Shown piece by piece: positions 1 through 64,000 of a stretch of 64,000 bases of DNA. Source of the stretch: Neisseria weaveri (GTDB lineage Bacteria; Pseudomonadota; Gammaproteobacteria; Burkholderiales; Neisseriaceae); NCBI RefSeq assembly GCF_900638685.1, contig NZ_LR134533.1:1426001-1490000 (forward strand). The letters are read 5' to 3'. A program made the position numbers and the translations under genes. A model generated the notes under the pieces. It had not been told where the DNA came from and did no database searches. It saw only the letters and a program-made list of their open reading frames with translations. Position 1 is the first letter of the stretch. Each line of letters opens with the position of its first letter.

Positions 1-41
1 TCTGTCAAACTCTTTGGTTAATAATTTAGAAAGCGAAAAAC

Positions 42-3000
42 ATGCCCAAACGTACCGACCTAAAATCCATTCTTATCATCGGCGCCGGCCCCATTGTGAT
101 CGGCCAGGCCTGCGAGTTTGACTATTCCGGCGCGCAAGCGTGTAAGGCTTTACGCGAGGAGGGCTATAAAGTCATTCTCGTCAATTCCAACCCCGCCACG
201 ATTATGACCGACCCTGAAATGGCCGATGTTACCTATATCGAGCCGATTATGTGGCAGACGGTGGAAAAGATTATCGCCAAAGAGCGCCCCGATGCGGTGC
301 TGCCGACCATGGGCGGCCAAACGGCGCTGAACTGTGCGCTGGATTTGGCGCGCAACGGTGTGCTGGCGAAATATAACGTCGAGTTAATCGGCGCAACGGA
401 AGACGCGATTGATAAGGCGGAAGACCGCGGCCGCTTTAAAGAGGCGATGGAGAAAATCGGCCTTTCCTGCCCGAAATCTTTTGTGTGCCACACCATGAAC
501 GAAGCGCTGGCGGCGCAAGAGCAGGTGGGCTTTCCCACGCTGATCCGCCCGTCGTTTACCATGGGTGGTTCGGGCGGCGGTATTGCCTACAATAAAGACG
601 AGTTTTTGGCGATTTGCGAACGCGGTTTCGATGCTTCGCCCACGCATGAATTGCTGATCGAGCAATCGGTGCTCGGTTGGAAAGAGTACGAAATGGAGGT
701 GGTGCGCGATAAAAACGACAACTGCATCATCATCTGCTCCATTGAAAACTTCGACCCGATGGGCGTGCATACCGGCGACTCGATTACGGTTGCGCCCGCG
801 CAAACGCTCACCGACAAAGAATACCAAATCATGCGCAATGCTTCGCTGGCGGTGCTGCGCGAAATCGGCGTGGACACGGGCGGCTCGAACGTGCAGTTTG
901 CCATCAACCCTGAAAACGGCGAGATGATTGTGATTGAGATGAACCCGCGCGTGAGCCGTTCTTCGGCGCTGGCTTCCAAAGCCACGGGCTTTCCGATTGC
1001 GAAAGTGGCGGCGAAACTGGCGGTGGGCTTCACGTTGGACGAATTGCGCAACGACATCACCGGCGGCCGCACGCCCGCGTCTTTCGAGCCTTCGATTGAC
1101 TATGTGGTAACGAAAATCCCGCGTTTTGCGTTTGAGAAATTCCCCGCTGCCGACGACCGCCTGACCACGCAAATGAAATCGGTGGGCGAAGTGATGGCGA
1201 TGGGCCGCACGATTCAGGAATCGATGCAGAAAGCCCTGCGCGGTTTGGAAACCGGTTTGTGCGGCTTTAATCCGCGTACTCAGGACGCTGCGGAAATCCG
1301 CCGTGAATTGGCGAATCCGGGGCCTGAAAGAATGTTGTTTGTTGCTGATGCATTCCGCGCAGGATTCAGCAAGGAAGAGATCCACGAAATTTGCGCGATT
1401 GATCCGTGGTTCTTGGCGCAAATTGAAGACTTGGTTAAAGAAGAGCAGGCGGTTGCGGCAGGTACGTTACAGGCTTTGGGTTATGCTGATTTACGCCGTC
1501 TGAAACGAAAAGGCTTCTCAGATAAACGCCTGTCTCAATTGTTGAATGTGAGCGAAAAAGCTGTTCGCGAGCACCGTTACAGTCTGAATCTGCACCCGGT
1601 TTATAAGCGTGTCGATACTTGTGCGGCAGAGTTTGCAACGGATACTGCTTACCTCTATTCCACTTACGAAGAGGAATGCGAAGCGAGGCCGTCTGAAAAA
1701 CGCAAAGTGATGATTCTCGGCGGCGGCCCCAACCGCATCGGTCAAGGTATCGAGTTCGACTATTGCTGCGTGCACGCCGCGCTGGCGCTGCGTGAATCGG
1801 GGTTTGAAACCATTATGGTGAACTGCAACCCCGAAACCGTGTCCACCGACTTCGATACTTCCGACCGCCTCTACTTCGAGCCACTTACTCTGGAAGACGT
1901 GCTGGAAATCGTGCGCACCGAAAATCCGTGGGGCGTGATTGTGCACTACGGCGGCCAAACCCCGCTGAAACTCGCCAATGCTTTGGTGGAAAACGGCGTG
2001 AACATCATCGGCACGTCCGCCGATTCGATTGACGCCGCCGAAGACCGCGAACGCTTCCAAAAAGTGCTCAACGACCTCGGCCTGCGCCAACCGCCCAACC
2101 GCACCGCGCGCAACGAAGAAGAAGCACTGCGTTTGGCCGAAGAAATCGGCTATCCGCTGGTGGTGCGCCCGTCTTATGTGTTGGGTGGTCGTGCAATGCA
2201 AGTGGTTCACAGTCAAGACCAATTGAAAACCTATATGCGCGAAGCGGTTCAGGTATCGGAAGACAGCCCGGTGTTGCTGGACTTCTTCTTGAATAATGCC
2301 ATTGAGGTTGATGTGGATTGTGTGTCTGACGGTAAAGATGTTGTGATCGGCGGCATTATGCAGCACGTTGAGCAGGCCGGTATCCACTCGGGCGATTCTG
2401 GCTGTTCGCTGCCTCCATACTCGCTCTCCGAAGACATTCAAGACGAAATTCGCCGCCAAACCAAAGCGATGGCTTACGCACTGAACGTAGTCGGTTTGAT
2501 GAACGTACAATTTGCCGTGCAAGACGGCGTGGTGTTCGTGCTGGAAGTGAACCCGCGCGCGTCGCGTACCGTGCCGTTTGTTTCTAAAGCTACCAGCGTG
2601 CCTTTGGCTAAAATCGGCGCACGTTGCATGGCGGGCATCAGCCTGAAAGAGCAAGGCGTTGAAAAAGAAGTGATTCCGGACTTCTACGCTGTAAAAGAAG
2701 CGGTATTCCCATTCATTAAATTCCCCGGTGTAGATACCATTCTAGGTCCGGAAATGCGCTCAACCGGTGAAGTAATGGGTGTGGCAGAAACATTCGGTGA
2801 AGCTTATTTGAAAGCCCAATTGGGTGCCGGAGAGCGTATGCCTGCGACAGGTAAAGTCTTCTTGGCAGTAAAAGATGAAGATAAACCTTTGGTAGTGAAA
2901 ACGGCACAAAACTTCCAAGCTTTGGGGTATGGTGTATGCGCCACCAGAGGCACGGCAGCTTATCTGAAAGAACAAGGTGTGACTGTCCAAGTGGTCAACA

Positions 3001-3251
3001 AAGTATTGGAAGGACGCCCGCATATCGTTGATGCAATCAAAAACGGTGAGATTGCAATGGTGGTAAATACGGTTGTGAGTAATCCTCAAGCCGTTGCAGA
3101 CAGCCATTCTATCCGCCGCAGCGCTTTAACCCAGCGAGTGCCCCAATATACAACGGTTGCGGGCGGTGAAGCGATGAGTGAAGGTGTGAAGAGCTTAAAC
3201 AACATCAGCGTTTACAGTGTTCAAGAGTTACATAGCCGTTTGCGTAAATAA
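42..3251 (+). CDS. carB: Carbamoyl-phosphate synthase large subunit
   Basis: Makes carbamoyl phosphate from bicarbonate, ATP and the ammonia released by the CarA glutaminase subunit, feeding arginine and pyrimidine synthesis in the cytoplasm. At 1069 aa it has the usual full length. Two homologous ATP-grasp halves are visible (about residues 1-400 and 555-935), each opening with a nucleotide-binding loop ([32 protein letters not shown]). An oligomerisation segment lies between them, and a C-terminal MGS-like allosteric domain follows from about residue 940. carA would be expected upstream, outside the window. An in-frame DUS at 1685-1696 encodes RPSE in the linker between the halves. Codon style alternates between GC-rich and AT-rich blocks along the gene (see findings). 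Confidence 0.98.
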
Positions 3252-3279
3252 TGGTTTGGTATTAATAGATATGTAAGGA

Positions 3280-3314
3280 AAAAAGGCCGTCTGAAAATTC
3301 AGGCGGCCTTTTTA
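3280..3314 (+). terminator. Inverted DUS terminator after carB
   Basis: AAGGCCGTCTGAA is followed by an imperfect reverse copy (TTCAGGCGGCCTT) and a T run. One arm carries one substitution relative to the DUS consensus, so only the left arm is a perfect uptake sequence. Confidence 0.85.
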
Positions 3315-3543
3315 GTTTTGTGTTTTGTTTTTAGTTTTGGACAAGCTTTGTAAAATCTTTTGAAATAAAAACCGATAATAAATAGGGGTTTGTCTGATTT
3401 TTAGTATTTTTGTTAGTTTTTTGGTTGACGATTGTTTTTTGTTGGCGTATAGTTCGGTTCTTCGCTGCTGACGCGGTGAAGCAAAAAGAACAGAAGATTA
3501 TACCACAGTTGATGATTGGTTTTAAGTTTTTTGAGGCCGGGTA

Positions 3544-3571
3544 TTGACAAGATGTTTTGGTGGTGTATAAT
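3544..3571 (+). promoter_or_regulatory. rRNA operon promoter
   Basis: TTGACA (3544-3549) and TATAAT (3566-3571) with a 16-bp spacer, about 130 bp upstream of the mature 16S. Both hexamers match the sigma-70 consensus exactly, as expected for an rrn promoter. From 3315 to this promoter the DNA is AT-rich with no gene visible. Confidence 0.85.
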
Positions 3572-3579
3572 TCTGCTCC

Positions 3580-3590
3580 GCTCTTTAACA
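3580..3590 (+). promoter_or_regulatory. rrn leader boxA antitermination element
   Basis: GCTCTTTAACA matches the boxA core (TGCTCTTTA) bound by NusB/S10 in rRNA leaders. A related copy, GATCTTTAACAAATT, recurs in the 16S-23S spacer from 5652, ahead of the 23S gene, which is the usual double arrangement. Confidence 0.7.
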
Positions 3591-3596
3591 AACAGA

Positions 3597-3614
3597 TTAC
3601 CGATAAGTGTGAGT
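3597..3614 (+). other. 16S processing stem, 5' arm
   Basis: The 18 bases at 3597-3614 are the exact reverse complement of 5271-5288 beyond the 16S 3' end. The two arms would pair to loop out pre-16S RNA for RNase III cleavage. Confidence 0.85.
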
Positions 3615-3704
3615 GCAATTGAGCCTCACACTGCGACAAAAACAGACAAGATAAAATTTTTGTCGGTTTCTTTGAAGCAGACCAGAAGTTAAAAAGTTAG
3701 AGAT

Positions 3705-5249
<1,545 letters not shown>

Positions 5250-5270
5250 GAGAAAAAGAGGTTTGGTTGT

Positions 5271-5288
5271 ACTCACACTTATCGGTAA
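5271..5288 (+). other. 16S processing stem, 3' arm
   Basis: Perfect 18-nt complement of 3597-3614, closing the RNase III stem around pre-16S. Confidence 0.85.
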
Positions 5289-5326
5289 ACTGTATTTAAA
5301 GAAGCAAGGAAGAAAACAAAGGCCTT

Positions 5327-5403
<77 letters not shown>

Positions 5404-5433
5404 AACGACAGGTTAGGTTGAGCCATCTACAAT

Positions 5434-5509
5434 GGGGGCATAGCTCAGTTGGTAGAGCACCTGCTTTGCAAGCAGGGGGTCATCGGTTCGATCCCGTTTG
5501 CCTCCACCA
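5434..5509 (+). tRNA. tRNA-Ala (UGC)
   Basis: 76-nt cloverleaf with acceptor GGGGGCA/TGCCTCC, anticodon TGC in loop TTTGCAA, T loop TTCGATC and encoded CCA. Second spacer tRNA of the rrn operon. Confidence 0.97.
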
Positions 5510-5535
5510 CTTCCCAAATCAAAACAAGTTGGCTG

Positions 5536-5600
5536 GTTAAGTATATTAAGTAAAGTATACTTAACAAGTTTATTGACTTTAACAAGTCAAGTGCTATAAT
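5536..5600 (+). promoter_or_regulatory. Spacer hairpin and promoter-like element in the 16S-23S ITS
   Basis: A perfect 10-bp inverted repeat GTTAAGTATA/TATACTTAAC (5536-5545 and 5556-5565, 10-nt loop) is followed by TTGACT (5573-5578), 16 bp and TATAAT (5595-5600). The motifs are plain; promoter activity inside the spacer is inference, since the -35 region can also fold back (TTGACTT with AAGTCAA). Confidence 0.45.
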
Positions 5601-5906
5601 AGCTAGCTCGTTTTGATTTGCGAAGTGAAGAAAAAAATCTTCTAAGCATACGATCTTTAACAAATTGGAAAGCCGAAATCAACAAACAAAGAAAATGTTG
5701 GTTTACCCTGTAAGTAAGCTGATGCAACAGATTACTTACTACTTTAAATAGTAGGGAGTAAACGAACAGTATTTGGGTGATGATTGTATCGACCGGACTG
5801 TGAAATACAAAAGGCACAGTTCGGTACACAACAAGCAGTAAGCTTTGTCAAAGTAGAGACTTCAAGTTGCGTAGGTAGTCAACGCCGAAACAACGAAGTC
5901 AGAGAG

Positions 5907-5922
5907 GTTCTTGAAATGATAG

Positions 5923-5929
<7 letters not shown>
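5907..5929 (+). other. 23S processing stem, 5' arm
   Basis: Complementary with one mismatch to 8801-8823 just beyond the 23S 3' end, forming the pre-23S RNase III stem. Confidence 0.8.
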
Positions 5930-8800
<2,871 letters not shown>

Positions 8801-8808
<8 letters not shown>

Positions 8809-8823
8809 TATCATTTGAAGAAC
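8801..8823 (+). other. 23S processing stem, 3' arm
   Basis: Reverse complement of 5907-5929 with one mismatch, closing the pre-23S stem. The stretch from here to the 5S (8824-8936) shows no gene. Confidence 0.8.
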
Positions 8824-8936
8824 TTCAGATGAAAGCTTACTGTATCCTGACAGGATACGATACAAACATTACCGAATATTGATTGTTGGTTCTGAATTCA
8901 AGTAATTCGGACGGCTTACCGATTTGTACAGTTTAC

Positions 8937-9050
8937 GTCTGGCGGCCATAGCGAGTTGGTCCCACGCCTTCCCATCCCGAACAGGACCGTGAAACGACTC
9001 AGCGCCGATGATAGTGTGGATACCCATGTGAAAGTAGGTCACTGCCAGAC
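8937..9050 (+). rRNA. rrf: 5S ribosomal RNA
   Basis: About 114 nt with closing helix GTCTGGCGG/CTGCCAGAC and the internal block CCCATCCCGAACAGGACCG typical of 5S rRNA. Last gene of the rRNA operon. Confidence 0.95.
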
Positions 9051-9060
9051 ACCCATTCCG

Positions 9061-9094
9061 AACCCCTGACTGCATTTGCCGTCAGGGGTTTCTT
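9061..9094 (+). terminator. rRNA operon terminator
   Basis: AACCCCTGAC and GTCAGGGGTT form a GC-rich stem with a 10-nt loop, followed by TTTCTT. No gene is seen between here and comE at 9349. Confidence 0.9.
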
Positions 9095-9348
9095 CATTTG
9101 CATACCTTCTCTTCTGTGCTGTGCCGTCCTTATCGTGCGGGCGGGTGCTGCAAACGGCCGTGAGGTGGTGAAAACGTGGCGGAAGCCCCGTCCGGTGTTG
9201 GATAATTAGAGTAACAGTTTCCGAAATGAATAAAACGGTTGAATCCGAACCGGAATCTCTTTATGATAGACGGCTTGAGGTGCGGTTTCTGCATACCGAT
9301 GCCGGAAGCGCACCGTGATGCCAACCGGATTTAAGAAAGGGGAAGACG

Positions 9349-9654
9349 ATGAAACGATATCTGTTGGGTTTGGCCGGAGTGCTGCTGTCGGCGCTGTCCT
9401 TGGCGGCGGTGAACATCAACACCGCAACGGCGGAGGAATTGAAGGCGCTGCCGGGTATCGGTCCGGCGAAGGCGGAGGCGATTGTGGCCTACCGCAGTGC
9501 GAACGGTCCGTTCAAAGCGGTGGAGGACTTGAAGAAGGTGAAGGGGATAGGCGAAGGCGTGTACGGCCGTCTGAAGGATGAGGCGACGGTGGCGGGGGTG
9601 AAGAAGAAGGAGGCGAAGCCGCTGGCGAAGAAAGACGGAAGCAAAAAACCTTAA
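9349..9654 (+). CDS. comE: ComE/ComEA-type DNA-binding competence protein
   Basis: Small periplasmic DNA-binding protein that pulls incoming transforming DNA across the outer membrane. The 101 aa comprise a signal peptide (residues 1-20, cleavage after LSLAA), a helix-hairpin-helix pair at about 20-80 ([18 protein letters not shown] and KVKGIG repeats) and a Lys-rich tail that suits DNA contact. AAGGGG lies upstream of the ATG. It sits directly downstream of the 5S terminator; in N. gonorrhoeae and N. meningitidis comE occurs in several copies, each next to an rRNA operon, so this placement is a family trait. Two DUS follow the gene (9755-9785). Confidence 0.93.
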
Positions 9655-9754
9655 GCGGACGGAGGGTTCGCGCAGTCTGTCCGGGGGCGTACCGGGTTGG
9701 TACGTATCTGTCGGAGAAGCCGTCCTTAGGGGGCGGCTTTGTTTGTATGGGGTT

Positions 9755-9785
9755 GGGCCGTCTGAAAAGGGTTAGGCCGTCTGAA
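9755..9785 (+). repeat. Tandem DNA uptake sequences after comE
   Basis: GGGCCGTCTGAA (9755-9766) and AGGCCGTCTGAA (9774-9785) in the same orientation, separated by AAGGGTT. A third repeat of the series begins with AGGCC at 9793 and is interrupted by the IS. Confidence 0.9.
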
Positions 9786-9797
9786 AAAGGTTAGGCC

Positions 9798-10996
9798 GAG
9801 ACCTTTGCAAAATAGCCCCTTTACCCAACAGCCGAAAACCAAACACAGGATTTCGGCTGTTTTCCGTTCTAAATATCCCTTCATTCCCCTCAAATACCCG
9901 ATAATCGGGTATCTGAGCTGCCTTTCAGACGGCAACAGGCGCACGTAGCCTGTTGGCTGCTTTCAGCAGGTTCAAACACATCGCCTTCAGATGGCTTTGC
10001 GCACTCACTTTGCTCAGACCAAAATAAGTTGCCCGGGCATGGCGGAATTTACGGTGCAGCGTACCAAAGCTTTGTTCGACCACATAACGGGTTTTCGATA
10101 AGTGTCGGTTACGTTTGGTTTGCGCTTCCGTCAACGGCCGGTTGCGGTGGGATTTGCACATGATGCCGTCCCGCAACTGATGTTCTTCCAGATGTTGCCG
10201 GTTTTCCATACTGTCGTAGCCTTTATCGGCATAGACAGTCGTGCCTTTGGCTAGGCCTTCCAACAAAGGCAGCAGGTGTTTGCACTCATGGGCATTGGCG
10301 GCAGTGATGTGCAGTTTCTCAATATAGCCTTCCGCATCGGTACGGGTATGTTGTTTGTAACCCAGTCTGTATCGGCCGTCTTTCTTTACCCAACGGGCAT
10401 CGCTGTCTTTACTCGGTGTGGTTTGGCTGTTGACCCGCCCTTCGTCATCCACTTCTATGGCCTGACGCTGTTTGCCGCCGGCCGTCTGAATAATGGTAGC
10501 ATCAACGATGGCGGCGGATGCTTTCTCTACTTTTAAGCCCTTGTCAGTCAGTTGGCGGTTAATCAGATCCAGTAGTTCGGCCAAGGTGTTGTCTTGCGCC
10601 AGCCAGTTGCGGAAACGGCAGAGGGTGCTGTGGTCGGGAATGCAAAAGTCGTCAAAGCGGCAGAAGAGTTGGAAATCGATGCGGGTGATGAGGCTGTATT
10701 CGAGTTCGGGGTCGGAAAGGCTGTGCCATTGGCCGAGTAAAACGGCTTTGAACATGGACAGCAGGGGATAAGCTGGACGGCCGCGGTGGTCTCGAAGGTA
10801 ACGGGTTCTTTGATGGTTGAGGTAATGCTCGATCGGTTGCCAATCAATCACCTGCTCCAGCTTCAGTAGAGGAAAGCGGTCGATGTGTTTGGCAATCATG
10901 GCTTGTGCGGTTTGCTGAAAGAAGGTGCTCATGAAAAATCCCCTAAATGTCTTGGGAGGGAATTTAGGGGATTGTGGGGAATTTTGCAAAGGTCTC
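9798..10996. mobile_element. IS1106-like insertion sequence (IS5 family)
   Basis: 1199-bp element with terminal inverted repeats GAGACCTTTGCAAAAT (9798-9813) and its reverse complement (10981-10996). It carries one transposase gene on the minus strand that fills most of its length. Flanks are AGGCC on both sides (9793-9797 and 10997-11001), read as a 5-bp target duplication. The right-hand copy begins a complete DUS, so the element entered a DUS. It looks intact and potentially active. Confidence 0.92.
9925..10932 (-). CDS. IS5-family DDE transposase
   Basis: 335-aa transposase that reads closely like the IS1106 transposase of N. meningitidis. DDE landmarks are VDATIIQT, YADKGYDS and RYVVEQSFGTLHRKFRHAR (the Y-x2-E region). 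The start chosen is the ATG at 10932 preceded by AGGGG, giving MSTFFQQTAQ; a longer in-frame opening up to 10989 lacks support and would run into the terminal repeat. The stop codon lies inside a 10-base DUS core (9924-9933). No frameshift is seen. Confidence 0.93.
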   Translation of the reverse strand: MSTFFQQTAQAMIAKHIDRFPLLKLEQVIDWQPIEHYLNHQRTRYLRDHRGRPAYPLLSMFKAVLLGQWHSLSDPELEYSLITRIDFQLFCRFDDFCIPDHSTLCRFRNWLAQDNTLAELLDLINRQLTDKGLKVEKASAAIVDATIIQTAGGKQRQAIEVDDEGRVNSQTTPSKDSDARWVKKDGRYRLGYKQHTRTDAEGYIEKLHITAANAHECKHLLPLLEGLAKGTTVYADKGYDSMENRQHLEEHQLRDGIMCKSHRNRPLTEAQTKRNRHLSKTRYVVEQSFGTLHRKFRHARATYFGLSKVSAQSHLKAMCLNLLKAANRLRAPVAV

Positions 10997-11020
10997 AGGC
11001 CGTCTGAACGAGAGGGGAGG

Positions 11021-11710
11021 CTAGGGAGGAGGAAGTGTGGATGTCGCCATTCGCTTTAGAATGATATGGGTTTTGTTACGTAGCACTTTATCGTTTGGAT
11101 GTGCTGCATAATATAGAGGGCGTGGCACACGGGCGGCTAGGTTTGCTGCCTGTTGTTTACTCAGGTTGGAAGCAGGTTTTCGGTAAAAATGTTGTGCCGC
11201 AGCTTCTGCGCCAAATACGCCGGGAGCCCATTCGATGGTGTTTAAATATAAAGCAAAAATACGGTCTTTATCCGTTGTTGCTTCCATCATGGCAGTAATT
11301 GCGGCTTCTTCCAGTTTTCTAATATAGCTGCGTTGATCGTTTAGAAATAGGTTTTTAGCTAATTGTTGGCTGATAGTAGAGCCGCCTGCTCTAACTTTTC
11401 CAGTTTTTTGGTTCCGTTTAATGGCATTTCTGATTCCGCTCCAATCAAAGCCGCTATGGTCGGCAAATTTTGCGTCTTCAGAAGCAATTAATGCTTTTTT
11501 TAGATTAGTTGAGATTTTGTTGTAAGTTATCCAATCATAATGAAAGTCAACAGATCTTCCTTCATTTCTGAATTCTTTCATGCGCATGTTCATAAAAGCT
11601 GTTTTGTTTGGGGCGATAGCACGATAAGTCAGAATATTACCGTAAACATAGGCGTTGAAGAGAATAACTGCGGCGAAAGGTAAGATAATCAGCCACTTAA
11701 ACAGTTTCAT
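11021..11710 (-). CDS. mtgA: Monofunctional biosynthetic peptidoglycan transglycosylase
   Basis: Polymerises lipid II into glycan strands at the periplasmic face of the inner membrane. The 229 aa have an N-terminal membrane anchor (about residues 5-25) and a GT51 domain. The catalytic Glu is E78 in [14 protein letters not shown], and the second signature is [15 protein letters not shown]. Its start overlaps the end of aroE by 14 bp on the same strand, so the two are probably cotranscribed and translationally coupled. Downstream lies the IS element. Confidence 0.95.
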
Positions 11711-12527
11711 ATTCTTTTCTCATAATTTTTGTCACGGTGGCAATATCAGGTTTAAAACCACGCCATAACTCATAGGCAAAGGCGGCTTGTGCTACAAGCA
11801 TACCCAAACCGTCGGCTATATAATGGGCTCCTGAGTTTTGGGCAAAATTAAGGAAGTTTTCTGCAGCAGTGCCATATACCATGTCGTATGCCAACTCACA
11901 GGCGGTAAAGACTTCCGGTTGTATATTCGGTATTGCTCCGCTTAGGCCGCCGGAAGTACCATTAATAATGATGTCGAAGTGGTTATGTGGCAATTTCTCA
12001 AGTAAGGCCGTCTGAATTTTGAATGTTTCGGCTAAGATTATTGCTTTTTCAGGTGTTCGGTTCGCAATGGTGATGCTGGCCGGCATTTGTTTCTGAATAA
12101 TCGGAATAACGCCGCGAACTGCACCGCCTGCCCCTAAAATCAATATTTTTTTGTCTTGTATACTTGTTTTGAGAACTTCGGTAATGTCTTTAACCAAGCC
12201 GACCCCGTCGGTATTGTCTCCACGAATACGTCCATTCTCCAATTTGATGAGAGTGTTGACTGCGCCTGCTGCTTTGGCCCGCTCAGAAAGCTCGTCAACC
12301 CAATCAAAAGCAGCAGTTTTAAAAGGTACGGTAACATTAGCTCCGCAGCCGCCTTCGTTGAAAAAATGTTCTACGGTAGAGGTGAAATTATTTTCTTCAG
12401 CTAAAATCCGCTCATATTTGATTGAAACACCTTCTTGACAGGCAAAATATTGGTGGATTTGCGGGGACTTGCTATGAGCAATCGGGTTTCCGAAAACAGC
12501 ATATTTCGGTACAGTATGTTTTTTCAT
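11697..12527 (-). CDS. aroE: Shikimate dehydrogenase
   Basis: NADPH-dependent reduction of 3-dehydroshikimate to shikimate in aromatic amino acid synthesis. The N-terminal substrate domain has [17 protein letters not shown], the NADP domain has [11 protein letters not shown], and [11 protein letters not shown] is conserved. The start used is the ATG at 12527 ([14 protein letters not shown]), because upstream in-frame codons run through a TATAAT-like box at about 12560. No strong SD is visible. An internal DUS lies near 12004. The gene overlaps mtgA downstream. Confidence 0.94.
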
Positions 12528-12623
12528 CTTGGGTAACCCATTGTAAATACTGCTGCCATTATATAGCAAACCCGTTTGATTTTTATTGTGGCCTTATGGT
12601 TGGTTTTACAGGGTTCTGTGCTT

Positions 12624-12661
12624 TCTTGAGGCCGTCTGAAATTTTCAGACGGCCTCAAGAA
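12624..12661. repeat. Inverted DUS pair between divergent aroE and glnA
   Basis: TTCTTGAGGCCGTCTGAA and its perfect mirror form a long stem with a tiny loop. Both neighbouring genes start on either side (aroE minus, glnA plus), so this is not a normal 3' terminator. The remaining 290 bp to glnA is AT-rich with no gene. Confidence 0.85.
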
Positions 12662-12949
12662 TTGATAGCAGGGGAAATTGTAAACAATTTTATGTGCTGT
12701 TTGGTTTGGTTTGAGCCGTGCTGCAGTTATAGTTAATTAATTTTAAAAATAAAAAATATAAAAATAATCAAATTGAATGTTTGTATGATTTTTTAGAAAC
12801 TTCTGAAAAGCATTTTATTTTTCAGCAAAGATATATTTTTCCCCCTGATTTATGGCAAAATATGCCCCGTAAACCGCTATTGTGTTTGTGTGGCGGATGC
12901 AGGATAAACAAGCATAACCACCCTCTATTATTTCCCCAGGAGCTTTACC

Positions 12950-14368
12950 ATGTCTGTTAAAGATGTAGTCAAACTGATTGAAGAAAACGAAGTACGCTAT
13001 GTTGATTTGCGCTTTACCGATACGAAAGGCAAACAGCAGCACGTTACCGTTCCTGCCCGTATCGTATTGGAAGATCCGGAAGATTGGTTTGAAAACGGTC
13101 AGGCTTTTGACGGTTCTTCCATGGGAGGGTGGAAAGGTATTCAGGCTTCTGATATGCAGTTGAGGCCTGATCCTGAAACGGCATATTTAGATCCGTTTTA
13201 TGATGATGCAACTGTTGTGATTACTTGTGATGTCATTGATCCTGCCGATGGTCAGGGCTATGACCGTGATCCGCGTTCAATTGCAAAACGGGCGGAAGCC
13301 TATTTGAAATCCACTGGAATCGGTGATACTGCTTATTTCGGCCCTGAACCCGAGTTTTTTGTTTTTGACGGTATCGAATTTGAAACCGATATGAGCGGTG
13401 CACGTTTCAAAATCCATTCGGAAGAAGCGGCTTGGTCCAGCGGAAAATCTTATGACGGTCAAAATACCGGACACCGCCCTTTTGTAAAAGGAGGCTATTT
13501 CCCGGTTGCGCCGGTAGATTCAGGTCAAGACTTGCGTTCTGCTATGGTGAATATTTTAGAAGCCATCGGTGTGCCGGTTGAAGTGCATCACCATGAAGTG
13601 GCGACAGCCGGCCAAATGGAAATCGGCACGCGCTTTGATACTTTGGTGCGTCGCGCAGATCAAACGCAAGATATGAAATACGTTATTCACAATGTCGCCC
13701 ATAACTTCGGTAAAACAGCTACATTTATGCCGAAACCGCTGATGGGTGATAACGGTTCGGGTATGCATGTGCATCAGTCAATTTGGAAAGACGGACAAAA
13801 CATGTTCTCCGGAGACGGTTATGCCGGTTTGTCTGAAATGGCTCTGTATTATATCGGCGGTATTATCAAGCATGCTAAAGCCTTGAATGCTATTACCAAT
13901 CCTTCTACTAACTCATACAAACGCTTGGTGCCGCATTTTGAAGCACCGACCAAATTGGCTTATTCGGCGAAAAACCGTTCTGCGTCAATCCGCATTCCGT
14001 TTGTTCAAAGCAGCAAAGCACGCCGTATCGAAGCGCGTTTCCCTGACCCGATGGCAAACCCGTATTTGTGTTTTGCCGCTTTGCTGATGGCAGGTTTGGA
14101 TGGTATTCAAAATAAAATTCATCCGGGTGATCCTGCCGATAAAAATCTGTATGATTTGCCCCCTGAAGAAGACGCCTTAGTGCCTACTGTTTGTGCCTCT
14201 TTGGAAGAAGCGTTGGAAGCATTGAAATCTGACTATGAGTTCCTGACCCGCGGCGGAGTGTTCAGTAAAGATTGGATTGACAGTTATATTGCTTTGAAAG
14301 AAGAAGATGTAAAACGTATCCGCATGGCACCTCATCCTTTGGAATTTGAAATGTATTACTCTTTATAA
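12950..14368 (+). CDS. glnA: Glutamine synthetase, type I
   Basis: ATP-dependent synthesis of glutamine from glutamate and ammonia; the dodecamer is the main route of ammonia assimilation. The 472 aa match the GSI-beta family. [12 protein letters not shown], the metal-binding [10 protein letters not shown], the ATP-binding [14 protein letters not shown] and NRSASIRIP are all present. The adenylylation site is Tyr401 in NLYDLPPEE, so activity is likely tuned by GlnE. AGGAG precedes the ATG. The gene is monocistronic, followed by a terminator. Confidence 0.98.
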
Positions 14369-14415
14369 TTCCTTGCTTTTAGGCCGTCTAAAATTTAGGC
14401 CGTCTGAAAATTCGA

Positions 14416-14451
14416 ATACCCGTTTAAGTCAATTTAAGCTTAAACGGGTAT
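14416..14451 (+). terminator. glnA terminator
   Basis: ATACCCGTTTAAG (14416-14428) pairs with 14439-14451, followed by GTTTTATT. Just upstream are a degenerate DUS (AGGCCGTCTAAA, from about 14383) and a perfect one (from 14398) as direct repeats. Confidence 0.8.
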
Positions 14452-14476
14452 GTTTTATTGAGTGTTGCACAGATAT

Positions 14477-14514
14477 AAAAATCCACCCAAGTTATAGAAA
14501 CAGGGTGGATTTTT
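14477..14514 (-). terminator. Terminator between glnA and tRNA-Arg
   Basis: AAAAATCCACCC and GGGTGGATTTTT form a symmetric stem with T runs on both strands, so it can end the minus-strand tRNA-Arg transcript as well as readthrough from glnA. Confidence 0.75.
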
Positions 14515-14564
14515 GGTTACCTGATGATGACTATTCATTACTGAAAAAAACATCAAGGCTTGTG

Positions 14565-14639
14565 TGGCCTCGCCGACAGGAATCGAACCTGTATTTTACG
14601 CTTAGGAGGCATACGTTCTATCCGTTGAACTACGGCGAG
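14565..14639 (-). tRNA. tRNA-Arg (CCU)
   Basis: 75-nt cloverleaf on the minus strand with acceptor CTCGCCG/CGGCGAG, anticodon stem TATGC/GCGTA with loop CTCCTAA (anticodon CCT), T loop TTCGATT and encoded CCA. It sits five bases from the ispB stop, downstream of ispB on the same strand. Confidence 0.95.
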
Positions 14640-14644
14640 AAAAG

Positions 14645-15619
14645 TTAAGAAATACGGGCAAGCGATTCGGCGGCCAGAGCTTTTAATGCTTCGGTAACTT
14701 CGTTTTGAGGCAGATTATCCAAGCAGGCAATGGCTTTTTCCACTGCTATGCGGGCTTGCCCGGTTGAGTATTCCAACGCTGCGGATTGCTGTACATGTCG
14801 GTAGATAGTAGGGAAGTAGCTTTTATCTGCATTTTGCAGAGCGTTGCGAACATCTTCGGCAGCTTGTTCGCTGCCTTGCCGCATCAAATAAATCAATGGA
14901 AGCGTCGGTTTGCCCTCAGCCAAATCATCGCCGACATTTTTGCCGATTTGTTCGACGCTGCCGGAGTAGTCGAGAATATCGTCGATAATTTGGAAAGCAG
15001 TACCGACATACATCCCGTAATCTTTCAAGGCCTGTTCTTGCTCGGGTGTCGCACTTGCCAGGATTGCCCCCACTTGCGCGGCTGCTTCAAACAGTTTGGC
15101 GGTTTTATATTGGATGACCTGCAGATATTCTTGTTCTGTAATATCGACATTGCCGATATTCATTAACTGCATGACTTCGCCTTCGGCAATGATATTCGTG
15201 GCATCGGCCATCACTTCCAGAACTTTCATACTGCCGGAGCCCACCATCAGTTGAAAGGCGCGGGTATACAGAAAATCGCCTACCAATACGGCCGCCGCAT
15301 TGCCAAACAGATTATTGGCTGTTTTCCGGCCGCGTCTCAATTCGCTTTCATCGACAACATCGTCATGCAACAAGGTGGAAGTATGGATAAACTCCACCAT
15401 GGCGGCCAGAGAATACAATTTATCGTGATCGTATCCCAGGGCTTTGCCGGCTAATATAGTGATGATCGGGCGCAGACGTTTGCCGCCGGCGCTGATGATA
15501 TAAGTGCCGATTTGTGAAATCAAGGCGACTTCGGACTGGACTGCCTGATTGATAACCGTATTGACACGGCCTAAGTCGGCTTCAAGATGGTTTTGAAAGT
15601 AAGGCAGGTTTTCCAGCAT
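14645..15619 (-). CDS. ispB: Octaprenyl diphosphate synthase
   Basis: Trans-prenyltransferase that extends farnesyl-PP with isopentenyl-PP to make the quinone side chain. The 324 aa have the first Asp-rich motif at D86-D90 (LLHDDVVDE), the second as IIDDILDYSG, and GGKRLRP for IPP binding. The order ispB / rplU-rpmA in divergent orientation is the usual proteobacterial one. tRNA-Arg lies immediately downstream. Confidence 0.96.
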   Translation of the reverse strand: MLENLPYFQNHLEADLGRVNTVINQAVQSEVALISQIGTYIISAGGKRLRPIITILAGKALGYDHDKLYSLAAMVEFIHTSTLLHDDVVDESELRRGRKTANNLFGNAAAVLVGDFLYTRAFQLMVGSGSMKVLEVMADATNIIAEGEVMQLMNIGNVDITEQEYLQVIQYKTAKLFEAAAQVGAILASATPEQEQALKDYGMYVGTAFQIIDDILDYSGSVEQIGKNVGDDLAEGKPTLPLIYLMRQGSEQAAEDVRNALQNADKSYFPTIYRHVQQSAALEYSTGQARIAVEKAIACLDNLPQNEVTEALKALAAESLARIS

Positions 15620-15745
15620 GATTATCTTTCGGTGGTAATACAGTAGACATCAATGAAATGAATCTTGGAATTATAACATCAGTCGGTTTGCTATTGCAGC
15701 AGGCGGTAGGAAAAAATGTATGCTTATAACCCGTGAGGAAAGTTT

Positions 15746-15775
15746 TTGACAATATATGTTTGATTTGGATATAAT
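15746..15775 (+). promoter_or_regulatory. rplU-rpmA promoter
   Basis: TTGACA (15746-15751), 18 bp, TATAAT (15770-15775), about 55 bp upstream of the L21 start. Confidence 0.8.
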
Positions 15776-15831
15776 TACACGCTTCGCGCATGGTGCGTGG
15801 ATTTTAGAAATTAATTCTCATGGAGTTGAGT

Positions 15832-16140
15832 ATGTACGCGGTCGTAAAAACCGGCGGTAAACAATACAAAGTTACCGTTGGCCAAAAATTGAAAGTAGAA
15901 CAGATACCTGCCGAACTCGACAGCCAAATCGAACTGAACGAAGTTTTGATGATTGCTGACGGCGAATCTGTAAAAGTAGGTGCCCCCTTGGTTGAAGGGG
16001 CCAAAGTAACTGCTAAAGTGGTTGCTCATGGTCGTGGCGAGAAAGTACGTATTTTCAAAATGCGTCGCCGCAAGCACTACCAAAAACGTCAAGGCCATCG
16101 CCAAAATTTCACCCAAATTGAAATCGTGGCAATCGCTTAA
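15832..16140 (+). CDS. rplU: 50S ribosomal protein L21
   Basis: Binds 23S rRNA in the large subunit. The 102 aa begin [14 protein letters not shown]. This start, four codons inside the longest frame, matches the family and is preceded by GGAG at proper spacing. The basic [15 protein letters not shown] segment near the C terminus is diagnostic. First gene of rplU-rpmA. Confidence 0.97.
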
Positions 16141-16171
16141 TTCAGATTATTAAAGTTTAGGAGTATTAAAC

Positions 16172-16444
16172 ATGGCAACCAAAAAAGCTGGTGGTAGCTC
16201 TAAGAACGGTCGCGATTCAGAAGCCAAACGCTTGGGTGTGAAAGCCTATGGCAACGAGTTGATCCCTGCCGGTTCTATCATTGTTCGTCAACGTGGTACC
16301 AAATTCCACGCCGGTGAAAATGTAGGTATGGGTAAAGACCACACTTTATTCGCTAAAGTTGACGGTTATGTTGAATTCAAAACCAAAGGTGCTTTGAACC
16401 GTAAAACCGTTAGCGTTCGTCCATACACCGGTGCTGACGAATAA
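16172..16444 (+). CDS. rpmA: 50S ribosomal protein L27
   Basis: Ribosomal protein whose N terminus reaches the peptidyl-transferase centre. The 90 aa start [24 protein letters not shown], the hallmark of L27 with no N-terminal cleavage extension of the Firmicutes kind. TTTAGGAG precedes the ATG. Cotranscribed with rplU; terminator follows. Confidence 0.98.
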
Positions 16445-16468
16445 TAAGACTTAATCCTTATAGCAAAG

Positions 16469-16494
16469 AAAACCCTGCATTGCAGGGTTTTTGT
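16469..16494 (+). terminator. rplU-rpmA terminator
   Basis: AACCCTGCA and TGCAGGGTT stem followed by TTTGTTTTTG. Between here and trkH (17060) only a MITE and one DUS are recognisable. Confidence 0.88.
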
Positions 16495-16640
16495 TTTTGT
16501 AAGACATTGATTGATTTTTTTACTTTTTGTTGTCTGTTTGAAATGATAGGGTAACCTATGGATATGCGCTCAACATATCTGAATTTGGGATGGTTGGCGC
16601 ATCAAGTTTGCAGCGGAAAGCAAGCCGATTGTAATAGGCA

Positions 16641-16783
16641 GAGACCTTTGCAAAACCCTCAGATGTAGATGCAGTTCAAGGCGTAGCAGCACAGCGAGTG
16701 CAGACATATCATATAGATAGGCAAACGATCGAGCAGCGCACAACGCAGAAATGCGCCGCAGATGGGGGTTTTGCAAAGGTCTC
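16641..16783. mobile_element. 143-bp MITE with IS1106-like ends
   Basis: 18-bp terminal inverted repeats GAGACCTTTGCAAAACCC, sharing the first 15 bases with the IS at 9798-10996. The interior has no coding capacity. Flanks are AGGCA on both sides (16636-16640 and 16784-16788), a 5-bp target duplication like the IS's AGGCC. It could be mobilised in trans by the IS transposase (inference). Confidence 0.85.
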
Positions 16784-17059
16784 AGGCAGTGTTTTTTAAT
16801 ATTGATATTTGAAATGCTTTGCCCAATCAGGCGTATATGATTTAGCCGGGTTGTTATATGATTCAGCTGGGGCGTTGCAATTGTCGAAAACAAGCTTTGA
16901 TGGATAAAGTATAAAATTTTCAGACGGCCTCAAGGAAACTCGGTTTCGGTATTGGGGTTGATTTAGATTGCCGTGATCGTATGATTGTGCCGGCAGTCCG
17001 ATATTGGTTTGATTGGATTGAATATCGTCAGATTACTTGGTTAAGAATGATTTCTTAAA

Positions 17060-18517
17060 ATGTATAAAGTTATTCCCATTATTCATGTTTTGTCGAAACT
17101 GGGCGTATTGTTTTCATTTATGCTTATTGTGCCGACTTTCGTTTCTTATCTGTTTCTGGATGATGCCTTTTCGGCATTCGGGCAAACGGCTTTGATTACG
17201 ATTACTTCGTCCAGTTTGGTATGGCTGCTGACTCGGAAATATAACCGTGAATTGCGCTCGCGTGACGGGTTTACGCTGGTGTTTATGCTGTGGATTGGTT
17301 TTGCGGCGATTGCGGCGATGCCGTTTTACCTTTATTTTCCCAACATCAGTTATACCGATGCTTTTTTTGAGGCGATGTCCGGTTTGACGACAACCGGTGC
17401 GACGGTGATGACCAGTTTGGACACTTTGGCGCCGTCGGTTAATTTCTGGCGTCATATGTTGAACTGGCTCGGCGGTATGGGGATTATCGTTTTGGCGGTG
17501 GCGATTTTGCCGATGTTGGGCATCGGGGGAACGCAGCTGTTTAAGGCGGAAATTCCCGGTATCGATAAAGACAGCAAAATGGCACCGCGTATTTCCCAAG
17601 TGGCGAAAAAACTTTGGCTGTTTTATTTTATTTGTACCGTATTAATCGGCTTGGCACTGCATTGGGCGGGTATGAGCTGGTTTGATGCGGTTTGCCATGC
17701 GATGTCGGCCTTTTCTTTAGGCGGTTTTTCCACTCACGATAACAGTATTGCCTATTTTAATTCTGTGGCGGTTGAAGTGGTGCTGATGATCGCCACCATA
17801 TTGGGCGCGATTAGTTTTGCCAGCCATTTTACCGTGTTGAAGGCCAGATCGGTTAAACCTTATTGGCGCGACGAAGAGTGCCGCATTATGTTGGTAACTT
17901 TGTTTGCAAGTATCGTCGCGGCAAGTCTGTATTTGTGGCACAAGCAGTATTACACGTCGTTATATGATTCGTTTCGATTTGTGAGCTTTAACTTCGTGTC
18001 GATCGGCTTGGCCAACGGCTATGCGAATGCGGACTTTGCCAAATGGCCGCTTTTGACATCATTGTGGATGTTTTTCTTGGCCAACGTATTGGCCAGTTCG
18101 GGTTCGGTTGGCGGCGGTATTAAAAACGTGCGCGCGATTGTGCTGTTTAAATTCAGTTTGCGGGAAATGCTGCTTCTTCTGCATCCGAAGGCGGTGAGAA
18201 CGGTTAAAGTAAACGGCCGCAGCATTCCCGAACGTATGGCGCTGACGGTTTTGGCCTTTATTTTCGTCTACTTTTTTACCGTTGTGCTGTTTACATTTTT
18301 AATGATGGCAACCGGCTTGGACTTCGTGTCTGCGCTGACAGCCGTGATTGCCTGTATCACCAATGCCGGCCCGGGCTTGGGGGCGGTGGGGCCGGCGGGT
18401 AACTATGCGGGATTGAATGATTTCCAAAAATGGCTGTGTACCGGCACCATGCTGCTGGGGCGGTTGGAAATTTTTACGGTATTTATTCTGTTTACACCGG
18501 CATACTGGAAAAAATAG
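17060..18517 (+). CDS. trkH: Trk/Ktr-type potassium uptake membrane protein TrkH
   Basis: Inner-membrane K+ uptake channel that works with the cytoplasmic NAD-binding TrkA subunit, which is not in this window. The 485 aa are rich in membrane segments and have four pore-loop repeats with the expected signatures (SGLTTTGATVMTSLD; AMSAFSLGGFSTHD; SGSVGGGIKNVRA; TNAGPGLGAVGPAGNY). ILPMLGIGGTQLFKAE is typical of TrkH. No strong SD is visible before the ATG. The 3' end is followed by a DUS and then ltgA. Confidence 0.94.
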   Translation: MYKVIPIIHVLSKLGVLFSFMLIVPTFVSYLFLDDAFSAFGQTALITITSSSLVWLLTRKYNRELRSRDGFTLVFMLWIGFAAIAAMPFYLYFPNISYTDAFFEAMSGLTTTGATVMTSLDTLAPSVNFWRHMLNWLGGMGIIVLAVAILPMLGIGGTQLFKAEIPGIDKDSKMAPRISQVAKKLWLFYFICTVLIGLALHWAGMSWFDAVCHAMSAFSLGGFSTHDNSIAYFNSVAVEVVLMIATILGAISFASHFTVLKARSVKPYWRDEECRIMLVTLFASIVAASLYLWHKQYYTSLYDSFRFVSFNFVSIGLANGYANADFAKWPLLTSLWMFFLANVLASSGSVGGGIKNVRAIVLFKFSLREMLLLLHPKAVRTVKVNGRSIPERMALTVLAFIFVYFFTVVLFTFLMMATGLDFVSALTAVIACITNAGPGLGAVGPAGNYAGLNDFQKWLCTGTMLLGRLEIFTVFILFTPAYWKK

Positions 18518-18629
18518 TCTTGAGGCCGTCTGAAAAATGTAAATGTTTGTTGGTATGACGGGCGGTAAGATGCAAATGGCTTAGAATGGCGGCTGTTGAT
18601 GAAAATGATTACTTACTAAGAAGCGGACT

Positions 18630-20456
18630 ATGAATTTCAAACATCTATTTCCCGCTGCCGTTCCGGCTGCCGTCTTGCTGGCGGCCTGTTCCAGCGAACC
18701 TCAGCGTGCCGATTCGGGGCAAAAAGGGGTAACGGTTGCGCCGATTGTGCGCAGTGCCGAGCATCCCGGCAAAGTTTTATCGGACTACAATTTTTTTCAG
18801 ACGGCCTTAGAAGCCGCCAAACGCCATGACGATATCGCCCCCGCCCAATTTTTGGCTCAAGCAGGACAAAGCGCGATGGCCGAAGCCGTACGTAACGAAT
18901 GGCTGAAAAGTTTAGGAAAACGCGGACTGTGGACGCAGTTTGGCCAACAATACAAATTATTGGACAAAGAAAGCCGCAGCCGGGAAGCCGCTTGTTATGC
19001 AGAATACGGATTGCAGGAAAATCACGGTCTGGCCGCAGAATTGGTGAAAGAACTCGGCCGCCTACCCGAAGGTTGTAACACTTTGTTGGCGGCAGCCGCT
19101 TCATCAGGCCGTCTGAATACCGAAGATGCTTGGCGCAGGGTTCGCGGCTTAGTCAGCAACAACCAGCTGACCGACGCACGTAATCTGGCTGCCGCTTTAG
19201 GCAGTCCCGTTGAAGCAGGCGGGCGCGGTGCCGTCGAATACGGCTTATCCGGCATCATCGGCAATACCGCCAAAAAAAGCACAGCATCCGCAGCACGCCT
19301 ATCCGCAATGGAAAGCAGCTTGAGCCGACAGCAGAGCGGTTTTGCTTGGGGCGTACTGGGGCATGCACAAGCCCTAAATCAAAATATGTCGACGGCCTTG
19401 AGCTATTTCAACCGCGCCGACCGTTCGCAATTAAGCGACGAACAGTTCGAATGGTACGCCCGTTCCGCTTTGCGCCTGCAGGCATGGCAGGATTTGAACG
19501 GCATTATCCGCGCCATGCCGGAAAAACTGCGCCAAACCCCTACTTGGCAATATTGGTTGGCCAGAAGTTATGTCGCTTTAGGCGATCAGTCTTCCGCCAA
19601 ACCGCTGTATGAAAAAGCCGCACAATCCGGCCGCAACTTCTACGCCGTTTTGGCTTCCGAAGAATTAGGCCGAAAAGTAAGCGTACGCAATAACGTCGGC
19701 AACGCATCCAAAGACAGCGTCAACCGTTTGGCCAAAGACGGCGCCATCGCACGCGCATTAACACTATTCAAAGTTTCCCAAAGCAACGGTGATTGGAAAA
19801 TGCGTCGTCAGGCACAAGCTGAATGGCGTTACGCCACACGCGGCGCAGACGAAGACCGATTGCTGGCTGCCGCACAGCTGGCATTCGACAACGGCTTCTA
19901 CGAAATGGCCATCAACAGCGCCGAGCGAACCAACCACAAATTAAACTTCAACTTGCGCTACTTATCACCGTTTAAAGACACCACGCAGCGTTACGCCGCA
20001 CAAGCAGGCGTCGATTCCGCCTGGGTATACGGCCTGATCAGACAGGAAAGCCGCTTCATGCTGGGCGCACAGTCCAGCGTCGGCGCACAAGGTTTGATGC
20101 AGGTGATGCCCGCAACCGCACGCGAAATTGCCAACAAAATCGGCATGAACAGCAGCGAGCTTTATACGATGGACGGCAATATCCGCATGGGAACCTGGTA
20201 TATGGCCGACGCCAAACGCCGCCTGCAGAATAACGAAGTGTTAGCAACGGCAGGCTATAACGCCGGCCCGAGCCGCGCACGCAAGTGGCAGGGCAGCTAT
20301 CCTTTGGAAGGCGCGATTTACGCCGAGACTATTCCGTTCAATGAAACACGCGACTATGTGAAAAAAGTGATGACCAACGCGACTTACTATGCCGCATTGT
20401 TCAACCAACCCAAAACATCTTTAAAACAGCGTATGGGCACAGTTCCCGCGCGCTGA
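18630..20456 (+). CDS. ltgA: Soluble-type lytic murein transglycosylase (LtgA-like lipoprotein)
   Basis: Cleaves the MurNAc-GlcNAc bond of peptidoglycan to give 1,6-anhydro ends, as in Neisseria LtgA. The 608 aa have a lipoprotein signal (VLLAAC, Cys20), a long helical superhelix domain and a C-terminal Slt domain. The catalytic Glu is E473 in GLIRQESRFM, followed by SSVGAQGLMQVMPATA and AGYNAGPSRARKW. Two DUS lie in the coding sequence (near 18797 and 19108). AAGCGGA precedes the ATG. The symbol is by resemblance to the gonococcal Slt70 homologue. Confidence 0.92.
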   Translation: MNFKHLFPAAVPAAVLLAACSSEPQRADSGQKGVTVAPIVRSAEHPGKVLSDYNFFQTALEAAKRHDDIAPAQFLAQAGQSAMAEAVRNEWLKSLGKRGLWTQFGQQYKLLDKESRSREAACYAEYGLQENHGLAAELVKELGRLPEGCNTLLAAAASSGRLNTEDAWRRVRGLVSNNQLTDARNLAAALGSPVEAGGRGAVEYGLSGIIGNTAKKSTASAARLSAMESSLSRQQSGFAWGVLGHAQALNQNMSTALSYFNRADRSQLSDEQFEWYARSALRLQAWQDLNGIIRAMPEKLRQTPTWQYWLARSYVALGDQSSAKPLYEKAAQSGRNFYAVLASEELGRKVSVRNNVGNASKDSVNRLAKDGAIARALTLFKVSQSNGDWKMRRQAQAEWRYATRGADEDRLLAAAQLAFDNGFYEMAINSAERTNHKLNFNLRYLSPFKDTTQRYAAQAGVDSAWVYGLIRQESRFMLGAQSSVGAQGLMQVMPATAREIANKIGMNSSELYTMDGNIRMGTWYMADAKRRLQNNEVLATAGYNAGPSRARKWQGSYPLEGAIYAETIPFNETRDYVKKVMTNATYYAALFNQPKTSLKQRMGTVPAR

Positions 20457-20471
20457 CAGCAGTAAAGCGGG

Positions 20472-20512
20472 AAGGCCGTCTGAAAATTTCAATTTTCAGA
20501 CGGCTTTTTTTA
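20472..20512 (+). terminator. Inverted DUS terminator after ltgA
   Basis: AAGGCCGTCTGAAAATT and its reverse complement followed by seven T. Two further single DUS cores follow at about 20519 and 20536. Confidence 0.88.
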
Positions 20513-20550
20513 ATAGAGCCGTCTGAAAAAACAAAGGCCGTCTGAAAAAA

Positions 20551-20575
20551 AGGCAAACAGTCGAACTGTTTGCCT
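20551..20575 (-). terminator. Cytochrome c peroxidase terminator
   Basis: AGGCAAACAG/CTGTTTGCCT stem; on the minus strand it is followed by TTTTTTT, so it ends the ccp transcript. Confidence 0.88.
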
Positions 20576-20595
20576 GAGTTATGGAGACTTATGAA

Positions 20596-21750
20596 TTAGT
20601 TATTGTCGGGATGGGTTTCCGCAGCCGGAGACAGCGGCAATTCAGGTACGGTGCGTGCGGCTTCGGGTACGGTGCCGGTCAGCGCATTCATAAAGGCCAC
20701 CATGTCGTCGACTTCTTCTTGCGGAATGGTTTTACCCAATTGGGTTTCGCCCATAATGCTGATGGCTTTGTCCAGTTCCCAAACGCTGCCGTTGTGGAAA
20801 TACGGGAAGGTCTTGGCTACGTTTCTCAAGCCGGGAACGCGGAAGAAGTATTTGTCGGCTTCGTTTTTGGTAACTTCGAAGAGGCCTTCGTCATGCTTGG
20901 TGCTGTCGATGTAGTTCCAATACGGTCCTTTTACCAAACCGAATTTTTGGAAAGAGTCGCCACCTAAGTTAACGCCTTTATGACAGGCGATACAGCCGTT
21001 ATTGATAAACGCGCGTACGCCTTTGCGTTCTTTTTCGGTTAAAGCGTTTACATCGCCTTTCAGGTAGTCGTCCCAACGGCTCGGCGTCAGCAGGGTGCGT
21101 TCGAATGCGCCGATGGCTTTAGTGATGTTGTCAAACGATACCGCGCCGCCGTTTTCGGCAAAGGCTTCTTTAAACATCGCTTGGTATTCGGGGATGTGGG
21201 CGATTTTCTTCTCAACTGCCGCTTGGTCGGTATGTGCCATTTCAACCGGGTTCAACAGCGGGCCGCCGGCTTGTTCTTCAACGTCTTTGGCGCGTCCGTC
21301 CCAGAATTGGCTGCCCAATAAGGCGGCATTCAGGGCGGTTGGAGAGTTGCGTGCGCCAAAGCTGCCTTTGTGGCCTTGGCTGGTCGGCAGATTGTCTACG
21401 CCGCCGGTGGCTAAGTTGTGGCAGGTGTTACAGCTGACAGTGTTGCCGCGGGATAAACGCGGTTCGTACCATAATTGGTGACCCAGTTTGATTTGGGCAT
21501 CGGTAATCGGTTTGGCCGGATCGATTTCGGCGCGTTCGGGCAAGGGTTGGAAGAAGCCTTGTGCTTGTTTCAGCAGTGCTTTGTCTTCTTCGGAAACATT
21601 GGCATCGCTTGGAGCGGCTTGTTCTGCCTGTGCGGCTGCGGTCTCCGCCGTTTTGGCTTCAGGTTTGGGTTCGGGCGCTTTGTCTCCGCAGGCGGCTAAG
21701 GCCAATAGGGTGGAAACGGCTAAAATTCGGTAAGCGGTGTTTAATTTCAT
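20596..21750 (-). CDS. ccp: Di-haem cytochrome c peroxidase (lipoprotein)
   Basis: Reduces hydrogen peroxide to water with electrons from c-type cytochromes. The 384 aa have a lipobox LALAAC (Cys21), an Ala/Pro/Glu-rich linker, and two haem sites, CNTCH (107-111) and CIACH (253-257). The C-terminal FRVPGLRNVAKTFPYFHNG block is typical of CcpA/MauG-like peroxidases. The lipid anchor suggests an outer-membrane, periplasm-facing position, as described for gonococcal Ccp. The start is at the second of two adjacent ATGs (21750 or 21753), with AAAGG upstream. An FNR-type promoter precedes it. Confidence 0.95.
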   Translation of the reverse strand: MKLNTAYRILAVSTLLALAACGDKAPEPKPEAKTAETAAAQAEQAAPSDANVSEEDKALLKQAQGFFQPLPERAEIDPAKPITDAQIKLGHQLWYEPRLSRGNTVSCNTCHNLATGGVDNLPTSQGHKGSFGARNSPTALNAALLGSQFWDGRAKDVEEQAGGPLLNPVEMAHTDQAAVEKKIAHIPEYQAMFKEAFAENGGAVSFDNITKAIGAFERTLLTPSRWDDYLKGDVNALTEKERKGVRAFINNGCIACHKGVNLGGDSFQKFGLVKGPYWNYIDSTKHDEGLFEVTKNEADKYFFRVPGLRNVAKTFPYFHNGSVWELDKAISIMGETQLGKTIPQEEVDDMVAFMNALTGTVPEAARTVPELPLSPAAETHPDNN

Positions 21751-21866
21751 CATGTCAGCCTTTATGGTGGTTGTCATCGAGAAAGTGAAGCGGAACAGTT
21801 GAGGTTGAGAAAAGTATTGTTCTAAATAAAAAAGTGTTCCGAATCTGATTTATGTAATTTTCATTA

Positions 21867-21908
21867 AGTATAAGCAGGGGGGTGAAACCTATATTTGCGC
21901 CATATCAA
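21867..21908 (-). promoter_or_regulatory. FNR-type class II promoter for ccp
   Basis: On the minus strand TTGATATGGCGCAA (21908-21895) matches TTGAT-N4-ATCAA at 8 of 10 positions. TATACT (21872-21867) lies 32 bp centre to centre from it, which places the box at -41.5 if the RNA starts near 21860. That geometry is the one used by FNR-activated promoters, and gonococcal ccp is known to be FNR-dependent. Confidence 0.65.
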
Positions 21909-22060
21909 AAACAATTTTTTGATTGTCAATATGAATGATGGCGATAAATATTTATAATGAATGGGCGATGTGTGCCGAAGACCGCGAATCCGCCGGTGAA
22001 ACTTGCACCTTTGACGTGATTGTTTTAAAGTTTGCAGTAATTTTGATTGAGAGAGTTTTT

Positions 22061-23050
22061 ATGAAAATAACTGTGATGGGCGCAGGAGCTTGGGGTACGG
22101 CTTTGGCCGTTCATTTTGCCAAGCACGGCAATGAGATTGCTTTGTGGTCGAGAAATCCGCAGCACATGCAAGAACTGGCCGAAAACCGTGAAAACCGCCG
22201 CTATCTGCCGGGTTTTACTTTGCCTGACAATCTGATCGTGCATACGGATTTGGCGGATGCGCTGAAAAATGCAGAGCTGGTGTTGATTGTAACTTCGGTG
22301 GCTGGTTTGCGTGAAAGTGCACAGTTATTGGCTGAGAATAATGCCGGACATCTGCCGGTATTGACTGCCTGCAAAGGATTTGAACAAGATACGGGCTTGC
22401 TGACTTTCCAAGTGATTAAGGAAGTTTTGCCGGATAACGATAAAATCGGCGTATTGTCCGGCCCGAGCTTTGCCCAAGAGTTGGCCGAGCAACGCCCTTG
22501 CGCGGTGGTACTGGCTTCTGAGAATAAAGACTGGATCGAGCAGTTGGTCGGCAGCCTGAATACCAATGTGATGCGTTTGTATGGCAGTGATGATGTTATC
22601 GGCGTAGCGGTCGGCGGAGCGGTGAAAAATGTGATGGCGATTGCCACCGGCCTTTCAGACGGCCTCAATTACGGCTTGAATGCCAGAGCCGCTTTGGTTA
22701 CGCGTGGTTTGGCGGAAATCACCCGTTTGGCGATTGCTATGGGTGCGCAGCCGAAAACTTTGATGGGCTTGTCGGGAATCGGTGATTTGATTTTGACCTG
22801 TACGGGCGCATTATCCCGCAACCGCCGTGTCGGCTTAGGTTTGGCCGAAGGTAAAGAGCTGCACCAGGTATTGAAAGAAATCGGTCACGTTTCCGAAGGG
22901 GTCAGCACTATTGAAGAGGTATTCAATGCAGCCTGTAAATATCAAATCGATATGCCGATTACCCATACGCTTTTGCAGTTGATACGGAAAGAATTGACGG
23001 CACAGCAGGTAGTAGAGCGTTTGATGGAGCGTGAAGCCCGTTTCGAATAA
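22061..23050 (+). CDS. gpsA: Glycerol-3-phosphate dehydrogenase [NAD(P)+]
   Basis: Makes sn-glycerol 3-phosphate from dihydroxyacetone phosphate for phospholipid synthesis. The 329 aa open with MKITVMGAGAWGTALAVHFA, a Rossmann GxGxxG fold. SGPSFAQEL and AVGGAVKNVMAIATGLSDGL carry the catalytic Lys. The frame stays open 42 codons upstream, but only the ATG at 22061 (after GAGAGAG) fits the family N terminus. A DUS within the coding region (near 22645) encodes part of the GLSDGLN segment. Confidence 0.96.
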   Translation: MKITVMGAGAWGTALAVHFAKHGNEIALWSRNPQHMQELAENRENRRYLPGFTLPDNLIVHTDLADALKNAELVLIVTSVAGLRESAQLLAENNAGHLPVLTACKGFEQDTGLLTFQVIKEVLPDNDKIGVLSGPSFAQELAEQRPCAVVLASENKDWIEQLVGSLNTNVMRLYGSDDVIGVAVGGAVKNVMAIATGLSDGLNYGLNARAALVTRGLAEITRLAIAMGAQPKTLMGLSGIGDLILTCTGALSRNRRVGLGLAEGKELHQVLKEIGHVSEGVSTIEEVFNAACKYQIDMPITHTLLQLIRKELTAQQVVERLMEREARFE

Positions 23051-23077
23051 ATCAATATAAAGTTAAATTGGTTAAAG

Positions 23078-23102
23078 AGGCCGTCTGAAATTCAGACGGC
23101 CT
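23078..23102 (+). terminator. Inverted DUS terminator after gpsA
   Basis: AGGCCGTCTGAA and its reverse complement abutting with one base between, followed by TATTT. Confidence 0.8.
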
Positions 23103-23170
23103 TATTTGACATACATATAGCTTCAATCTATGCTGCAAAACATCATTGTATAAACAGAATCGTTCAAAAT

Positions 23171-23503
23171 ATGAAGCAGAATCTCGAAAAGCTCGAAGCC
23201 TGTGTTCTCAAGTTGGTGGAAAAAATGCAAACCCTGCTGAATGAAAACCGGCGCCTGCAGGAAGAAATCACCCATTTGAAGCTGGAACACGAGCAGCAAA
23301 AGCAGGAACATCAAGCTGCCGTAGATGAATTGAGCGATGCTCTTTTGGTTCAAGTCGGTAAGCTGAAAAACGATCTGCAAGATAAAATAGACGATTTGTT
23401 GTTGGAAAACAGCCGATACCGTCAAATCTTGGCAAAGCATCCGGAATATGGGCAGGATAATCGAGAAGCTGCTTCGGAAAAACAGGAAAAGGTTGAGCAA
23501 TGA
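23171..23503 (+). CDS. Small coiled-coil protein upstream of ZapA
   Basis: 110-aa acidic/basic protein that is almost entirely a predicted coiled coil (heptads from about residue 5 to 85, e.g. LEKLEACVLKLVEKMQTLL) with no signal or membrane segment. Function is not recognised. Its stop overlaps the zapA start (ATGA at 23500-23503), and many proteobacteria carry a short coiled-coil gene directly before zapA and 6S RNA. A role beside ZapA in divisome assembly is therefore plausible (inference). Confidence 0.8.
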   Translation: MKQNLEKLEACVLKLVEKMQTLLNENRRLQEEITHLKLEHEQQKQEHQAAVDELSDALLVQVGKLKNDLQDKIDDLLLENSRYRQILAKHPEYGQDNREAASEKQEKVEQ

Positions 23504-23814
23504 GCCACGAACGAGTTAGCGTTAATATATTGCATCGGACTTTTGAGATCGGTACACCGTCTGAAGAAAAAGCCACATTACTGCAAGCTGTGGAATTATT
23601 AAACCAGAAAATCGGCATCATTCAAGACAGCGGTAAAGTGATTGAAACAGAGAAAATCATTATTCTCGCTGCCTTGAATCTTGTGCATGATTTATTGAAG
23701 AATTCATGCCATGTAAATAACTTAAAAGATGATTTGGCAAGCAAAGAATTTGAGCGTAAAATAATAGACATAGTAAATGTTTGTGAGCAAGCATTGTCGC
23801 AAGTCGATAATTAA
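23500..23814 (+). CDS. zapA: Cell division protein ZapA
   Basis: Bundles FtsZ filaments at midcell. The 104 aa have the family N terminus (VSVNILHRTFEIGTPSEEKATLLQAVELLNQKI) and a C-terminal coiled coil. IETEKIIILAALNLVHDLL matches the dimerisation region. It overlaps the upstream coiled-coil gene by four bases (coupled), and 6S RNA follows, the usual zapA-ssrS arrangement. Confidence 0.92.
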   Translation: MSHERVSVNILHRTFEIGTPSEEKATLLQAVELLNQKIGIIQDSGKVIETEKIIILAALNLVHDLLKNSCHVNNLKDDLASKEFERKIIDIVNVCEQALSQVDN

Positions 23815-23832
23815 TTGGCATAAACATCCCTT

Positions 23833-24016
23833 CTTTTCCCTGCGGTGTTCGCGAAGGCATATATTCCTTTGAACCAATAAGTTCGCTTTAGGTTGCCGGG
23901 AGTTGCAATGGGCGCGAGCGTCTTAATCTGTAAGATGCACCCGAAATTGTCCGAGGTGACCGCCTTGTCCACAAGGTTCAAGCGGATTCAGCCTGAACGG
24001 CACACGTGGGGATTCT
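23833..24016 (+). ncRNA. ssrS: 6S RNA
   Basis: RNA that binds sigma-70 RNA polymerase in stationary phase. The evidence is its position just after zapA, a long near-self-complementary fold (the outer stem pairs about 23838-23850 with 24000-24013), and the conserved tract CCTTGTCCACAAGGTTCAAG followed by CGGATTCAGCCTGAACGGCA. Ends are estimates. A terminator follows at 24025. Confidence 0.88.
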
Positions 24017-24024
24017 CTATTCAT

Positions 24025-24055
24025 ATACCGCCTCTATACAAAGGCGGTATTTTCT
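24025..24055 (+). terminator. Terminator after 6S RNA
   Basis: ATACCGCCT and AGGCGGTAT stem followed by TTTCTT. Confidence 0.85.
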
Positions 24056-24123
24056 TAAATGAGACAGATTTTTTGGAATATTCGCGATATTAATTGCAAA
24101 TATTTTCAGTAATCTAATTTAGA

Positions 24124-24152
24124 TTGACAGAAGCGGAAATCATCTCTAAAAT
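24124..24152 (+). promoter_or_regulatory. rplM-rpsI promoter
   Basis: TTGACA (24124-24129), 17 bp, TAAAAT (24147-24152), leaving a short leader before rplM. Confidence 0.75.
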
Positions 24153-24188
24153 CGGTAGCTTTCTATATATTTGTTTGGATTACTCCGT

Positions 24189-24617
24189 ATGAAAACCTTT
24201 TCAGCTAAACCGCATGAGGTGAAGCGCGAATGGTTTGTAATCGATGCCGAAGATAAAGTTTTGGGTCGTATTGCAGCTGAAATCGCACACCGTCTGCGCG
24301 GCAAACACAAACCTGAATACACTCCACACGTTGATACCGGCGATTACATCATCGTAATCAATGCAGACAAATTGCGCGTAACCGGTGCTAAGTTGGAAGA
24401 TAAGAAATACTACCGTCACTCAGGTTTCCCAGGCGGTATCTATGAGCGCACTTTCCGTGAAATGCAAGAGCAATTTCCGGGCCGCGCTTTGGAGAAAGCC
24501 GTTAAAGGTATGTTGCCCAAAGGTCCTTTGGGTTATGCCATGATTAAGAAACTGAAAGTGTATGCCGGTTCAGAACACGGTCATGCTGCTCAGCAACCTA
24601 AAGTTTTAGATATCTAA
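24189..24617 (+). CDS. rplM: 50S ribosomal protein L13
   Basis: Early-assembly large-subunit protein. The 142 aa start [29 protein letters not shown], the family N terminus; six upstream in-frame codons are not expected to be translated. [17 protein letters not shown] and [21 protein letters not shown] are conserved. Forms the standard two-gene operon with rpsI, 10 bp downstream. Confidence 0.98.
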
Positions 24618-24627
24618 GGGACACGAT

Positions 24628-25020
24628 ATGAACGGTAAATATTACTACGGTACAGGCCGACGCAAAAGTTCAGTAGCTCGTGTATTCTTGCAAAAAGGTA
24701 CTGGTCAGATTATTGTAAACGGTCGTCCCGTTGATGAATTTTTCTCTCGCGAAACCAGCCGCATGGTTGTTCGTCAACCTTTGGTTTTGACTGAAAATGC
24801 CGAATCTTTCGACATTAAAGTAAATGTTGTCGGTGGTGGTGAAACCGGTCAATCAGGCGCTATCCGCCACGGCATTACCCGCGCATTGATCGATTTTGAT
24901 GCTGCGTTGAAACCTGCTTTGTCTGCTGCCGGTTTTGTTACACGTGATGCTCGTGAAGTTGAGCGTAAGAAATTCGGTTTGCGTAAAGCACGTCGTGCGA
25001 AACAATTCTCTAAACGTTAA
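24628..25020 (+). CDS. rpsI: 30S ribosomal protein S9
   Basis: Small-subunit protein whose C-terminal tail touches P-site tRNA. The 130 aa begin [21 protein letters not shown] and end [16 protein letters not shown], including the conserved terminal Lys-Arg. Second gene of rplM-rpsI with its own SD (AAGGGACACG). Confidence 0.98.
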
Positions 25021-25044
25021 TACTTTGTTTGGCGATATGTTAAA

Positions 25045-25070
25045 AAAGCCCTGTTTGATACAGGGCTTTT
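25045..25070 (+). terminator. rplM-rpsI terminator
   Basis: AAAAGCCCTG/CAGGGCTTTT with loop TTTGATA. The next 290 bp up to 25362 holds no gene; TATAAT at 25275-25280 is a possible -10 box for the following gene. Confidence 0.88.
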
Positions 25071-25362
25071 ATTATTTGATATGTTTGTCCGATTGGTGTT
25101 TGAGGTAAAAATTTGAGGCTTCTGGCGTCTATCATTTTTTGGTATTTCGGAGTGTTTTTAATTGCCTATCATGCTGGGAAGGCTGCTTTTTATTGATCTT
25201 GTAGAATTGATTGTATTGTTAAGAAATTGATTGAAAATAAATGCAAGAATTTCTGTCTGAAGTGGGTAACTGTGTATAATATTTAATTCATTCTTGAATG
25301 GGCATTTCAAGATAGAACAAATAGACGATAACTTATAATTGAATTTATTGAGAGGATAACGT

Positions 25363-25608
25363 ATGGGATGGTTGATTACTATCTTGGTTGGCTTTATTGT
25401 TGGTGTATTGGCTAAATTCCTACATCCGGGTAAAGACAATCTTGGTTTTATTATGACTACGATTTTGGGTATTGCCGGTGCGGCACTGGCTGGTTTTGTC
25501 GGTCAGTCTGTGGGTTGGTATCAAGTGGGTGAGCCTGCCGGTTGGATTGCTTCAACTATATTCGCTATTATTATTTTGGCTGTATATACCCGTGTGATTA
25601 AAAAGTAA
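25363..25608 (+). CDS. GlsB/YeaQ/YmgE-family membrane protein
   Basis: 81-aa protein of the transglycosylase-associated/GlsB family, with three membrane helices (about residues 3-20, 30-48 and 58-78) and the typical start MGWLITILVGFIVGVLAK followed by the Gly/Ala-rich TTILGIAGAALAGFVG. Members are stress-linked, but their molecular job is not established. GAGAGGATAACGT precedes the ATG. A single gene with its own terminator. Confidence 0.88.
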   Translation: MGWLITILVGFIVGVLAKFLHPGKDNLGFIMTTILGIAGAALAGFVGQSVGWYQVGEPAGWIASTIFAIIILAVYTRVIKK

Positions 25609-25627
25609 TTTTTAATGATTTAATAAT

Positions 25628-25657
25628 AGAGGCCGTCTGAATTTTCAGACGGCCTCT
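25628..25657. terminator. Bidirectional inverted DUS terminator (glsB-type gene / dtd)
   Basis: AGAGGCCGTCTGAA with its mirror between convergent genes. Confidence 0.85.
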
Positions 25658-25734
25658 TGTTTGCTTGGCTGGTGGGGAATATTTCGCGTTAGTCGGGATT
25701 GTTTGACAGCTTATGGGTATTTTGTCTGTTTCCT

Positions 25735-26196
25735 TTAGAAGGTTTTTTGAGAATCCAGCAGTAGAGTCACCGGGCCGTCGTTACATAGTTCAATTTGCAT
25801 ATGGGTTTGGAACTTTCCTGTTTCAACGTTTAAACCATGAATGCGTAAATGTGTCGCTACCGATTCGTACAGTGTATTTGCTTGCTCCGGTTTTGCGGCT
25901 TGGGAAAATGACGGTCGTCTGCCGTTTCTTGCGTCTGCGTATAAGGTGAACTGTGATACCAGGAGTATAGAGCCGTTAATATCTTTAATGGAGAGGTTCA
26001 GTTTGCCTTCCGCATCTTCGAAAATACGTAGATTGGCAATTTTTTCGGCGATGTATTTTGCATCGGCTTCAGTATCCTCATGACATATACCTAGCAATAT
26101 CATGAAGCCGGTATTGATTATCCCATTGGTATAGCGTTGTTGGTTTTCGATAATATCGACTTTTGCTTTAGTAACTTTTTGAATAACGGCGCGCAT
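25735..26196 (-). CDS. dtd: D-aminoacyl-tRNA deacylase
   Basis: Hydrolyses D-aminoacyl-tRNAs (and mischarged Gly-tRNA-Ala in the family), protecting translation. The 153 aa begin [15 protein letters not shown]. The catalytic-pocket motif [21 protein letters not shown] and the [11 protein letters not shown] variant of the GP motif near the C terminus are present. Transcribed convergently to the glsB-type gene. Confidence 0.94.
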
Positions 26197-26319
26197 GATG
26201 TGATAAGGGGTAATAGCTCAAAAATTAAATATCTGGGTTGATTGGAATGGATTGTTTTTAGGTTTGCGGAGAGAGGCAGTCTGAAAATTTAGGCATTCTG
26301 AATCTTTGCAATAACATTT

Positions 26320-27069
26320 CTATTTATTGGTGGCGCATATATTGCAATGGGGATTTTTTTCAAACGGAAATTGCTGCCATGTGTTGGTCAGGGCATCGTA
26401 GGTAATCAGTTTCCCATGTGATGGTGAACCGATACCGATGAGTATTTTTAGTGCTTCCGAAGCTTGGGTGGTTCCGATAATGCCGACAAGTGGGGAAAAT
26501 ATGCCGAATGTGGCACAGCTGCCGTCGGTTGCATCGCCTTCTTCAAAGAGGCAGGTATAGCAGGGAGAGTCGGGTAAATCGGCTCTATAAACGCTTATTT
26601 GGCCTTGAAACCGTACTGCTGCGCCGGATACCAAAGGCGTTTGGGTGTTGACTGCCGCTTGGTTGACGGCTTGGCGTGTTGTGTAATTGTCGCTGCAATC
26701 CAAAACAATATCAGCTTGCTGCATGAGCGTTTCCAGTTGGGTTCTATGCAGTCTTTCGTTAATCGGTCGGATTGTAATCCTGCTGTTGATGGCTTGAAGA
26801 CGCTCGCTCATGGCAATTGCTTTTGAACGGCCCAAGTCCGCTTCGGTGAAGGTAATTTGACGTTGCAGATTGGTGTTGTCGATAACATCATCATCGGCAA
26901 TGATCAGGCGGTTGATGCCGGAAGCGGCGAGGTAGGGAAGCGCTGCGGCGCCTAAGCCTCCGCAGCCAATCACTAAAACACAGGCGTTCAGTAACTTCTC
27001 CTGACCTTCTATGCCGATTTCTTCTAAAAGAAGGTGCCGGCTGTAACGCAATAAATCACAATCATCCAT
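26320..27069 (-). CDS. moeB: MoeB/ThiF-family adenylyltransferase
   Basis: E1-like enzyme that adenylates the C terminus of a small sulfur carrier (MoaD in molybdopterin synthesis). The 249 aa have an ATP-binding GCGGLGAAALPYLAASG, a DDDVIDNTNLQRQ metal/ATP region, and a structural zinc site of two Cys pairs (CYTC near residue 180, CNIC at the C terminus). The catalytic-Cys loop reads GDATDGSCATFG. The neighbour moaC, six bases upstream on the same strand, supports MoeB over ThiF. Confidence 0.85.
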   Translation of the reverse strand: MDDCDLLRYSRHLLLEEIGIEGQEKLLNACVLVIGCGGLGAAALPYLAASGINRLIIADDDVIDNTNLQRQITFTEADLGRSKAIAMSERLQAINSRITIRPINERLHRTQLETLMQQADIVLDCSDNYTTRQAVNQAAVNTQTPLVSGAAVRFQGQISVYRADLPDSPCYTCLFEEGDATDGSCATFGIFSPLVGIIGTTQASEALKILIGIGSPSHGKLITYDALTNTWQQFPFEKNPHCNICATNK

Positions 27070-27075
27070 TATCGG

Positions 27076-27576
27076 TTAGTAATTGATGTTTTCGTATTTG
27101 TCGGTCAGGGTGAAGTTTTCACTTTTACTGTTGGTTTTTTCCTGCAGGTGGATGTGGGTTAGTGCCATGTTTTTATCAACGGCTTTCAGTAAATCGTAAA
27201 TGGTCAGTAATGCGATGTTGACTCCCATTAAAGCATCCATTTCCACGCTGTGTTTGGCGTTGCCGGTTGCGGTTACGGTGGCTTTGATTCGGCTGAGAGA
27301 AAGATCGCTTTCAAAGTCCACTCTGATATGGTTTAGCGGAGCCGGTTGGCACAGCGGAATCAGAAAGCCGGTTTGTTTTGCACCTTGAATGGCTGCGATG
27401 CGTGCGATGCCCAGCACATCGGTTTTTTGTGGATTATTTTGCGTAATCAGTTTGATGGCATCACTATTCATGTTGATGTAGCCGCAGGCCTTGGCGGTTG
27501 CGGAGGCTTCAGGCTTGTTGCTCGGGTCAACCATGGTTTCGGTGTGGTTTTCGCTGAGGTGGGTTAAGTTAATCAT
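27076..27576 (-). CDS. moaC: MoaC-type cyclic pyranopterin monophosphate synthase, divergent
   Basis: Converts 3',8-cyclo-7,8-dihydro-GTP to cyclic pyranopterin monophosphate in molybdenum cofactor synthesis. The 166 aa align with E. coli MoaC without offset in the core: Lys51, Asp128 and Lys131 are kept (KTDVLGIARIAAIQGAK; TIYDLLKAV). The active-site His77 of IPLCHP is Gln here (IPLCQP), and the C-terminal GGKSGDF is SKSENF. Probably one operon with moeB. Activity is uncertain because of the His change. Confidence 0.85.
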   Translation of the reverse strand: MINLTHLSENHTETMVDPSNKPEASATAKACGYINMNSDAIKLITQNNPQKTDVLGIARIAAIQGAKQTGFLIPLCQPAPLNHIRVDFESDLSLSRIKATVTATGNAKHSVEMDALMGVNIALLTIYDLLKAVDKNMALTHIHLQEKTNSKSENFTLTDKYENINY

Positions 27577-27688
27577 CTCGTATTTCCTAGAATGCGTTTT
27601 ATGGATTGAGCCTGGCAGGGGTATTGGGATTTTAAAACTTTGCCAGGTGCTTGTAAAAGCTTGTTTCAGGCAGGCTGCTTCAATTGTA

Positions 27689-28267
27689 TTATTTTGTTTT
27701 TAAAATAGTTTCAAATCTTTCCAAGGCAGGGCCTATGGCATCGTTGATATGTTGGGCATCGAGCCAGTCGACTTGTATAAACATCAACATCAGTACCGAG
27801 CTGGCCAAAATCATAGCAATTGCATAAGCAATATAGCCAACCAGCACTTTTGTGGATGAGTGACCGCTTAATTTCATAAAGCCGTTATATTGTGCCCCAA
27901 AAGTCCAAATCTGCCAGAAGAGGCCGAGAGCGGCTAAAGTGGGAATATATAAAACGGCCAATGAGGGAATAGACAAGGCTTCCGAAGCCAAAACAAAGCC
28001 GCATAGGTTTTGTTTGGGCTGGTTGGGTTGCTGCAGCATAAACCGCATAACACTGCACATCAGCAGGCATCGGGTTGCGGTAAATAAAACTGCGTAAGCA
28101 ATAACGCCGTCTCCGCTGCCGAGAATGTAGGACATTTTGGACGCCTCGATAAAGCCCATCAGCAATATCACCGCCAAAATAACGGGAAGGGTGTAGCGAT
28201 ACTCGGAAGCTGCTTGATAACGCAGACGTAGAATGCCGAGCATATCGTTTAAGAATTTATATAGCAT
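27689..28267 (-). CDS. Multi-pass membrane protein, Yip1-like
   Basis: 192-aa inner-membrane protein with about five hydrophobic helices (residues ~28-45, 55-75, 92-115, 140-165 region). Layout and aromatic helices resemble Yip1/DUF1282-type proteins, but I do not recognise a specific function. Starts MLYKFLNDMLGILRLRY. It lies between moaC and folD on the same strand, with an inverted DUS separating it from folD. Confidence 0.7.
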   Translation of the reverse strand: MLYKFLNDMLGILRLRYQAASEYRYTLPVILAVILLMGFIEASKMSYILGSGDGVIAYAVLFTATRCLLMCSVMRFMLQQPNQPKQNLCGFVLASEALSIPSLAVLYIPTLAALGLFWQIWTFGAQYNGFMKLSGHSSTKVLVGYIAYAIAMILASSVLMLMFIQVDWLDAQHINDAIGPALERFETILKTK

Positions 28268-28365
28268 GGTTGGTTTGGAATCCGTAAGTGTGCAAACTGA
28301 TTAGGCCTATCCGTATCAGTGATAAGTTCCATTTACTATGATTACTGTTGCCATTTTATGCAGGA

Positions 28366-28391
28366 AGGCCGTCTGAAATTTCAGACGGCCT
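28366..28391 (-). terminator. Inverted DUS terminator after folD
   Basis: AGGCCGTCTGAAA/TTTCAGACGGCCT in the gap downstream of folD. Confidence 0.8.
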
Positions 28392-28492
28392 CCGCAAAGT
28401 TGCGGATCATAATGTATACCGTATCAAATGACGATATTAAATATTACCTATTTTATTTTTACCGTTTTATATCGGAAAACAGTTTGAGTCAA

Positions 28493-29353
28493 TTAATTTT
28501 TGCTGTCGTGCAATTCTGCTGCCTGCAAAGTATTTTCCAGCAAGGTAGCGATGGTCATGGGGCCCACGCCTCCGGGAACCGGTGTGATCATCGCCGCGCG
28601 TTCTTTGGCTGCGTCAAATTCTACATCTCCGCATAGTCTGCCGTCTTCTAACCGATTGATGCCGACATCAATCACAACAGCCCCCGGCTTAATCCATGCG
28701 CCTTTAACAAAGTTGGGGATGCCGACGCCGACCACAACAATGTCTGCCGAACCGACTTCCTCGGCCAGATTTTGCGTTTTACTGTGGCAAACAGTTACTG
28801 TGGCGCGCGCCAACAGTAATTCCAAAGTCTGCGGTCGGCCGACGATATTGGAGGCGCCCACCACAACGGCTTTTTTGCCGACCACATCAATGCCGTATGA
28901 CTCCAGCAAGGTCATTACGCCTTTGGGTGTACAGGGACGCATGAGCGGCATTTTTACTGCCAAGCGGCCGACGTTGTAAGGATGGAAACCGTCCACGTCT
29001 TTATCCGGCACGATCCGTTCCAATACGGTTTGGCTGTCGATTTGTTTCGGTAACGGCAGCTGTACCAAGATTCCGTCTACATCGGCATTGGTGTTTAATT
29101 CGTCAATCAACGACAACAGTTTGTCCTGTGCGGTATCCTCAGAAAGTTCGTAAGACAGGGATTTGAAACCGACTTTTTCGCAAGCCAGTTTTTTGTTGCG
29201 GACATAAACCGCGCTGGCCGGGTCGTTACCCACTAAAATCACAGCCAAACAAGGTGCTCTTTTTCCGGCTGCTTGGCGTTCGGCGACTTGTTGCGCAACC
29301 AGTTGCAGCCGTTGCTGCGATATTTCTTTACCGTTGATTAATTGGGCAGTCAT
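28493..29353 (-). CDS. folD: Bifunctional methylenetetrahydrofolate dehydrogenase/cyclohydrolase
   Basis: Interconverts 5,10-methylene-, methenyl- and 10-formyl-tetrahydrofolate with NADP. The 286 aa have the catalytic [14 protein letters not shown] (active Lys), [10 protein letters not shown], the NADP loop [10 protein letters not shown], and [15 protein letters not shown] at the end. The start is the ATG at 29353 ([12 protein letters not shown]); a 13-codon upstream extension is out of family. Confidence 0.96.
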
Positions 29354-29572
29354 GAAAGTGTTTCCCTTTTGCGGAAGATAAATTGTGGACAAATATCAGG
29401 AGGGGGATTATCGCATTTTTAAGGTGTTTTTTCATCTGTTTATCGCTATAAGTCATGATGAGGTTGTTTTCTTATGATTCGGTTGCTGAAAGTTAGGATA
29501 AAAAAAGAAAAATAAATTTCATTTAAAAACAAAAATATCTAGATTTTTATAGCAATTTGTTTTTTCAAACGC

Positions 29573-29601
29573 TTGACGCTTTTTTTATGCGGGGGTATAG
29601 T
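29573..29601 (+). promoter_or_regulatory. tRNA operon promoter
   Basis: TTGACG (29573-29578), 17 bp, TATAGT (29596-29601), with a GC-rich discriminator region before the first tRNA at 29615. The region 29393-29572 holds nothing else recognisable. Confidence 0.8.
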
Positions 29602-29614
29602 TCGATTCTCTCGT

Positions 29615-29692
29615 CGGGGCGTAGCGCAGTCTGGTTAGCGCACCTGTTTTGGGAACAGGGGGTCGTGAGTTCGAATCCCACCGCCCCGACCA
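29615..29692 (+). tRNA. tRNA-Pro (UGG)
   Basis: 78-nt cloverleaf with acceptor CGGGGCG/CGCCCCG, anticodon TGG in loop TTTGGGA, T loop TTCGAAT and encoded CCA. First of a three-tRNA operon. Confidence 0.97.
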
Positions 29693-29730
29693 AAAAAGAT
29701 TTTTAGTTATGCACGGTACCCGTGTGGTAA

Positions 29731-29807
29731 GCGCCCGTAGCTCAACTGGATAGAGCACCGGCCTTCTAAGCCGGGGGTTACAGGTTCGATTCCTGTCGGG
29801 CGTGCCA
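29731..29807 (+). tRNA. tRNA-Arg (UCU)
   Basis: 77-nt cloverleaf with acceptor GCGCCCG/CGGGCGT, anticodon stem CCGGC/GCCGG with loop CTTCTAA (TCT), and encoded CCA. Confidence 0.97.
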
Positions 29808-29821
29808 AAATTTAAGTTTAC

Positions 29822-29898
29822 GGTGGCTGTAGCTCAGTTGGTAGAGCCCTGGATTGTGATTCCAGTTGTCGTGGGTTCGAGCCCCATCAGCCACCCCA
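29822..29898 (+). tRNA. tRNA-His (GUG)
   Basis: 77-nt tRNA with the extra 5' G opposite C73 that marks tRNA-His. Anticodon GTG in loop TTGTGAT; encoded CCA. Confidence 0.97.
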
Positions 29899-29903
29899 TT
29901 TAA

Positions 29904-29940
29904 AAATTCCCTACATTGAAAAATGTAGGGAATTTATTTT
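29904..29940 (+). terminator. tRNA operon terminator
   Basis: AAATTCCCTACAT/ATGTAGGGAATTT stem followed by ATTTTT. Confidence 0.88.
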
Positions 29941-30049
29941 TGGAATTTTGCTTGAATTTTGAGCGTGGCGGCAAGGCTTGTTGCCAATAAGACAAATAAA
30001 CAAGGTGTTCTTAAAGCGATAATGTCATTATGCTTAATGTAAGGGCTAT

Positions 30050-30080
30050 AAAGGCCGTCTGAAATTTTCAGACGGCCTTT
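30050..30080. repeat. Inverted DUS pair upstream of hldC
   Basis: AAAGGCCGTCTGAA with its mirror and T run, about 110 bp beyond the tRNA terminator and 160 bp before hldC. No gene lies immediately upstream. Otherwise the 29941-30238 gap holds nothing recognisable. Confidence 0.75.
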
Positions 30081-30238
30081 GTTTTGATTGGTTCGTTAAT
30101 GCAGGGACGTTTCCTATAAATATGATGTCGGTTTATGGTTTTGCCGTATTGGTTTCGGGCAGGAGTACGGCATTGGCTGCAGCTTTTCCAAATGCTGATG
30201 CTTCGGTATGATGTTGAAAATTTTTGGAAAGAAATGAT

Positions 30239-30745
30239 ATGTCTGATTGGATTCTTCCTGATTTCGAAAATAAGATTTGTACTCCGGAGCAGTTGGCAGA
30301 GCGTATCCGGGCATTGCCCAGGCCGCTGGTGTTTACCAACGGCTGTTTTGATATTTTGCACCGCGGGCATGTGACTTATTTGGCTCAGACCCGGGCATTG
30401 GGTTCGGCAATGGTTTTGGCTTTGAATACCGATGCTTCCGTACGCCGTTTGGGTAAGGGAGACGATAGGCCGATAAATTCATTGGAAAATCGGGCTGCGG
30501 TTGCTGCGGCATTGTCCAGCGTGGATTTGGTAACGTGGTTTGACGAGGATACGCCGGCAGAGTTGATTGAGTTGGTGAGACCGGATATTTTGGTTAAGGG
30601 AGGGGATTGGCCGGTTGAAAAAATCGTCGGTTCGGCTGAAACTTTGGCGCGTGGTGGTCAAGTTTATTCTATTCCTTTTCTACATCAAACTTCTACAACG
30701 CAGACATTGGAAAAAATCCGTGCTGCGGAGGCCGGGGCGAAATGA
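30239..30745 (+). CDS. hldC: D-glycero-beta-D-manno-heptose 1-phosphate adenylyltransferase
   Basis: Activates heptose-1-phosphate to ADP-heptose for the lipooligosaccharide inner core. The 168-aa single-domain nucleotidyltransferase (RfaE domain II only) has the signature [16 protein letters not shown] and [16 protein letters not shown]. Neisseria keeps the kinase half as a separate gene, so no domain is missing. Start at 30239 (MSDWILPDF) with GGAAAG eight bases upstream; a five-codon-longer start is possible. gmhA, in the same pathway, lies at 51392. The stop overlaps the next start. Confidence 0.92.
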
Positions 30746-32499
30746 TGTCTCTTAAACCGCAGCAGTGGCAGCTTTTGGCGGCTTTGGCAGATGGAACGCC
30801 TTGTCATGTGTCCGACTTAAGCCGTCTGATCGGGATCAAGCCGCAGCAGATTAACGGTTTTTGGATGCAGATGCCGCCTCATGTGCGCGGATTGCTGCGG
30901 CAGTATGACGGTTTATGGCGTTTGGTCAGACCGTTGGCGGTATTGGATGCTGAAAAGGTTGGGCAGATCGGCGTGCAAAGCGGATTTCGGGCGGTGTTGC
31001 ATAATGAATGCGGTTCGACCAATGATATTGTTTTGGAACAGGCGCGACAAAGTGTTGAACGTGCCCACCGTTTTTTATGTATCACCCATAGCCAAACTCA
31101 GGGACGGGGTAGGCAGGGTAAGGCTTGGCAAAGCAGGTTGGGTGAGTGCCTGATGTTCAGTTTCGGCTGGGCTTTTGATAAGGCGCAACATGAATTGGGG
31201 GCTTTGGCACCGGTTTCGGCACTGGCCTGTCAGAAAGTGTTAAACAGGTTTGGTATCCCGGCGCAAATAAAATGGCCGAATGATTTGGTGGTTGGCGGCG
31301 ACAAGCTCGGCGGAATTTTGATTGAAACCATCAGACACGGCGGTAAAACGGTTGCGGTGGTCGGTATCGGTATCAATTTTGTTTTGCCTAAAGAGGTGGA
31401 ACATGCTGCTTCTGTACAGACTTCTGTGCAGACTGTTTCTGTGTATGGTGTAACCGCCGGCCGTTTGCTCGCGGATTTAATGCGGGAGTTGCAAAGCAGT
31501 TTTGAGATGTTCGAACGGCATGGTTTTGCGCCCATGTTGCCTGATTATTTGCAGGCAAACCGTGATTATGGACATCCGGTGAGATTGTTGCGGGACGGCC
31601 ATGTGGTGCAGGAAGGAATGGTGGCGGGCGTTACCGAACATGGTGCGCTCCGTTTGCAGACGGCCGCCGGAGAGCAGATTGTGGTCAGTGGTGAAATCAG
31701 TTTGAGACCGGATGCGGAAGCGGCAGTTAGGCCGCCTGAAAATAATGAAAGCACCCTCTCTTTATTGTTGGACGGAGGCAACAGCCAGCTGAAATGGGCG
31801 TGGGTAGAGGGTGGCAATATTGCCCGTATCGGCCGTGCGCCTTACCGGGACTTGGCTAAGTTGGGTGAGGAATGGCTGCAATTTTCAGACGGCCTTACCC
31901 GTATTGTCGGCTGTGCGGTATGCGGAGAAGCGAAGAAAGCTTTGGTTGAACAGCAGTTGCCGAAATCCGTGGAGTGGTTGGAGTCGATGCAACAGGGATT
32001 GGGTATCCGCAACCATTACCGCAATGTTGCCGAACATGGCTCGGACAGATGGTTTAATGCGTTGGGCAGCCGCCGCTTTACCGATCATGCTTGCGTGGTG
32101 GTCAGCTGCGGAACGGCGGTAACGGTGGATGCATTAACCGATGACAATCATTATTTGGGCGGTACGATTATGCCGGGCTTTCATTTGATGAAAGAAGCGA
32201 TGGCTGCCAAAACTGCCAATCTCAACAGGCCGCTGGGGCGGGTGTATCCTTTTCCGACTACCACGGCGAATGCGTTGGCGAGTGGGATTATCGATGCGGT
32301 TTGTGGCTCGATTTTATTGATGCACGGCCGCCTGAAAGAAAAAGTAGGGGTTGATAAGCCGGTTGATTTGATTATTACCGGAGGCGGTGCTTCCAAAGTC
32401 GCTCAAGCGCTGCCTGAAGCTTTTACTTTGGACAATATTGTTAAAGTTGTAGATAATCTCGTCATTTACGGATTATTGAATTGGGTTGAGCAAGAATGA
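30742..32499 (+). CDS. birA/coaX: Bifunctional biotin protein ligase / type III pantothenate kinase
   Basis: Fusion of BirA, which attaches biotin to acetyl-CoA carboxylase, and CoaX, the first enzyme of CoA synthesis. The 585 aa have an N-terminal helix-turn-helix region (about 1-65) that may let it act as a repressor, a biotinyl-AMP loop GRGRQGKAW at 121 with [17 protein letters not shown], and from about residue 340 an ASKHA kinase fold ([38 protein letters not shown]). The fusion is a described Neisseria trait. It starts in ATGATG overlapping the hldC stop and ends overlapping the next start. Confidence 0.95.
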
Positions 32500-33344
32500 A
32501 GTGGTTGTTTTTCATATTGGTGGCGCTGAATATCATCGTTTTCGGAGGTATGGTGGCAGGCCGTGTTGTAGAAAAGCAAAAAGCAGTGGTTGCGCCGACC
32601 GTTCCGATGGTGGGAAAGGTGCACGAATTGTCTTTGCCCGACAACATTAAAGATCCCGGTTCCGAAAAATTGGACTGGGTAACGGATGACGGTAAACGTG
32701 CCGACCAATTGGAAGAGGAAAAGAAAGCCAAAGAAGCGGCCAAGCTGGCACAGGAAAAGAAAGCCCGGGAAGAGAAAAAGCGTAAAGAAGAAAACAGCCA
32801 GCAATCTGCGCAGGAGCTTCCGGTTATTGCGCAGCGTCCGCAACCGGCGGCGGGTAATGTTTGTGTGGCTACGGCTTCCGTTTCGTTGGAAGAAGATGTG
32901 TACCATCGCATTAAAGGTTTGTTGAACCGTTGGCCGCATGCGGCGACCAGAACCGTTGAGAAGCGCGATGGTGCGGTGAAAAAGGCAAAAAAAGCCGTTG
33001 TTAAGCATTATCGCGTGGTATTGCCGTCAAACGGAGACGCGATTGCACAAATGGACAGTTTGGCCGCCAAAGGCTTTACGGGTTCGCTGTATCAAGGGCA
33101 AATCAGTGCCGGTATCGTGAAAAGCCGGTCTGCCGCACAAGTTCTGGTATCGCGATTGGCCGCTTCGGGATTCGGCGGTGCAAGCGTGGTGGAACAGGAA
33201 GAGCGCAGCCGTATTTCTGAAGAAAACGAGTTGAGCGTGGCGAAAATGAAAGTGGTATTTTTGGCGGTTAACGATAAAGAAATTAAAGAAATCCAGTCGA
33301 TTGTCGGCAAATACGGCCAACTGGCGCGTAATAAGTGTAAGTAG
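32496..33344 (+). CDS. SPOR-like membrane-anchored protein
   Basis: 282-aa protein with an N-terminal membrane anchor (residues 4-22), a highly charged Lys/Glu coiled region (about 65-105) and a C-terminal region (about 165-250) whose pattern HYRVVLPS...[49 protein letters not shown] resembles an SPOR peptidoglycan-binding domain. The exact family is not certain. Overlaps birA/coaX by four bases (ATGA), so translation is coupled. It would be periplasmic facing. Confidence 0.78.
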
Positions 33345-33387
33345 TGTATTGACGGATTATCTATATCAAAGGTGATTGCGTTGATAT

Positions 33388-33427
33388 AAACACAAACCCA
33401 CTGTTGGCTAACAGTGGGTTTGTGTTT
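33388..33427. terminator. Strong bidirectional terminator
   Basis: An 18-bp perfect stem (33388-33405 with 33410-33427) around a 4-base loop. On the plus strand TTTTT follows, ending hldC-birA/coaX-SPOR. On the minus strand it closes the putative small RNA with a weaker U tail. Confidence 0.88.
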
Positions 33428-33556
33428 TTCGGTTTTGAGTATTGGATGTAAAGGGAATTGTTTGTCGTATATGCACACTCCGAAGTAATTGAAGATGACG
33501 AGAGAATAATAAGGTAATTTGTTTAATGGCCTGATATTTAGGATGGCTACCAGGTG
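33388..33556 (-). ncRNA. nrrF: Probable iron-regulated small RNA (NrrF-like)
   Basis: No protein-coding gene fits the 430-bp gap. On the minus strand a promoter (TTGATA, 16 bp, TATAAT; 33590-33563) carries a near-perfect Fur box and would start an RNA near 33556 that runs about 170 nt into the strong hairpin at 33427-33388. In N. meningitidis the Fur-repressed sRNA NrrF, which down-regulates sdh and other iron-enzyme mRNAs, is about this size and, from memory, lies beside the homologue of the SPOR-like gene next to birA/coaX. Identity rests on promoter, size and synteny, not on sequence comparison. Confidence 0.65.
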
Positions 33557-33562
33557 TTTTGA

Positions 33563-33590
33563 ATTATACGCGAATAATAATAATTATCAA
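33563..33590 (-). promoter_or_regulatory. Fur box overlapping a minus-strand promoter
   Basis: TAATAATAATTATCA (33575-33589) matches the 7-1-7 Fur core TGATAAT-N-ATTATCA at 13 of 14 positions. It covers the -35 (TTGATA, 33590-33585) and spacer ahead of the -10 (TATAAT, 33568-33563). Iron-loaded Fur bound here would block RNA polymerase. Confidence 0.75.
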
Positions 33591-33774
33591 TAAGAAAAAC
33601 ATAAAATAAGTGTGTAAATTATTTAAATAATTGAATTTAAAGAAAAATAAAAGAATTGATAGGCTGGGTTAATCGCATATTTAGCTGATTTTAAGCAAGT
33701 GTTTCATATCATCGTGTCGGTAAATGCCGTATAATTCAGCGATATTCGATTACGTGAAGGCCGTCTGAAATTTT

Positions 33775-35214
33775 ATGCAAACTTATCAAACCGTTACCCG
33801 TGATTTATTGGATGCCAACCAGCTTTCTCCGGAAAGGTTGGCAAAGAGTTTGGCTTTGATCGGCAGTCATAAAGTCGACTATGCCGATATTTATTGTCAG
33901 CGTACTGCCTTTGAAAGTTGGCATTTGGAAGAAGGCATTGTTAAGTCGGGCAGTTTCCAGATTGATCAGGGTGTCGGCGTGCGGGCTGTTGTTGGCGAAA
34001 AGACGGCTTTTGCTTATGCAGACAGTTTGAATGCAGATTCGGTTGACCGCTCCGCGCAGGCGGTGCGTGCGATCGGTTCGGCCGGTCAGGCGGCTTCGGT
34101 TTGCGTGCCGTCCGTCCGTTGCGGCAAAGCAGTGCATGCTGTTTCCAATCCCATTGCCAGCTTGGATTCTGCAGCGAAAGTGGCCTTGTTGAATAAAGTT
34201 GAAGCATTGGCTAAAGCGGCGGATCCGCGCATTGTACAGGTGATGGCAGGGCTGACTTGCGAATATGATTTGATTTATATTGCACGGTTGGACGGCAGGC
34301 ACAGTGCCGATATCCGTCCGATGGTGCGTCTGAATGTAACCGTGATTGCCAAGCAGGGCGAGCGTCGGGAGCAGGGGAGTGCCGGTGGCGGCGGGCGTTA
34401 CGACTTGGCTTATTTTGACGAATATTGTGTCGGGCAGTATGTGGCTTCCGCAGTTAAGCAGGCGTTGACGAATTTGGAATCCCGCCCGGCTCCTGCGGGT
34501 GCGATGACCGTGGTATTGGGCAGCGGTTGGCCAGGCGTATTGCTGCATGAGGCGGTCGGGCATGGTTTGGAGGGTGATTTCAACCGTAAAGAAACCAGCG
34601 CGTTTTCCGGCAGGATAGGCGAGAGGGTGGCAGCCAAAGGCGTAACCGTTGTCGATCAGGGCGATATTGCCAATCGTCGTGGTTCTTTGAATATTGATGA
34701 CGAAGGCAATGAAACCCGACGTACGGTTTTAATCGAAGACGGTATTTTGGTGGGTTATTTGCAGGACGAAACCAACGCGCGGCTTATGGGTGTGCCGGTA
34801 ACGGGTAACGGTCGTCGTGAGAGCTATTCTTCCGCGCCGATGCCGAGAATGACGAATACGTTTATGGAAAGCGGCAGCCGTGATCCGGAAGAAATTATTG
34901 CTTCGATCGATAAAGGTCTTTATGCGGTAAATTTCGGCGGCGGCCAAGTAGATATTACCAGCGGTAAGTTTGTGTTTAGCGCGTCCGAAGCATGGTGGGT
35001 TGAAAACGGCAAGCTGCAATATCCGGTGAAAGGTGCCACGATTATCGGCAACGGGCCGGAAGTATTGAAACATGTAAGCATGATCGGCAACGATATGTCT
35101 TTGGATGCCGGTGTCGGTGTATGCGGTAAAGACGGGCAGAGCGTGCCTGTCGGTGTGGGTCAACCTACTTTGCGTATTGATGCCGGTTTGACTGTCGGCG
35201 GTAGTGAAGTGTAA
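33775..35214 (+). CDS. tldD: TldD metalloprotease subunit
   Basis: Zn protease that acts with PmbA/TldE on small peptides. The 479 aa have the metal-binding HEAVGHGLEGDF (HExxxH) near residue 260 and the family C terminus GKDGQSVPVGVGQPTLRI. pmbA is not in this window. A DUS (33757-33768) lies between a GAAGG SD and the ATG, so the initiation region includes uptake sequence. A TATAAT box is at 33730-33735. Confidence 0.95.
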   Translation: MQTYQTVTRDLLDANQLSPERLAKSLALIGSHKVDYADIYCQRTAFESWHLEEGIVKSGSFQIDQGVGVRAVVGEKTAFAYADSLNADSVDRSAQAVRAIGSAGQAASVCVPSVRCGKAVHAVSNPIASLDSAAKVALLNKVEALAKAADPRIVQVMAGLTCEYDLIYIARLDGRHSADIRPMVRLNVTVIAKQGERREQGSAGGGGRYDLAYFDEYCVGQYVASAVKQALTNLESRPAPAGAMTVVLGSGWPGVLLHEAVGHGLEGDFNRKETSAFSGRIGERVAAKGVTVVDQGDIANRRGSLNIDDEGNETRRTVLIEDGILVGYLQDETNARLMGVPVTGNGRRESYSSAPMPRMTNTFMESGSRDPEEIIASIDKGLYAVNFGGGQVDITSGKFVFSASEAWWVENGKLQYPVKGATIIGNGPEVLKHVSMIGNDMSLDAGVGVCGKDGQSVPVGVGQPTLRIDAGLTVGGSEV

Positions 35215-35260
35215 TGGGTTACGGTTTGAGGCCGTCTGAAAATCGAAATACAGATAAACT

Positions 35261-35295
35261 AAAAAGGCCGTCTGAAATTTCAGACGGCCTTTTTT
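35261..35295. terminator. Bidirectional inverted DUS terminator (tldD / BI-1 gene)
   Basis: AAAAAGGCCGTCTGAA mirrored, with A and T runs on either side; another single DUS is at about 35229. Confidence 0.9.
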
Positions 35296-35307
35296 ATTGG
35301 TTTGGGA

Positions 35308-36003
35308 TTAGTCTTCGCCACCCAATGACAACAAGATATTCAACAAGCTGCTGAAGATGTTATAAATGGAAATGAAGATGGTCAGCGCGGCACTGATGTG
35401 GCTGGTTTCACCGCCGTCAATCACGCTGCGGATCTGCCACATAATCAGCAGTGAGCTGAACAGAACGAAACCTGAAGAAATAGTTAAGCTCAAGGCTGGA
35501 ATCTGCAGGAACATATTGGCAACAACGGCAATCATCAGGACAACTGCACCAACGGTTAAGAAGCGGCCCAAAGAATTCATATTCATATTGGTGCGGCGTG
35601 CCATTGCGGCCATGGTGAAGAATACGGCGGCGGTCATGGCGGCGGCGATGCCGACGATTTGTGCACCGTTACTCAGGCTCAGGCTGTATTGCAGCAGCGG
35701 GCTGATGAGCACGCCCATGCCGAAGGTAAATACCATCAGCAAAGTGGCGCCGGTGTTGTTGTAGCGGTTTTTCTCAATCAGGAAACACATGCCGTAGAAA
35801 AAGGCCAAGGTAACACCGAAAGCAATCCAGCGGTTTCCAAACAGGCTAAACAGGCTGAAGCCCATTTGGCTGCTTAAGAATGCACCGGCTGCGGCAGGAA
35901 TGAAGGATAAACCGAGCAGGTTGTAGGTTTTGCGTAAAACCGTATTTTTGGCTACGGCACCGGGACTTGAGGATTGTGTGTAGTCGTAAACGTCGTGTTG
36001 CAT
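35308..36003 (-). CDS. Bax inhibitor-1 / YccA family membrane protein
   Basis: 231-aa inner-membrane protein with seven hydrophobic helices filling residues 30-225 after a short hydrophilic N terminus (MQHDVYDYTQSSSPGAVAKNT). E. coli YccA of this family binds and modulates the FtsH protease; whether this one does is not known. The start is the ATG at 36003 with AGGAG upstream; a 21-codon upstream extension is not supported. Confidence 0.88.
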   Translation of the reverse strand: MQHDVYDYTQSSSPGAVAKNTVLRKTYNLLGLSFIPAAAGAFLSSQMGFSLFSLFGNRWIAFGVTLAFFYGMCFLIEKNRYNNTGATLLMVFTFGMGVLISPLLQYSLSLSNGAQIVGIAAAMTAAVFFTMAAMARRTNMNMNSLGRFLTVGAVVLMIAVVANMFLQIPALSLTISSGFVLFSSLLIMWQIRSVIDGGETSHISAALTIFISIYNIFSSLLNILLSLGGED

Positions 36004-36100
36004 GGCGTTTGCTCCTGTATATATTTGGTTTATAAAGTAGAGAGCCGATTCTAACAGCAATTTCACGATATTGGCTGAAAATTATCGGTATTGCCTGAAA

Positions 36101-37012
36101 TTAGCGTATGTAATCCGCCGGAATGTCCGCTGCCAACCACAATAAGACAACCCACGTTAAGACGGTAAAGCTCCATTGCGGCAGCATGCGGTTCAGCAGA
36201 AGCGGAGATGATGCTTTTTTTAAGAAAAACAAGTGTGCGGTGCTGAAAACCAGCAAAACGGTTTGCAAAACGGCTTGTTTGCCGGCAGTGTATACTAAAG
36301 GCAGCCATATCGACCAACATAGTGCGGCAATCAGCAGTAAAGCCGTGTGGTACAACTTGGCGCGTGCCGTTCCAAGCCGTACGGCCAGTGTGCGCTTTCC
36401 GGCACAGGTGTCGCTGTCGATATCGCGCATATTGTTGAGATTCAGCACCATGCAGCACCACAGTCCCAAAGCAGTTGCAGGCAGAAAAGAAAGCATATTC
36501 AGACGGCCTGTATGCAGATATTCGCTACCGATAACGCCCAGCCAGCCGAAAAACAGTAAAACGGCTGCTTCGCCGAAACCGTGATAGCCGTAGGGTTTAA
36601 TGCCTGCCGTGTAGGTAAAGGCGGCAAGAACGGCTGATGCGCCGAGCAGCAGCCAAAGTGTATAGCGGATGTCGGGTCGGGCGGCAGACAGCAGCAGAAT
36701 GCCGGACAGGCAGCAGGAAATGGCGCAAGCAAGCAAGGCTTTCTGCATTGCGGTACGGCTGATTTTACCGCCCGCCACCATGCGTTCGGGGCCTTGTCTG
36801 AGACGATTGTCCGCACCGTGTACGGCATCGCCGTAATCGTTGGCCAGGTTGCTGAAGATTTGCAGCAAAGCGGCGGTCAGGATACTCAGCACCAGAGTTA
36901 TGATATGCAGCTTGCCTTGTTGTGCGGCGAGCAGGCCGCCGCACAGTGTCGAAGCCAGTGCCAAAGGTAGGGTTCGCGGTCGGGCGGCTTGCAGCCAGTA
37001 TCGGACAGCCAT
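36101..37012 (-). CDS. menA: 1,4-dihydroxy-2-naphthoate polyprenyltransferase
   Basis: UbiA-superfamily membrane enzyme attaching a polyprenyl chain to 1,4-dihydroxy-2-naphthoate in menaquinone synthesis. The 303 aa have eight or nine helices, the first Asp-rich motif NLANDYGDAVHGADN and the second LNNMRDIDSD. No other men gene is in the window and neisseriae are chiefly ubiquinone users, so the substrate is uncertain. An in-frame DUS lies near 36499. Confidence 0.85.
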   Translation of the reverse strand: MAVRYWLQAARPRTLPLALASTLCGGLLAAQQGKLHIITLVLSILTAALLQIFSNLANDYGDAVHGADNRLRQGPERMVAGGKISRTAMQKALLACAISCCLSGILLLSAARPDIRYTLWLLLGASAVLAAFTYTAGIKPYGYHGFGEAAVLLFFGWLGVIGSEYLHTGRLNMLSFLPATALGLWCCMVLNLNNMRDIDSDTCAGKRTLAVRLGTARAKLYHTALLLIAALCWSIWLPLVYTAGKQAVLQTVLLVFSTAHLFFLKKASSPLLLNRMLPQWSFTVLTWVVLLWLAADIPADYIR

Positions 37013-37133
37013 GTGTTTCGGGTCGGGTAAAGGGGGGAGTCAAAGCGGTTGGAAAGCCGACGGGTTTGATTGCGGCAGTAAGTATTGCCGTATCCGTTGG
37101 CTGGCGGTTCGGTATCCGGCAGTTTGATTGTTT

Positions 37134-37166
37134 ATAAGGCCGTCTGAAATTTTCAGACGGCCTTAT
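37134..37166 (-). terminator. Inverted DUS terminator after yggX
   Basis: ATAAGGCCGTCTGAA mirrored, 20 bp beyond the yggX stop. Confidence 0.85.
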
Positions 37167-37185
37167 GTTTATCGTTTGCCGGTAT

Positions 37186-37455
37186 TTAGTCTTGGGGAAC
37201 GTAGCCCTGAACTTGGTCGGCACCGTCGCCGAAAAAGTAGTTTTCCATTTGTTGTGCCAAATATTGGCGTGCGCGCGGGTCGGCCAGGCTCAAGCGGTTT
37301 TCGTTGATCAGCATGGTTTGGTGGCGCGTCCAGGCATCCCATGCTTCTTGTGATACGTTTTCGAAAATGCGCTTGCCCAGTTCGTTGGGCAGGGGAGCGA
37401 ATTTCATGCCGGGGGCTTCTTTGCCTAATTTGATGCAGTTAACCATACGGGTCAT
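37186..37455 (-). CDS. yggX: Probable Fe(II)-trafficking protein YggX
   Basis: 89-aa cytoplasmic protein linked to protection of Fe-S clusters from oxidation. Family features visible are a Cys at position 7 (MVNCIKL), [36 protein letters not shown], and a C terminus ending GYVPQD. An ATGCCGTCTGAA-type DUS lies just upstream at about 37482. Confidence 0.93.
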
Positions 37456-37546
37456 GGCCGGTTTCCTTATTCGGTTTGATTTCAGACGGCATTGATTTTA
37501 ACGGAGTCGCCGCCGTTTGTATATTGCTTCACTGCGGTGTGCGCTT

Positions 37547-38860
37547 TTAGAGCGTGTAGGCAAAAATTTTCGACCGGCGGCCGCTTTCGTCGTATTCCTG
37601 CCGTCTTTCTTGGGGTAAGTCGTCAACGGAGGCCGTCTGAAAACCGCGCTCGATAAACCATTCTCCGGTGTGCGTGGATAAGGCCAACAGGGTTTTGAGG
37701 TTTTTTTGCCGGGCTTGGCGGAGCAGGTGTTCGAGCAGCAGTTCGCCGTAGCCGCTGTCTTGCGTTTGCGGGGAAACCACCAGGCAGGCGAGTTCGCCGA
37801 CATTCGGGTCGGCAAAGGTTTTGAGGGCAACACAGCCGTAGATTTGGCGGTCGTGTTCCAAAATGGAAAATTGACCGATATGGTTTTCCAGATATTCGCG
37901 ACTGCGGCGCAATAAGATGCCTTGATCTTCCAGCGGACGGATTAAGTTGATGATGTCGGGAATGTCGGCACTTTGCGCTTCGCGTATGTTCATAAACGGA
38001 TTGCGTGCGATGGAGGTGCCGACACCGTGGCGGGTAAACAGTTCGGCAATCAGGCTGCCGTTTTGGCGGCCGCCGAGAATCTGTACGCGCGAAACCTGAT
38101 TTTCAACGGCGCGGATGGCGTATTGCAGCAGACGGCGTTGTTCGGGATGTGCGGTTTGATTGTCGAGCAGGCTTTGCGCTTCTTGTGCGGAAAGGTTGCT
38201 GATGACTTGGCCTGCTGCGTTGAGAATGCCGTCTTGCTCCACCAGATAAATCAGTTTTTCGGCTTGCAGGGCAACAGCTGTGGCTTCGGCAATGTCGCCC
38301 ATGCTCAGATTGAAAGTTTTGCCGCTGAGAGAATGGCCGATCGGGCTGATAAGTACCAGCGAACCGTTATCCAAACAACGGCGTATGCCTTCGGTATCGA
38401 TTTTGCGGATACGGCCGGTGTAGCCCATGTCGATGCCGTCGATAATGCCGAACGGCCTTGCCGAAATAAAATTTCCGCCGGCGATATGGAGCGGCTTGCC
38501 GCGCTGCGGGGCATGGGCGATGCCGACGGATAATGCGGCTTCGATGTCGCAGCGAATCATGCCGACGGCCTGTTTGACGTACGATAAGGTCTGTTCGTCG
38601 GTAATGCGGAAATTATTGTGGTATTGCTGGGGATGCCGGTCTTTATCGGCCAACCGGTTGATTTGGACGCGTGTGCCGTGTACGAGCACCAATTTGACGC
38701 CGAGACTGGCTAAAAGGTTAAGGTCGGCGGCAAGCGTGTTCAACGCCGGGCCGGACAGCAGGCTGCCTGCTACGCCGATAACGAGGGTTTTGCCGCGCAG
38801 ATAGTTGATGTAAGGTGCGGCTTCGCGGAAATCACGGATAAAGTCGGCGGTTGTGTTCAT
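37547..38860 (-). CDS. argA: N-acetylglutamate synthase (classical ArgA)
   Basis: First step of arginine synthesis. The 437 aa comprise an amino-acid-kinase-like domain (about 1-290; VIGVAGSLLSG, LVLVHGTRVQINR) that would hold the arginine feedback site, followed by a GNAT acetyltransferase domain (about 295-437; SGYGELLLEHLLRQA). Its ATG overlaps the stop of the zinc-ribbon gene (ATGA), so it appears translationally coupled and has no SD of its own. A DUS near 37628 encodes part of the RGFQTAS segment. Confidence 0.94.
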   Translation of the reverse strand: MNTTADFIRDFREAAPYINYLRGKTLVIGVAGSLLSGPALNTLAADLNLLASLGVKLVLVHGTRVQINRLADKDRHPQQYHNNFRITDEQTLSYVKQAVGMIRCDIEAALSVGIAHAPQRGKPLHIAGGNFISARPFGIIDGIDMGYTGRIRKIDTEGIRRCLDNGSLVLISPIGHSLSGKTFNLSMGDIAEATAVALQAEKLIYLVEQDGILNAAGQVISNLSAQEAQSLLDNQTAHPEQRRLLQYAIRAVENQVSRVQILGGRQNGSLIAELFTRHGVGTSIARNPFMNIREAQSADIPDIINLIRPLEDQGILLRRSREYLENHIGQFSILEHDRQIYGCVALKTFADPNVGELACLVVSPQTQDSGYGELLLEHLLRQARQKNLKTLLALSTHTGEWFIERGFQTASVDDLPQERRQEYDESGRRSKIFAYTL

Positions 38861-39255
38861 TGCAGGAGAATCAGATAGAAAAGCTGCATAATCAATACGG
38901 TCAGCGCAACCAGTGAAGCCATTGTCCAATTGAAGCCCGCTGCGGCTTTGGCTTTGACCGGAGCCGGTTCGCTTTTGCCTGCAGGTATGAAGTTGTCGAG
39001 CAGATCGGCGATTTCGTTTTTGGAAATGACTTTGCGCGTGCGGACTTGCGGCCCGAGGTTGTGCACCAGTTTGACATCGGTAACGGCATTGGGCAGTTGT
39101 CCCGGCCGCATATTTTCCGGTGTGTCGCGGACATGGTTTTTGGCTTGGAACAATCCTTCGCATTTGCTGCACATCACAAAACCTTGTGCAACATTGAGCT
39201 GGTTGTCTTGTACCCAAAGTTGGGTTTTGCAGTGAGGGCAGGCGCAAACGGGCAT
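38857..39255 (-). CDS. Zinc-ribbon membrane protein (MJ0042/DUF3426-like)
   Basis: 132 aa with an N-terminal zinc ribbon CPHCKTQLWVQ...CSKCEGLF (MJ0042 type, residues 5-36) and a single C-terminal membrane helix (about 112-130), so the ribbon would be cytoplasmic. Function is not known. Four-base overlap with argA downstream implies cotranslation. Confidence 0.82.
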   Translation of the reverse strand: MPVCACPHCKTQLWVQDNQLNVAQGFVMCSKCEGLFQAKNHVRDTPENMRPGQLPNAVTDVKLVHNLGPQVRTRKVISKNEIADLLDNFIPAGKSEPAPVKAKAAAGFNWTMASLVALTVLIMQLFYLILLQ

Positions 39256-39326
39256 GGTCGGCTCGCTTTGTTAAGTTAGTTATTGTAAACGGTATTGTAA
39301 GGAGTTTCAGACGGCCTGTATAGAAT

Positions 39327-39367
39327 AAAGGCCGTCTGAAAATCGAAGTTGTTTTCAGACGGCCTTT
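39327..39367 (-). terminator. Inverted DUS terminator after pyrE
   Basis: AAAGGCCGTCTGAAAA mirrored with a 9-base loop; a further single DUS is at 39306. Confidence 0.85.
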
Positions 39368-39387
39368 TCATGCTTCAAATGCAGCGT

Positions 39388-40029
39388 TTATGCCACGCCG
39401 TAACGCTCGCGGTAAGCGCGCACCGGTTCCAGATAAGCACCGAATTCGGCATTGTTTTCCAGCAGAGCCAGCAAGTCTTTCAGGTTAGCAATCGCCACAA
39501 CCGGCAAGCCGTATTGCTGTTCCACTTCCTGCACGGCCGATTTGTCGCCCGTACCTTTTTCCATACGGTCTAGCGCAATGGCAACGGCGGCGGGGGTTGC
39601 GCCTTCCGCCTCAATCAGCTTAACCGATTCGCGCACCGACGTACCTGCCGAAATCACGTCGTCGATAATCAACACGCGGCCTTTGAGCGGCGCGCCCACC
39701 AACACGCCGCCCTCGCCGTGGTCTTTCGCTTCTTTGCGGTTGTAGGCAAACGGCACGTTCACGCCCTTTTCGGCCAGCATCATGGCGGTGGCCGCCGCCA
39801 GAATAATGCCTTTGTAAGCAGGGCCGAACAGCATATCGAATTCGACTTTGCTCTCGATAATCGCTTCTGCATAGAATTTGGCCAATGCCAAAGTGGACGC
39901 GCCGTCGTTAAACAGACCGGCATTAAAAAAATAAGGCGACTGACGGCCTGCTTTGGTGGTGAACTCGCCGAACTTCAAAACGTTTTGCGCTAAGGCGAAT
40001 TTCAGGAAATCTTGACGGAAATCGGACAT
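39388..40029 (-). CDS. pyrE: Orotate phosphoribosyltransferase
   Basis: Makes OMP from orotate and PRPP in pyrimidine synthesis. The 213 aa have the PRPP motif VLIIDDVISAGTSVRES and substrate regions GPAYKGIILAAA and YNRKEAKDHGEGG. The start is MSDFRQDFLKFALAQ at 40029; the 32-codon upstream extension contains translated promoter sequence. GC-rich codon use resembles its neighbours argA and the AP endonuclease. Confidence 0.96.
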   Translation of the reverse strand: MSDFRQDFLKFALAQNVLKFGEFTTKAGRQSPYFFNAGLFNDGASTLALAKFYAEAIIESKVEFDMLFGPAYKGIILAAATAMMLAEKGVNVPFAYNRKEAKDHGEGGVLVGAPLKGRVLIIDDVISAGTSVRESVKLIEAEGATPAAVAIALDRMEKGTGDKSAVQEVEQQYGLPVVAIANLKDLLALLENNAEFGAYLEPVRAYRERYGVA

Positions 40030-40155
40030 TTTCGACTCTTTCTCTATTGATAGATGAAAACAAAGCGGATTATAGCTGAAGGCGGTATGCGGTAACAGGC
40101 CGTCTGAAACACATTTCGGGTACAATGCTGCTTTTCTTGATTACGTTGAAACATT

Positions 40156-40932
40156 ATGTTGAAAATCATCTCCGCCAATGTGAACGGCATCCGTTCCGCT
40201 TATAAAAAAGGCTTCCACGAATACATCGCCGCGTCGGGCGCCGACATCGTTTGCGTGCAGGAATTGAAAGCGCAAGAGCCGGATTTGTCGGACGATATGA
40301 AAAATCCGCACGGTATGTATGGCGTATGGCATTGCGCCGAAAAACGCGGTTACAGCGGCGTGGCGATATACAGCAAGCAACGCCCCGACAATGTGCAAAT
40401 CGGCATGGGCATTGAAGAGTTCGACAGCGAAGGCCGTTTTGTGCGTGCCGATTTCGGCAAATTGAGCGTGATTTCGCTTTATCTGCCCAGCGGCACCAGC
40501 GCACCGGAGCGGCAGGAATTGAAATACCGCTTTCTGGATGCGTTTTACCCCATGTTGGCCGAGATGAAAGCGGAAGGCCGCGATATCGTGGTGTGCGGCG
40601 ACTGGAACATCGCCCATCAAAACATCGACTTGAAAAACTGGAAAGGCAATCAGAAAAATTCGGGCTTTCTGCCGGAAGAACGCGCATGGATAGGCAAAGT
40701 GATTGCCGACTTGGGCTGGGTGGATATGTGGCGCAAACTGTATCCCGAAGTGCCCGGCTACACTTGGTGGAGCAACCGCGGGCAGGCGTATGCGAAGGAT
40801 GTGGGGTGGCGTATCGACTACCACATGGTCACGCCCGATCTGGCAGCCAAAGCGGTGCAGGCGCATGTGTATAAAGATGAAAAATTTTCCGACCATGCGC
40901 CGCTGGTGGTGGAATACGATTATTCGATCTGA
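40156..40932 (+). CDS. AP endonuclease / exodeoxyribonuclease III family (NApe-type)
   Basis: Cleaves DNA at abasic sites in base excision repair. The 258 aa begin MLKIISANVNGIRSAYKKG and contain the EEP-fold catalytic residues in VQELKAQ, GDWNIAHQNID and SDHAPLVVEYDY. Sequence closely resembles meningococcal NApe, the AP-endonuclease paralogue (the other, NExo, is a 3' end-processing enzyme). Monocistronic; its terminator is built from a foreign-dialect DUS, the left edge of the island at 40939. Confidence 0.93.
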   Translation: MLKIISANVNGIRSAYKKGFHEYIAASGADIVCVQELKAQEPDLSDDMKNPHGMYGVWHCAEKRGYSGVAIYSKQRPDNVQIGMGIEEFDSEGRFVRADFGKLSVISLYLPSGTSAPERQELKYRFLDAFYPMLAEMKAEGRDIVVCGDWNIAHQNIDLKNWKGNQKNSGFLPEERAWIGKVIADLGWVDMWRKLYPEVPGYTWWSNRGQAYAKDVGWRIDYHMVTPDLAAKAVQAHVYKDEKFSDHAPLVVEYDYSI

Positions 40933-40938
40933 TGCGTT

Positions 40939-40972
40939 TTCAGACAGGCATGGGCAATCCTGCCTGTTTTTA
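40939..40972 (+). terminator. Terminator made from a TGCCTGTCTGAA-type DUS
   Basis: TTCAGACAGGCA (40939-40950), then ACAGGCA pairs with TGCCTGT (40961-40967), followed by TTTTATT. The first arm is a full 12-base uptake sequence of the wadsworthii dialect. Confidence 0.8.
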
Positions 40973-41013
40973 TTGGCTTACAATCAATCCACTTACATAA
41001 TAAATAACGATAC

Positions 41014-41070
41014 CGTCATATACGGGCTTATCCAGGTATGACGAGCGTACTGTTTTTAAGTTGATTAACC
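41014..41070. repeat. Degenerate copy of the ATACTCGGG palindromic repeat
   Basis: CGTCATATACGGGCTTA...GGTATGACGAGCGTACTGTTT resembles one arm plus flank of the repeat at 45629-45707 (GTATGACGAATGTGCTGTTT). Confidence 0.55.
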
Positions 41071-41079
41071 ATATCAAGC

Positions 41080-41523
41080 TCAAGGTTTGCGCGGCTGCGC
41101 ATTTTTAGAGACCGCATCAAGATAATCCATAAGGAAGCAGCTGTCATTTTCAACAATATTGTCAATGCGGTACACAACGAAGCGGTCGGATGGGAAATTG
41201 CGGCTGCTTTCTTTGATTTCCGGAGAATCCGCGGCCACCCTCAGCCAGAAATTCGCGCGGGAATGGTGCGGGGAGCGGGGCGGCAGCTTTTTTATCAAAG
41301 CGCGGACTTTTGCTTCGTCTTCCGATTGTTTGAACACCGCAACCCAGTCGGAAGCGGGTGAAGAGCAGGGAGCCAGAATGACCCGGCCGTTTTCTTCGGA
41401 AGCCAAAACGGAGAAAATATCATGGAAATCATCTGCTTCGGAGGTTTGATGGTGTTCGGATTTTGCTGCGTTTGCCAGTGATAAAGACAGCGATAATAAT
41501 GCGGCCAGTAGAGTGAGTTTCAT
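41080..41523 (-). CDS. Secreted protein of unknown function
   Basis: 147 aa with a clear signal peptide (MKLTLLAALLSLSLSLANAA) and a mature domain of about 127 residues with two cysteines (ILAPCSSP; ENDSCFLM) that could form a disulfide. I recognise no family. The mature N-terminal half is acidic; the middle is basic (IKKLPPRSPHHSRANFWLR). Start at 41523 after discarding 18 upstream codons. It lies wholly between wadsworthii-dialect DUS copies, so it was probably imported with them. Confidence 0.75.
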   Translation of the reverse strand: MKLTLLAALLSLSLSLANAAKSEHHQTSEADDFHDIFSVLASEENGRVILAPCSSPASDWVAVFKQSEDEAKVRALIKKLPPRSPHHSRANFWLRVAADSPEIKESSRNFPSDRFVVYRIDNIVENDSCFLMDYLDAVSKNAQPRKP

Positions 41524-41602
41524 GTTTGTCAGTATGAGTTGTGATGGTTTCGGAAATGTGCCGTCATAGTAGAACACGATTATTCGATTTAATACAAACT
41601 TT

Positions 41603-41636
41603 TTCAGACAGGCATTCGTTATAATGCCTGTCTGAA
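41603..41636. repeat. Inverted pair of TGCCTGTCTGAA DUS
   Basis: TTCAGACAGGCA (41603-41614) and TGCCTGTCTGAA (41625-41636) as a perfect palindrome around a 10-base loop that contains most of a TATAAT box (41620-41625). It sits between divergently starting genes. Confidence 0.9.
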
Positions 41637-41659
41637 TTCTGATTTAGAGGAGGAACGAT

Positions 41660-41857
41660 ATGAAAGTTTACCGTATGCTTACCGGCCCGGACGATGCTGT
41701 GTTTTGCCGCCGCGTAACCGAAGCCTTGCAGCACGGCTGGGATTTATACGGCAGCCCGACCATGACCCACACGCCCGACGGCGTGCAGGTGGGGCAGGCC
41801 GTAGTAAAAGATGTGGAAGGTGTTTACGACCCCGACAAACCTCTGCATGAATACTGA
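41660..41857 (+). CDS. DUF1737 domain protein
   Basis: 65-aa protein of the DUF1737 type (MKVYRMLTGPDDAVFCRRVTEALQHGWDLYGSPTM). Members are small and uncharacterised. GAGGAGG precedes the ATG at good spacing. The next gene starts 15 bp on, with one wadsworthii-dialect DUS filling the gap. Confidence 0.88.
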   Translation: MKVYRMLTGPDDAVFCRRVTEALQHGWDLYGSPTMTHTPDGVQVGQAVVKDVEGVYDPDKPLHEY

Positions 41858-41869
41858 TGCCTGTCTGAA
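41858..41869 (+). repeat. TGCCTGTCTGAA DUS between two genes
   Basis: Exact 12-mer occupying the space between the DUF1737 stop codon and the next start at 41873; last copy of the foreign dialect. Confidence 0.92.
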
Positions 41870-41872
41870 ACC

Positions 41873-42406
41873 ATGAAACCGGGCGATTTAGAAGACTTAA
41901 CCCTATTCTTGATACGCGATGCGGACGAACCTGCCATGTGGATAGACCGCTGGGCGGTCAGCTATCCGACCGTGCGGATGGTGGAAATATCGCGCCGTCA
42001 AAGTATCCGGCAATGGCAGGATATTGTTCAGACGGCATGGAGTGGTATCTGTGGGCGGAATGTCGCGGTGGTTGCTCACGGCGCAGGTGTGTCGGGCTGG
42101 CTGGCGTGGCTGTATTTGGCCGATGTGAATATGCAGAAGCGTATCCGCAATATGATGCTGGTGTCGCCGCTGCAAAACGCGTTTCCCGATGACGAGTGCC
42201 ATACTTTGCAACGGGTGCGCTGCCATTGTAAAACGGCGTTGGTGATCGGGGAGCAAGATGACGATTGTCCGCAAGCGTGGGCGCGGGAAATGGCGCGGCT
42301 TTGGGGCGCGCGCTTGCTGGTGTCGCCACATGAAGGCCGTCTGAATGTGCCGTTGCACGGTTGGCAGTGGGGGATGAAGTTGTTGCAGGAAATGCTGCTG
42401 GATTGA
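41873..42406 (+). CDS. RBBP9/YdeN-like alpha/beta hydrolase, active site degraded
   Basis: 177 aa with the fold pattern of RBBP9 serine hydrolases: the nucleophile-elbow region VAVVAHGAGVSGWLAW (62-79) and the C-terminal CPQAWAREMARLWGARLL block. In the family the elbow is AHSxG and the end reads GHIN; here they are AHGAG (Gly70 for Ser) and GRLN (Arg156 for His). Asp130/131 remains. The Arg codon is part of an in-frame DUS (42334-42345). It probably cannot hydrolyse esters. No SD is seen before the ATG, so the true start could differ. Confidence 0.8.
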   Translation: MKPGDLEDLTLFLIRDADEPAMWIDRWAVSYPTVRMVEISRRQSIRQWQDIVQTAWSGICGRNVAVVAHGAGVSGWLAWLYLADVNMQKRIRNMMLVSPLQNAFPDDECHTLQRVRCHCKTALVIGEQDDDCPQAWAREMARLWGARLLVSPHEGRLNVPLHGWQWGMKLLQEMLLD

Positions 42407-42436
42407 TGGAGCGTGCAGTTTTAAATGGACAAGAGC

Positions 42437-42473
42437 AACACAGGCCGTCTGAAATTTTCAGACGGCCTGTGTT
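42437..42473. terminator. Bidirectional inverted DUS terminator
   Basis: AACACAGGCCGTCTGAA mirrored between convergent genes (hydrolase and the peptide transporter operon). Confidence 0.88.
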
Positions 42474-42584
42474 TGTATGGACAAAGCCTTGCGGAATGGC
42501 CGGTAGCGTTCGGTTTGCTTGGTTTTTGAGGTTCGAAAGAAAGGGCGGAGAAGATTCCGCCCTTTATGCTGCTTACCGCAGTGC

Positions 42585-43571
42585 TTAATGTGCCGTCGTT
42601 TTCATACACGCGACTTGATGTGCGGCGGAGCCTTGCAGCACGGGTTTGGTTTCGGCGCAGCCGTTGTCGGCCTGTGGGCAGCGGGTACGGAATACGCAGC
42701 CGCTGGGCGGGTTGATGGGGCTGGGCAGGTCGCCGGGCAGAAGTTGGATGGTTTTGCTGCGCTCGGCTTCCGGGTCGGGCAGCGGTGCGGCAGACATTAA
42801 GGCGCGGGTGTAGGGGTGGGCGGGGTTGCCGTACACTTCGTGATCGGTGCCGAGTTCGATGGCATTGCCCAGATACATCACCAGCACGCGGTCGGAAATG
42901 TGTTTGACTACCGATAAATCGTGGGCGATGAAAATCAGGGTCAGCCCCATTTCTTTCTGCACTTCTTTCAACAGGTTGACGACTTGTGCCTGAATGGAAA
43001 CGTCGAGCGCGGAAACGGGTTCGTCGCAAATAATCAGCTTGGGTTTCAGAATCAGGGCGCGGGCGATGCCGATGCGCTGGCATTGGCCGCCTGAAAATTC
43101 GTGCGGGTAGCGGTTGATGAGGTTGGGCAGCAGGCCGACTTTGGCCATCATGTCTTTGACCTGCTTTTCGATTTCGGCTTTTTTGAGCTTGGGGTAAAAG
43201 GTTTTCAGCGGCTCGGCGATGATGTCGCCCACGGTCATGCGCGGGTTGAGCGAGGCCAGCGGGTCTTGGAAAATCATTTGGATTTCACGGCGTTTCAGGC
43301 GCATGGCGGCGGGGGAAAGGGCGGTTAAGTCTTCGCCTTGCCAGATGATGTTGCCGCTTTTGGCTTTGACGAGACCGATGATGGCGCGGGCAAGGGTGGA
43401 TTTGCCGCAGCCGGATTCGCCGACGACACCGAGGGTTTCGCCGGCTTGAAGGTCGAACGATACGCCGTTGACGGCTTTGAGGGTGGCGGGTTTTTGCCAA
43501 AACCAAGCGTTGTCGGCTTTAACGTCGAAGGTAACGTGTAAATCGCGTACGGATAATAGGGTTTCGCTCAT
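42585..43571 (-). CDS. oppF: Oligo/dipeptide ABC transporter ATP-binding protein (OppF/DppF)
   Basis: One of two ATPases driving peptide uptake. The 328 aa have Walker [10 protein letters not shown], signature [15 protein letters not shown] and Walker [13 protein letters not shown], plus the C-terminal oligopeptide-type Cys cluster ([14 protein letters not shown]) typical of OppD/F. Its ATG overlaps the oppD stop by four bases. Last gene of the opp operon. Confidence 0.94.
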
Positions 43572-44554
43572 GCCTGTGCTCCCTGTAAATATTCAGACGG
43601 CCTGTGGCAGGCGCGTTTGCGGTGGTCGTGCAGGATTTCCAATGCCGGTGCTTCGCGGCGACAGATGTCTTCGACGTGCAGGCAGCGGTTTTGGAAGGGG
43701 CAACCGGGCGGCAGGCTGGTGAGGTTGGGCGGGTTGCCGGGAATGGTGGACAGGATGTCGGCGGTTTCGTCCATGCGCGGCACGGCACCGAGCAGGCCGA
43801 TGGTGTAGGGGTGGCTGGGGCGGTAGAAAATGTCGTCCACTTTGCCGTATTCCATGGTGCGGCCGGCATACATCACCAACACTTGGTCGCAAATGCCGGC
43901 AACCACGCCTAAATCGTGGGTAATCATGATGATGGTGGTGCCGAAATCGCGTTTCAAATCATTGAGCAACGCCATGATTTGCGCCTGCACGGTAACGTCG
44001 AGCGCGGTGGTGGGTTCGTCGGCAATCAAAAGTTTGGGGCGGCACAACAAGGCCATGGCAATCATCACGCGCTGGCGCATGCCGCCTGAAAATTCGTGCG
44101 GATACATGCCGATGCGCTTTTTGGCTTCGGGGATTTTCACGGCTTCGAGCATACGCACGGATTCGGCCCACGCTTCGGCTTTGCCCATGCCTTTGTGCAG
44201 GCGCAGCACTTCGGTAAGCTGGTCGCCCACGCGCATATAGGGGTTGAGCGAGGTCATCGGGTCTTGGAAAATCATGGCGATTTGTTCGGCGCGGATTTTG
44301 TTTAACTCGCGCTCGGGCAAGCCAAGGATTTCGCGGCCGTTGAAAACGGCGGAGCCGGAAGTTTGACCGTTTTTGGCCAGCAAGCCCATGATGGCGAAGG
44401 CAGTTTGCGATTTGCCGGAGCCGGATTCGCCGACGATGCCCAGCGTTTCGCCTTCGTGCAGATCGAAATTGAGTTTGTTGACCGCGGTAACGAGGCCGTC
44501 TTCGGTTTTGAAGCGGACTTCGAGGTCTTTTACTTGCAGTAAGGGTGTGCTCAT
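43568..44554 (-). CDS. oppD: Oligo/dipeptide ABC transporter ATP-binding protein (OppD/DppD)
   Basis: Second ATPase of the peptide importer. The 328 aa have Walker [24 protein letters not shown], Walker [13 protein letters not shown] and the Cys-rich C terminus ([14 protein letters not shown]). Start at 44554 ([10 protein letters not shown]) after AAGGA. The longer frame up to 44581 merely translates a DUS and is not used. Coupled to oppF. Confidence 0.95.
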
Positions 44555-44621
44555 TGTTTTTTCCTTTTCAGACGGCCTCAAGCATCAAGAGGCCGTCTGA
44601 AAATATTGATTTTTCTTGGAT

Positions 44622-45539
44622 TTATCTGTCTTTCGGGTCTAACGCGTCGCGCAGGCCGTCGCCGATGAAGTTAAAGCAGAACAGCGTAACCACCAAAAAC
44701 ACGGCGGGCACGAGCAGCTGCCACGGCGCAATCTGCATGGTGTTCGCGCCGTCTTGCAACATTGCGCCCCAGCTTGTCATCGGCTCTTGCACGCCCAAGC
44801 CCAAGAAACTTAAAAACGATTCAAACAGAATCATGCCCGGCACCAGCAGCGAGGCGTAAACCACCACTACGCCCAGCACGTTGGGCACGATGTGGCGGAA
44901 CACGATGTGGCGGTTGGATACGCCGCACACATGGGCGGCTTCGATAAATTCTTTACGTTTCAGGCTCAAGGTTTGGCCGCGCACGATCCGCGCCACGTCG
45001 AGCCACGACACCATGCCGATGGCCACGAAGATAAACGCCAGATTGCGGCCGAAAAACGTAACCAGCAGAATCACGAAAAACATAAACGGAAACGCGTTCA
45101 GAATCTCTAAGAAACGCATCATCAGCATATCGGTTTTGCCGCCGAAAAAGCCCGACACCGCGCCGTACACCACGCCGATAATGACGGCCACCAGCGCACC
45201 GGCCACGCCTACCATCAACGAAATGCGTCCGCCCACGGCCACGCGGGTAAACAGGTCGCGGCCGAGCGAGTCGGTGCCGAAATAGTGTTTGTTGGCCCAT
45301 TCGGGCGGCATCTGCATCGCGCCCCAGTCGGTGTGGGCATAGTCGTAAGGCGCAACAAGCGGCGCAATCAATACGAACAGGCAGATCAGCAGCAACACCA
45401 GCCCGCTTGCCAGCGCAGCGCGGTTATGGCGGAAACGCCGCCATGCGTCCTGCCACAGGCTGCGGCCTTTTACATCGGGCAGGTTTTGGTCTTCCAAGGC
45501 GGCGGCTAATGCGGCTGCCTGTTTTTTACTTACCATCAT
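44622..45539 (-). CDS. oppC: Oligo/dipeptide ABC transporter permease OppC
   Basis: Inner-membrane permease, 305 aa, with an N-terminal cytoplasmic tail, a periplasmic loop with GTDSLGRDLFTRV and the EAA-loop ATPase contact near EAAHVCGVSNRHIVFRHIVPN. Six membrane helices. The gap to oppB (220 bp) contains a large palindromic repeat. Confidence 0.95.
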   Translation of the reverse strand: MMVSKKQAAALAAALEDQNLPDVKGRSLWQDAWRRFRHNRAALASGLVLLLICLFVLIAPLVAPYDYAHTDWGAMQMPPEWANKHYFGTDSLGRDLFTRVAVGGRISLMVGVAGALVAVIIGVVYGAVSGFFGGKTDMLMMRFLEILNAFPFMFFVILLVTFFGRNLAFIFVAIGMVSWLDVARIVRGQTLSLKRKEFIEAAHVCGVSNRHIVFRHIVPNVLGVVVVYASLLVPGMILFESFLSFLGLGVQEPMTSWGAMLQDGANTMQIAPWQLLVPAVFLVVTLFCFNFIGDGLRDALDPKDR

Positions 45540-45628
45540 GGTTGTGTGCCTTATGGTTTTTTGTTTTATCTACAAGATGAGGCCGCCTGAAAAGCGGCAA
45601 TCGTTAAACTGAATATCCTATAACTGTA

Positions 45629-45707
45629 TCGTCATACTCGGGCTTGACCCGAGTATCTTAGGGTTCTGTGAGCTTGGAGATACTCGGGTCAAGCCCGAGT
45701 ATGACGA
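45629..45707. repeat. Paired inverted palindromic repeat between oppB and oppC
   Basis: Two 30-bp arms (45629-45658 and 45678-45707), perfect reverse complements, each itself palindromic (ATACTCGGG-CTTGA-CCCGAGTAT). It resembles dRS3-type neisserial repeats in layout but has a different core. On transcripts from oppB it would form a strong hairpin. Confidence 0.85.
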
Positions 45708-45759
45708 ATGTGCTGTTTATCAACCGCTTGGGCTAACGGTTTTCAGACGGCCTCTCGAA

Positions 45760-46680
45760 TCAATAACGGATTTTCGGATCAATCACCGCATACAGAATAT
45801 CGACCACGGCGTTGAACACAATCGTGAGCACGCCCACGAGAATGGTCAGGCTCAACACCATGCCGTAATCGCGGTTCAGCGCACCGTTCACAAAAAGCTG
45901 GCCGATACCGGGCAGGCCGAAAATGGTTTCAATCACAATCGAGCCGGTGATGATGCCCACAAACGCAGGGCCGAGATAAGAAATCACCGGCAGCATGGCG
46001 GGGCGTAAGGCGTGTTTCCATACGATATAGCGGGTAGGCAGCCCTTTGGCGCGGGCGGTGCGGATAAACGGACTGTTCATCACTTCGATCATCGAGCCGC
46101 GCATAATCCGTGCAATGCTCGAAATATAGGCAATCGCCAACGCCGCCACCGGCAGCACCAGATTGCTCACGGCTCCGTCGTTCCAGCCGCCGGCGGGCAA
46201 CCATTTGAGCCAGATGGCGAAAATCAGCACCAGCAGCGGTGCTTTCACAAAGCTGGGAATCACCACGCCCGTCATGGCCACGCCCATGGTGAGGTAGTCG
46301 AGCCATGAATTTTGCTTCAAGGCCGCCAGCACGCCGAGCAGCACGCCGACAACCAGCGCGATAATAAAGGCGTACAGGCCGATTTCGAGCGACACGGGAA
46401 AGGCTTGCGAGAGCAGCTCGTTAACCGTGTAGTCTTTGTATTTGAACGACGGCCCGAAATCGCCGTGCGCCAGTTGTTTCAGATAATTGAGATATTGCAG
46501 CCAGATGGGGTCGTTGAGATGGTATTTGGCTTCGATGTTTGCCAGCACCGCGGGCGGCAGGTTGCGCTCGCCGGTAAACGGGCTGCCCGGAGCCAAACGC
46601 ATCATGAAAAACGATACGGTAATCAGAACCAGCAGCGTGGGTATGGCTTCCAACACGCGCCTGATGATGAATTTCAACAT
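45760..46680 (-). CDS. oppB: Oligo/dipeptide ABC transporter permease OppB
   Basis: Inner-membrane permease, 306 aa, with the N terminus MLKFIIRRVLEAIPTLLVL, the family RLAPGSPFTGER loop, and the EAA-type loop TARAKGLPTRYIVWKHALRPA. Ends VDILYAVIDPKIRY. A DUS sits 20 bp beyond the stop. Confidence 0.95.
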   Translation of the reverse strand: MLKFIIRRVLEAIPTLLVLITVSFFMMRLAPGSPFTGERNLPPAVLANIEAKYHLNDPIWLQYLNYLKQLAHGDFGPSFKYKDYTVNELLSQAFPVSLEIGLYAFIIALVVGVLLGVLAALKQNSWLDYLTMGVAMTGVVIPSFVKAPLLVLIFAIWLKWLPAGGWNDGAVSNLVLPVAALAIAYISSIARIMRGSMIEVMNSPFIRTARAKGLPTRYIVWKHALRPAMLPVISYLGPAFVGIITGSIVIETIFGLPGIGQLFVNGALNRDYGMVLSLTILVGVLTIVFNAVVDILYAVIDPKIRY

Positions 46681-46765
46681 AAGCGAACTCTAACGGTGGT
46701 TTGTACTTTCGGCCCGGCCGTTTCAGACGGCCTGTGGTTGTTGTAGATAAACGTGCTTTTCAGGC

Positions 46766-46811
46766 AAAGGCCGTCTGAAAACAAACAAACTTGTTTTCAG
46801 ACGGCCTTTTT
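46766..46811 (-). terminator. Inverted DUS hairpin between oppA and oppB
   Basis: AAAGGCCGTCTGAAAACAA mirrored. On the minus strand the T run after it is short, so it may be a leaky terminator that lowers permease expression relative to the binding protein (inference). Confidence 0.75.
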
Positions 46812-46816
46812 GGGTT

Positions 46817-48478
46817 TTAGTGTTTCAGGATTTTCCAGTTTTTGATTTGCCAGTTGTCCATCGGGTCTTTGGTTGAATAGCCGTCAACATAAGGCTTCAC
46901 CAAACGGGCATTTACATAGTGGAAAACGAAAATGGTTGCCGCATCTTTATCCATCACGGCTTCGGCTTGGCTGTACAGCTCGCCGCGTTGCTCGGGCGTT
47001 ACATCGCCGCTGAGCGTTTTCAGTATCAGATTGTCGAATTCGGCACTTTGATATTTGCCGTAGTTGCTGCTGTTGTCAGACTTAAACGTGTTCAGGAAAG
47101 TTGAAGCTTCGTTGTAGTCGGCACACCAGCCGCCGCGCGCCATTTGGTGTTTTTGGTTGCGGCGGGTATCGAGATAGGTTTTCCACTCTTGGTTCACCAG
47201 ATTCACATTCACAAAACCCAATGCCTCTTTCCACAAGGCGGCAGCGGCCACGGCATTTTTCTTGTGGTTTTCATTGGTGTTGTAGAGCAGCTCGAAATTC
47301 AAAGGCTTAGACTCGCTGTAACCGGCTTCGGCCAGCAGTTTTTTCGCTTCTTCGATGCGTTTGGCCTTATCCCACGATTTCCATTCCGGCACAAATTCCT
47401 TCATGCCTTGGGCGGCAGGCGGCGTGAATTGGTAGGCGGCCGTTTCTCCGCGCCCGATCACTTTATCTACCATGGTTTCGCGGTCTAAAGTGAGTTGCAG
47501 CGCCTTGCGCACTTTCACATCGTTAAACGGCGGCTTGGTGTGGTTGAACTCGTAGTAATAGCTGCACAGATAGGGGGCAACTTTCATCTGACCGCCCATC
47601 TCTTGCTGCAACGATTTGAATTGTTCGGTCGGAATGTCGTTATACGTTACGTCCACTTCGCCCGCTTTGAAGCGGCTCATATCGGTAGGCGGCGAAGAAA
47701 TCGGCAGCAGGGTGGCTTTGGTGATGGTGGTGTTGGCATCGTCGAAATAATTCGGGTTGCGCTCCAACACGATTTGGCTGTTTACGTCCCACGTTTTCAC
47801 GGTGTAGGGGCCGTTTACCACGATATTGGCGGGAGAAGTCCATTTGTCGCCGAATTTTTCCACCGTGGCTTTATGCACGGGCTTCACGGAAGTGTGGATC
47901 AACATGTCGGGGAAGTAAGGCACCGGCTCTTCCAGCGTGATTTCCAGCGTTTTCGCATCCACAGCTTTCACGCCCAAGCTGTCGGGCTTGGCTTTGCCTT
48001 CGATGATTTTGGCGGCATTCAGAACTTTGGCATCAGCCAGATAGCTGGCATAAGGCGACGCGGTGGCCGGGTCGGTAACGCGGCGGAAGCTATATGCGAA
48101 ATCTTCGGCGGTAACAGGGTCGCCGTTGCTCCATTTGGCATCACGCAGGGTAAATTTCCATACTTTGTTATCGGCACTTTCCCATTTTTCCGCCATGCCC
48201 GGAACGGTGTTGCCGTCGTTATCGGTAGAAGTGAGGCCGACTAAAATTTGGCGCAGAATACCCGATTCGGGTACGCCCGATACTTTGTGCGGATCGAGCG
48301 ATTCGGGCTCGGCACCGTTGTTGATGACGATTTCTTGTTTTTCAGCCGCCTCGGTGGAAACGGGCGCCGTATTTTGGTTATTCTCCGCGCTGTTTCCTCC
48401 GCCGCAAGCCGCCAATCCGAAAGCGGTGGCTACGGCCAACAGCAGGGCTTTTTGCTGAAAAAAGGTGTGTTCTTTCAT
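46817..48478 (-). CDS. oppA: Periplasmic oligopeptide-binding lipoprotein OppA
   Basis: Substrate-binding protein of the peptide importer. The 553 aa have a lipobox FGLAAC (Cys25), a Gly/Asn-rich linker and the SBP family 5 fold (EPESLDPHKVSGVPESGILRQILVGLTSTD; LRDAKWSNGDPVTAEDFAYSFRRVTDP). The strong SD AGGAG before the ATG suits the high level needed. First gene of oppABCDF; bioB diverges upstream. Confidence 0.96.
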   Translation of the reverse strand: MKEHTFFQQKALLLAVATAFGLAACGGGNSAENNQNTAPVSTEAAEKQEIVINNGAEPESLDPHKVSGVPESGILRQILVGLTSTDNDGNTVPGMAEKWESADNKVWKFTLRDAKWSNGDPVTAEDFAYSFRRVTDPATASPYASYLADAKVLNAAKIIEGKAKPDSLGVKAVDAKTLEITLEEPVPYFPDMLIHTSVKPVHKATVEKFGDKWTSPANIVVNGPYTVKTWDVNSQIVLERNPNYFDDANTTITKATLLPISSPPTDMSRFKAGEVDVTYNDIPTEQFKSLQQEMGGQMKVAPYLCSYYYEFNHTKPPFNDVKVRKALQLTLDRETMVDKVIGRGETAAYQFTPPAAQGMKEFVPEWKSWDKAKRIEEAKKLLAEAGYSESKPLNFELLYNTNENHKKNAVAAAALWKEALGFVNVNLVNQEWKTYLDTRRNQKHQMARGGWCADYNEASTFLNTFKSDNSSNYGKYQSAEFDNLILKTLSGDVTPEQRGELYSQAEAVMDKDAATIFVFHYVNARLVKPYVDGYSTKDPMDNWQIKNWKILKH

Positions 48479-48535
48479 ATTGTTCTCCTTTTAATTCAAT
48501 TGGTTTTAATCAATAAAACTTTTCAATCGGGTCTA

Positions 48536-48593
48536 TTTTTTTTAATTTAAGTAAAGCTGTCAAGAAAAATTTTACGTTAACATTGTTAACAAT
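48536..48593 (-). promoter_or_regulatory. oppA promoter region with ATTGTTAACAAT palindrome
   Basis: On the minus strand TTGACA (48564-48559), 17 bp, AAAAAT. Just upstream is a perfect 12-bp palindrome ATTGTTAACAAT (48582-48593) next to another GTTAAC (48576-48581). A repressor or activator site is possible; I do not know the factor. Confidence 0.45.
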
Positions 48594-48729
48594 ACGGCTT
48601 CTTTACACGAATGCGCCCGCCGCAAAACCGCTTTTTACAAACGGTGCAACCCGCCTGCCCGCATCATCATCTTCCCGATAGAAGCTGTTGAAGCGGCAGA
48701 ATATTCCCGTTAAACTGCCCGCACTGCCG

Positions 48730-48767
48730 ATGCCGTCTGAAAATATTTAAGCCGTTTCAGACGGCAT
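48730..48767. repeat. Inverted pair of ATGCCGTCTGAA DUS
   Basis: ATGCCGTCTGAA (48730-48741) and TTCAGACGGCAT (48756-48767) between the diverging oppA and bioB genes. Both carry the AT form of the pathogenic species rather than the AG form common here. The rest of the 48594-48860 gap has no gene. Confidence 0.88.
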
Positions 48768-48860
48768 CAACAGGCAAACCGCTGCTGCAAACATTGTGCT
48801 TGCAGTTTTGCACGTCAGCGTCATTGCGCCGCTGCGAAACCCGATAAAGAAAGACACGAT

Positions 48861-49868
48861 ATGACCGTATCCCCCGTAGCCTTGCGCCGCCAAACCGAGC
48901 GCAAGCCCCATGCTACCGCTCAATACTGGCGTAAATGCCAAGTTGAAGAACTGTTTGAAATGCCGTTTTTGGATTTGGTTTACAAAGCCGCCGCCATCCA
49001 CCGCGAACACTTCAATCCGCGCGAAATTCAGCTTTCCACCCTGCTTTCCATCAAAACCGGCGGCTGCCCCGAAGATTGCGAATACTGCCCGCAATCGGCG
49101 CACTACAATACCGGCCTCGAAAAAGCCAAAATGATGGATGTGGAAGAAATCCTCGAAAAAGCCAAAATCGCCAAATCGCGCGGCGCCAGCCGTTTCTGCA
49201 TGGGCGCGGCGTGGCGCGGCCCCAAACCGAAAGACGTAGAAACCGTGTCGGAAATCATCAAAGCCGTCAAAGGCTTGGGTTTGGAAACCTGCGGCACTTT
49301 CGGCATGCTTGAAGACGGCATGGCCGAAGATTTGAAAAACGCCGGTCTCGACTACTACAACCACAACCTCGACACCGACCCCGACCGCTACAACGACATC
49401 ATCCACACCCGCCAGCACGAAGACCGCATGGACACGCTGGGCAAAGTGCGCGGCGCAGGTTTGAAAGTGTGCTGCGGCGGCATCGTAGGCATGAACGAAA
49501 CCCGCCCCGAACGCGCAGGCTTAATCGCCAGCCTCGCCAACCTCGACCCGCAGCCCGAAAGCGTGCCGATTAACCAGTTGGTCAAAGTGGAAGGCACGCC
49601 GCTGGCCGATGCCGAAGATTTGGACTGGACGGAATTCGTGCGCACCATCGCCGTCGCCCGCATCACCATGCCGAAAAGCTACGTTCGCCTGTCGGCCGGC
49701 CGCAGCGACATGCCCGAAGCCATGCAGGCCATGTGTTTTATGGCTGGGGCGAACTCGATTTTCTACGGCGACAAACTGCTCACCACCGAAAACCCCGAAG
49801 AAGACGGCGACCGCGTGTTGATGGAAAAACTGGATCTGTATCCGTTGCAGCATCAGGCCGGTGCTTAA
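48861..49868 (+). CDS. bioB: Biotin synthase
   Basis: Radical-SAM enzyme inserting sulfur into dethiobiotin. The 335 aa have the 4Fe-4S Cys triad C69-x3-C73-x2-C76 ([13 protein letters not shown]), and the 2Fe-2S site residues in [19 protein letters not shown] and CCGGIVGM. No BirA-operator-like inverted TTGTAAACC is seen upstream. Other bio genes are absent from the window. The coding region is GC-rich. Confidence 0.97.
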
Positions 49869-49901
49869 TCTGTTGTACTCATACCGTTTGCTTCATATAC
49901 A

Positions 49902-49934
49902 AAGAGGCCGTCTGAAAATTTCAGACGGCCTCTT
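49902..49934. terminator. Bidirectional inverted DUS terminator after bioB
   Basis: AAGAGGCCGTCTGAA mirrored between convergent genes. Confidence 0.88.
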
Positions 49935-50031
49935 ATTTATTTTATGTCAATCCCGAATCATTTGACGGTTTGAATGTTGCAATCTGTTTCTGTCTGCCGA
50001 GTGTAAACGATAAGGTCAATCGGCTCGGTTA

Positions 50032-50604
50032 TTAAAACAGATTATCCATAACGTTTTTCGGCTCAGCCGGTTTGGGGGCGGGTTTGGGAGCAGGCTTCGG
50101 AGCCGGTGTGTAAACAGGTTCGGGTTTCGGCTCGGGCTTCGGTTCGGGCGCGGCGACGGTTGCCGTCTGGATTTCCTGAACAGGCTTGGCGGCAACGGCA
50201 GGAGCCGGTTTGACGTTGGTCGGCAGGACAGGGGTTTCCGCATTCGGTTTGGTTTCTGTGACAGCGGTGTTTTCTGTTTTATCTTCCGCAACGCTCGGAC
50301 GTGTTTGCGGTTTTGCCGGTATCGGTGCGGTTTCTTTGAATGTGGGTTCGGATGCCGGTAAAACGGGTGCAGAGCTTGTGGCGGCCGTTGCCGTATCCGC
50401 CGGACTGACGCCGCGCGGAGACAGAATTTCTACGCCGGTATCGGTTTTGGGGGCGGGCGCGCCGACAGTTTGGGGTGTGTTCATGGTCGTCAATACGCCG
50501 GCAAGTAGGGCGCCGACTGCGACGATAACGAAAATAAAGGCTGCCAACAACAGGTGTTTGGGCTGCAATCGGAAGCCTGAATGTTTTTTTGGAGATTCGG
50601 TCAT
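50032..50604 (-). CDS. Membrane-anchored Pro/Ala-rich protein
   Basis: 190 aa: a short cytoplasmic N terminus, one membrane helix (about 19-40, LLLAAFIFVIVAVGALLAGVL), then a long low-complexity periplasmic segment rich in Pro, Ala, Thr and Lys with repeats of PKPEP and PAPKP (about 150-182), ending KNVMDNLF. The layout is TonB-like but without a C-terminal TonB or SPOR domain. Function unknown. It follows dolP on the same strand. Confidence 0.75.
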   Translation of the reverse strand: MTESPKKHSGFRLQPKHLLLAAFIFVIVAVGALLAGVLTTMNTPQTVGAPAPKTDTGVEILSPRGVSPADTATAATSSAPVLPASEPTFKETAPIPAKPQTRPSVAEDKTENTAVTETKPNAETPVLPTNVKPAPAVAAKPVQEIQTATVAAPEPKPEPKPEPVYTPAPKPAPKPAPKPAEPKNVMDNLF

Positions 50605-50621
50605 GGTAAATGCTCCATAAG

Positions 50622-50648
50622 AGGCCGTCTGAAATTTTCAGACGGCCT
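50622..50648 (-). terminator. Inverted DUS terminator after dolP
   Basis: AGGCCGTCTGAA mirrored, immediately beyond the dolP stop. Confidence 0.8.
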
Positions 50649-50653
50649 TCTGG

Positions 50654-51262
50654 TTATTGTTGCGGATTATAGTTTTGGTAGAGGGTTACGACTTTCTGCA
50701 CGCCGGCGGTGGTGCTGACTTTTTCGGTAACGGCGGCTTGTTCGGCAGGGGTAAGGATACCCATTACATAGGTAACGCCTTCATAGGTAACGATTTTAAC
50801 GCGGCTGGGAATAACGCCTTGAACGCCCAGCAGGGTGGTGCGGACTTTGGACGTGCCCCAAGTGTCGGCCAATACATTGCCAAAGGTGCGGTTTTGCGGT
50901 GCAACGGAAATGTAGTTGTAGACTTCTTGCGCGGATTGTTCGGAACGGGCTACTTGTTCGACAAAGCGGCGTTCGTCTTCGGTTGATACCTGACCCAACA
51001 GCAGAATATGGCGGTTGTAGCTGACAACGGAGAGTTTCGGTTCGTATTGGGTGGAAGCGTGGTTGTTCAGATAATCCAACGCGGTATTTTTAATCCGCAC
51101 TTCCATAACGTTGTCGTCGGTTTGCGAGCCGATGGTGCGGCGGTCGATGGCGGATGCACCGCCCAATGCGGCACCGCCGACCAGTGCGCCGACGCAGCCG
51201 CTTAATATGCCTGCTAAGGCCAGAGCGGTTAACAGCTTGAATGTGTGTTGTTTCATGTTCAT
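50654..51262 (-). CDS. dolP: BON-domain outer-membrane lipoprotein (DolP/YraP; GNA2091-like)
   Basis: Outer-membrane lipoprotein with two BON domains, needed for envelope integrity. About 202 aa, with lipobox LAGILSGC and BON domains at about 50-115 and 130-200 (VMEVRIKNTALDYL; VRTTLLGVQGVIPSRVKIVTYEGVTYVMG). Meningococcal GNA2091, a component of the 4CMenB vaccine, is the same protein. Start at 51262 with AAGGA upstream; 51256 is an alternative. Syntenic with gmhA-yraN, as in many proteobacteria. Confidence 0.92.
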   Translation of the reverse strand: MNMKQHTFKLLTALALAGILSGCVGALVGGAALGGASAIDRRTIGSQTDDNVMEVRIKNTALDYLNNHASTQYEPKLSVVSYNRHILLLGQVSTEDERRFVEQVARSEQSAQEVYNYISVAPQNRTFGNVLADTWGTSKVRTTLLGVQGVIPSRVKIVTYEGVTYVMGILTPAEQAAVTEKVSTTAGVQKVVTLYQNYNPQQ

Positions 51263-51391
51263 TAAAAACATCCTTATTATCTAGGTTTTCAGACTGAGGC
51301 CGTCTGAAAATCGGGCAGAAAATATTGTATCCGCACGGGGCGGCTCAGGCAGCCGTTTTCCGATTGGTGCGGCGGTTGGCGGATAAGCGGA

Positions 51392-51985
51392 TTACATGCC
51401 TTCCAAAAGCATGGAATCAATGCTGTCGCACAGGGCGTGGATCAGCAGGATATGGATTTCCTGAATGCGTGCGGTGCGCGGGTGCGGCACGTTGAGCAGG
51501 ATATCGGTGTCTTTCAGCATGGCTGCGATTTTTCCGCCGTCGCGGCCGGTAAGGGCGATAACCTGCATATCTCTTTCATGGGCGGCTTTAATCGCTTCGA
51601 TGATGTTGGCCGAGTTGCCCGAAGTGGAAATGCCGATCAGGATGTCGCCGCTGCGGCCTAGTGCGCGTACCTGTTTGCTGAACACGTGGTCGAAGCCGTA
51701 GTCGTTGCCGATGGCGGTCAGTGCGGAGGAGTCGGTGGTCAGCGCGATGGCTGCCAGTTCCATGCGTTCGCGCTCGAAGCGGCCGGTCATTTCGGCGGCA
51801 AAGTGTTGGGCGTCGGCTGCCGAGCCGCCGTTGCCGCATGCCAGGATTTTGCCGTCGTTCATTAGGCAGCTGAGCATGAGTTCTGCTGCTTGGGCCGTAG
51901 GTTCGCTTAATAGTTCTGCCGCCTGCTGTTTCGCTTCGATGCTTTGGGCAAAGTGGGCGGCAACGCGTTCTTGTAATGTTGTCAT
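51392..51985 (-). CDS. gmhA: Phosphoheptose isomerase (GmhA/DiaA-like SIS protein)
   Basis: Converts sedoheptulose 7-phosphate to D-glycero-D-manno-heptose 7-phosphate for LOS. The 197-aa SIS domain has the sugar-phosphate loop [15 protein letters not shown], the Glu in AAEMTGRF and the His in [13 protein letters not shown]. The yraN-dolP context is where enterics keep DiaA, an initiator regulator, so DiaA is the alternative; GmhA is preferred because Neisseria gmhA occupies this place and hldC is present. Confidence 0.85.
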
Positions 51986-51991
51986 GTTGGG

Positions 51992-52339
51992 TTAGCCTGT
52001 GATGTTTTTAATCCACTCGGGAGTTTGGTTTCCCTGAATCAAGACGGCATCCAAGCGGCAGGGCGCACGGTTGAGACGGTTTTGCTGCAGATAAAGTTCT
52101 GCGCTCCGCTGCAGTTTGTCGAGTTTGGACGGGGTAATGCTGTGGGCCGCGCCGCCGAAATGGCTGCTTTTGCGGTATTTTACTTCAACAAACACGATTG
52201 TGTGGCCGTTTTTGACAATCAGGTCGATTTCTCCGAACGGACAATGCCAATTGCGTGCGATCAGGGTGCAGCCTTGCTTTTTCAGGTATTGCAGTGCCGC
52301 GTCTTCGGCGGCTGCGCCTTCTTTATGGTTTAGTCGCAT
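51992..52339 (-). CDS. yraN: YraN-family (UPF0102) nuclease-like protein
   Basis: 115 aa with the endonuclease-like fold signature GEIDLIVKNGHTIVFVEVKYRKSSHFGGA (Asp, Glu-x-Lys) and N-terminal LNHKEGAAAEDAALQYLKKQGC. Function not established. Six bases upstream of gmhA on the same strand; rsmI diverges, as in E. coli. Confidence 0.92.
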   Translation of the reverse strand: MRLNHKEGAAAEDAALQYLKKQGCTLIARNWHCPFGEIDLIVKNGHTIVFVEVKYRKSSHFGGAAHSITPSKLDKLQRSAELYLQQNRLNRAPCRLDAVLIQGNQTPEWIKNITG

Positions 52340-52416
52340 GGAGGGGTGCCGTAGGTTGGGGGAAGGGGTTTTGCTTTATAATACCGCATTGTTTATTTTT
52401 CAGACGGCCTATCATT

Positions 52417-53292
52417 ATGATGCAGAAACATTATCAGAAAGCCTGCGAGGGTATCTCAGCGCAAACATTATACGTGGTTGCCACGCCCATCGGCAATTTG
52501 GCCGATATTACCCTGCGCGCGTTGGCGGTATTGGGCCGAGCCGATATGGTGTGTGCGGAAGATACGCGTGTAACGGCGCAGTTGTTGAGCGCATACGGCA
52601 TGCAGGCCAAGCTGGTCAGCGTGCGCGAACACAACGAGCAGCAGATGGCGGACAAAGTGATTGCCGCATTGGCCGAAGGTATGGTGGTGGCGCAAGTGTC
52701 TGATGCGGGTACGCCGGCGGTGTGCGATCCGGGTGCGAAGTTGGCGGCAAGGGTGCGTGAGGCCGGTTATACCGTGGTGCCGGTGGTCGGAGCGAGTGCG
52801 GTGATGGGGGCGTTGAGTGTGGCCGGAGTGGCGGAGCCGGAATTTTACTTTAACGGCTTTTTGCCTTCGAAGCCGGGTGAGCGCCGCAAGCTGTTGGCGG
52901 AATGGGAAAAAGCGGCGTATCCGGTGGTCATGTTTGAAACGCCGCATCGCATCGAAGTGGCTTTAGCCGATATGGCCGAAATGTATCCTGAACGAAAGCT
53001 GGTGTTGGCCAGAGAAATAACCAAAACTTTTGAAACGTTTTTAAGCGGTACGGTGGCGGAAGTGCGGGAGAGGGTCGGGGCGGACAGCAACCAGAGTCGG
53101 GGCGAGATGGTATTGGTTTTGCATCCGGCCAAAGTGGAAAAAAATGTCGGGCTTTCCGAGAAGGCGGAGCAGGTGATGAAGGTATTGTCAGCCGAGTTGC
53201 CGACCAAGCAGGCGGCGGATTTGGCGGCGAAAATTACCGGAGAAAACAAAAAAGCCTTATACGATTTGGCTTTGGAATGGAAAAAGCAATAA
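52417..53292 (+). CDS. rsmI: 16S rRNA (cytidine-1402-2'-O)-methyltransferase
   Basis: Methylates C1402 of 16S rRNA with SAM. The 291 aa have LYVVATPIGNLADITLRAL near the start, CAEDTRVTAQLL, VSDAGTPAVCDPG and FETPHRIEVAL. The start is at the ATGATG at 52417/52420. The frame is open far upstream but only this start fits the family. A DUS overlaps the leader (about 52399). Confidence 0.94.
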   Translation: MMQKHYQKACEGISAQTLYVVATPIGNLADITLRALAVLGRADMVCAEDTRVTAQLLSAYGMQAKLVSVREHNEQQMADKVIAALAEGMVVAQVSDAGTPAVCDPGAKLAARVREAGYTVVPVVGASAVMGALSVAGVAEPEFYFNGFLPSKPGERRKLLAEWEKAAYPVVMFETPHRIEVALADMAEMYPERKLVLAREITKTFETFLSGTVAEVRERVGADSNQSRGEMVLVLHPAKVEKNVGLSEKAEQVMKVLSAELPTKQAADLAAKITGENKKALYDLALEWKKQ

Positions 53293-53300
53293 ATAGAAAC

Positions 53301-53332
53301 GGGAGGCCGTCTGAATTTTCAGACGGCCTCCC
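53301..53332. terminator. Bidirectional inverted DUS terminator (rsmI/rsmE)
   Basis: GGGAGGCCGTCTGAA mirrored between convergent genes. Confidence 0.88.
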
Positions 53333-53410
53333 GGCTTATTGGGTATCTGTTTTTATTGCTGTTTCGGTTTAAATCGGGTTTATGGATATATAGAGCAGGC
53401 GTTAAACCCG

Positions 53411-54136
53411 TTATACAAAATCGCCCCATAAAGTCTGCATTGCGGCAATGGCGGCTAAAGAAGCGGTTTCGGTGCGCAAGATCCGTTTGCCGAGTGTCAC
53501 CGCTTGAAAACCGGCATCAAAAGCCTGCTGTTCTTCTTCGGGTGTCCAACCGCCTTCAGGGCCGACCATAAACGTGATGTCCGACGGTTTGTCTGCCACG
53601 TCTTTCAAGCTTCGGGCTTGGTTCAGACTCATCAGCAGTTTCAGGCTGGTTGGTTTGAGCTGTTTTAAAGCCGTCTGAAAATGAAGGATGGGTAAAACTT
53701 CGGGTACGGTATTTCTGCCGCTTTGCTCGCAGGCGGAGATGACGATTTCCTGCCAGCGGGCAACCCGTTTGTCGGCGCGTTCTCCACCGAGACGTACCAC
53801 GCAACGCTCGCTCAATACCGGTTGGATACGGCTGACGCCGAGTTCCACGCTTTTCTGTAAAGTAAAGTCCATACGCTCGCCGCTGGATATGGACTGGATC
53901 AGCGTGATGTTTAACGGAGATTCGTTGTTTGCTGGCGATTCGCCGGTGATTTCAGCTTCGGCGGCGCGTTTTTCCAAGCGGTTCAGGCGGGCGGAATAGC
54001 TGTTGCCGTTGCCGTTAAACAAAACGATTTCTTCTCCGGGTTTGATACGCAATACATTGAGATGTCTGACAACATTGTCGGGCAAAGCCAGTGCGGTGCC
54101 GTTGCTCAGGTCGGATGGAACGTAAAAACGGGGCAT
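53411..54136 (-). CDS. rsmE: 16S rRNA (uracil-1498-N3)-methyltransferase
   Basis: Methylates U1498 in 16S rRNA. The 241 aa have an N-terminal PUA-like domain and a SPOUT knot with MVGPEGGWTPEEEQAF-like motif (FMVGPEGGWTPEEEQ) and LGKRILRTETA. An in-frame DUS near 53667 falls in the LPILHFQTALK segment. No clear SD. Confidence 0.95.
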   Translation of the reverse strand: MPRFYVPSDLSNGTALALPDNVVRHLNVLRIKPGEEIVLFNGNGNSYSARLNRLEKRAAEAEITGESPANNESPLNITLIQSISSGERMDFTLQKSVELGVSRIQPVLSERCVVRLGGERADKRVARWQEIVISACEQSGRNTVPEVLPILHFQTALKQLKPTSLKLLMSLNQARSLKDVADKPSDITFMVGPEGGWTPEEEQQAFDAGFQAVTLGKRILRTETASLAAIAAMQTLWGDFV

Positions 54137-54304
54137 AATTCAGTTGGTGTTTGCTGGGAAAATGGTTAATATTGACGATTATCGCAAATAAACTTTGTTT
54201 CTGCTATGGCGCGGCTGCGGCTGATAATCGGCATTCAAAGCCAGTTTATTTGCCGCATAGGCGAAGAAAGTCAGTTTTCAGGTTTTAAGGAATAAGGAAA
54301 AAAT

Positions 54305-55093
54305 GTGTTAGACCGATTGCAGGAAATCGTGCGCGAAGTGGCGCAGGCCGAAGTGATGCCGCGCTTTTTGGATGTCGAGATTAGCCGAAAATCTGACGGG
54401 TCGCTGTTTACCGAAGCCGATTTGGCTTCGCAGGTCGCTTTTGCCGAGAAGTTGCCGGGATTAATCGACTGCCCGATGTTGGGTGAAGAGATGAAGCCGC
54501 AAAGGCAGCAGGAGCTTTGGCAACACAGCCGTCGCGGTTTGTGGGTGGTGGATCCGATTGACGGCACGAATAATTTTGTTAACGGTTTGCCGCATTTTTC
54601 TTTGTCGGTGGCTTATGTGGAAAGCGGAAAAACCCGGCTCGGCGTGATTTTCAATCCGGTCAGCAACGAATGTTTTTATGCCGAGCGCGGGCGCGGTGCG
54701 TTTATGAACGGCCGCACTTTGCCGTTGCGCAAGGCGCCCAAGCAGTTGCACGAGGCGATAGCGGGTGTGGAAATCAAATATCTGCGTTCGGGAAAATTAT
54801 CCAGCCGTATCAATACATTGGCACCGTTCGGCAGCTTGCGCAGCTTGGGTTGCAGTACTTTGGACTGGTGTTATTTGGCGGCCGGAAGATATGATGTTTA
54901 TGTGCATGGCGGCCAAAAATTATGGGACTACGCGGCCGGTGCATTGATTTTTGAAGAAGCCGGCGGCAAATTGGCCACTTTGGAGGGCGATGAGTTTTGG
55001 AGCGGCGAACATGTGTTTAAACGCTCGGTGGTCGCGGCTTTACAGCCCGAATTATTCGAACGCTGGCTGAATTGGATACGGGAAAATCAATAA
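54305..55093 (+). CDS. Inositol monophosphatase family protein
   Basis: Mg-dependent phosphatase of the IMPase/SuhB/CysQ superfamily, 262 aa. Metal ligands are in GEEM, DPIDGTNNFVNG and WDYAAGALIFEEAGG. The substrate is not decided by the sequence (inositol-P, PAP or a sugar phosphate). Translation begins at a GTG (54305) after AAGGA; the nearby ATG two bases earlier is out of frame. Divergent from rsmE. Confidence 0.88.
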   Translation: MLDRLQEIVREVAQAEVMPRFLDVEISRKSDGSLFTEADLASQVAFAEKLPGLIDCPMLGEEMKPQRQQELWQHSRRGLWVVDPIDGTNNFVNGLPHFSLSVAYVESGKTRLGVIFNPVSNECFYAERGRGAFMNGRTLPLRKAPKQLHEAIAGVEIKYLRSGKLSSRINTLAPFGSLRSLGCSTLDWCYLAAGRYDVYVHGGQKLWDYAAGALIFEEAGGKLATLEGDEFWSGEHVFKRSVVAALQPELFERWLNWIRENQ

Positions 55094-55131
55094 TTGGGCG
55101 GTTGTCGGCGCAGCAGGAAAACGTTTGTGTG

Positions 55132-55172
55132 AAAAAGTCGGACTTTCAGAATAGTGAAACTCCGACTTTTTT
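55132..55172. terminator. Terminator between the IMPase gene and the YchJ-like gene
   Basis: AAAAAGTCGG/CCGACTTTTT stem between convergent genes, T-rich on both strands. Confidence 0.85.
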
Positions 55173-55189
55173 ATGGCTTTCTTTGCCGC

Positions 55190-55669
55190 TTATTTGAAGA
55201 ATTGCCCGCAGCATTGTTTGAATTTCTTGCCGGAGCCGCAAATGCAGGGCTGTTTCATCGTAGGCAGCGGCACGGTTGGGTCGATAAAATACCATTTGCC
55301 GTCAATGCGTACAAAAGCAGAGCATTCATGATGGATATGCTTGCCGTGTTCGTCTGCAAAATGGGCTTCAAATTCGACTTGTGCGTGCTGTTTGCCGATA
55401 TTGGGGATATGAGTCAGAACCCTCAGCGCCAGCCAATCGTTATGTCTGCTCCAATGTGAGATTGCATCGGTATCCAACAGGGTTTGTTGGTCGGGTACGG
55501 TGGTGGCAATTAGGTAGCCGATTTCATGCAGCACATAGGCGCTGTATCGTGATCGCATCAAGGCTTCGGCGTTGTTTGCATGATGTCGGCCGGAGTGCAG
55601 AAGTTGGCAGCATTGCTTGTAGGGTAAATTGGAACCGCAGGGGCATGGTTGGTTTTCGGTCATACTCAT
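55190..55669 (-). CDS. YchJ-family SEC-C motif protein
   Basis: 159 aa with a SEC-C zinc motif at both ends (CPCGSNLPYKQCC and CICGSGKKFKQCC) around a YchJ-type NTF2-like core (ALMRSRYSAYVLHEIGYLIATT). The zinc motif is shared with SecA. Family function unknown. Start at 55669 or at the second Met two codons in. Confidence 0.9.
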   Translation of the reverse strand: MSMTENQPCPCGSNLPYKQCCQLLHSGRHHANNAEALMRSRYSAYVLHEIGYLIATTVPDQQTLLDTDAISHWSRHNDWLALRVLTHIPNIGKQHAQVEFEAHFADEHGKHIHHECSAFVRIDGKWYFIDPTVPLPTMKQPCICGSGKKFKQCCGQFFK

Positions 55670-55725
55670 TGGGGAAGCATCAGGTTGGATAGGAAAAGGT
55701 TGTTAGGGTTTGAGTGGCTTGCATA

Positions 55726-56589
55726 TTAAGATTCATGTTCCGTTCCGCTTTCCACTTCCACGCGACGGGCAATGTCTTTCAGATTGGAATAACTTTCTAC
55801 CAGCCTCGGCACATCGTCCAAACTCATGGCAAACATCCATAAATAAGTGGTGAGCGAATAGATATGCCCTGCGCTGCCGTAGCCGTTTAAGGTTATCCAC
55901 ACAAAAGTAAAGCCGAACAACAAGGCCATTGCTATGCCGACGCACAGATAGCCCGCTGCTTCGCGGTTGGAAATCAAAATGCGTAGGCGGGCAACCAAGC
56001 CGAAATGCTTATGCAGCGTGGCTTCGGGAGCGGATTGAATCATGTCCACATCACGCTCCAAGCGGTTGTTGAGTTTGAAATACAGCTTTTCACTCACGCG
56101 GGAAAAGCCCGGCAGCAATATCAAAAATACCGCCAAAACCAACAGACTCAACACGCCGGCCCAAAATTCCAGTATCAAAAGCATGAAAGCCGCGCCAAAT
56201 ACCGACACCAGCGACGTGATCGCCGTAGGCAGATGCATTTCAAAAAAATCGACAAATTCCCTCGACAACGCTACACGCGCCGCGATTTCAGACGGCGTCT
56301 GCCCCTGTATGCGCTGCTTCACAATCACAGGTACGGCGATTTCGCTGTAAATGCGGGCAAATACACGCGTATCTGCGCTGCGCCGTGCCGCTCCCACCAG
56401 CCACATCAACAACACCAAAAGCGCGTAAGTCAGCGCCTGCCAGACCTTGCCCTGCATGACCGCGTTGACGGCAAAACCGCCGAACACGGGGTAAATCAGA
56501 AACAGCAGATTTTCCAAAGCCACGATACTGAACGTGAGCAACAGCTTTTTGCGGTGTGCGGTGCCGATATTTTTTAAAGTATTCCACAT
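55726..56589 (-). CDS. Stand-alone ABC-transporter six-helix membrane protein
   Basis: 287 aa carrying a type-I exporter-like transmembrane domain (six hydrophobic stretches from about 15 to 260) but no ATPase domain or Walker motif, and none in a neighbouring gene. EVESGTEHES ends the protein where a linker to an NBD would begin. Whether it works with a distant ATPase or as a pseudo-transporter is unknown. Confidence 0.82.
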   Translation of the reverse strand: MWNTLKNIGTAHRKKLLLTFSIVALENLLFLIYPVFGGFAVNAVMQGKVWQALTYALLVLLMWLVGAARRSADTRVFARIYSEIAVPVIVKQRIQGQTPSEIAARVALSREFVDFFEMHLPTAITSLVSVFGAAFMLLILEFWAGVLSLLVLAVFLILLPGFSRVSEKLYFKLNNRLERDVDMIQSAPEATLHKHFGLVARLRILISNREAAGYLCVGIAMALLFGFTFVWITLNGYGSAGHIYSLTTYLWMFAMSLDDVPRLVESYSNLKDIARRVEVESGTEHES

Positions 56590-56672
56590 GATGTTTCGGT
56601 TTTACTTCTTAATAAATACAGCCTGATGCATCGAGGCCGTCTGAAAATTTATATCTTTAGTGTAAGGATAAT

Positions 56673-56709
56673 AAAAAGAACCGGGTCGGCATGGACTTCG
56701 GTTCTTTTT
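56673..56709. terminator. Terminator near the gyrB end
   Basis: AAAAAGAACCG/CGGTTCTTTTT stem with T runs on both strands, just downstream of gyrB (minus strand). Single DUS flank it at about 56633 and 56730. Confidence 0.85.
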
Positions 56710-56747
56710 CGGTTGAAGCCGTTATTTTTCAGACGGCCTTGCGTATA

Positions 56748-59288
<2,541 letters not shown>

Positions 59289-59336
59289 TCAGTGCTGTTT
59301 GAGCTTGTCCGAACATTCGGAAAGGTTGTTCGGATT

Positions 59337-59369
59337 AAAAAAGGCCGTCTGAAATTTCAGACGGCCTTT
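59337..59369 (-). terminator. Inverted DUS terminator after pit
   Basis: AAAAAGGCCGTCTGAA mirrored, 20 bp past the pit stop. Confidence 0.85.
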
Positions 59370-59388
59370 CCGGTGGTGATTTCTAGAA

Positions 59389-60966
59389 TCAGAATACGTT
59401 TCTTAAAATCAGGAAGCAGATAACCGATAGGATGGCGGCGGCAGGAAGGGTAATCACCCAAGCCAAACCGATGGGCTTCATCATCGCCCAATTGGCGTTG
59501 CGGTTAACCAAGCCGATGCCCAATACCGCGCCTACCAAAATATGGGTACTGGAAACGGGCAGACCCATCAGCGAAGCCATCATTACAACGGCTGCTGCAG
59601 CCAATTCTGCGGTAAAACCGGAAGCGGGATGCATTTCTGCCAAACTGGTGCCGACGGTTTGGATAACTTCTTTACCGATAAACCATAGGCCGACAATCAA
59701 GGCGATACCGAATGTGAGCATGGCAATCGGCGGAACCGGAGCTTGTGCACCTACATCGCCGGTACGCAATACGTCCATAATGGCGGCAAACGGGCCGATG
59801 GCGTTCGCAATGTCGTTTGCGCCGTGGCTGAAAGCAAAACCGGCTGCGGTAAATACCTGCATCCAACTGAACATCAGGAAGGTTGATTTGCTGAGATCTT
59901 TACGTTTCAGGGTTTTGCCGTAGATGAATGTTGCCATCCAAATTGCTGCGCCTACCATGAAAATGGTCAGGAAACTGCCCATATTGCTCATGCCCAGCTG
60001 CAGGTTTTTCAGGCCTTTGAAGATCAGCATGGATGCGATCATCATGCCGCCGATAGAGGCGATAATCGGTACCCAAGAATGTAGGGCTTTGTATACGTCT
60101 AAATTGTGTTTCCGGCTGTCGATTTTGTAGAGGCCTTTGTAGTATACCGATTCCAGTTCGTTCGGATCTAAGTCGGGCTCGCCGTAAATTTGAGCATCAC
60201 GTGCCATTTGGGAGGCGCATTCGACTTTTTCTACTTCACTCAAGCCTTCGAAAAACAGCTTGTGCTGTTCTTTATAGGATTTCTTTTCTTGCTTGATGGA
60301 TTTTAAAGTTTGTTCGGCTTTGGTGTTGTAATCGAGAACGTGTTTTTTGATTTGTGCAAACAAAATATAAGAAACCAAACCGCCCAATACGGGGGATAAA
60401 ACCCAAGAAATGGCAATTTGCGCCATGTTGTCCCATTGAACCAGGCCGAAAGCATCGGAACCGTTGGTTAAGAAGCCCAGGCACAATGCGCTGCCGACAA
60501 TACCCCCGATAATGGCATGGGTAGTGGAAACGGGAAGGCCGCGTTTGGTTGCAAACAGCAGCCATAAGGCAGCGGCAAGCAGGGCGGACATCATGATATA
60601 AACAAACTGCATCGGCTCAAGATTCATGACCTTTAAGTCAATCACGCCTTTGCGGATGGTGTTGGTTACTTCGCCGCCGGCGATAACGGCACCGCTGACT
60701 TCAAAAATCGCAGCGATAACTAGAGCCTGTGGAACAGTCAGCGTACCTGCGCCAACGCTGGTGCCGAAAGAGTTGGCAACGTCGTTACCGCCGATATTGA
60801 AGGCCATAAAAACGCCGAACAGAGTAGCCAGCAGAAAGAGTATGGTGTGGTTGTTATTTGTGTATCCGATTCCCCAGAAAATAAAATATCCCACAGCAAT
60901 AATCAGTAGTGATGCAAAGATCAGATTGATTCTTTTCATGCTTACACTCGTTTGAGCCTGAGTCAT
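59389..60966 (-). CDS. pit: Inorganic phosphate transporter, Pit family
   Basis: Inner-membrane low-affinity phosphate (metal-phosphate) symporter. The 525 aa carry duplicated PHO-4 signatures (NIGGNDVANSFGTSVGAGTL with GLPVSTTHAIIGGIVG near the N terminus; SHGANDIANAIGPFAAI with LPVSSTHILVGAVLG near the C terminus) and a central charged cytoplasmic loop (about 215-290) of unusual length. Start at 60966 with AAGGA. Confidence 0.93.
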   Translation of the reverse strand: MTQAQTSVSMKRINLIFASLLIIAVGYFIFWGIGYTNNNHTILFLLATLFGVFMAFNIGGNDVANSFGTSVGAGTLTVPQALVIAAIFEVSGAVIAGGEVTNTIRKGVIDLKVMNLEPMQFVYIMMSALLAAALWLLFATKRGLPVSTTHAIIGGIVGSALCLGFLTNGSDAFGLVQWDNMAQIAISWVLSPVLGGLVSYILFAQIKKHVLDYNTKAEQTLKSIKQEKKSYKEQHKLFFEGLSEVEKVECASQMARDAQIYGEPDLDPNELESVYYKGLYKIDSRKHNLDVYKALHSWVPIIASIGGMMIASMLIFKGLKNLQLGMSNMGSFLTIFMVGAAIWMATFIYGKTLKRKDLSKSTFLMFSWMQVFTAAGFAFSHGANDIANAIGPFAAIMDVLRTGDVGAQAPVPPIAMLTFGIALIVGLWFIGKEVIQTVGTSLAEMHPASGFTAELAAAAVVMMASLMGLPVSSTHILVGAVLGIGLVNRNANWAMMKPIGLAWVITLPAAAILSVICFLILRNVF

Positions 60967-61105
60967 GTTTTTTCCTTATAATTGTCCAGTACAGCTAACA
61001 GTCCAGCATTTTATATAACAATGATGACAGCAGTATTACAGCTGGTACACGATTATTTTAGCATTATTATGAATGTAATAGGCCGTCTGAAAGGAAATTA
61101 AAGAT

Positions 61106-61720
61106 ATGTTTTTCCAACCGTTAGCCGCCCGGCTTCGTTTTTATGCCGTAGTTCCGACTGCAGAATGGGTCGGACGTATGGTTAAGGCCGGTGCAGACAC
61201 CGTCCAGTTGCGCAATAAAGATTTGACGGGTGAGGATTTGTATCGGGAAATCGAACGGAGTGTGGCTTTGTGTCAGGGCACGGCAACACAGTTGTTTATT
61301 AATGATTATTGGCAGGAGGCCATCCGTGCCGGTGCATACGGTGTGCATTTGGGGCAGGAAGATATGGACAGTGCGGATTTGCAGGCTATTGCCGATGCGG
61401 GATTGAGACTGGGCATCAGTACGCATTCTGTGGCAGAGTTGGATAGGGCGTTGTCTGTCCGTCCGAGTTATGTGGCCAGCGGTGCGGTGTTTCCGACCAC
61501 AACCAAGAAAATGCCGACTGAGCCGCAAGGCTTGGAGAATCTGCGCCGGTATGTCGAGCAGGCGGGTGAAACGCCCGTGGTGGCAATAGGCGGTATCGAT
61601 TTGACGAATGCCGAAGCGGTATTGGCCACCGGTGTGTCGTCATTGGCAGTAGTCAGGGCGGTAACTGAAGCAGAAAACCCGGAAGCTGTAGTGAAGGCTT
61701 TTCAGAGCTTATTTGATTAG
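61106..61720 (+). CDS. thiE: Thiamine-phosphate synthase
   Basis: Couples HMP-PP and thiazole phosphate to thiamine monophosphate. The 204 aa have QLRNKDLTG, FINDYWQEAIRAGAYGVHLGQEDM, the loop ASGAVFPTTTKK and VAIGGIDLTNAEAVLATG. The SD (AAAGGA) directly abuts and shares bases with a DUS at 61081. No TPP riboswitch is visible in the short leader. thiG and others are not in the window. Confidence 0.95.
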   Translation: MFFQPLAARLRFYAVVPTAEWVGRMVKAGADTVQLRNKDLTGEDLYREIERSVALCQGTATQLFINDYWQEAIRAGAYGVHLGQEDMDSADLQAIADAGLRLGISTHSVAELDRALSVRPSYVASGAVFPTTTKKMPTEPQGLENLRRYVEQAGETPVVAIGGIDLTNAEAVLATGVSSLAVVRAVTEAENPEAVVKAFQSLFD

Positions 61721-61851
61721 GAAAATCAAGATGGTTAATAAGCGGTTTATGTTGATGTAGTTTCGCTTTTAACCAATCTTATGTTGCCATTCTGTTTTCA
61801 AAAGTTCGTTATTTAAAGTGAGTTGGTTTACTCTGATTAAAATATAAACAA

Positions 61852-61879
61852 AAGGCCGTCTGAATTTTCAGACGGCCTT
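61852..61879. terminator. Bidirectional inverted DUS terminator (thiE/yidC)
   Basis: AAGGCCGTCTGAA mirrored between convergent genes. Confidence 0.86.
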
Positions 61880-61900
61880 CTTTATGTTACGGGCTGGCTT

Positions 61901-63541
61901 TTAGGAAACCACTTCACCTGCAGCGCGTTGTTTTTCAATACTGCGGTTGATGTGCCATTGTTGGGCAATTGTCAGAATATTGTTGACCACCCAGTACAGT
62001 ACCAAACCAGCAGGGAAGAAGAAGAACATTACCGAGAAAATCACCGGCATAATCTTCATCATTTTGGCCTGCATAGGATCGGTTGGCGGAGGGTTCAAAG
62101 CCGTTTGGATAAACATGGTGGCAGCCATGATGATGGGCAGGATAAACCAAGGGTCGGTACGGCTTAAGTCGGTAATCCAGCCGATCCATGGGGCTTGGCG
62201 CAATTCTACGGATGAGAAAATCGCCCAATACAAACCGATGAATACCGGAATTTGCAGCAGCATAGGCAGGCAGCCGCCCAAAGGATTGATTTTTTCATCA
62301 CGGTAAAGCTGCATCATGGCTTGCTGCATTGCCATGCGGTCATCGCCGTATTTTTCCTTCAAAGCCTGCAGGCGCGGAGCAACGGCACGCATCTTGGCCA
62401 TAGAGCGGTAAGAGGCGTTGGTCAGCGGATAGAAAACGGCTTTAACAATGATGGTCAGCAAAACAATGGCCCAGCCCCAGTTGCCTACCAAGTCGTGCAA
62501 TTTGTTTAGCAGCCAGAAAAGCGGTGAAGCAAAAATATGTACTTTGCCGTAGTCTTTAGCCAATTGCAGATTGTCTGCCACATTGCTGATGATGTCGGTT
62601 GTTTGCGGGCCGGCATATAGGGTAACGGGGAAAGATAGTTTGCCTTCGCTCTGAATGGCGGGTAGCGGAACACGCACATCGGCAGAATAAAGTTTGTCTT
62701 CGCGACGTTTCAGATCGATTTGGCAAGCGCCCGCTTCACAGATGGTTTTGCCGTCTTTGGGCTGTAAAATCCAAGTAGCCATAAAATGGTGTTGGATCAT
62801 GCCTAACCAGCCGCTGTCGGTTTTACGTACATATTCGGCTTGATCGCGTCCGGATTCAAAGTCATCGTCCAGATCGCCGAAAGGTACTTTTTCAAACTCG
62901 CCTTGAGGTGTGTAAACCACAGGACCGGAATAAGTATGGGTGAAGTAGCCTTCGCCGTCCGGCTTGCTTTGATCGCGTAAAATCCGGTATAAGCCGCTTA
63001 ATTGAACGGGTTGGCCGCTTTGGTTGGTAATATCGAAGCGTACGTTTACAACGTAGCTGTTTTTGGTAAACGTATAAACTTTGTCGATATTCAAGCCGTT
63101 ATCGGTTTGTGCGCTGAGACGTACTTCGACTTGATCGCCATTTAAGGTGTATTGTTTTTGCGGTGCGGAAAACGAAATATTTTTCAATATGTTAATACCG
63201 TTGGCGTTCAATAACTCAGATTGGGCGATGTAGGTGTAATCTTTGTTGTCGTTAAACAAAACGAAGTTTTTACTTTCATCGTCGGACGAGCTGTATTTCA
63301 GCAAGGTCAATTGACGTAAATCACCGCTTTTTTCGTCAATAACGGCTTTTACCGTATCGGTAATCACGGTAACCGGTACGGCTGTTTCCAGGGGGGATGA
63401 GGCTTGTGCGGGTGCTGCCGCAGTTGCGGTCTGTGCAGCTTGTTGCGCCGGTGTCGGCTTAGGTGTCGGGAAAAGTTGCTCCCAACCTAACAAAATCACC
63501 AGTGCAACGGCGAAAAAAGCCGTTAAGCGTTTTAAGTCCAT
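61901..63541 (-). CDS. yidC: Membrane protein insertase YidC
   Basis: Inserts and folds inner-membrane proteins with or without SecYEG. The 546 aa have an N-terminal signal-anchor (MDLKRLTAFFAVALVILLGW), an Ala/Gln-rich linker, a large periplasmic beta domain (about 50-330) and the conserved five-helix core (NWGWAIVLLTIIVKAVFYPLTNASYRSMAKMR; PLGGCLPMLLQIPVFIGLYW). Same strand and order as rnpA-yidD, the usual rpmH-rnpA-yidD-yidC cluster. Confidence 0.97.
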   Translation of the reverse strand: MDLKRLTAFFAVALVILLGWEQLFPTPKPTPAQQAAQTATAAAPAQASSPLETAVPVTVITDTVKAVIDEKSGDLRQLTLLKYSSSDDESKNFVLFNDNKDYTYIAQSELLNANGINILKNISFSAPQKQYTLNGDQVEVRLSAQTDNGLNIDKVYTFTKNSYVVNVRFDITNQSGQPVQLSGLYRILRDQSKPDGEGYFTHTYSGPVVYTPQGEFEKVPFGDLDDDFESGRDQAEYVRKTDSGWLGMIQHHFMATWILQPKDGKTICEAGACQIDLKRREDKLYSADVRVPLPAIQSEGKLSFPVTLYAGPQTTDIISNVADNLQLAKDYGKVHIFASPLFWLLNKLHDLVGNWGWAIVLLTIIVKAVFYPLTNASYRSMAKMRAVAPRLQALKEKYGDDRMAMQQAMMQLYRDEKINPLGGCLPMLLQIPVFIGLYWAIFSSVELRQAPWIGWITDLSRTDPWFILPIIMAATMFIQTALNPPPTDPMQAKMMKIMPVIFSVMFFFFPAGLVLYWVVNNILTIAQQWHINRSIEKQRAAGEVVS

Positions 63542-63655
63542 ATAAGGTTTCCTAATGGATGGTGTTTAATTAAAAGCTGAAAATGCTTGATTTCAGACGG
63601 CATTATATACAAACCGAATGAAAGCGGCAGGAATTCTTTAAAGTACAGGTTGCGG

Positions 63656-63868
63656 TCAGGGTACCGGGTCGTGTCCGCTGCCGCCGAAAGGATGGCAGCG
63701 TCCAATGCGTTTGGCTGCGAGCCAGCCGCCTTTCAATGCACCGTATTTTTTTACGGCTTCTACTGCATATTGCGAGCAGGTTGGCGTGTATCTGCATCTG
63801 GGCGGGAGCATGGGGCTGATGGCATATTGGTAAAGGCGTATCAGGCCGAGTAGGATTTTTGCCAACAT
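63656..63868 (-). CDS. yidD: Membrane protein insertion efficiency factor YidD
   Basis: 70 aa, the typical short YidD: amphipathic N terminus ([20 protein letters not shown]) and three conserved Cys in [14 protein letters not shown]...[15 protein letters not shown]. Starts three bases after the rnpA stop. Confidence 0.95.
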
Positions 63869-63871
63869 GAT

Positions 63872-64000
63872 TTAAGGTTTCTCCATCAATTGCTTCAGTT
63901 GTTCCCTGACCTCGGCCGCAGTGTGTGGCTCGAAAGGCCGGATAACTCTGACGATGTAGTCTTGATGGGGCAGTTTGTGCTTTCGGGTTCGAAACCATTC
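63872..64000 (-). CDS. rnpA: Ribonuclease P protein component (C-terminal part; runs off the window)
   Basis: The last 42 codons are visible, reading EWFRTRKHKLPHQDYIVRVI and then RPFEPHTAAEVREQLKQLMEKP before the TAA. The R-x-LP-x-QDY-V pattern is typical of the RnpA C terminus. The gene supplies the protein subunit of RNase P for tRNA 5' processing. Frame and position (directly upstream of yidD) support the call; the 5' part and rpmH lie beyond 64000. Confidence 0.88.
   Translation of the reverse strand, partial: EWFRTRKHKLPHQDYIVRVIRPFEPHTAAEVREQLKQLMEKP

Follow-up and report, generated by a model that had tools for sequence, protein, structure and literature searches.

In Neisseria, the similarity of uptake sequence (DUS) dialects governs uptake, and dialects have been described as an effective obstacle to recombination between species (Frye et al. 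2013, PMC3630211). The same article describes TG-wadDUS, in the following wadDUS, as AT-DUS with an inserted T; the term wadDUS also occurs in PMC11316581 and PMC12616744. Frye et al. further report mucDUS on a folP fragment of N. subflava ATCC 19243 and suggest N. sicca as its donor; whether this strain is perhaps closer to N. sicca than to other N. subflava is left open by the authors. The locus presented here resembles that case, as DUS of a foreign dialect lie on a chromosomal fragment for which a donor of that dialect can be suggested. It differs from it in that the folP fragment consists of 7 kb with mucDUS in an AG species, and the available part of the article describes neither breakpoints nor a reciprocal import. 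Hughes-Games et al. (2020, PMC7371117) screened large gaps in the primary DUS and found excisable ICEs. As in the ancillary-DUS islands and ICEs of that study, minority dialects reveal foreign DNA in N. weaveri and the dialect group of its donor; unlike those ICEs, the N. weaveri tracts measure only about 1 and 8 kb, and no transfer gene was recognised in them. A further parallel is the allele exchange at penA and mtr, which is likewise short homologous exchange between Neisseria species. In the available text of PMC7371117 it is cited as occurring within compatible dialect groups, whereas the N. weaveri tract crosses dialects. Foreign-dialect islands are known in principle; for a short chimeric wad/AG tract with an adjoining reciprocal import, we found no precedent in print. 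In the titles and abstract openings searched, a scope which mostly excluded subscription journals, no wadDUS import into an AG species was encountered.

The window analysed here is a stretch of 64,000 nucleotides (64 kb), C1:1426001-1490000 of the N. weaveri genome, which consists of one contig of 2,238,481 bp. A first-pass annotation had claimed that four exact wadDUS form an island between AG-DUS and had read it as a recent homologous import. The 12-mer TGCCTGTCTGAA indeed occurs four times in the window, all copies lying within 40939-41869 on the strands and at the positions claimed, and no other copy is present in the 64 kb, even if one mismatch is allowed. As a control, wadDUS matches with at most one mismatch were counted in 100 dinucleotide shuffles of the window; the mean was 0.23, and none of the 100 reached 4. 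The dialect assignment holds as well, since N. wadsworthii 9715 contains this 12-mer in 2,100 copies. Besides these copies, the window contains 61 exact AG-DUS and 5 AT-DUS; two of the AG-DUS stand on either side of the island at 40097 and 42334, as had been stated. The features of the locus are:

40097..40108, + strand: native AG-DUS, left of the island
40156..40932, + strand: exoIII-type exonuclease/endonuclease gene (PF03372), AG-clade allele and proposed left homology arm (Pfam match, tree)
40932..41045, no strand: left transition zone, which holds wadDUS 1 and part of a dispersed repeat
40939..40950, - strand: wadDUS 1, contributing one arm to a weak terminator-like hairpin that follows exoIII
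41046..41969, no strand: proposed imported tract, in which 5 of 924 bp differ from the wad-dialect genome G005 (there C1:2442349-2443272)
41080..41523, - strand: orphan gene, 147 aa, signal-peptide-like start (GTG reading frame open from 41577)
41603..41614, - strand: wadDUS 2, which forms a perfect inverted pair with wadDUS 3 (strong hairpin)
41625..41636, + strand: wadDUS 3, second arm of the inverted pair
41660..41857, + strand: DUF1737 gene (PF08410, E 3.9e-22), DNA 99.5% identical to G005
41858..41869, + strand: wadDUS 4
41873..42406, + strand: Ser_hydrolase gene (PF06821), chimeric (Pfam match, site comparison, tree)
42334..42345, + strand: native AG-DUS, right of the island

According to folding, the inverted pair formed by wadDUS 2 and 3 is a strong hairpin (z -7.3) and the copy at 40939 part of a weak one (z -1.8). 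An opposite-strand orientation is also found for all 17 close AG-DUS pairs of the window and is the usual arrangement.

The locus was compared with a set of 46 congeneric genomes, which includes that of N. weaveri itself (G000). When positions 40900-41900 (1,001 bp) were used as a query against the 45 other genomes, a full-length match was obtained in G005 alone, at 99%. The AG genome G043, N. wadsworthii 9715 (G030) and Neisseria sp. 83E34 (G037) match about 325 bp around the DUF1737 gene at 87-89%; G038, G016 and three others gave shorter matches at 71-75%, and further matches are short repeats. Outside the tract the similarity to G005 drops: the left flank is 73.5% identical over 3 kb, and among the listed G005 matches of at least 500 bp to the next 17.6 kb on the right, six of eight are at 70-81% and two at 93%. 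These flank values argue against a core-gene identity of N. weaveri and G005 near 99%. Near-identity to another lineage is thus enclosed by host-like flanks, with a sharp edge on the right and a fuzzy one on the left. The annotated junctions at about 40100 and 42334 do contain the tract; the resulting 2.2 kb are too large, as the tract comprises about 0.92 kb (41046-41969), to which a left zone of roughly 113 bp is added.

The following is established: the labels are foreign, the tract is nearly identical to a wad-dialect genome, its flanks are of AG type, a breakpoint falls within the hydrolase gene, and the chromosome has a comparable but larger block at another place. We conclude, with a probability of about 0.92, that a stretch from a wad-dialect Neisseria close to G005 replaced the N. 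weaveri spacer between exoIII and the hydrolase gene by homologous recombination; the recent import from a wad-dialect donor that had been proposed is well supported by the 99.5% identity over 924 bp and by the chimeric gene at its right edge. The import would have brought in the DUF1737 gene, the orphan gene for a secreted-protein-like product and the uptake labels of the donor. Since a near-identical copy lies in a wad-group genome, genes cross between label groups, and the dialect acts as a donor barcode, which marks imports and points to the donor group.

The nearest donor genome can be specified further. The Pfam match confirms the annotated DUF1737 gene, and its DNA is only 87.7% identical in N. 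wadsworthii, as compared to 99.5% in G005. N. wadsworthii was therefore rejected as the donor; of the "wadsworthii-dialect donor" suggested initially, the dialect stands and the species does not. In a tree of the DUF1737 gene, which is based on a short alignment of 195 nt, N. weaveri and G005 form a pair with support values of only 85/93. A grouping with AG relatives that share the wadDUS copies was not observed, the DUF1737 gene of G043 itself being only 87% identical. For the orphan protein, annotated as a "secreted unknown protein", there is no Pfam match at E 0.001; its secretion is predicted from the signal-peptide-like start. A protein search gave one relative, a cluster at 98% with 7 members (longest contig 1,009 bp), and in the genome searches made the DNA was found in G005 only.

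The right edge can be placed within the hydrolase gene. Between 41896 and 41944, all 11 sites which separate G005 from G043 are G005-like. Between 41970 and 42013, 17 of 22 such sites are G043-like, 2 are G005-like and 3 match neither, several of these separating sites being alignment gaps in G005. At position 41884, N. weaveri deviates from G005 and matches the other three genomes in the comparison. In DNA identity, the first 97 nt of the gene are closest to G005 (99%), followed by N. wadsworthii (91%), G043 (89%) and the AG sister Neisseria sp. MVDL19-042950 (G017; 77%), and the remaining 434 nt are 85% identical both to G043 and to G017. A tree of the 3' part joins N. weaveri to G043 and G017 (100/99) and unites the five wad genomes in a separate clade (100/100). 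By site pattern, identities and tree of the 3' part, the gene is chimeric, and the right breakpoint lies between 41944 and 41970.

On the left, the transition is more gradual. Over the roughly 113 bases from 40932 to 41045 there are, depending on the alignment, 7-9 differences to G005 (92-94% identity), and the G005 counterpart of wadDUS 1 has one base changed. The exoIII gene of N. weaveri is 94.2% identical to that of G017, 93.5% to G005, 92.1% to G043 and 86.3% to N. wadsworthii. As identity to G005 is intermediate in the left zone and exoIII is at a similar distance from G017, G005 and G043, two overlapping events are possible at this edge. Part of the zone belongs to a dispersed repeat (40975-41077), numerous copies of which occur in wad genomes and some also in AG genomes, the longer matches being mostly at 76-82%.

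The exoIII tree places G005 inside the AG clade, together with G043 (90/82), G017 (100/97) and N. weaveri (97/95), and apart from its dialect sisters N. wadsworthii and 83E34. The adjoining stretch of G005 (2443368-2447549), next to the donor tract, is 95.6% identical to the AG sister G043 and, over nearly the same range, 93.3% to G017. It contains only AG-DUS (4 copies; a fifth is at 2448076) and sits between wad-labelled stretches with 85-94% identity to N. wadsworthii. A further group of 5 AG-DUS is located in G005 about 7 kb left of it. These comparisons show a reverse exchange, by which exoIII and the adjoining 3.4 kb of G005 are of AG-clade origin, directly beside the tract; the wad/AG barrier is thus crossed both ways at one locus. 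The first 100 forward AG-DUS of G005 are strongly clustered: 67 neighbours lie within less than 5 kb as compared to 28 expected, a number reached in none of 5,000 placements. A long tract of G005 (C1:856286-929863) has 32 forward AG-DUS and is possibly a large island of AG origin.

The tract is not a lone event in N. weaveri. At 1,411-1,418 kb, a cluster of 8 wadDUS lies in a block whose 8,094 bases aligned to G005 show 97.3% identity (96-100% inside, 85-95% at the ends); the block contains one AG-DUS and one AT-DUS in addition. In G017 the two ends of this block adjoin, 94 bp apart, and the middle is missing. Of its six reading frames checked, five correspond to an IclR-type regulator, a GntP-type permease, an iron alcohol dehydrogenase, an aldehyde dehydrogenase and a 3-hydroxyisobutyrate-type dehydrogenase; the sixth has no match. 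Genes for transfer or integration were found neither among the tract genes nor among these six frames. A third block (1,541-1,544 kb; 3.7 kb, 96.9% to G005) carries both dialects in both genomes, with more AG than wad labels, and may have moved from AG to wad. A pair of wadDUS at 321 kb lies inside a block of 4.6 kb with 96% identity to G043; the G043 copy in turn matches G005 at 98%. Taken together, these four blocks hold 16 of the 31 wadDUS of the genome. A weaker fifth cluster at 1,218 kb has two wadDUS inside and three more beside a stretch of 2.8 kb at 96% to G005; for it no direction is claimed, because the AG genomes G023, G043 and G017 are also 91-95% identical. The block comparison covered these copies; the other ten wadDUS of the genome are a pair at 288.7 kb and singles at 47, 153, 501, 574, 615, 850, 1,003 and 2,072 kb.

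For the entry of the tract, natural transformation would be the plausible route, in which case exoIII and the conserved beginning of the hydrolase gene would have served as recombination arms. Given that dialect similarity governs uptake, either a tolerant ComP of imperfect specificity or an AG-DUS on the same donor fragment would have helped the uptake of DNA with the wrong dialect. We consider the second variant, fragments which carry AG-DUS as well, rather unlikely, although several observations fit: in G005 an AG-DUS is found about 950 bp from the donor tract, inside the AG-to-wad exoIII import of G005; one AG-DUS lies inside the G005 donor of the 8 kb block; and AG-DUS are present in the third shared block. 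This proximity rests on three blocks, the third of which may have moved in the opposite direction, and is not significant by itself: judged by the forward copies in the first 1.18 Mb of G005, 14% of 924 bp stretches and 25% of 8 kb stretches do equally well by chance. Moreover, ComP of N. weaveri is odd. In its globular part it is at most 60% identical to each of 17 others aligned (at most 60% to AG versions, at most 54% to wad versions), so that an altered specificity is possible. The protein resembles the solved ComP structures 2m3k, 5hz7 and 2nba. Its gene (G000 C1, about 1667646) is single in N. weaveri; in 15 of 19 relatives searched, comP is accompanied by another PF16732 pilin gene directly beside it. 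N. weaveri and G005 constitute a natural pair for a direct test of the dialect barrier.

An explanation without import would be that the wadDUS are relics of an ancestor using the wad dialect. The genome-wide counts are of interest in this context. N. weaveri has 31 wadDUS and 2,549 AG-DUS; wadDUS is therefore not its dominant DUS, and the copies are not common genome-wide. The dialect is rare in N. weaveri, and the island is not its sole site. Simonsiella muelleri, too, combines two dialects in one genome; there, the numbers are near-equal (2,257 and 2,292 genome-wide, with 1,294 overlapping pairs; PMC3630211), in contrast to the few and clustered wadDUS of N. weaveri. In five genomes wadDUS exceed AG-DUS, these two dialects being counted genome-wide, and we call these genomes wad-dialect: G005 (2,095 wadDUS, 327 AG-DUS), G016 (1,920, 235), G030 (2,100, 272), G037 (2,119, 263) and G038 (1,322, 23). 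Seven of the 46 genomes have 27-78 wadDUS, as a relic might predict: G000 31, G017 34, G021 78, G023 37, G024 63, N. dentiae (G035) 52 and G043 27; the remaining 34 have 0-7 each. In the two of these seven examined for clustering, N. weaveri and G043, the copies are not spread as relics would be. The 31 copies of N. weaveri reduce to 24 sites if pairs less than 100 bp apart are merged, and 9 neighbours lie within less than 5 kb as compared to 1.2 expected, which none of 20,000 random placements reaches; for G043, too, the observed neighbour count was reached in none of 20,000. Dialect labels also allow gene flow among little-studied Neisseria to be followed across whole genomes in a simple way.

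In N. wadsworthii and 83E34 the order at this locus is exoIII, DUF1737, wadDUS, hydrolase, the wadDUS being three in number, and this arrangement is accordingly native to the wad clade. In the AG sister G017 the spacer between exoIII and the hydrolase gene comprises 99 bp with two AG-DUS, in N. dentiae 85 bp with two AG-DUS; AG labels at this position are unexpected for a relic. The AG sister G043 has a DUF1737 gene and an inverted wadDUS pair here, with a third copy decayed by one base, and thereby speaks for the relic. Its DUF1737 gene is only 87-88% identical to those of N. weaveri and G005, however, which suggests that it probably stems from an older, separate import. As G043 also has a wad-like hydrolase start (88.7% to N. 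weaveri), an AG-dialect go-between for the tract is possible. What decides against the relic is the identity contrast, 99.5% to a single wad species beside 70-81% in most of the long flank matches listed, and the chimeric hydrolase gene; we regard this explanation as very improbable.

Hardly more credible is a transfer of the segment from the AG lineage, that is from N. weaveri, into G005. The AG-clade origin of exoIII and the adjoining 3.4 kb of G005 and the mostly AG-type labels of the third block would agree with such a direction. The segment itself has wad labels only, its gene order with wadDUS is common to N. wadsworthii and 83E34, and the start of the N. weaveri hydrolase gene is wad-like and its remainder AG-like, so that this direction was rejected in favour of an import into N. 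weaveri. A mobile element (ICE, phage or IS) as the carrier, for which the ICEs among published DUS-dialect islands (PMC7371117) would be a model, was rejected as very improbable, as the recognised tract genes are DUF1737, the orphan and the hydrolase start, with no integrase or transposase, and the tract stops inside a gene common to both clades, as in homologous exchange.

A more general idea, which we rate as unlikely, is that loci circulating between dialect groups carry both labels, often an AG-DUS followed by a wadDUS on the same strand, and can therefore be taken up by either group. If true, dialects would be leaky, and accessory genes would escape by gaining a second label. In sampled loci, 29 mixed AG-wad pairs at distances of up to 45 bp share one strand and 10 are on opposite strands, as compared to 8 and 207 for same-dialect pairs (AG-AG, wad-wad) of the same loci; in these counts AT-DUS pairs were left out, some homologous sites are counted repeatedly, and the loci are biased towards mixed regions. 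Among 114 wadDUS contexts from four AG genomes (G000, G021, G024, G043), an AG-DUS within 30 bp is on the same strand in 12 (10 of them upstream) and on the opposite strand in 9. This sample includes a few doubled contexts (32 for 30 copies in G000), and for G024 (20 stretches) and G021 (8 stretches) it includes only part of the copies. Evenly spaced 400 kb samples gave no same-strand AG-wad pair in G005 (0.43 expected) or G030 (1.01 expected) and one opposite-strand pair in G030. With such expected numbers, no genome-wide excess is shown in G005 and G030, and a general rule of bilingual pairs was rejected; the pairs are a lead, not a result. Many of the mixed pairs fall in one TonB-receptor/ABC-transporter locus common to G005, G023, G030, G037 and G043. 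At this locus (G043 C1:76001-95500 and relatives), parts are 97-98% identical between AG and wad genomes, and the spacers repeatedly hold AG-DUS and wadDUS in tandem.

Two further stretches of the window were conspicuous. A gene at 55726-56590 is 98.6% identical over 842 bp to N. wadsworthii and 91-93% to G005, G043 and G023; the G043 homologue belongs to PF13748 (ABC-transporter membrane region). Judging from these identities, the gene would represent a further cross-dialect exchange, here with no wadDUS. Within 42595-49869, two segments, of 3.0 and 4.1 kb, share 96-97% identity with the AG genome G023, although the preceding hydrolase gene reaches only about 78%, a pattern which suggests mosaic exchange within the AG dialect, too.
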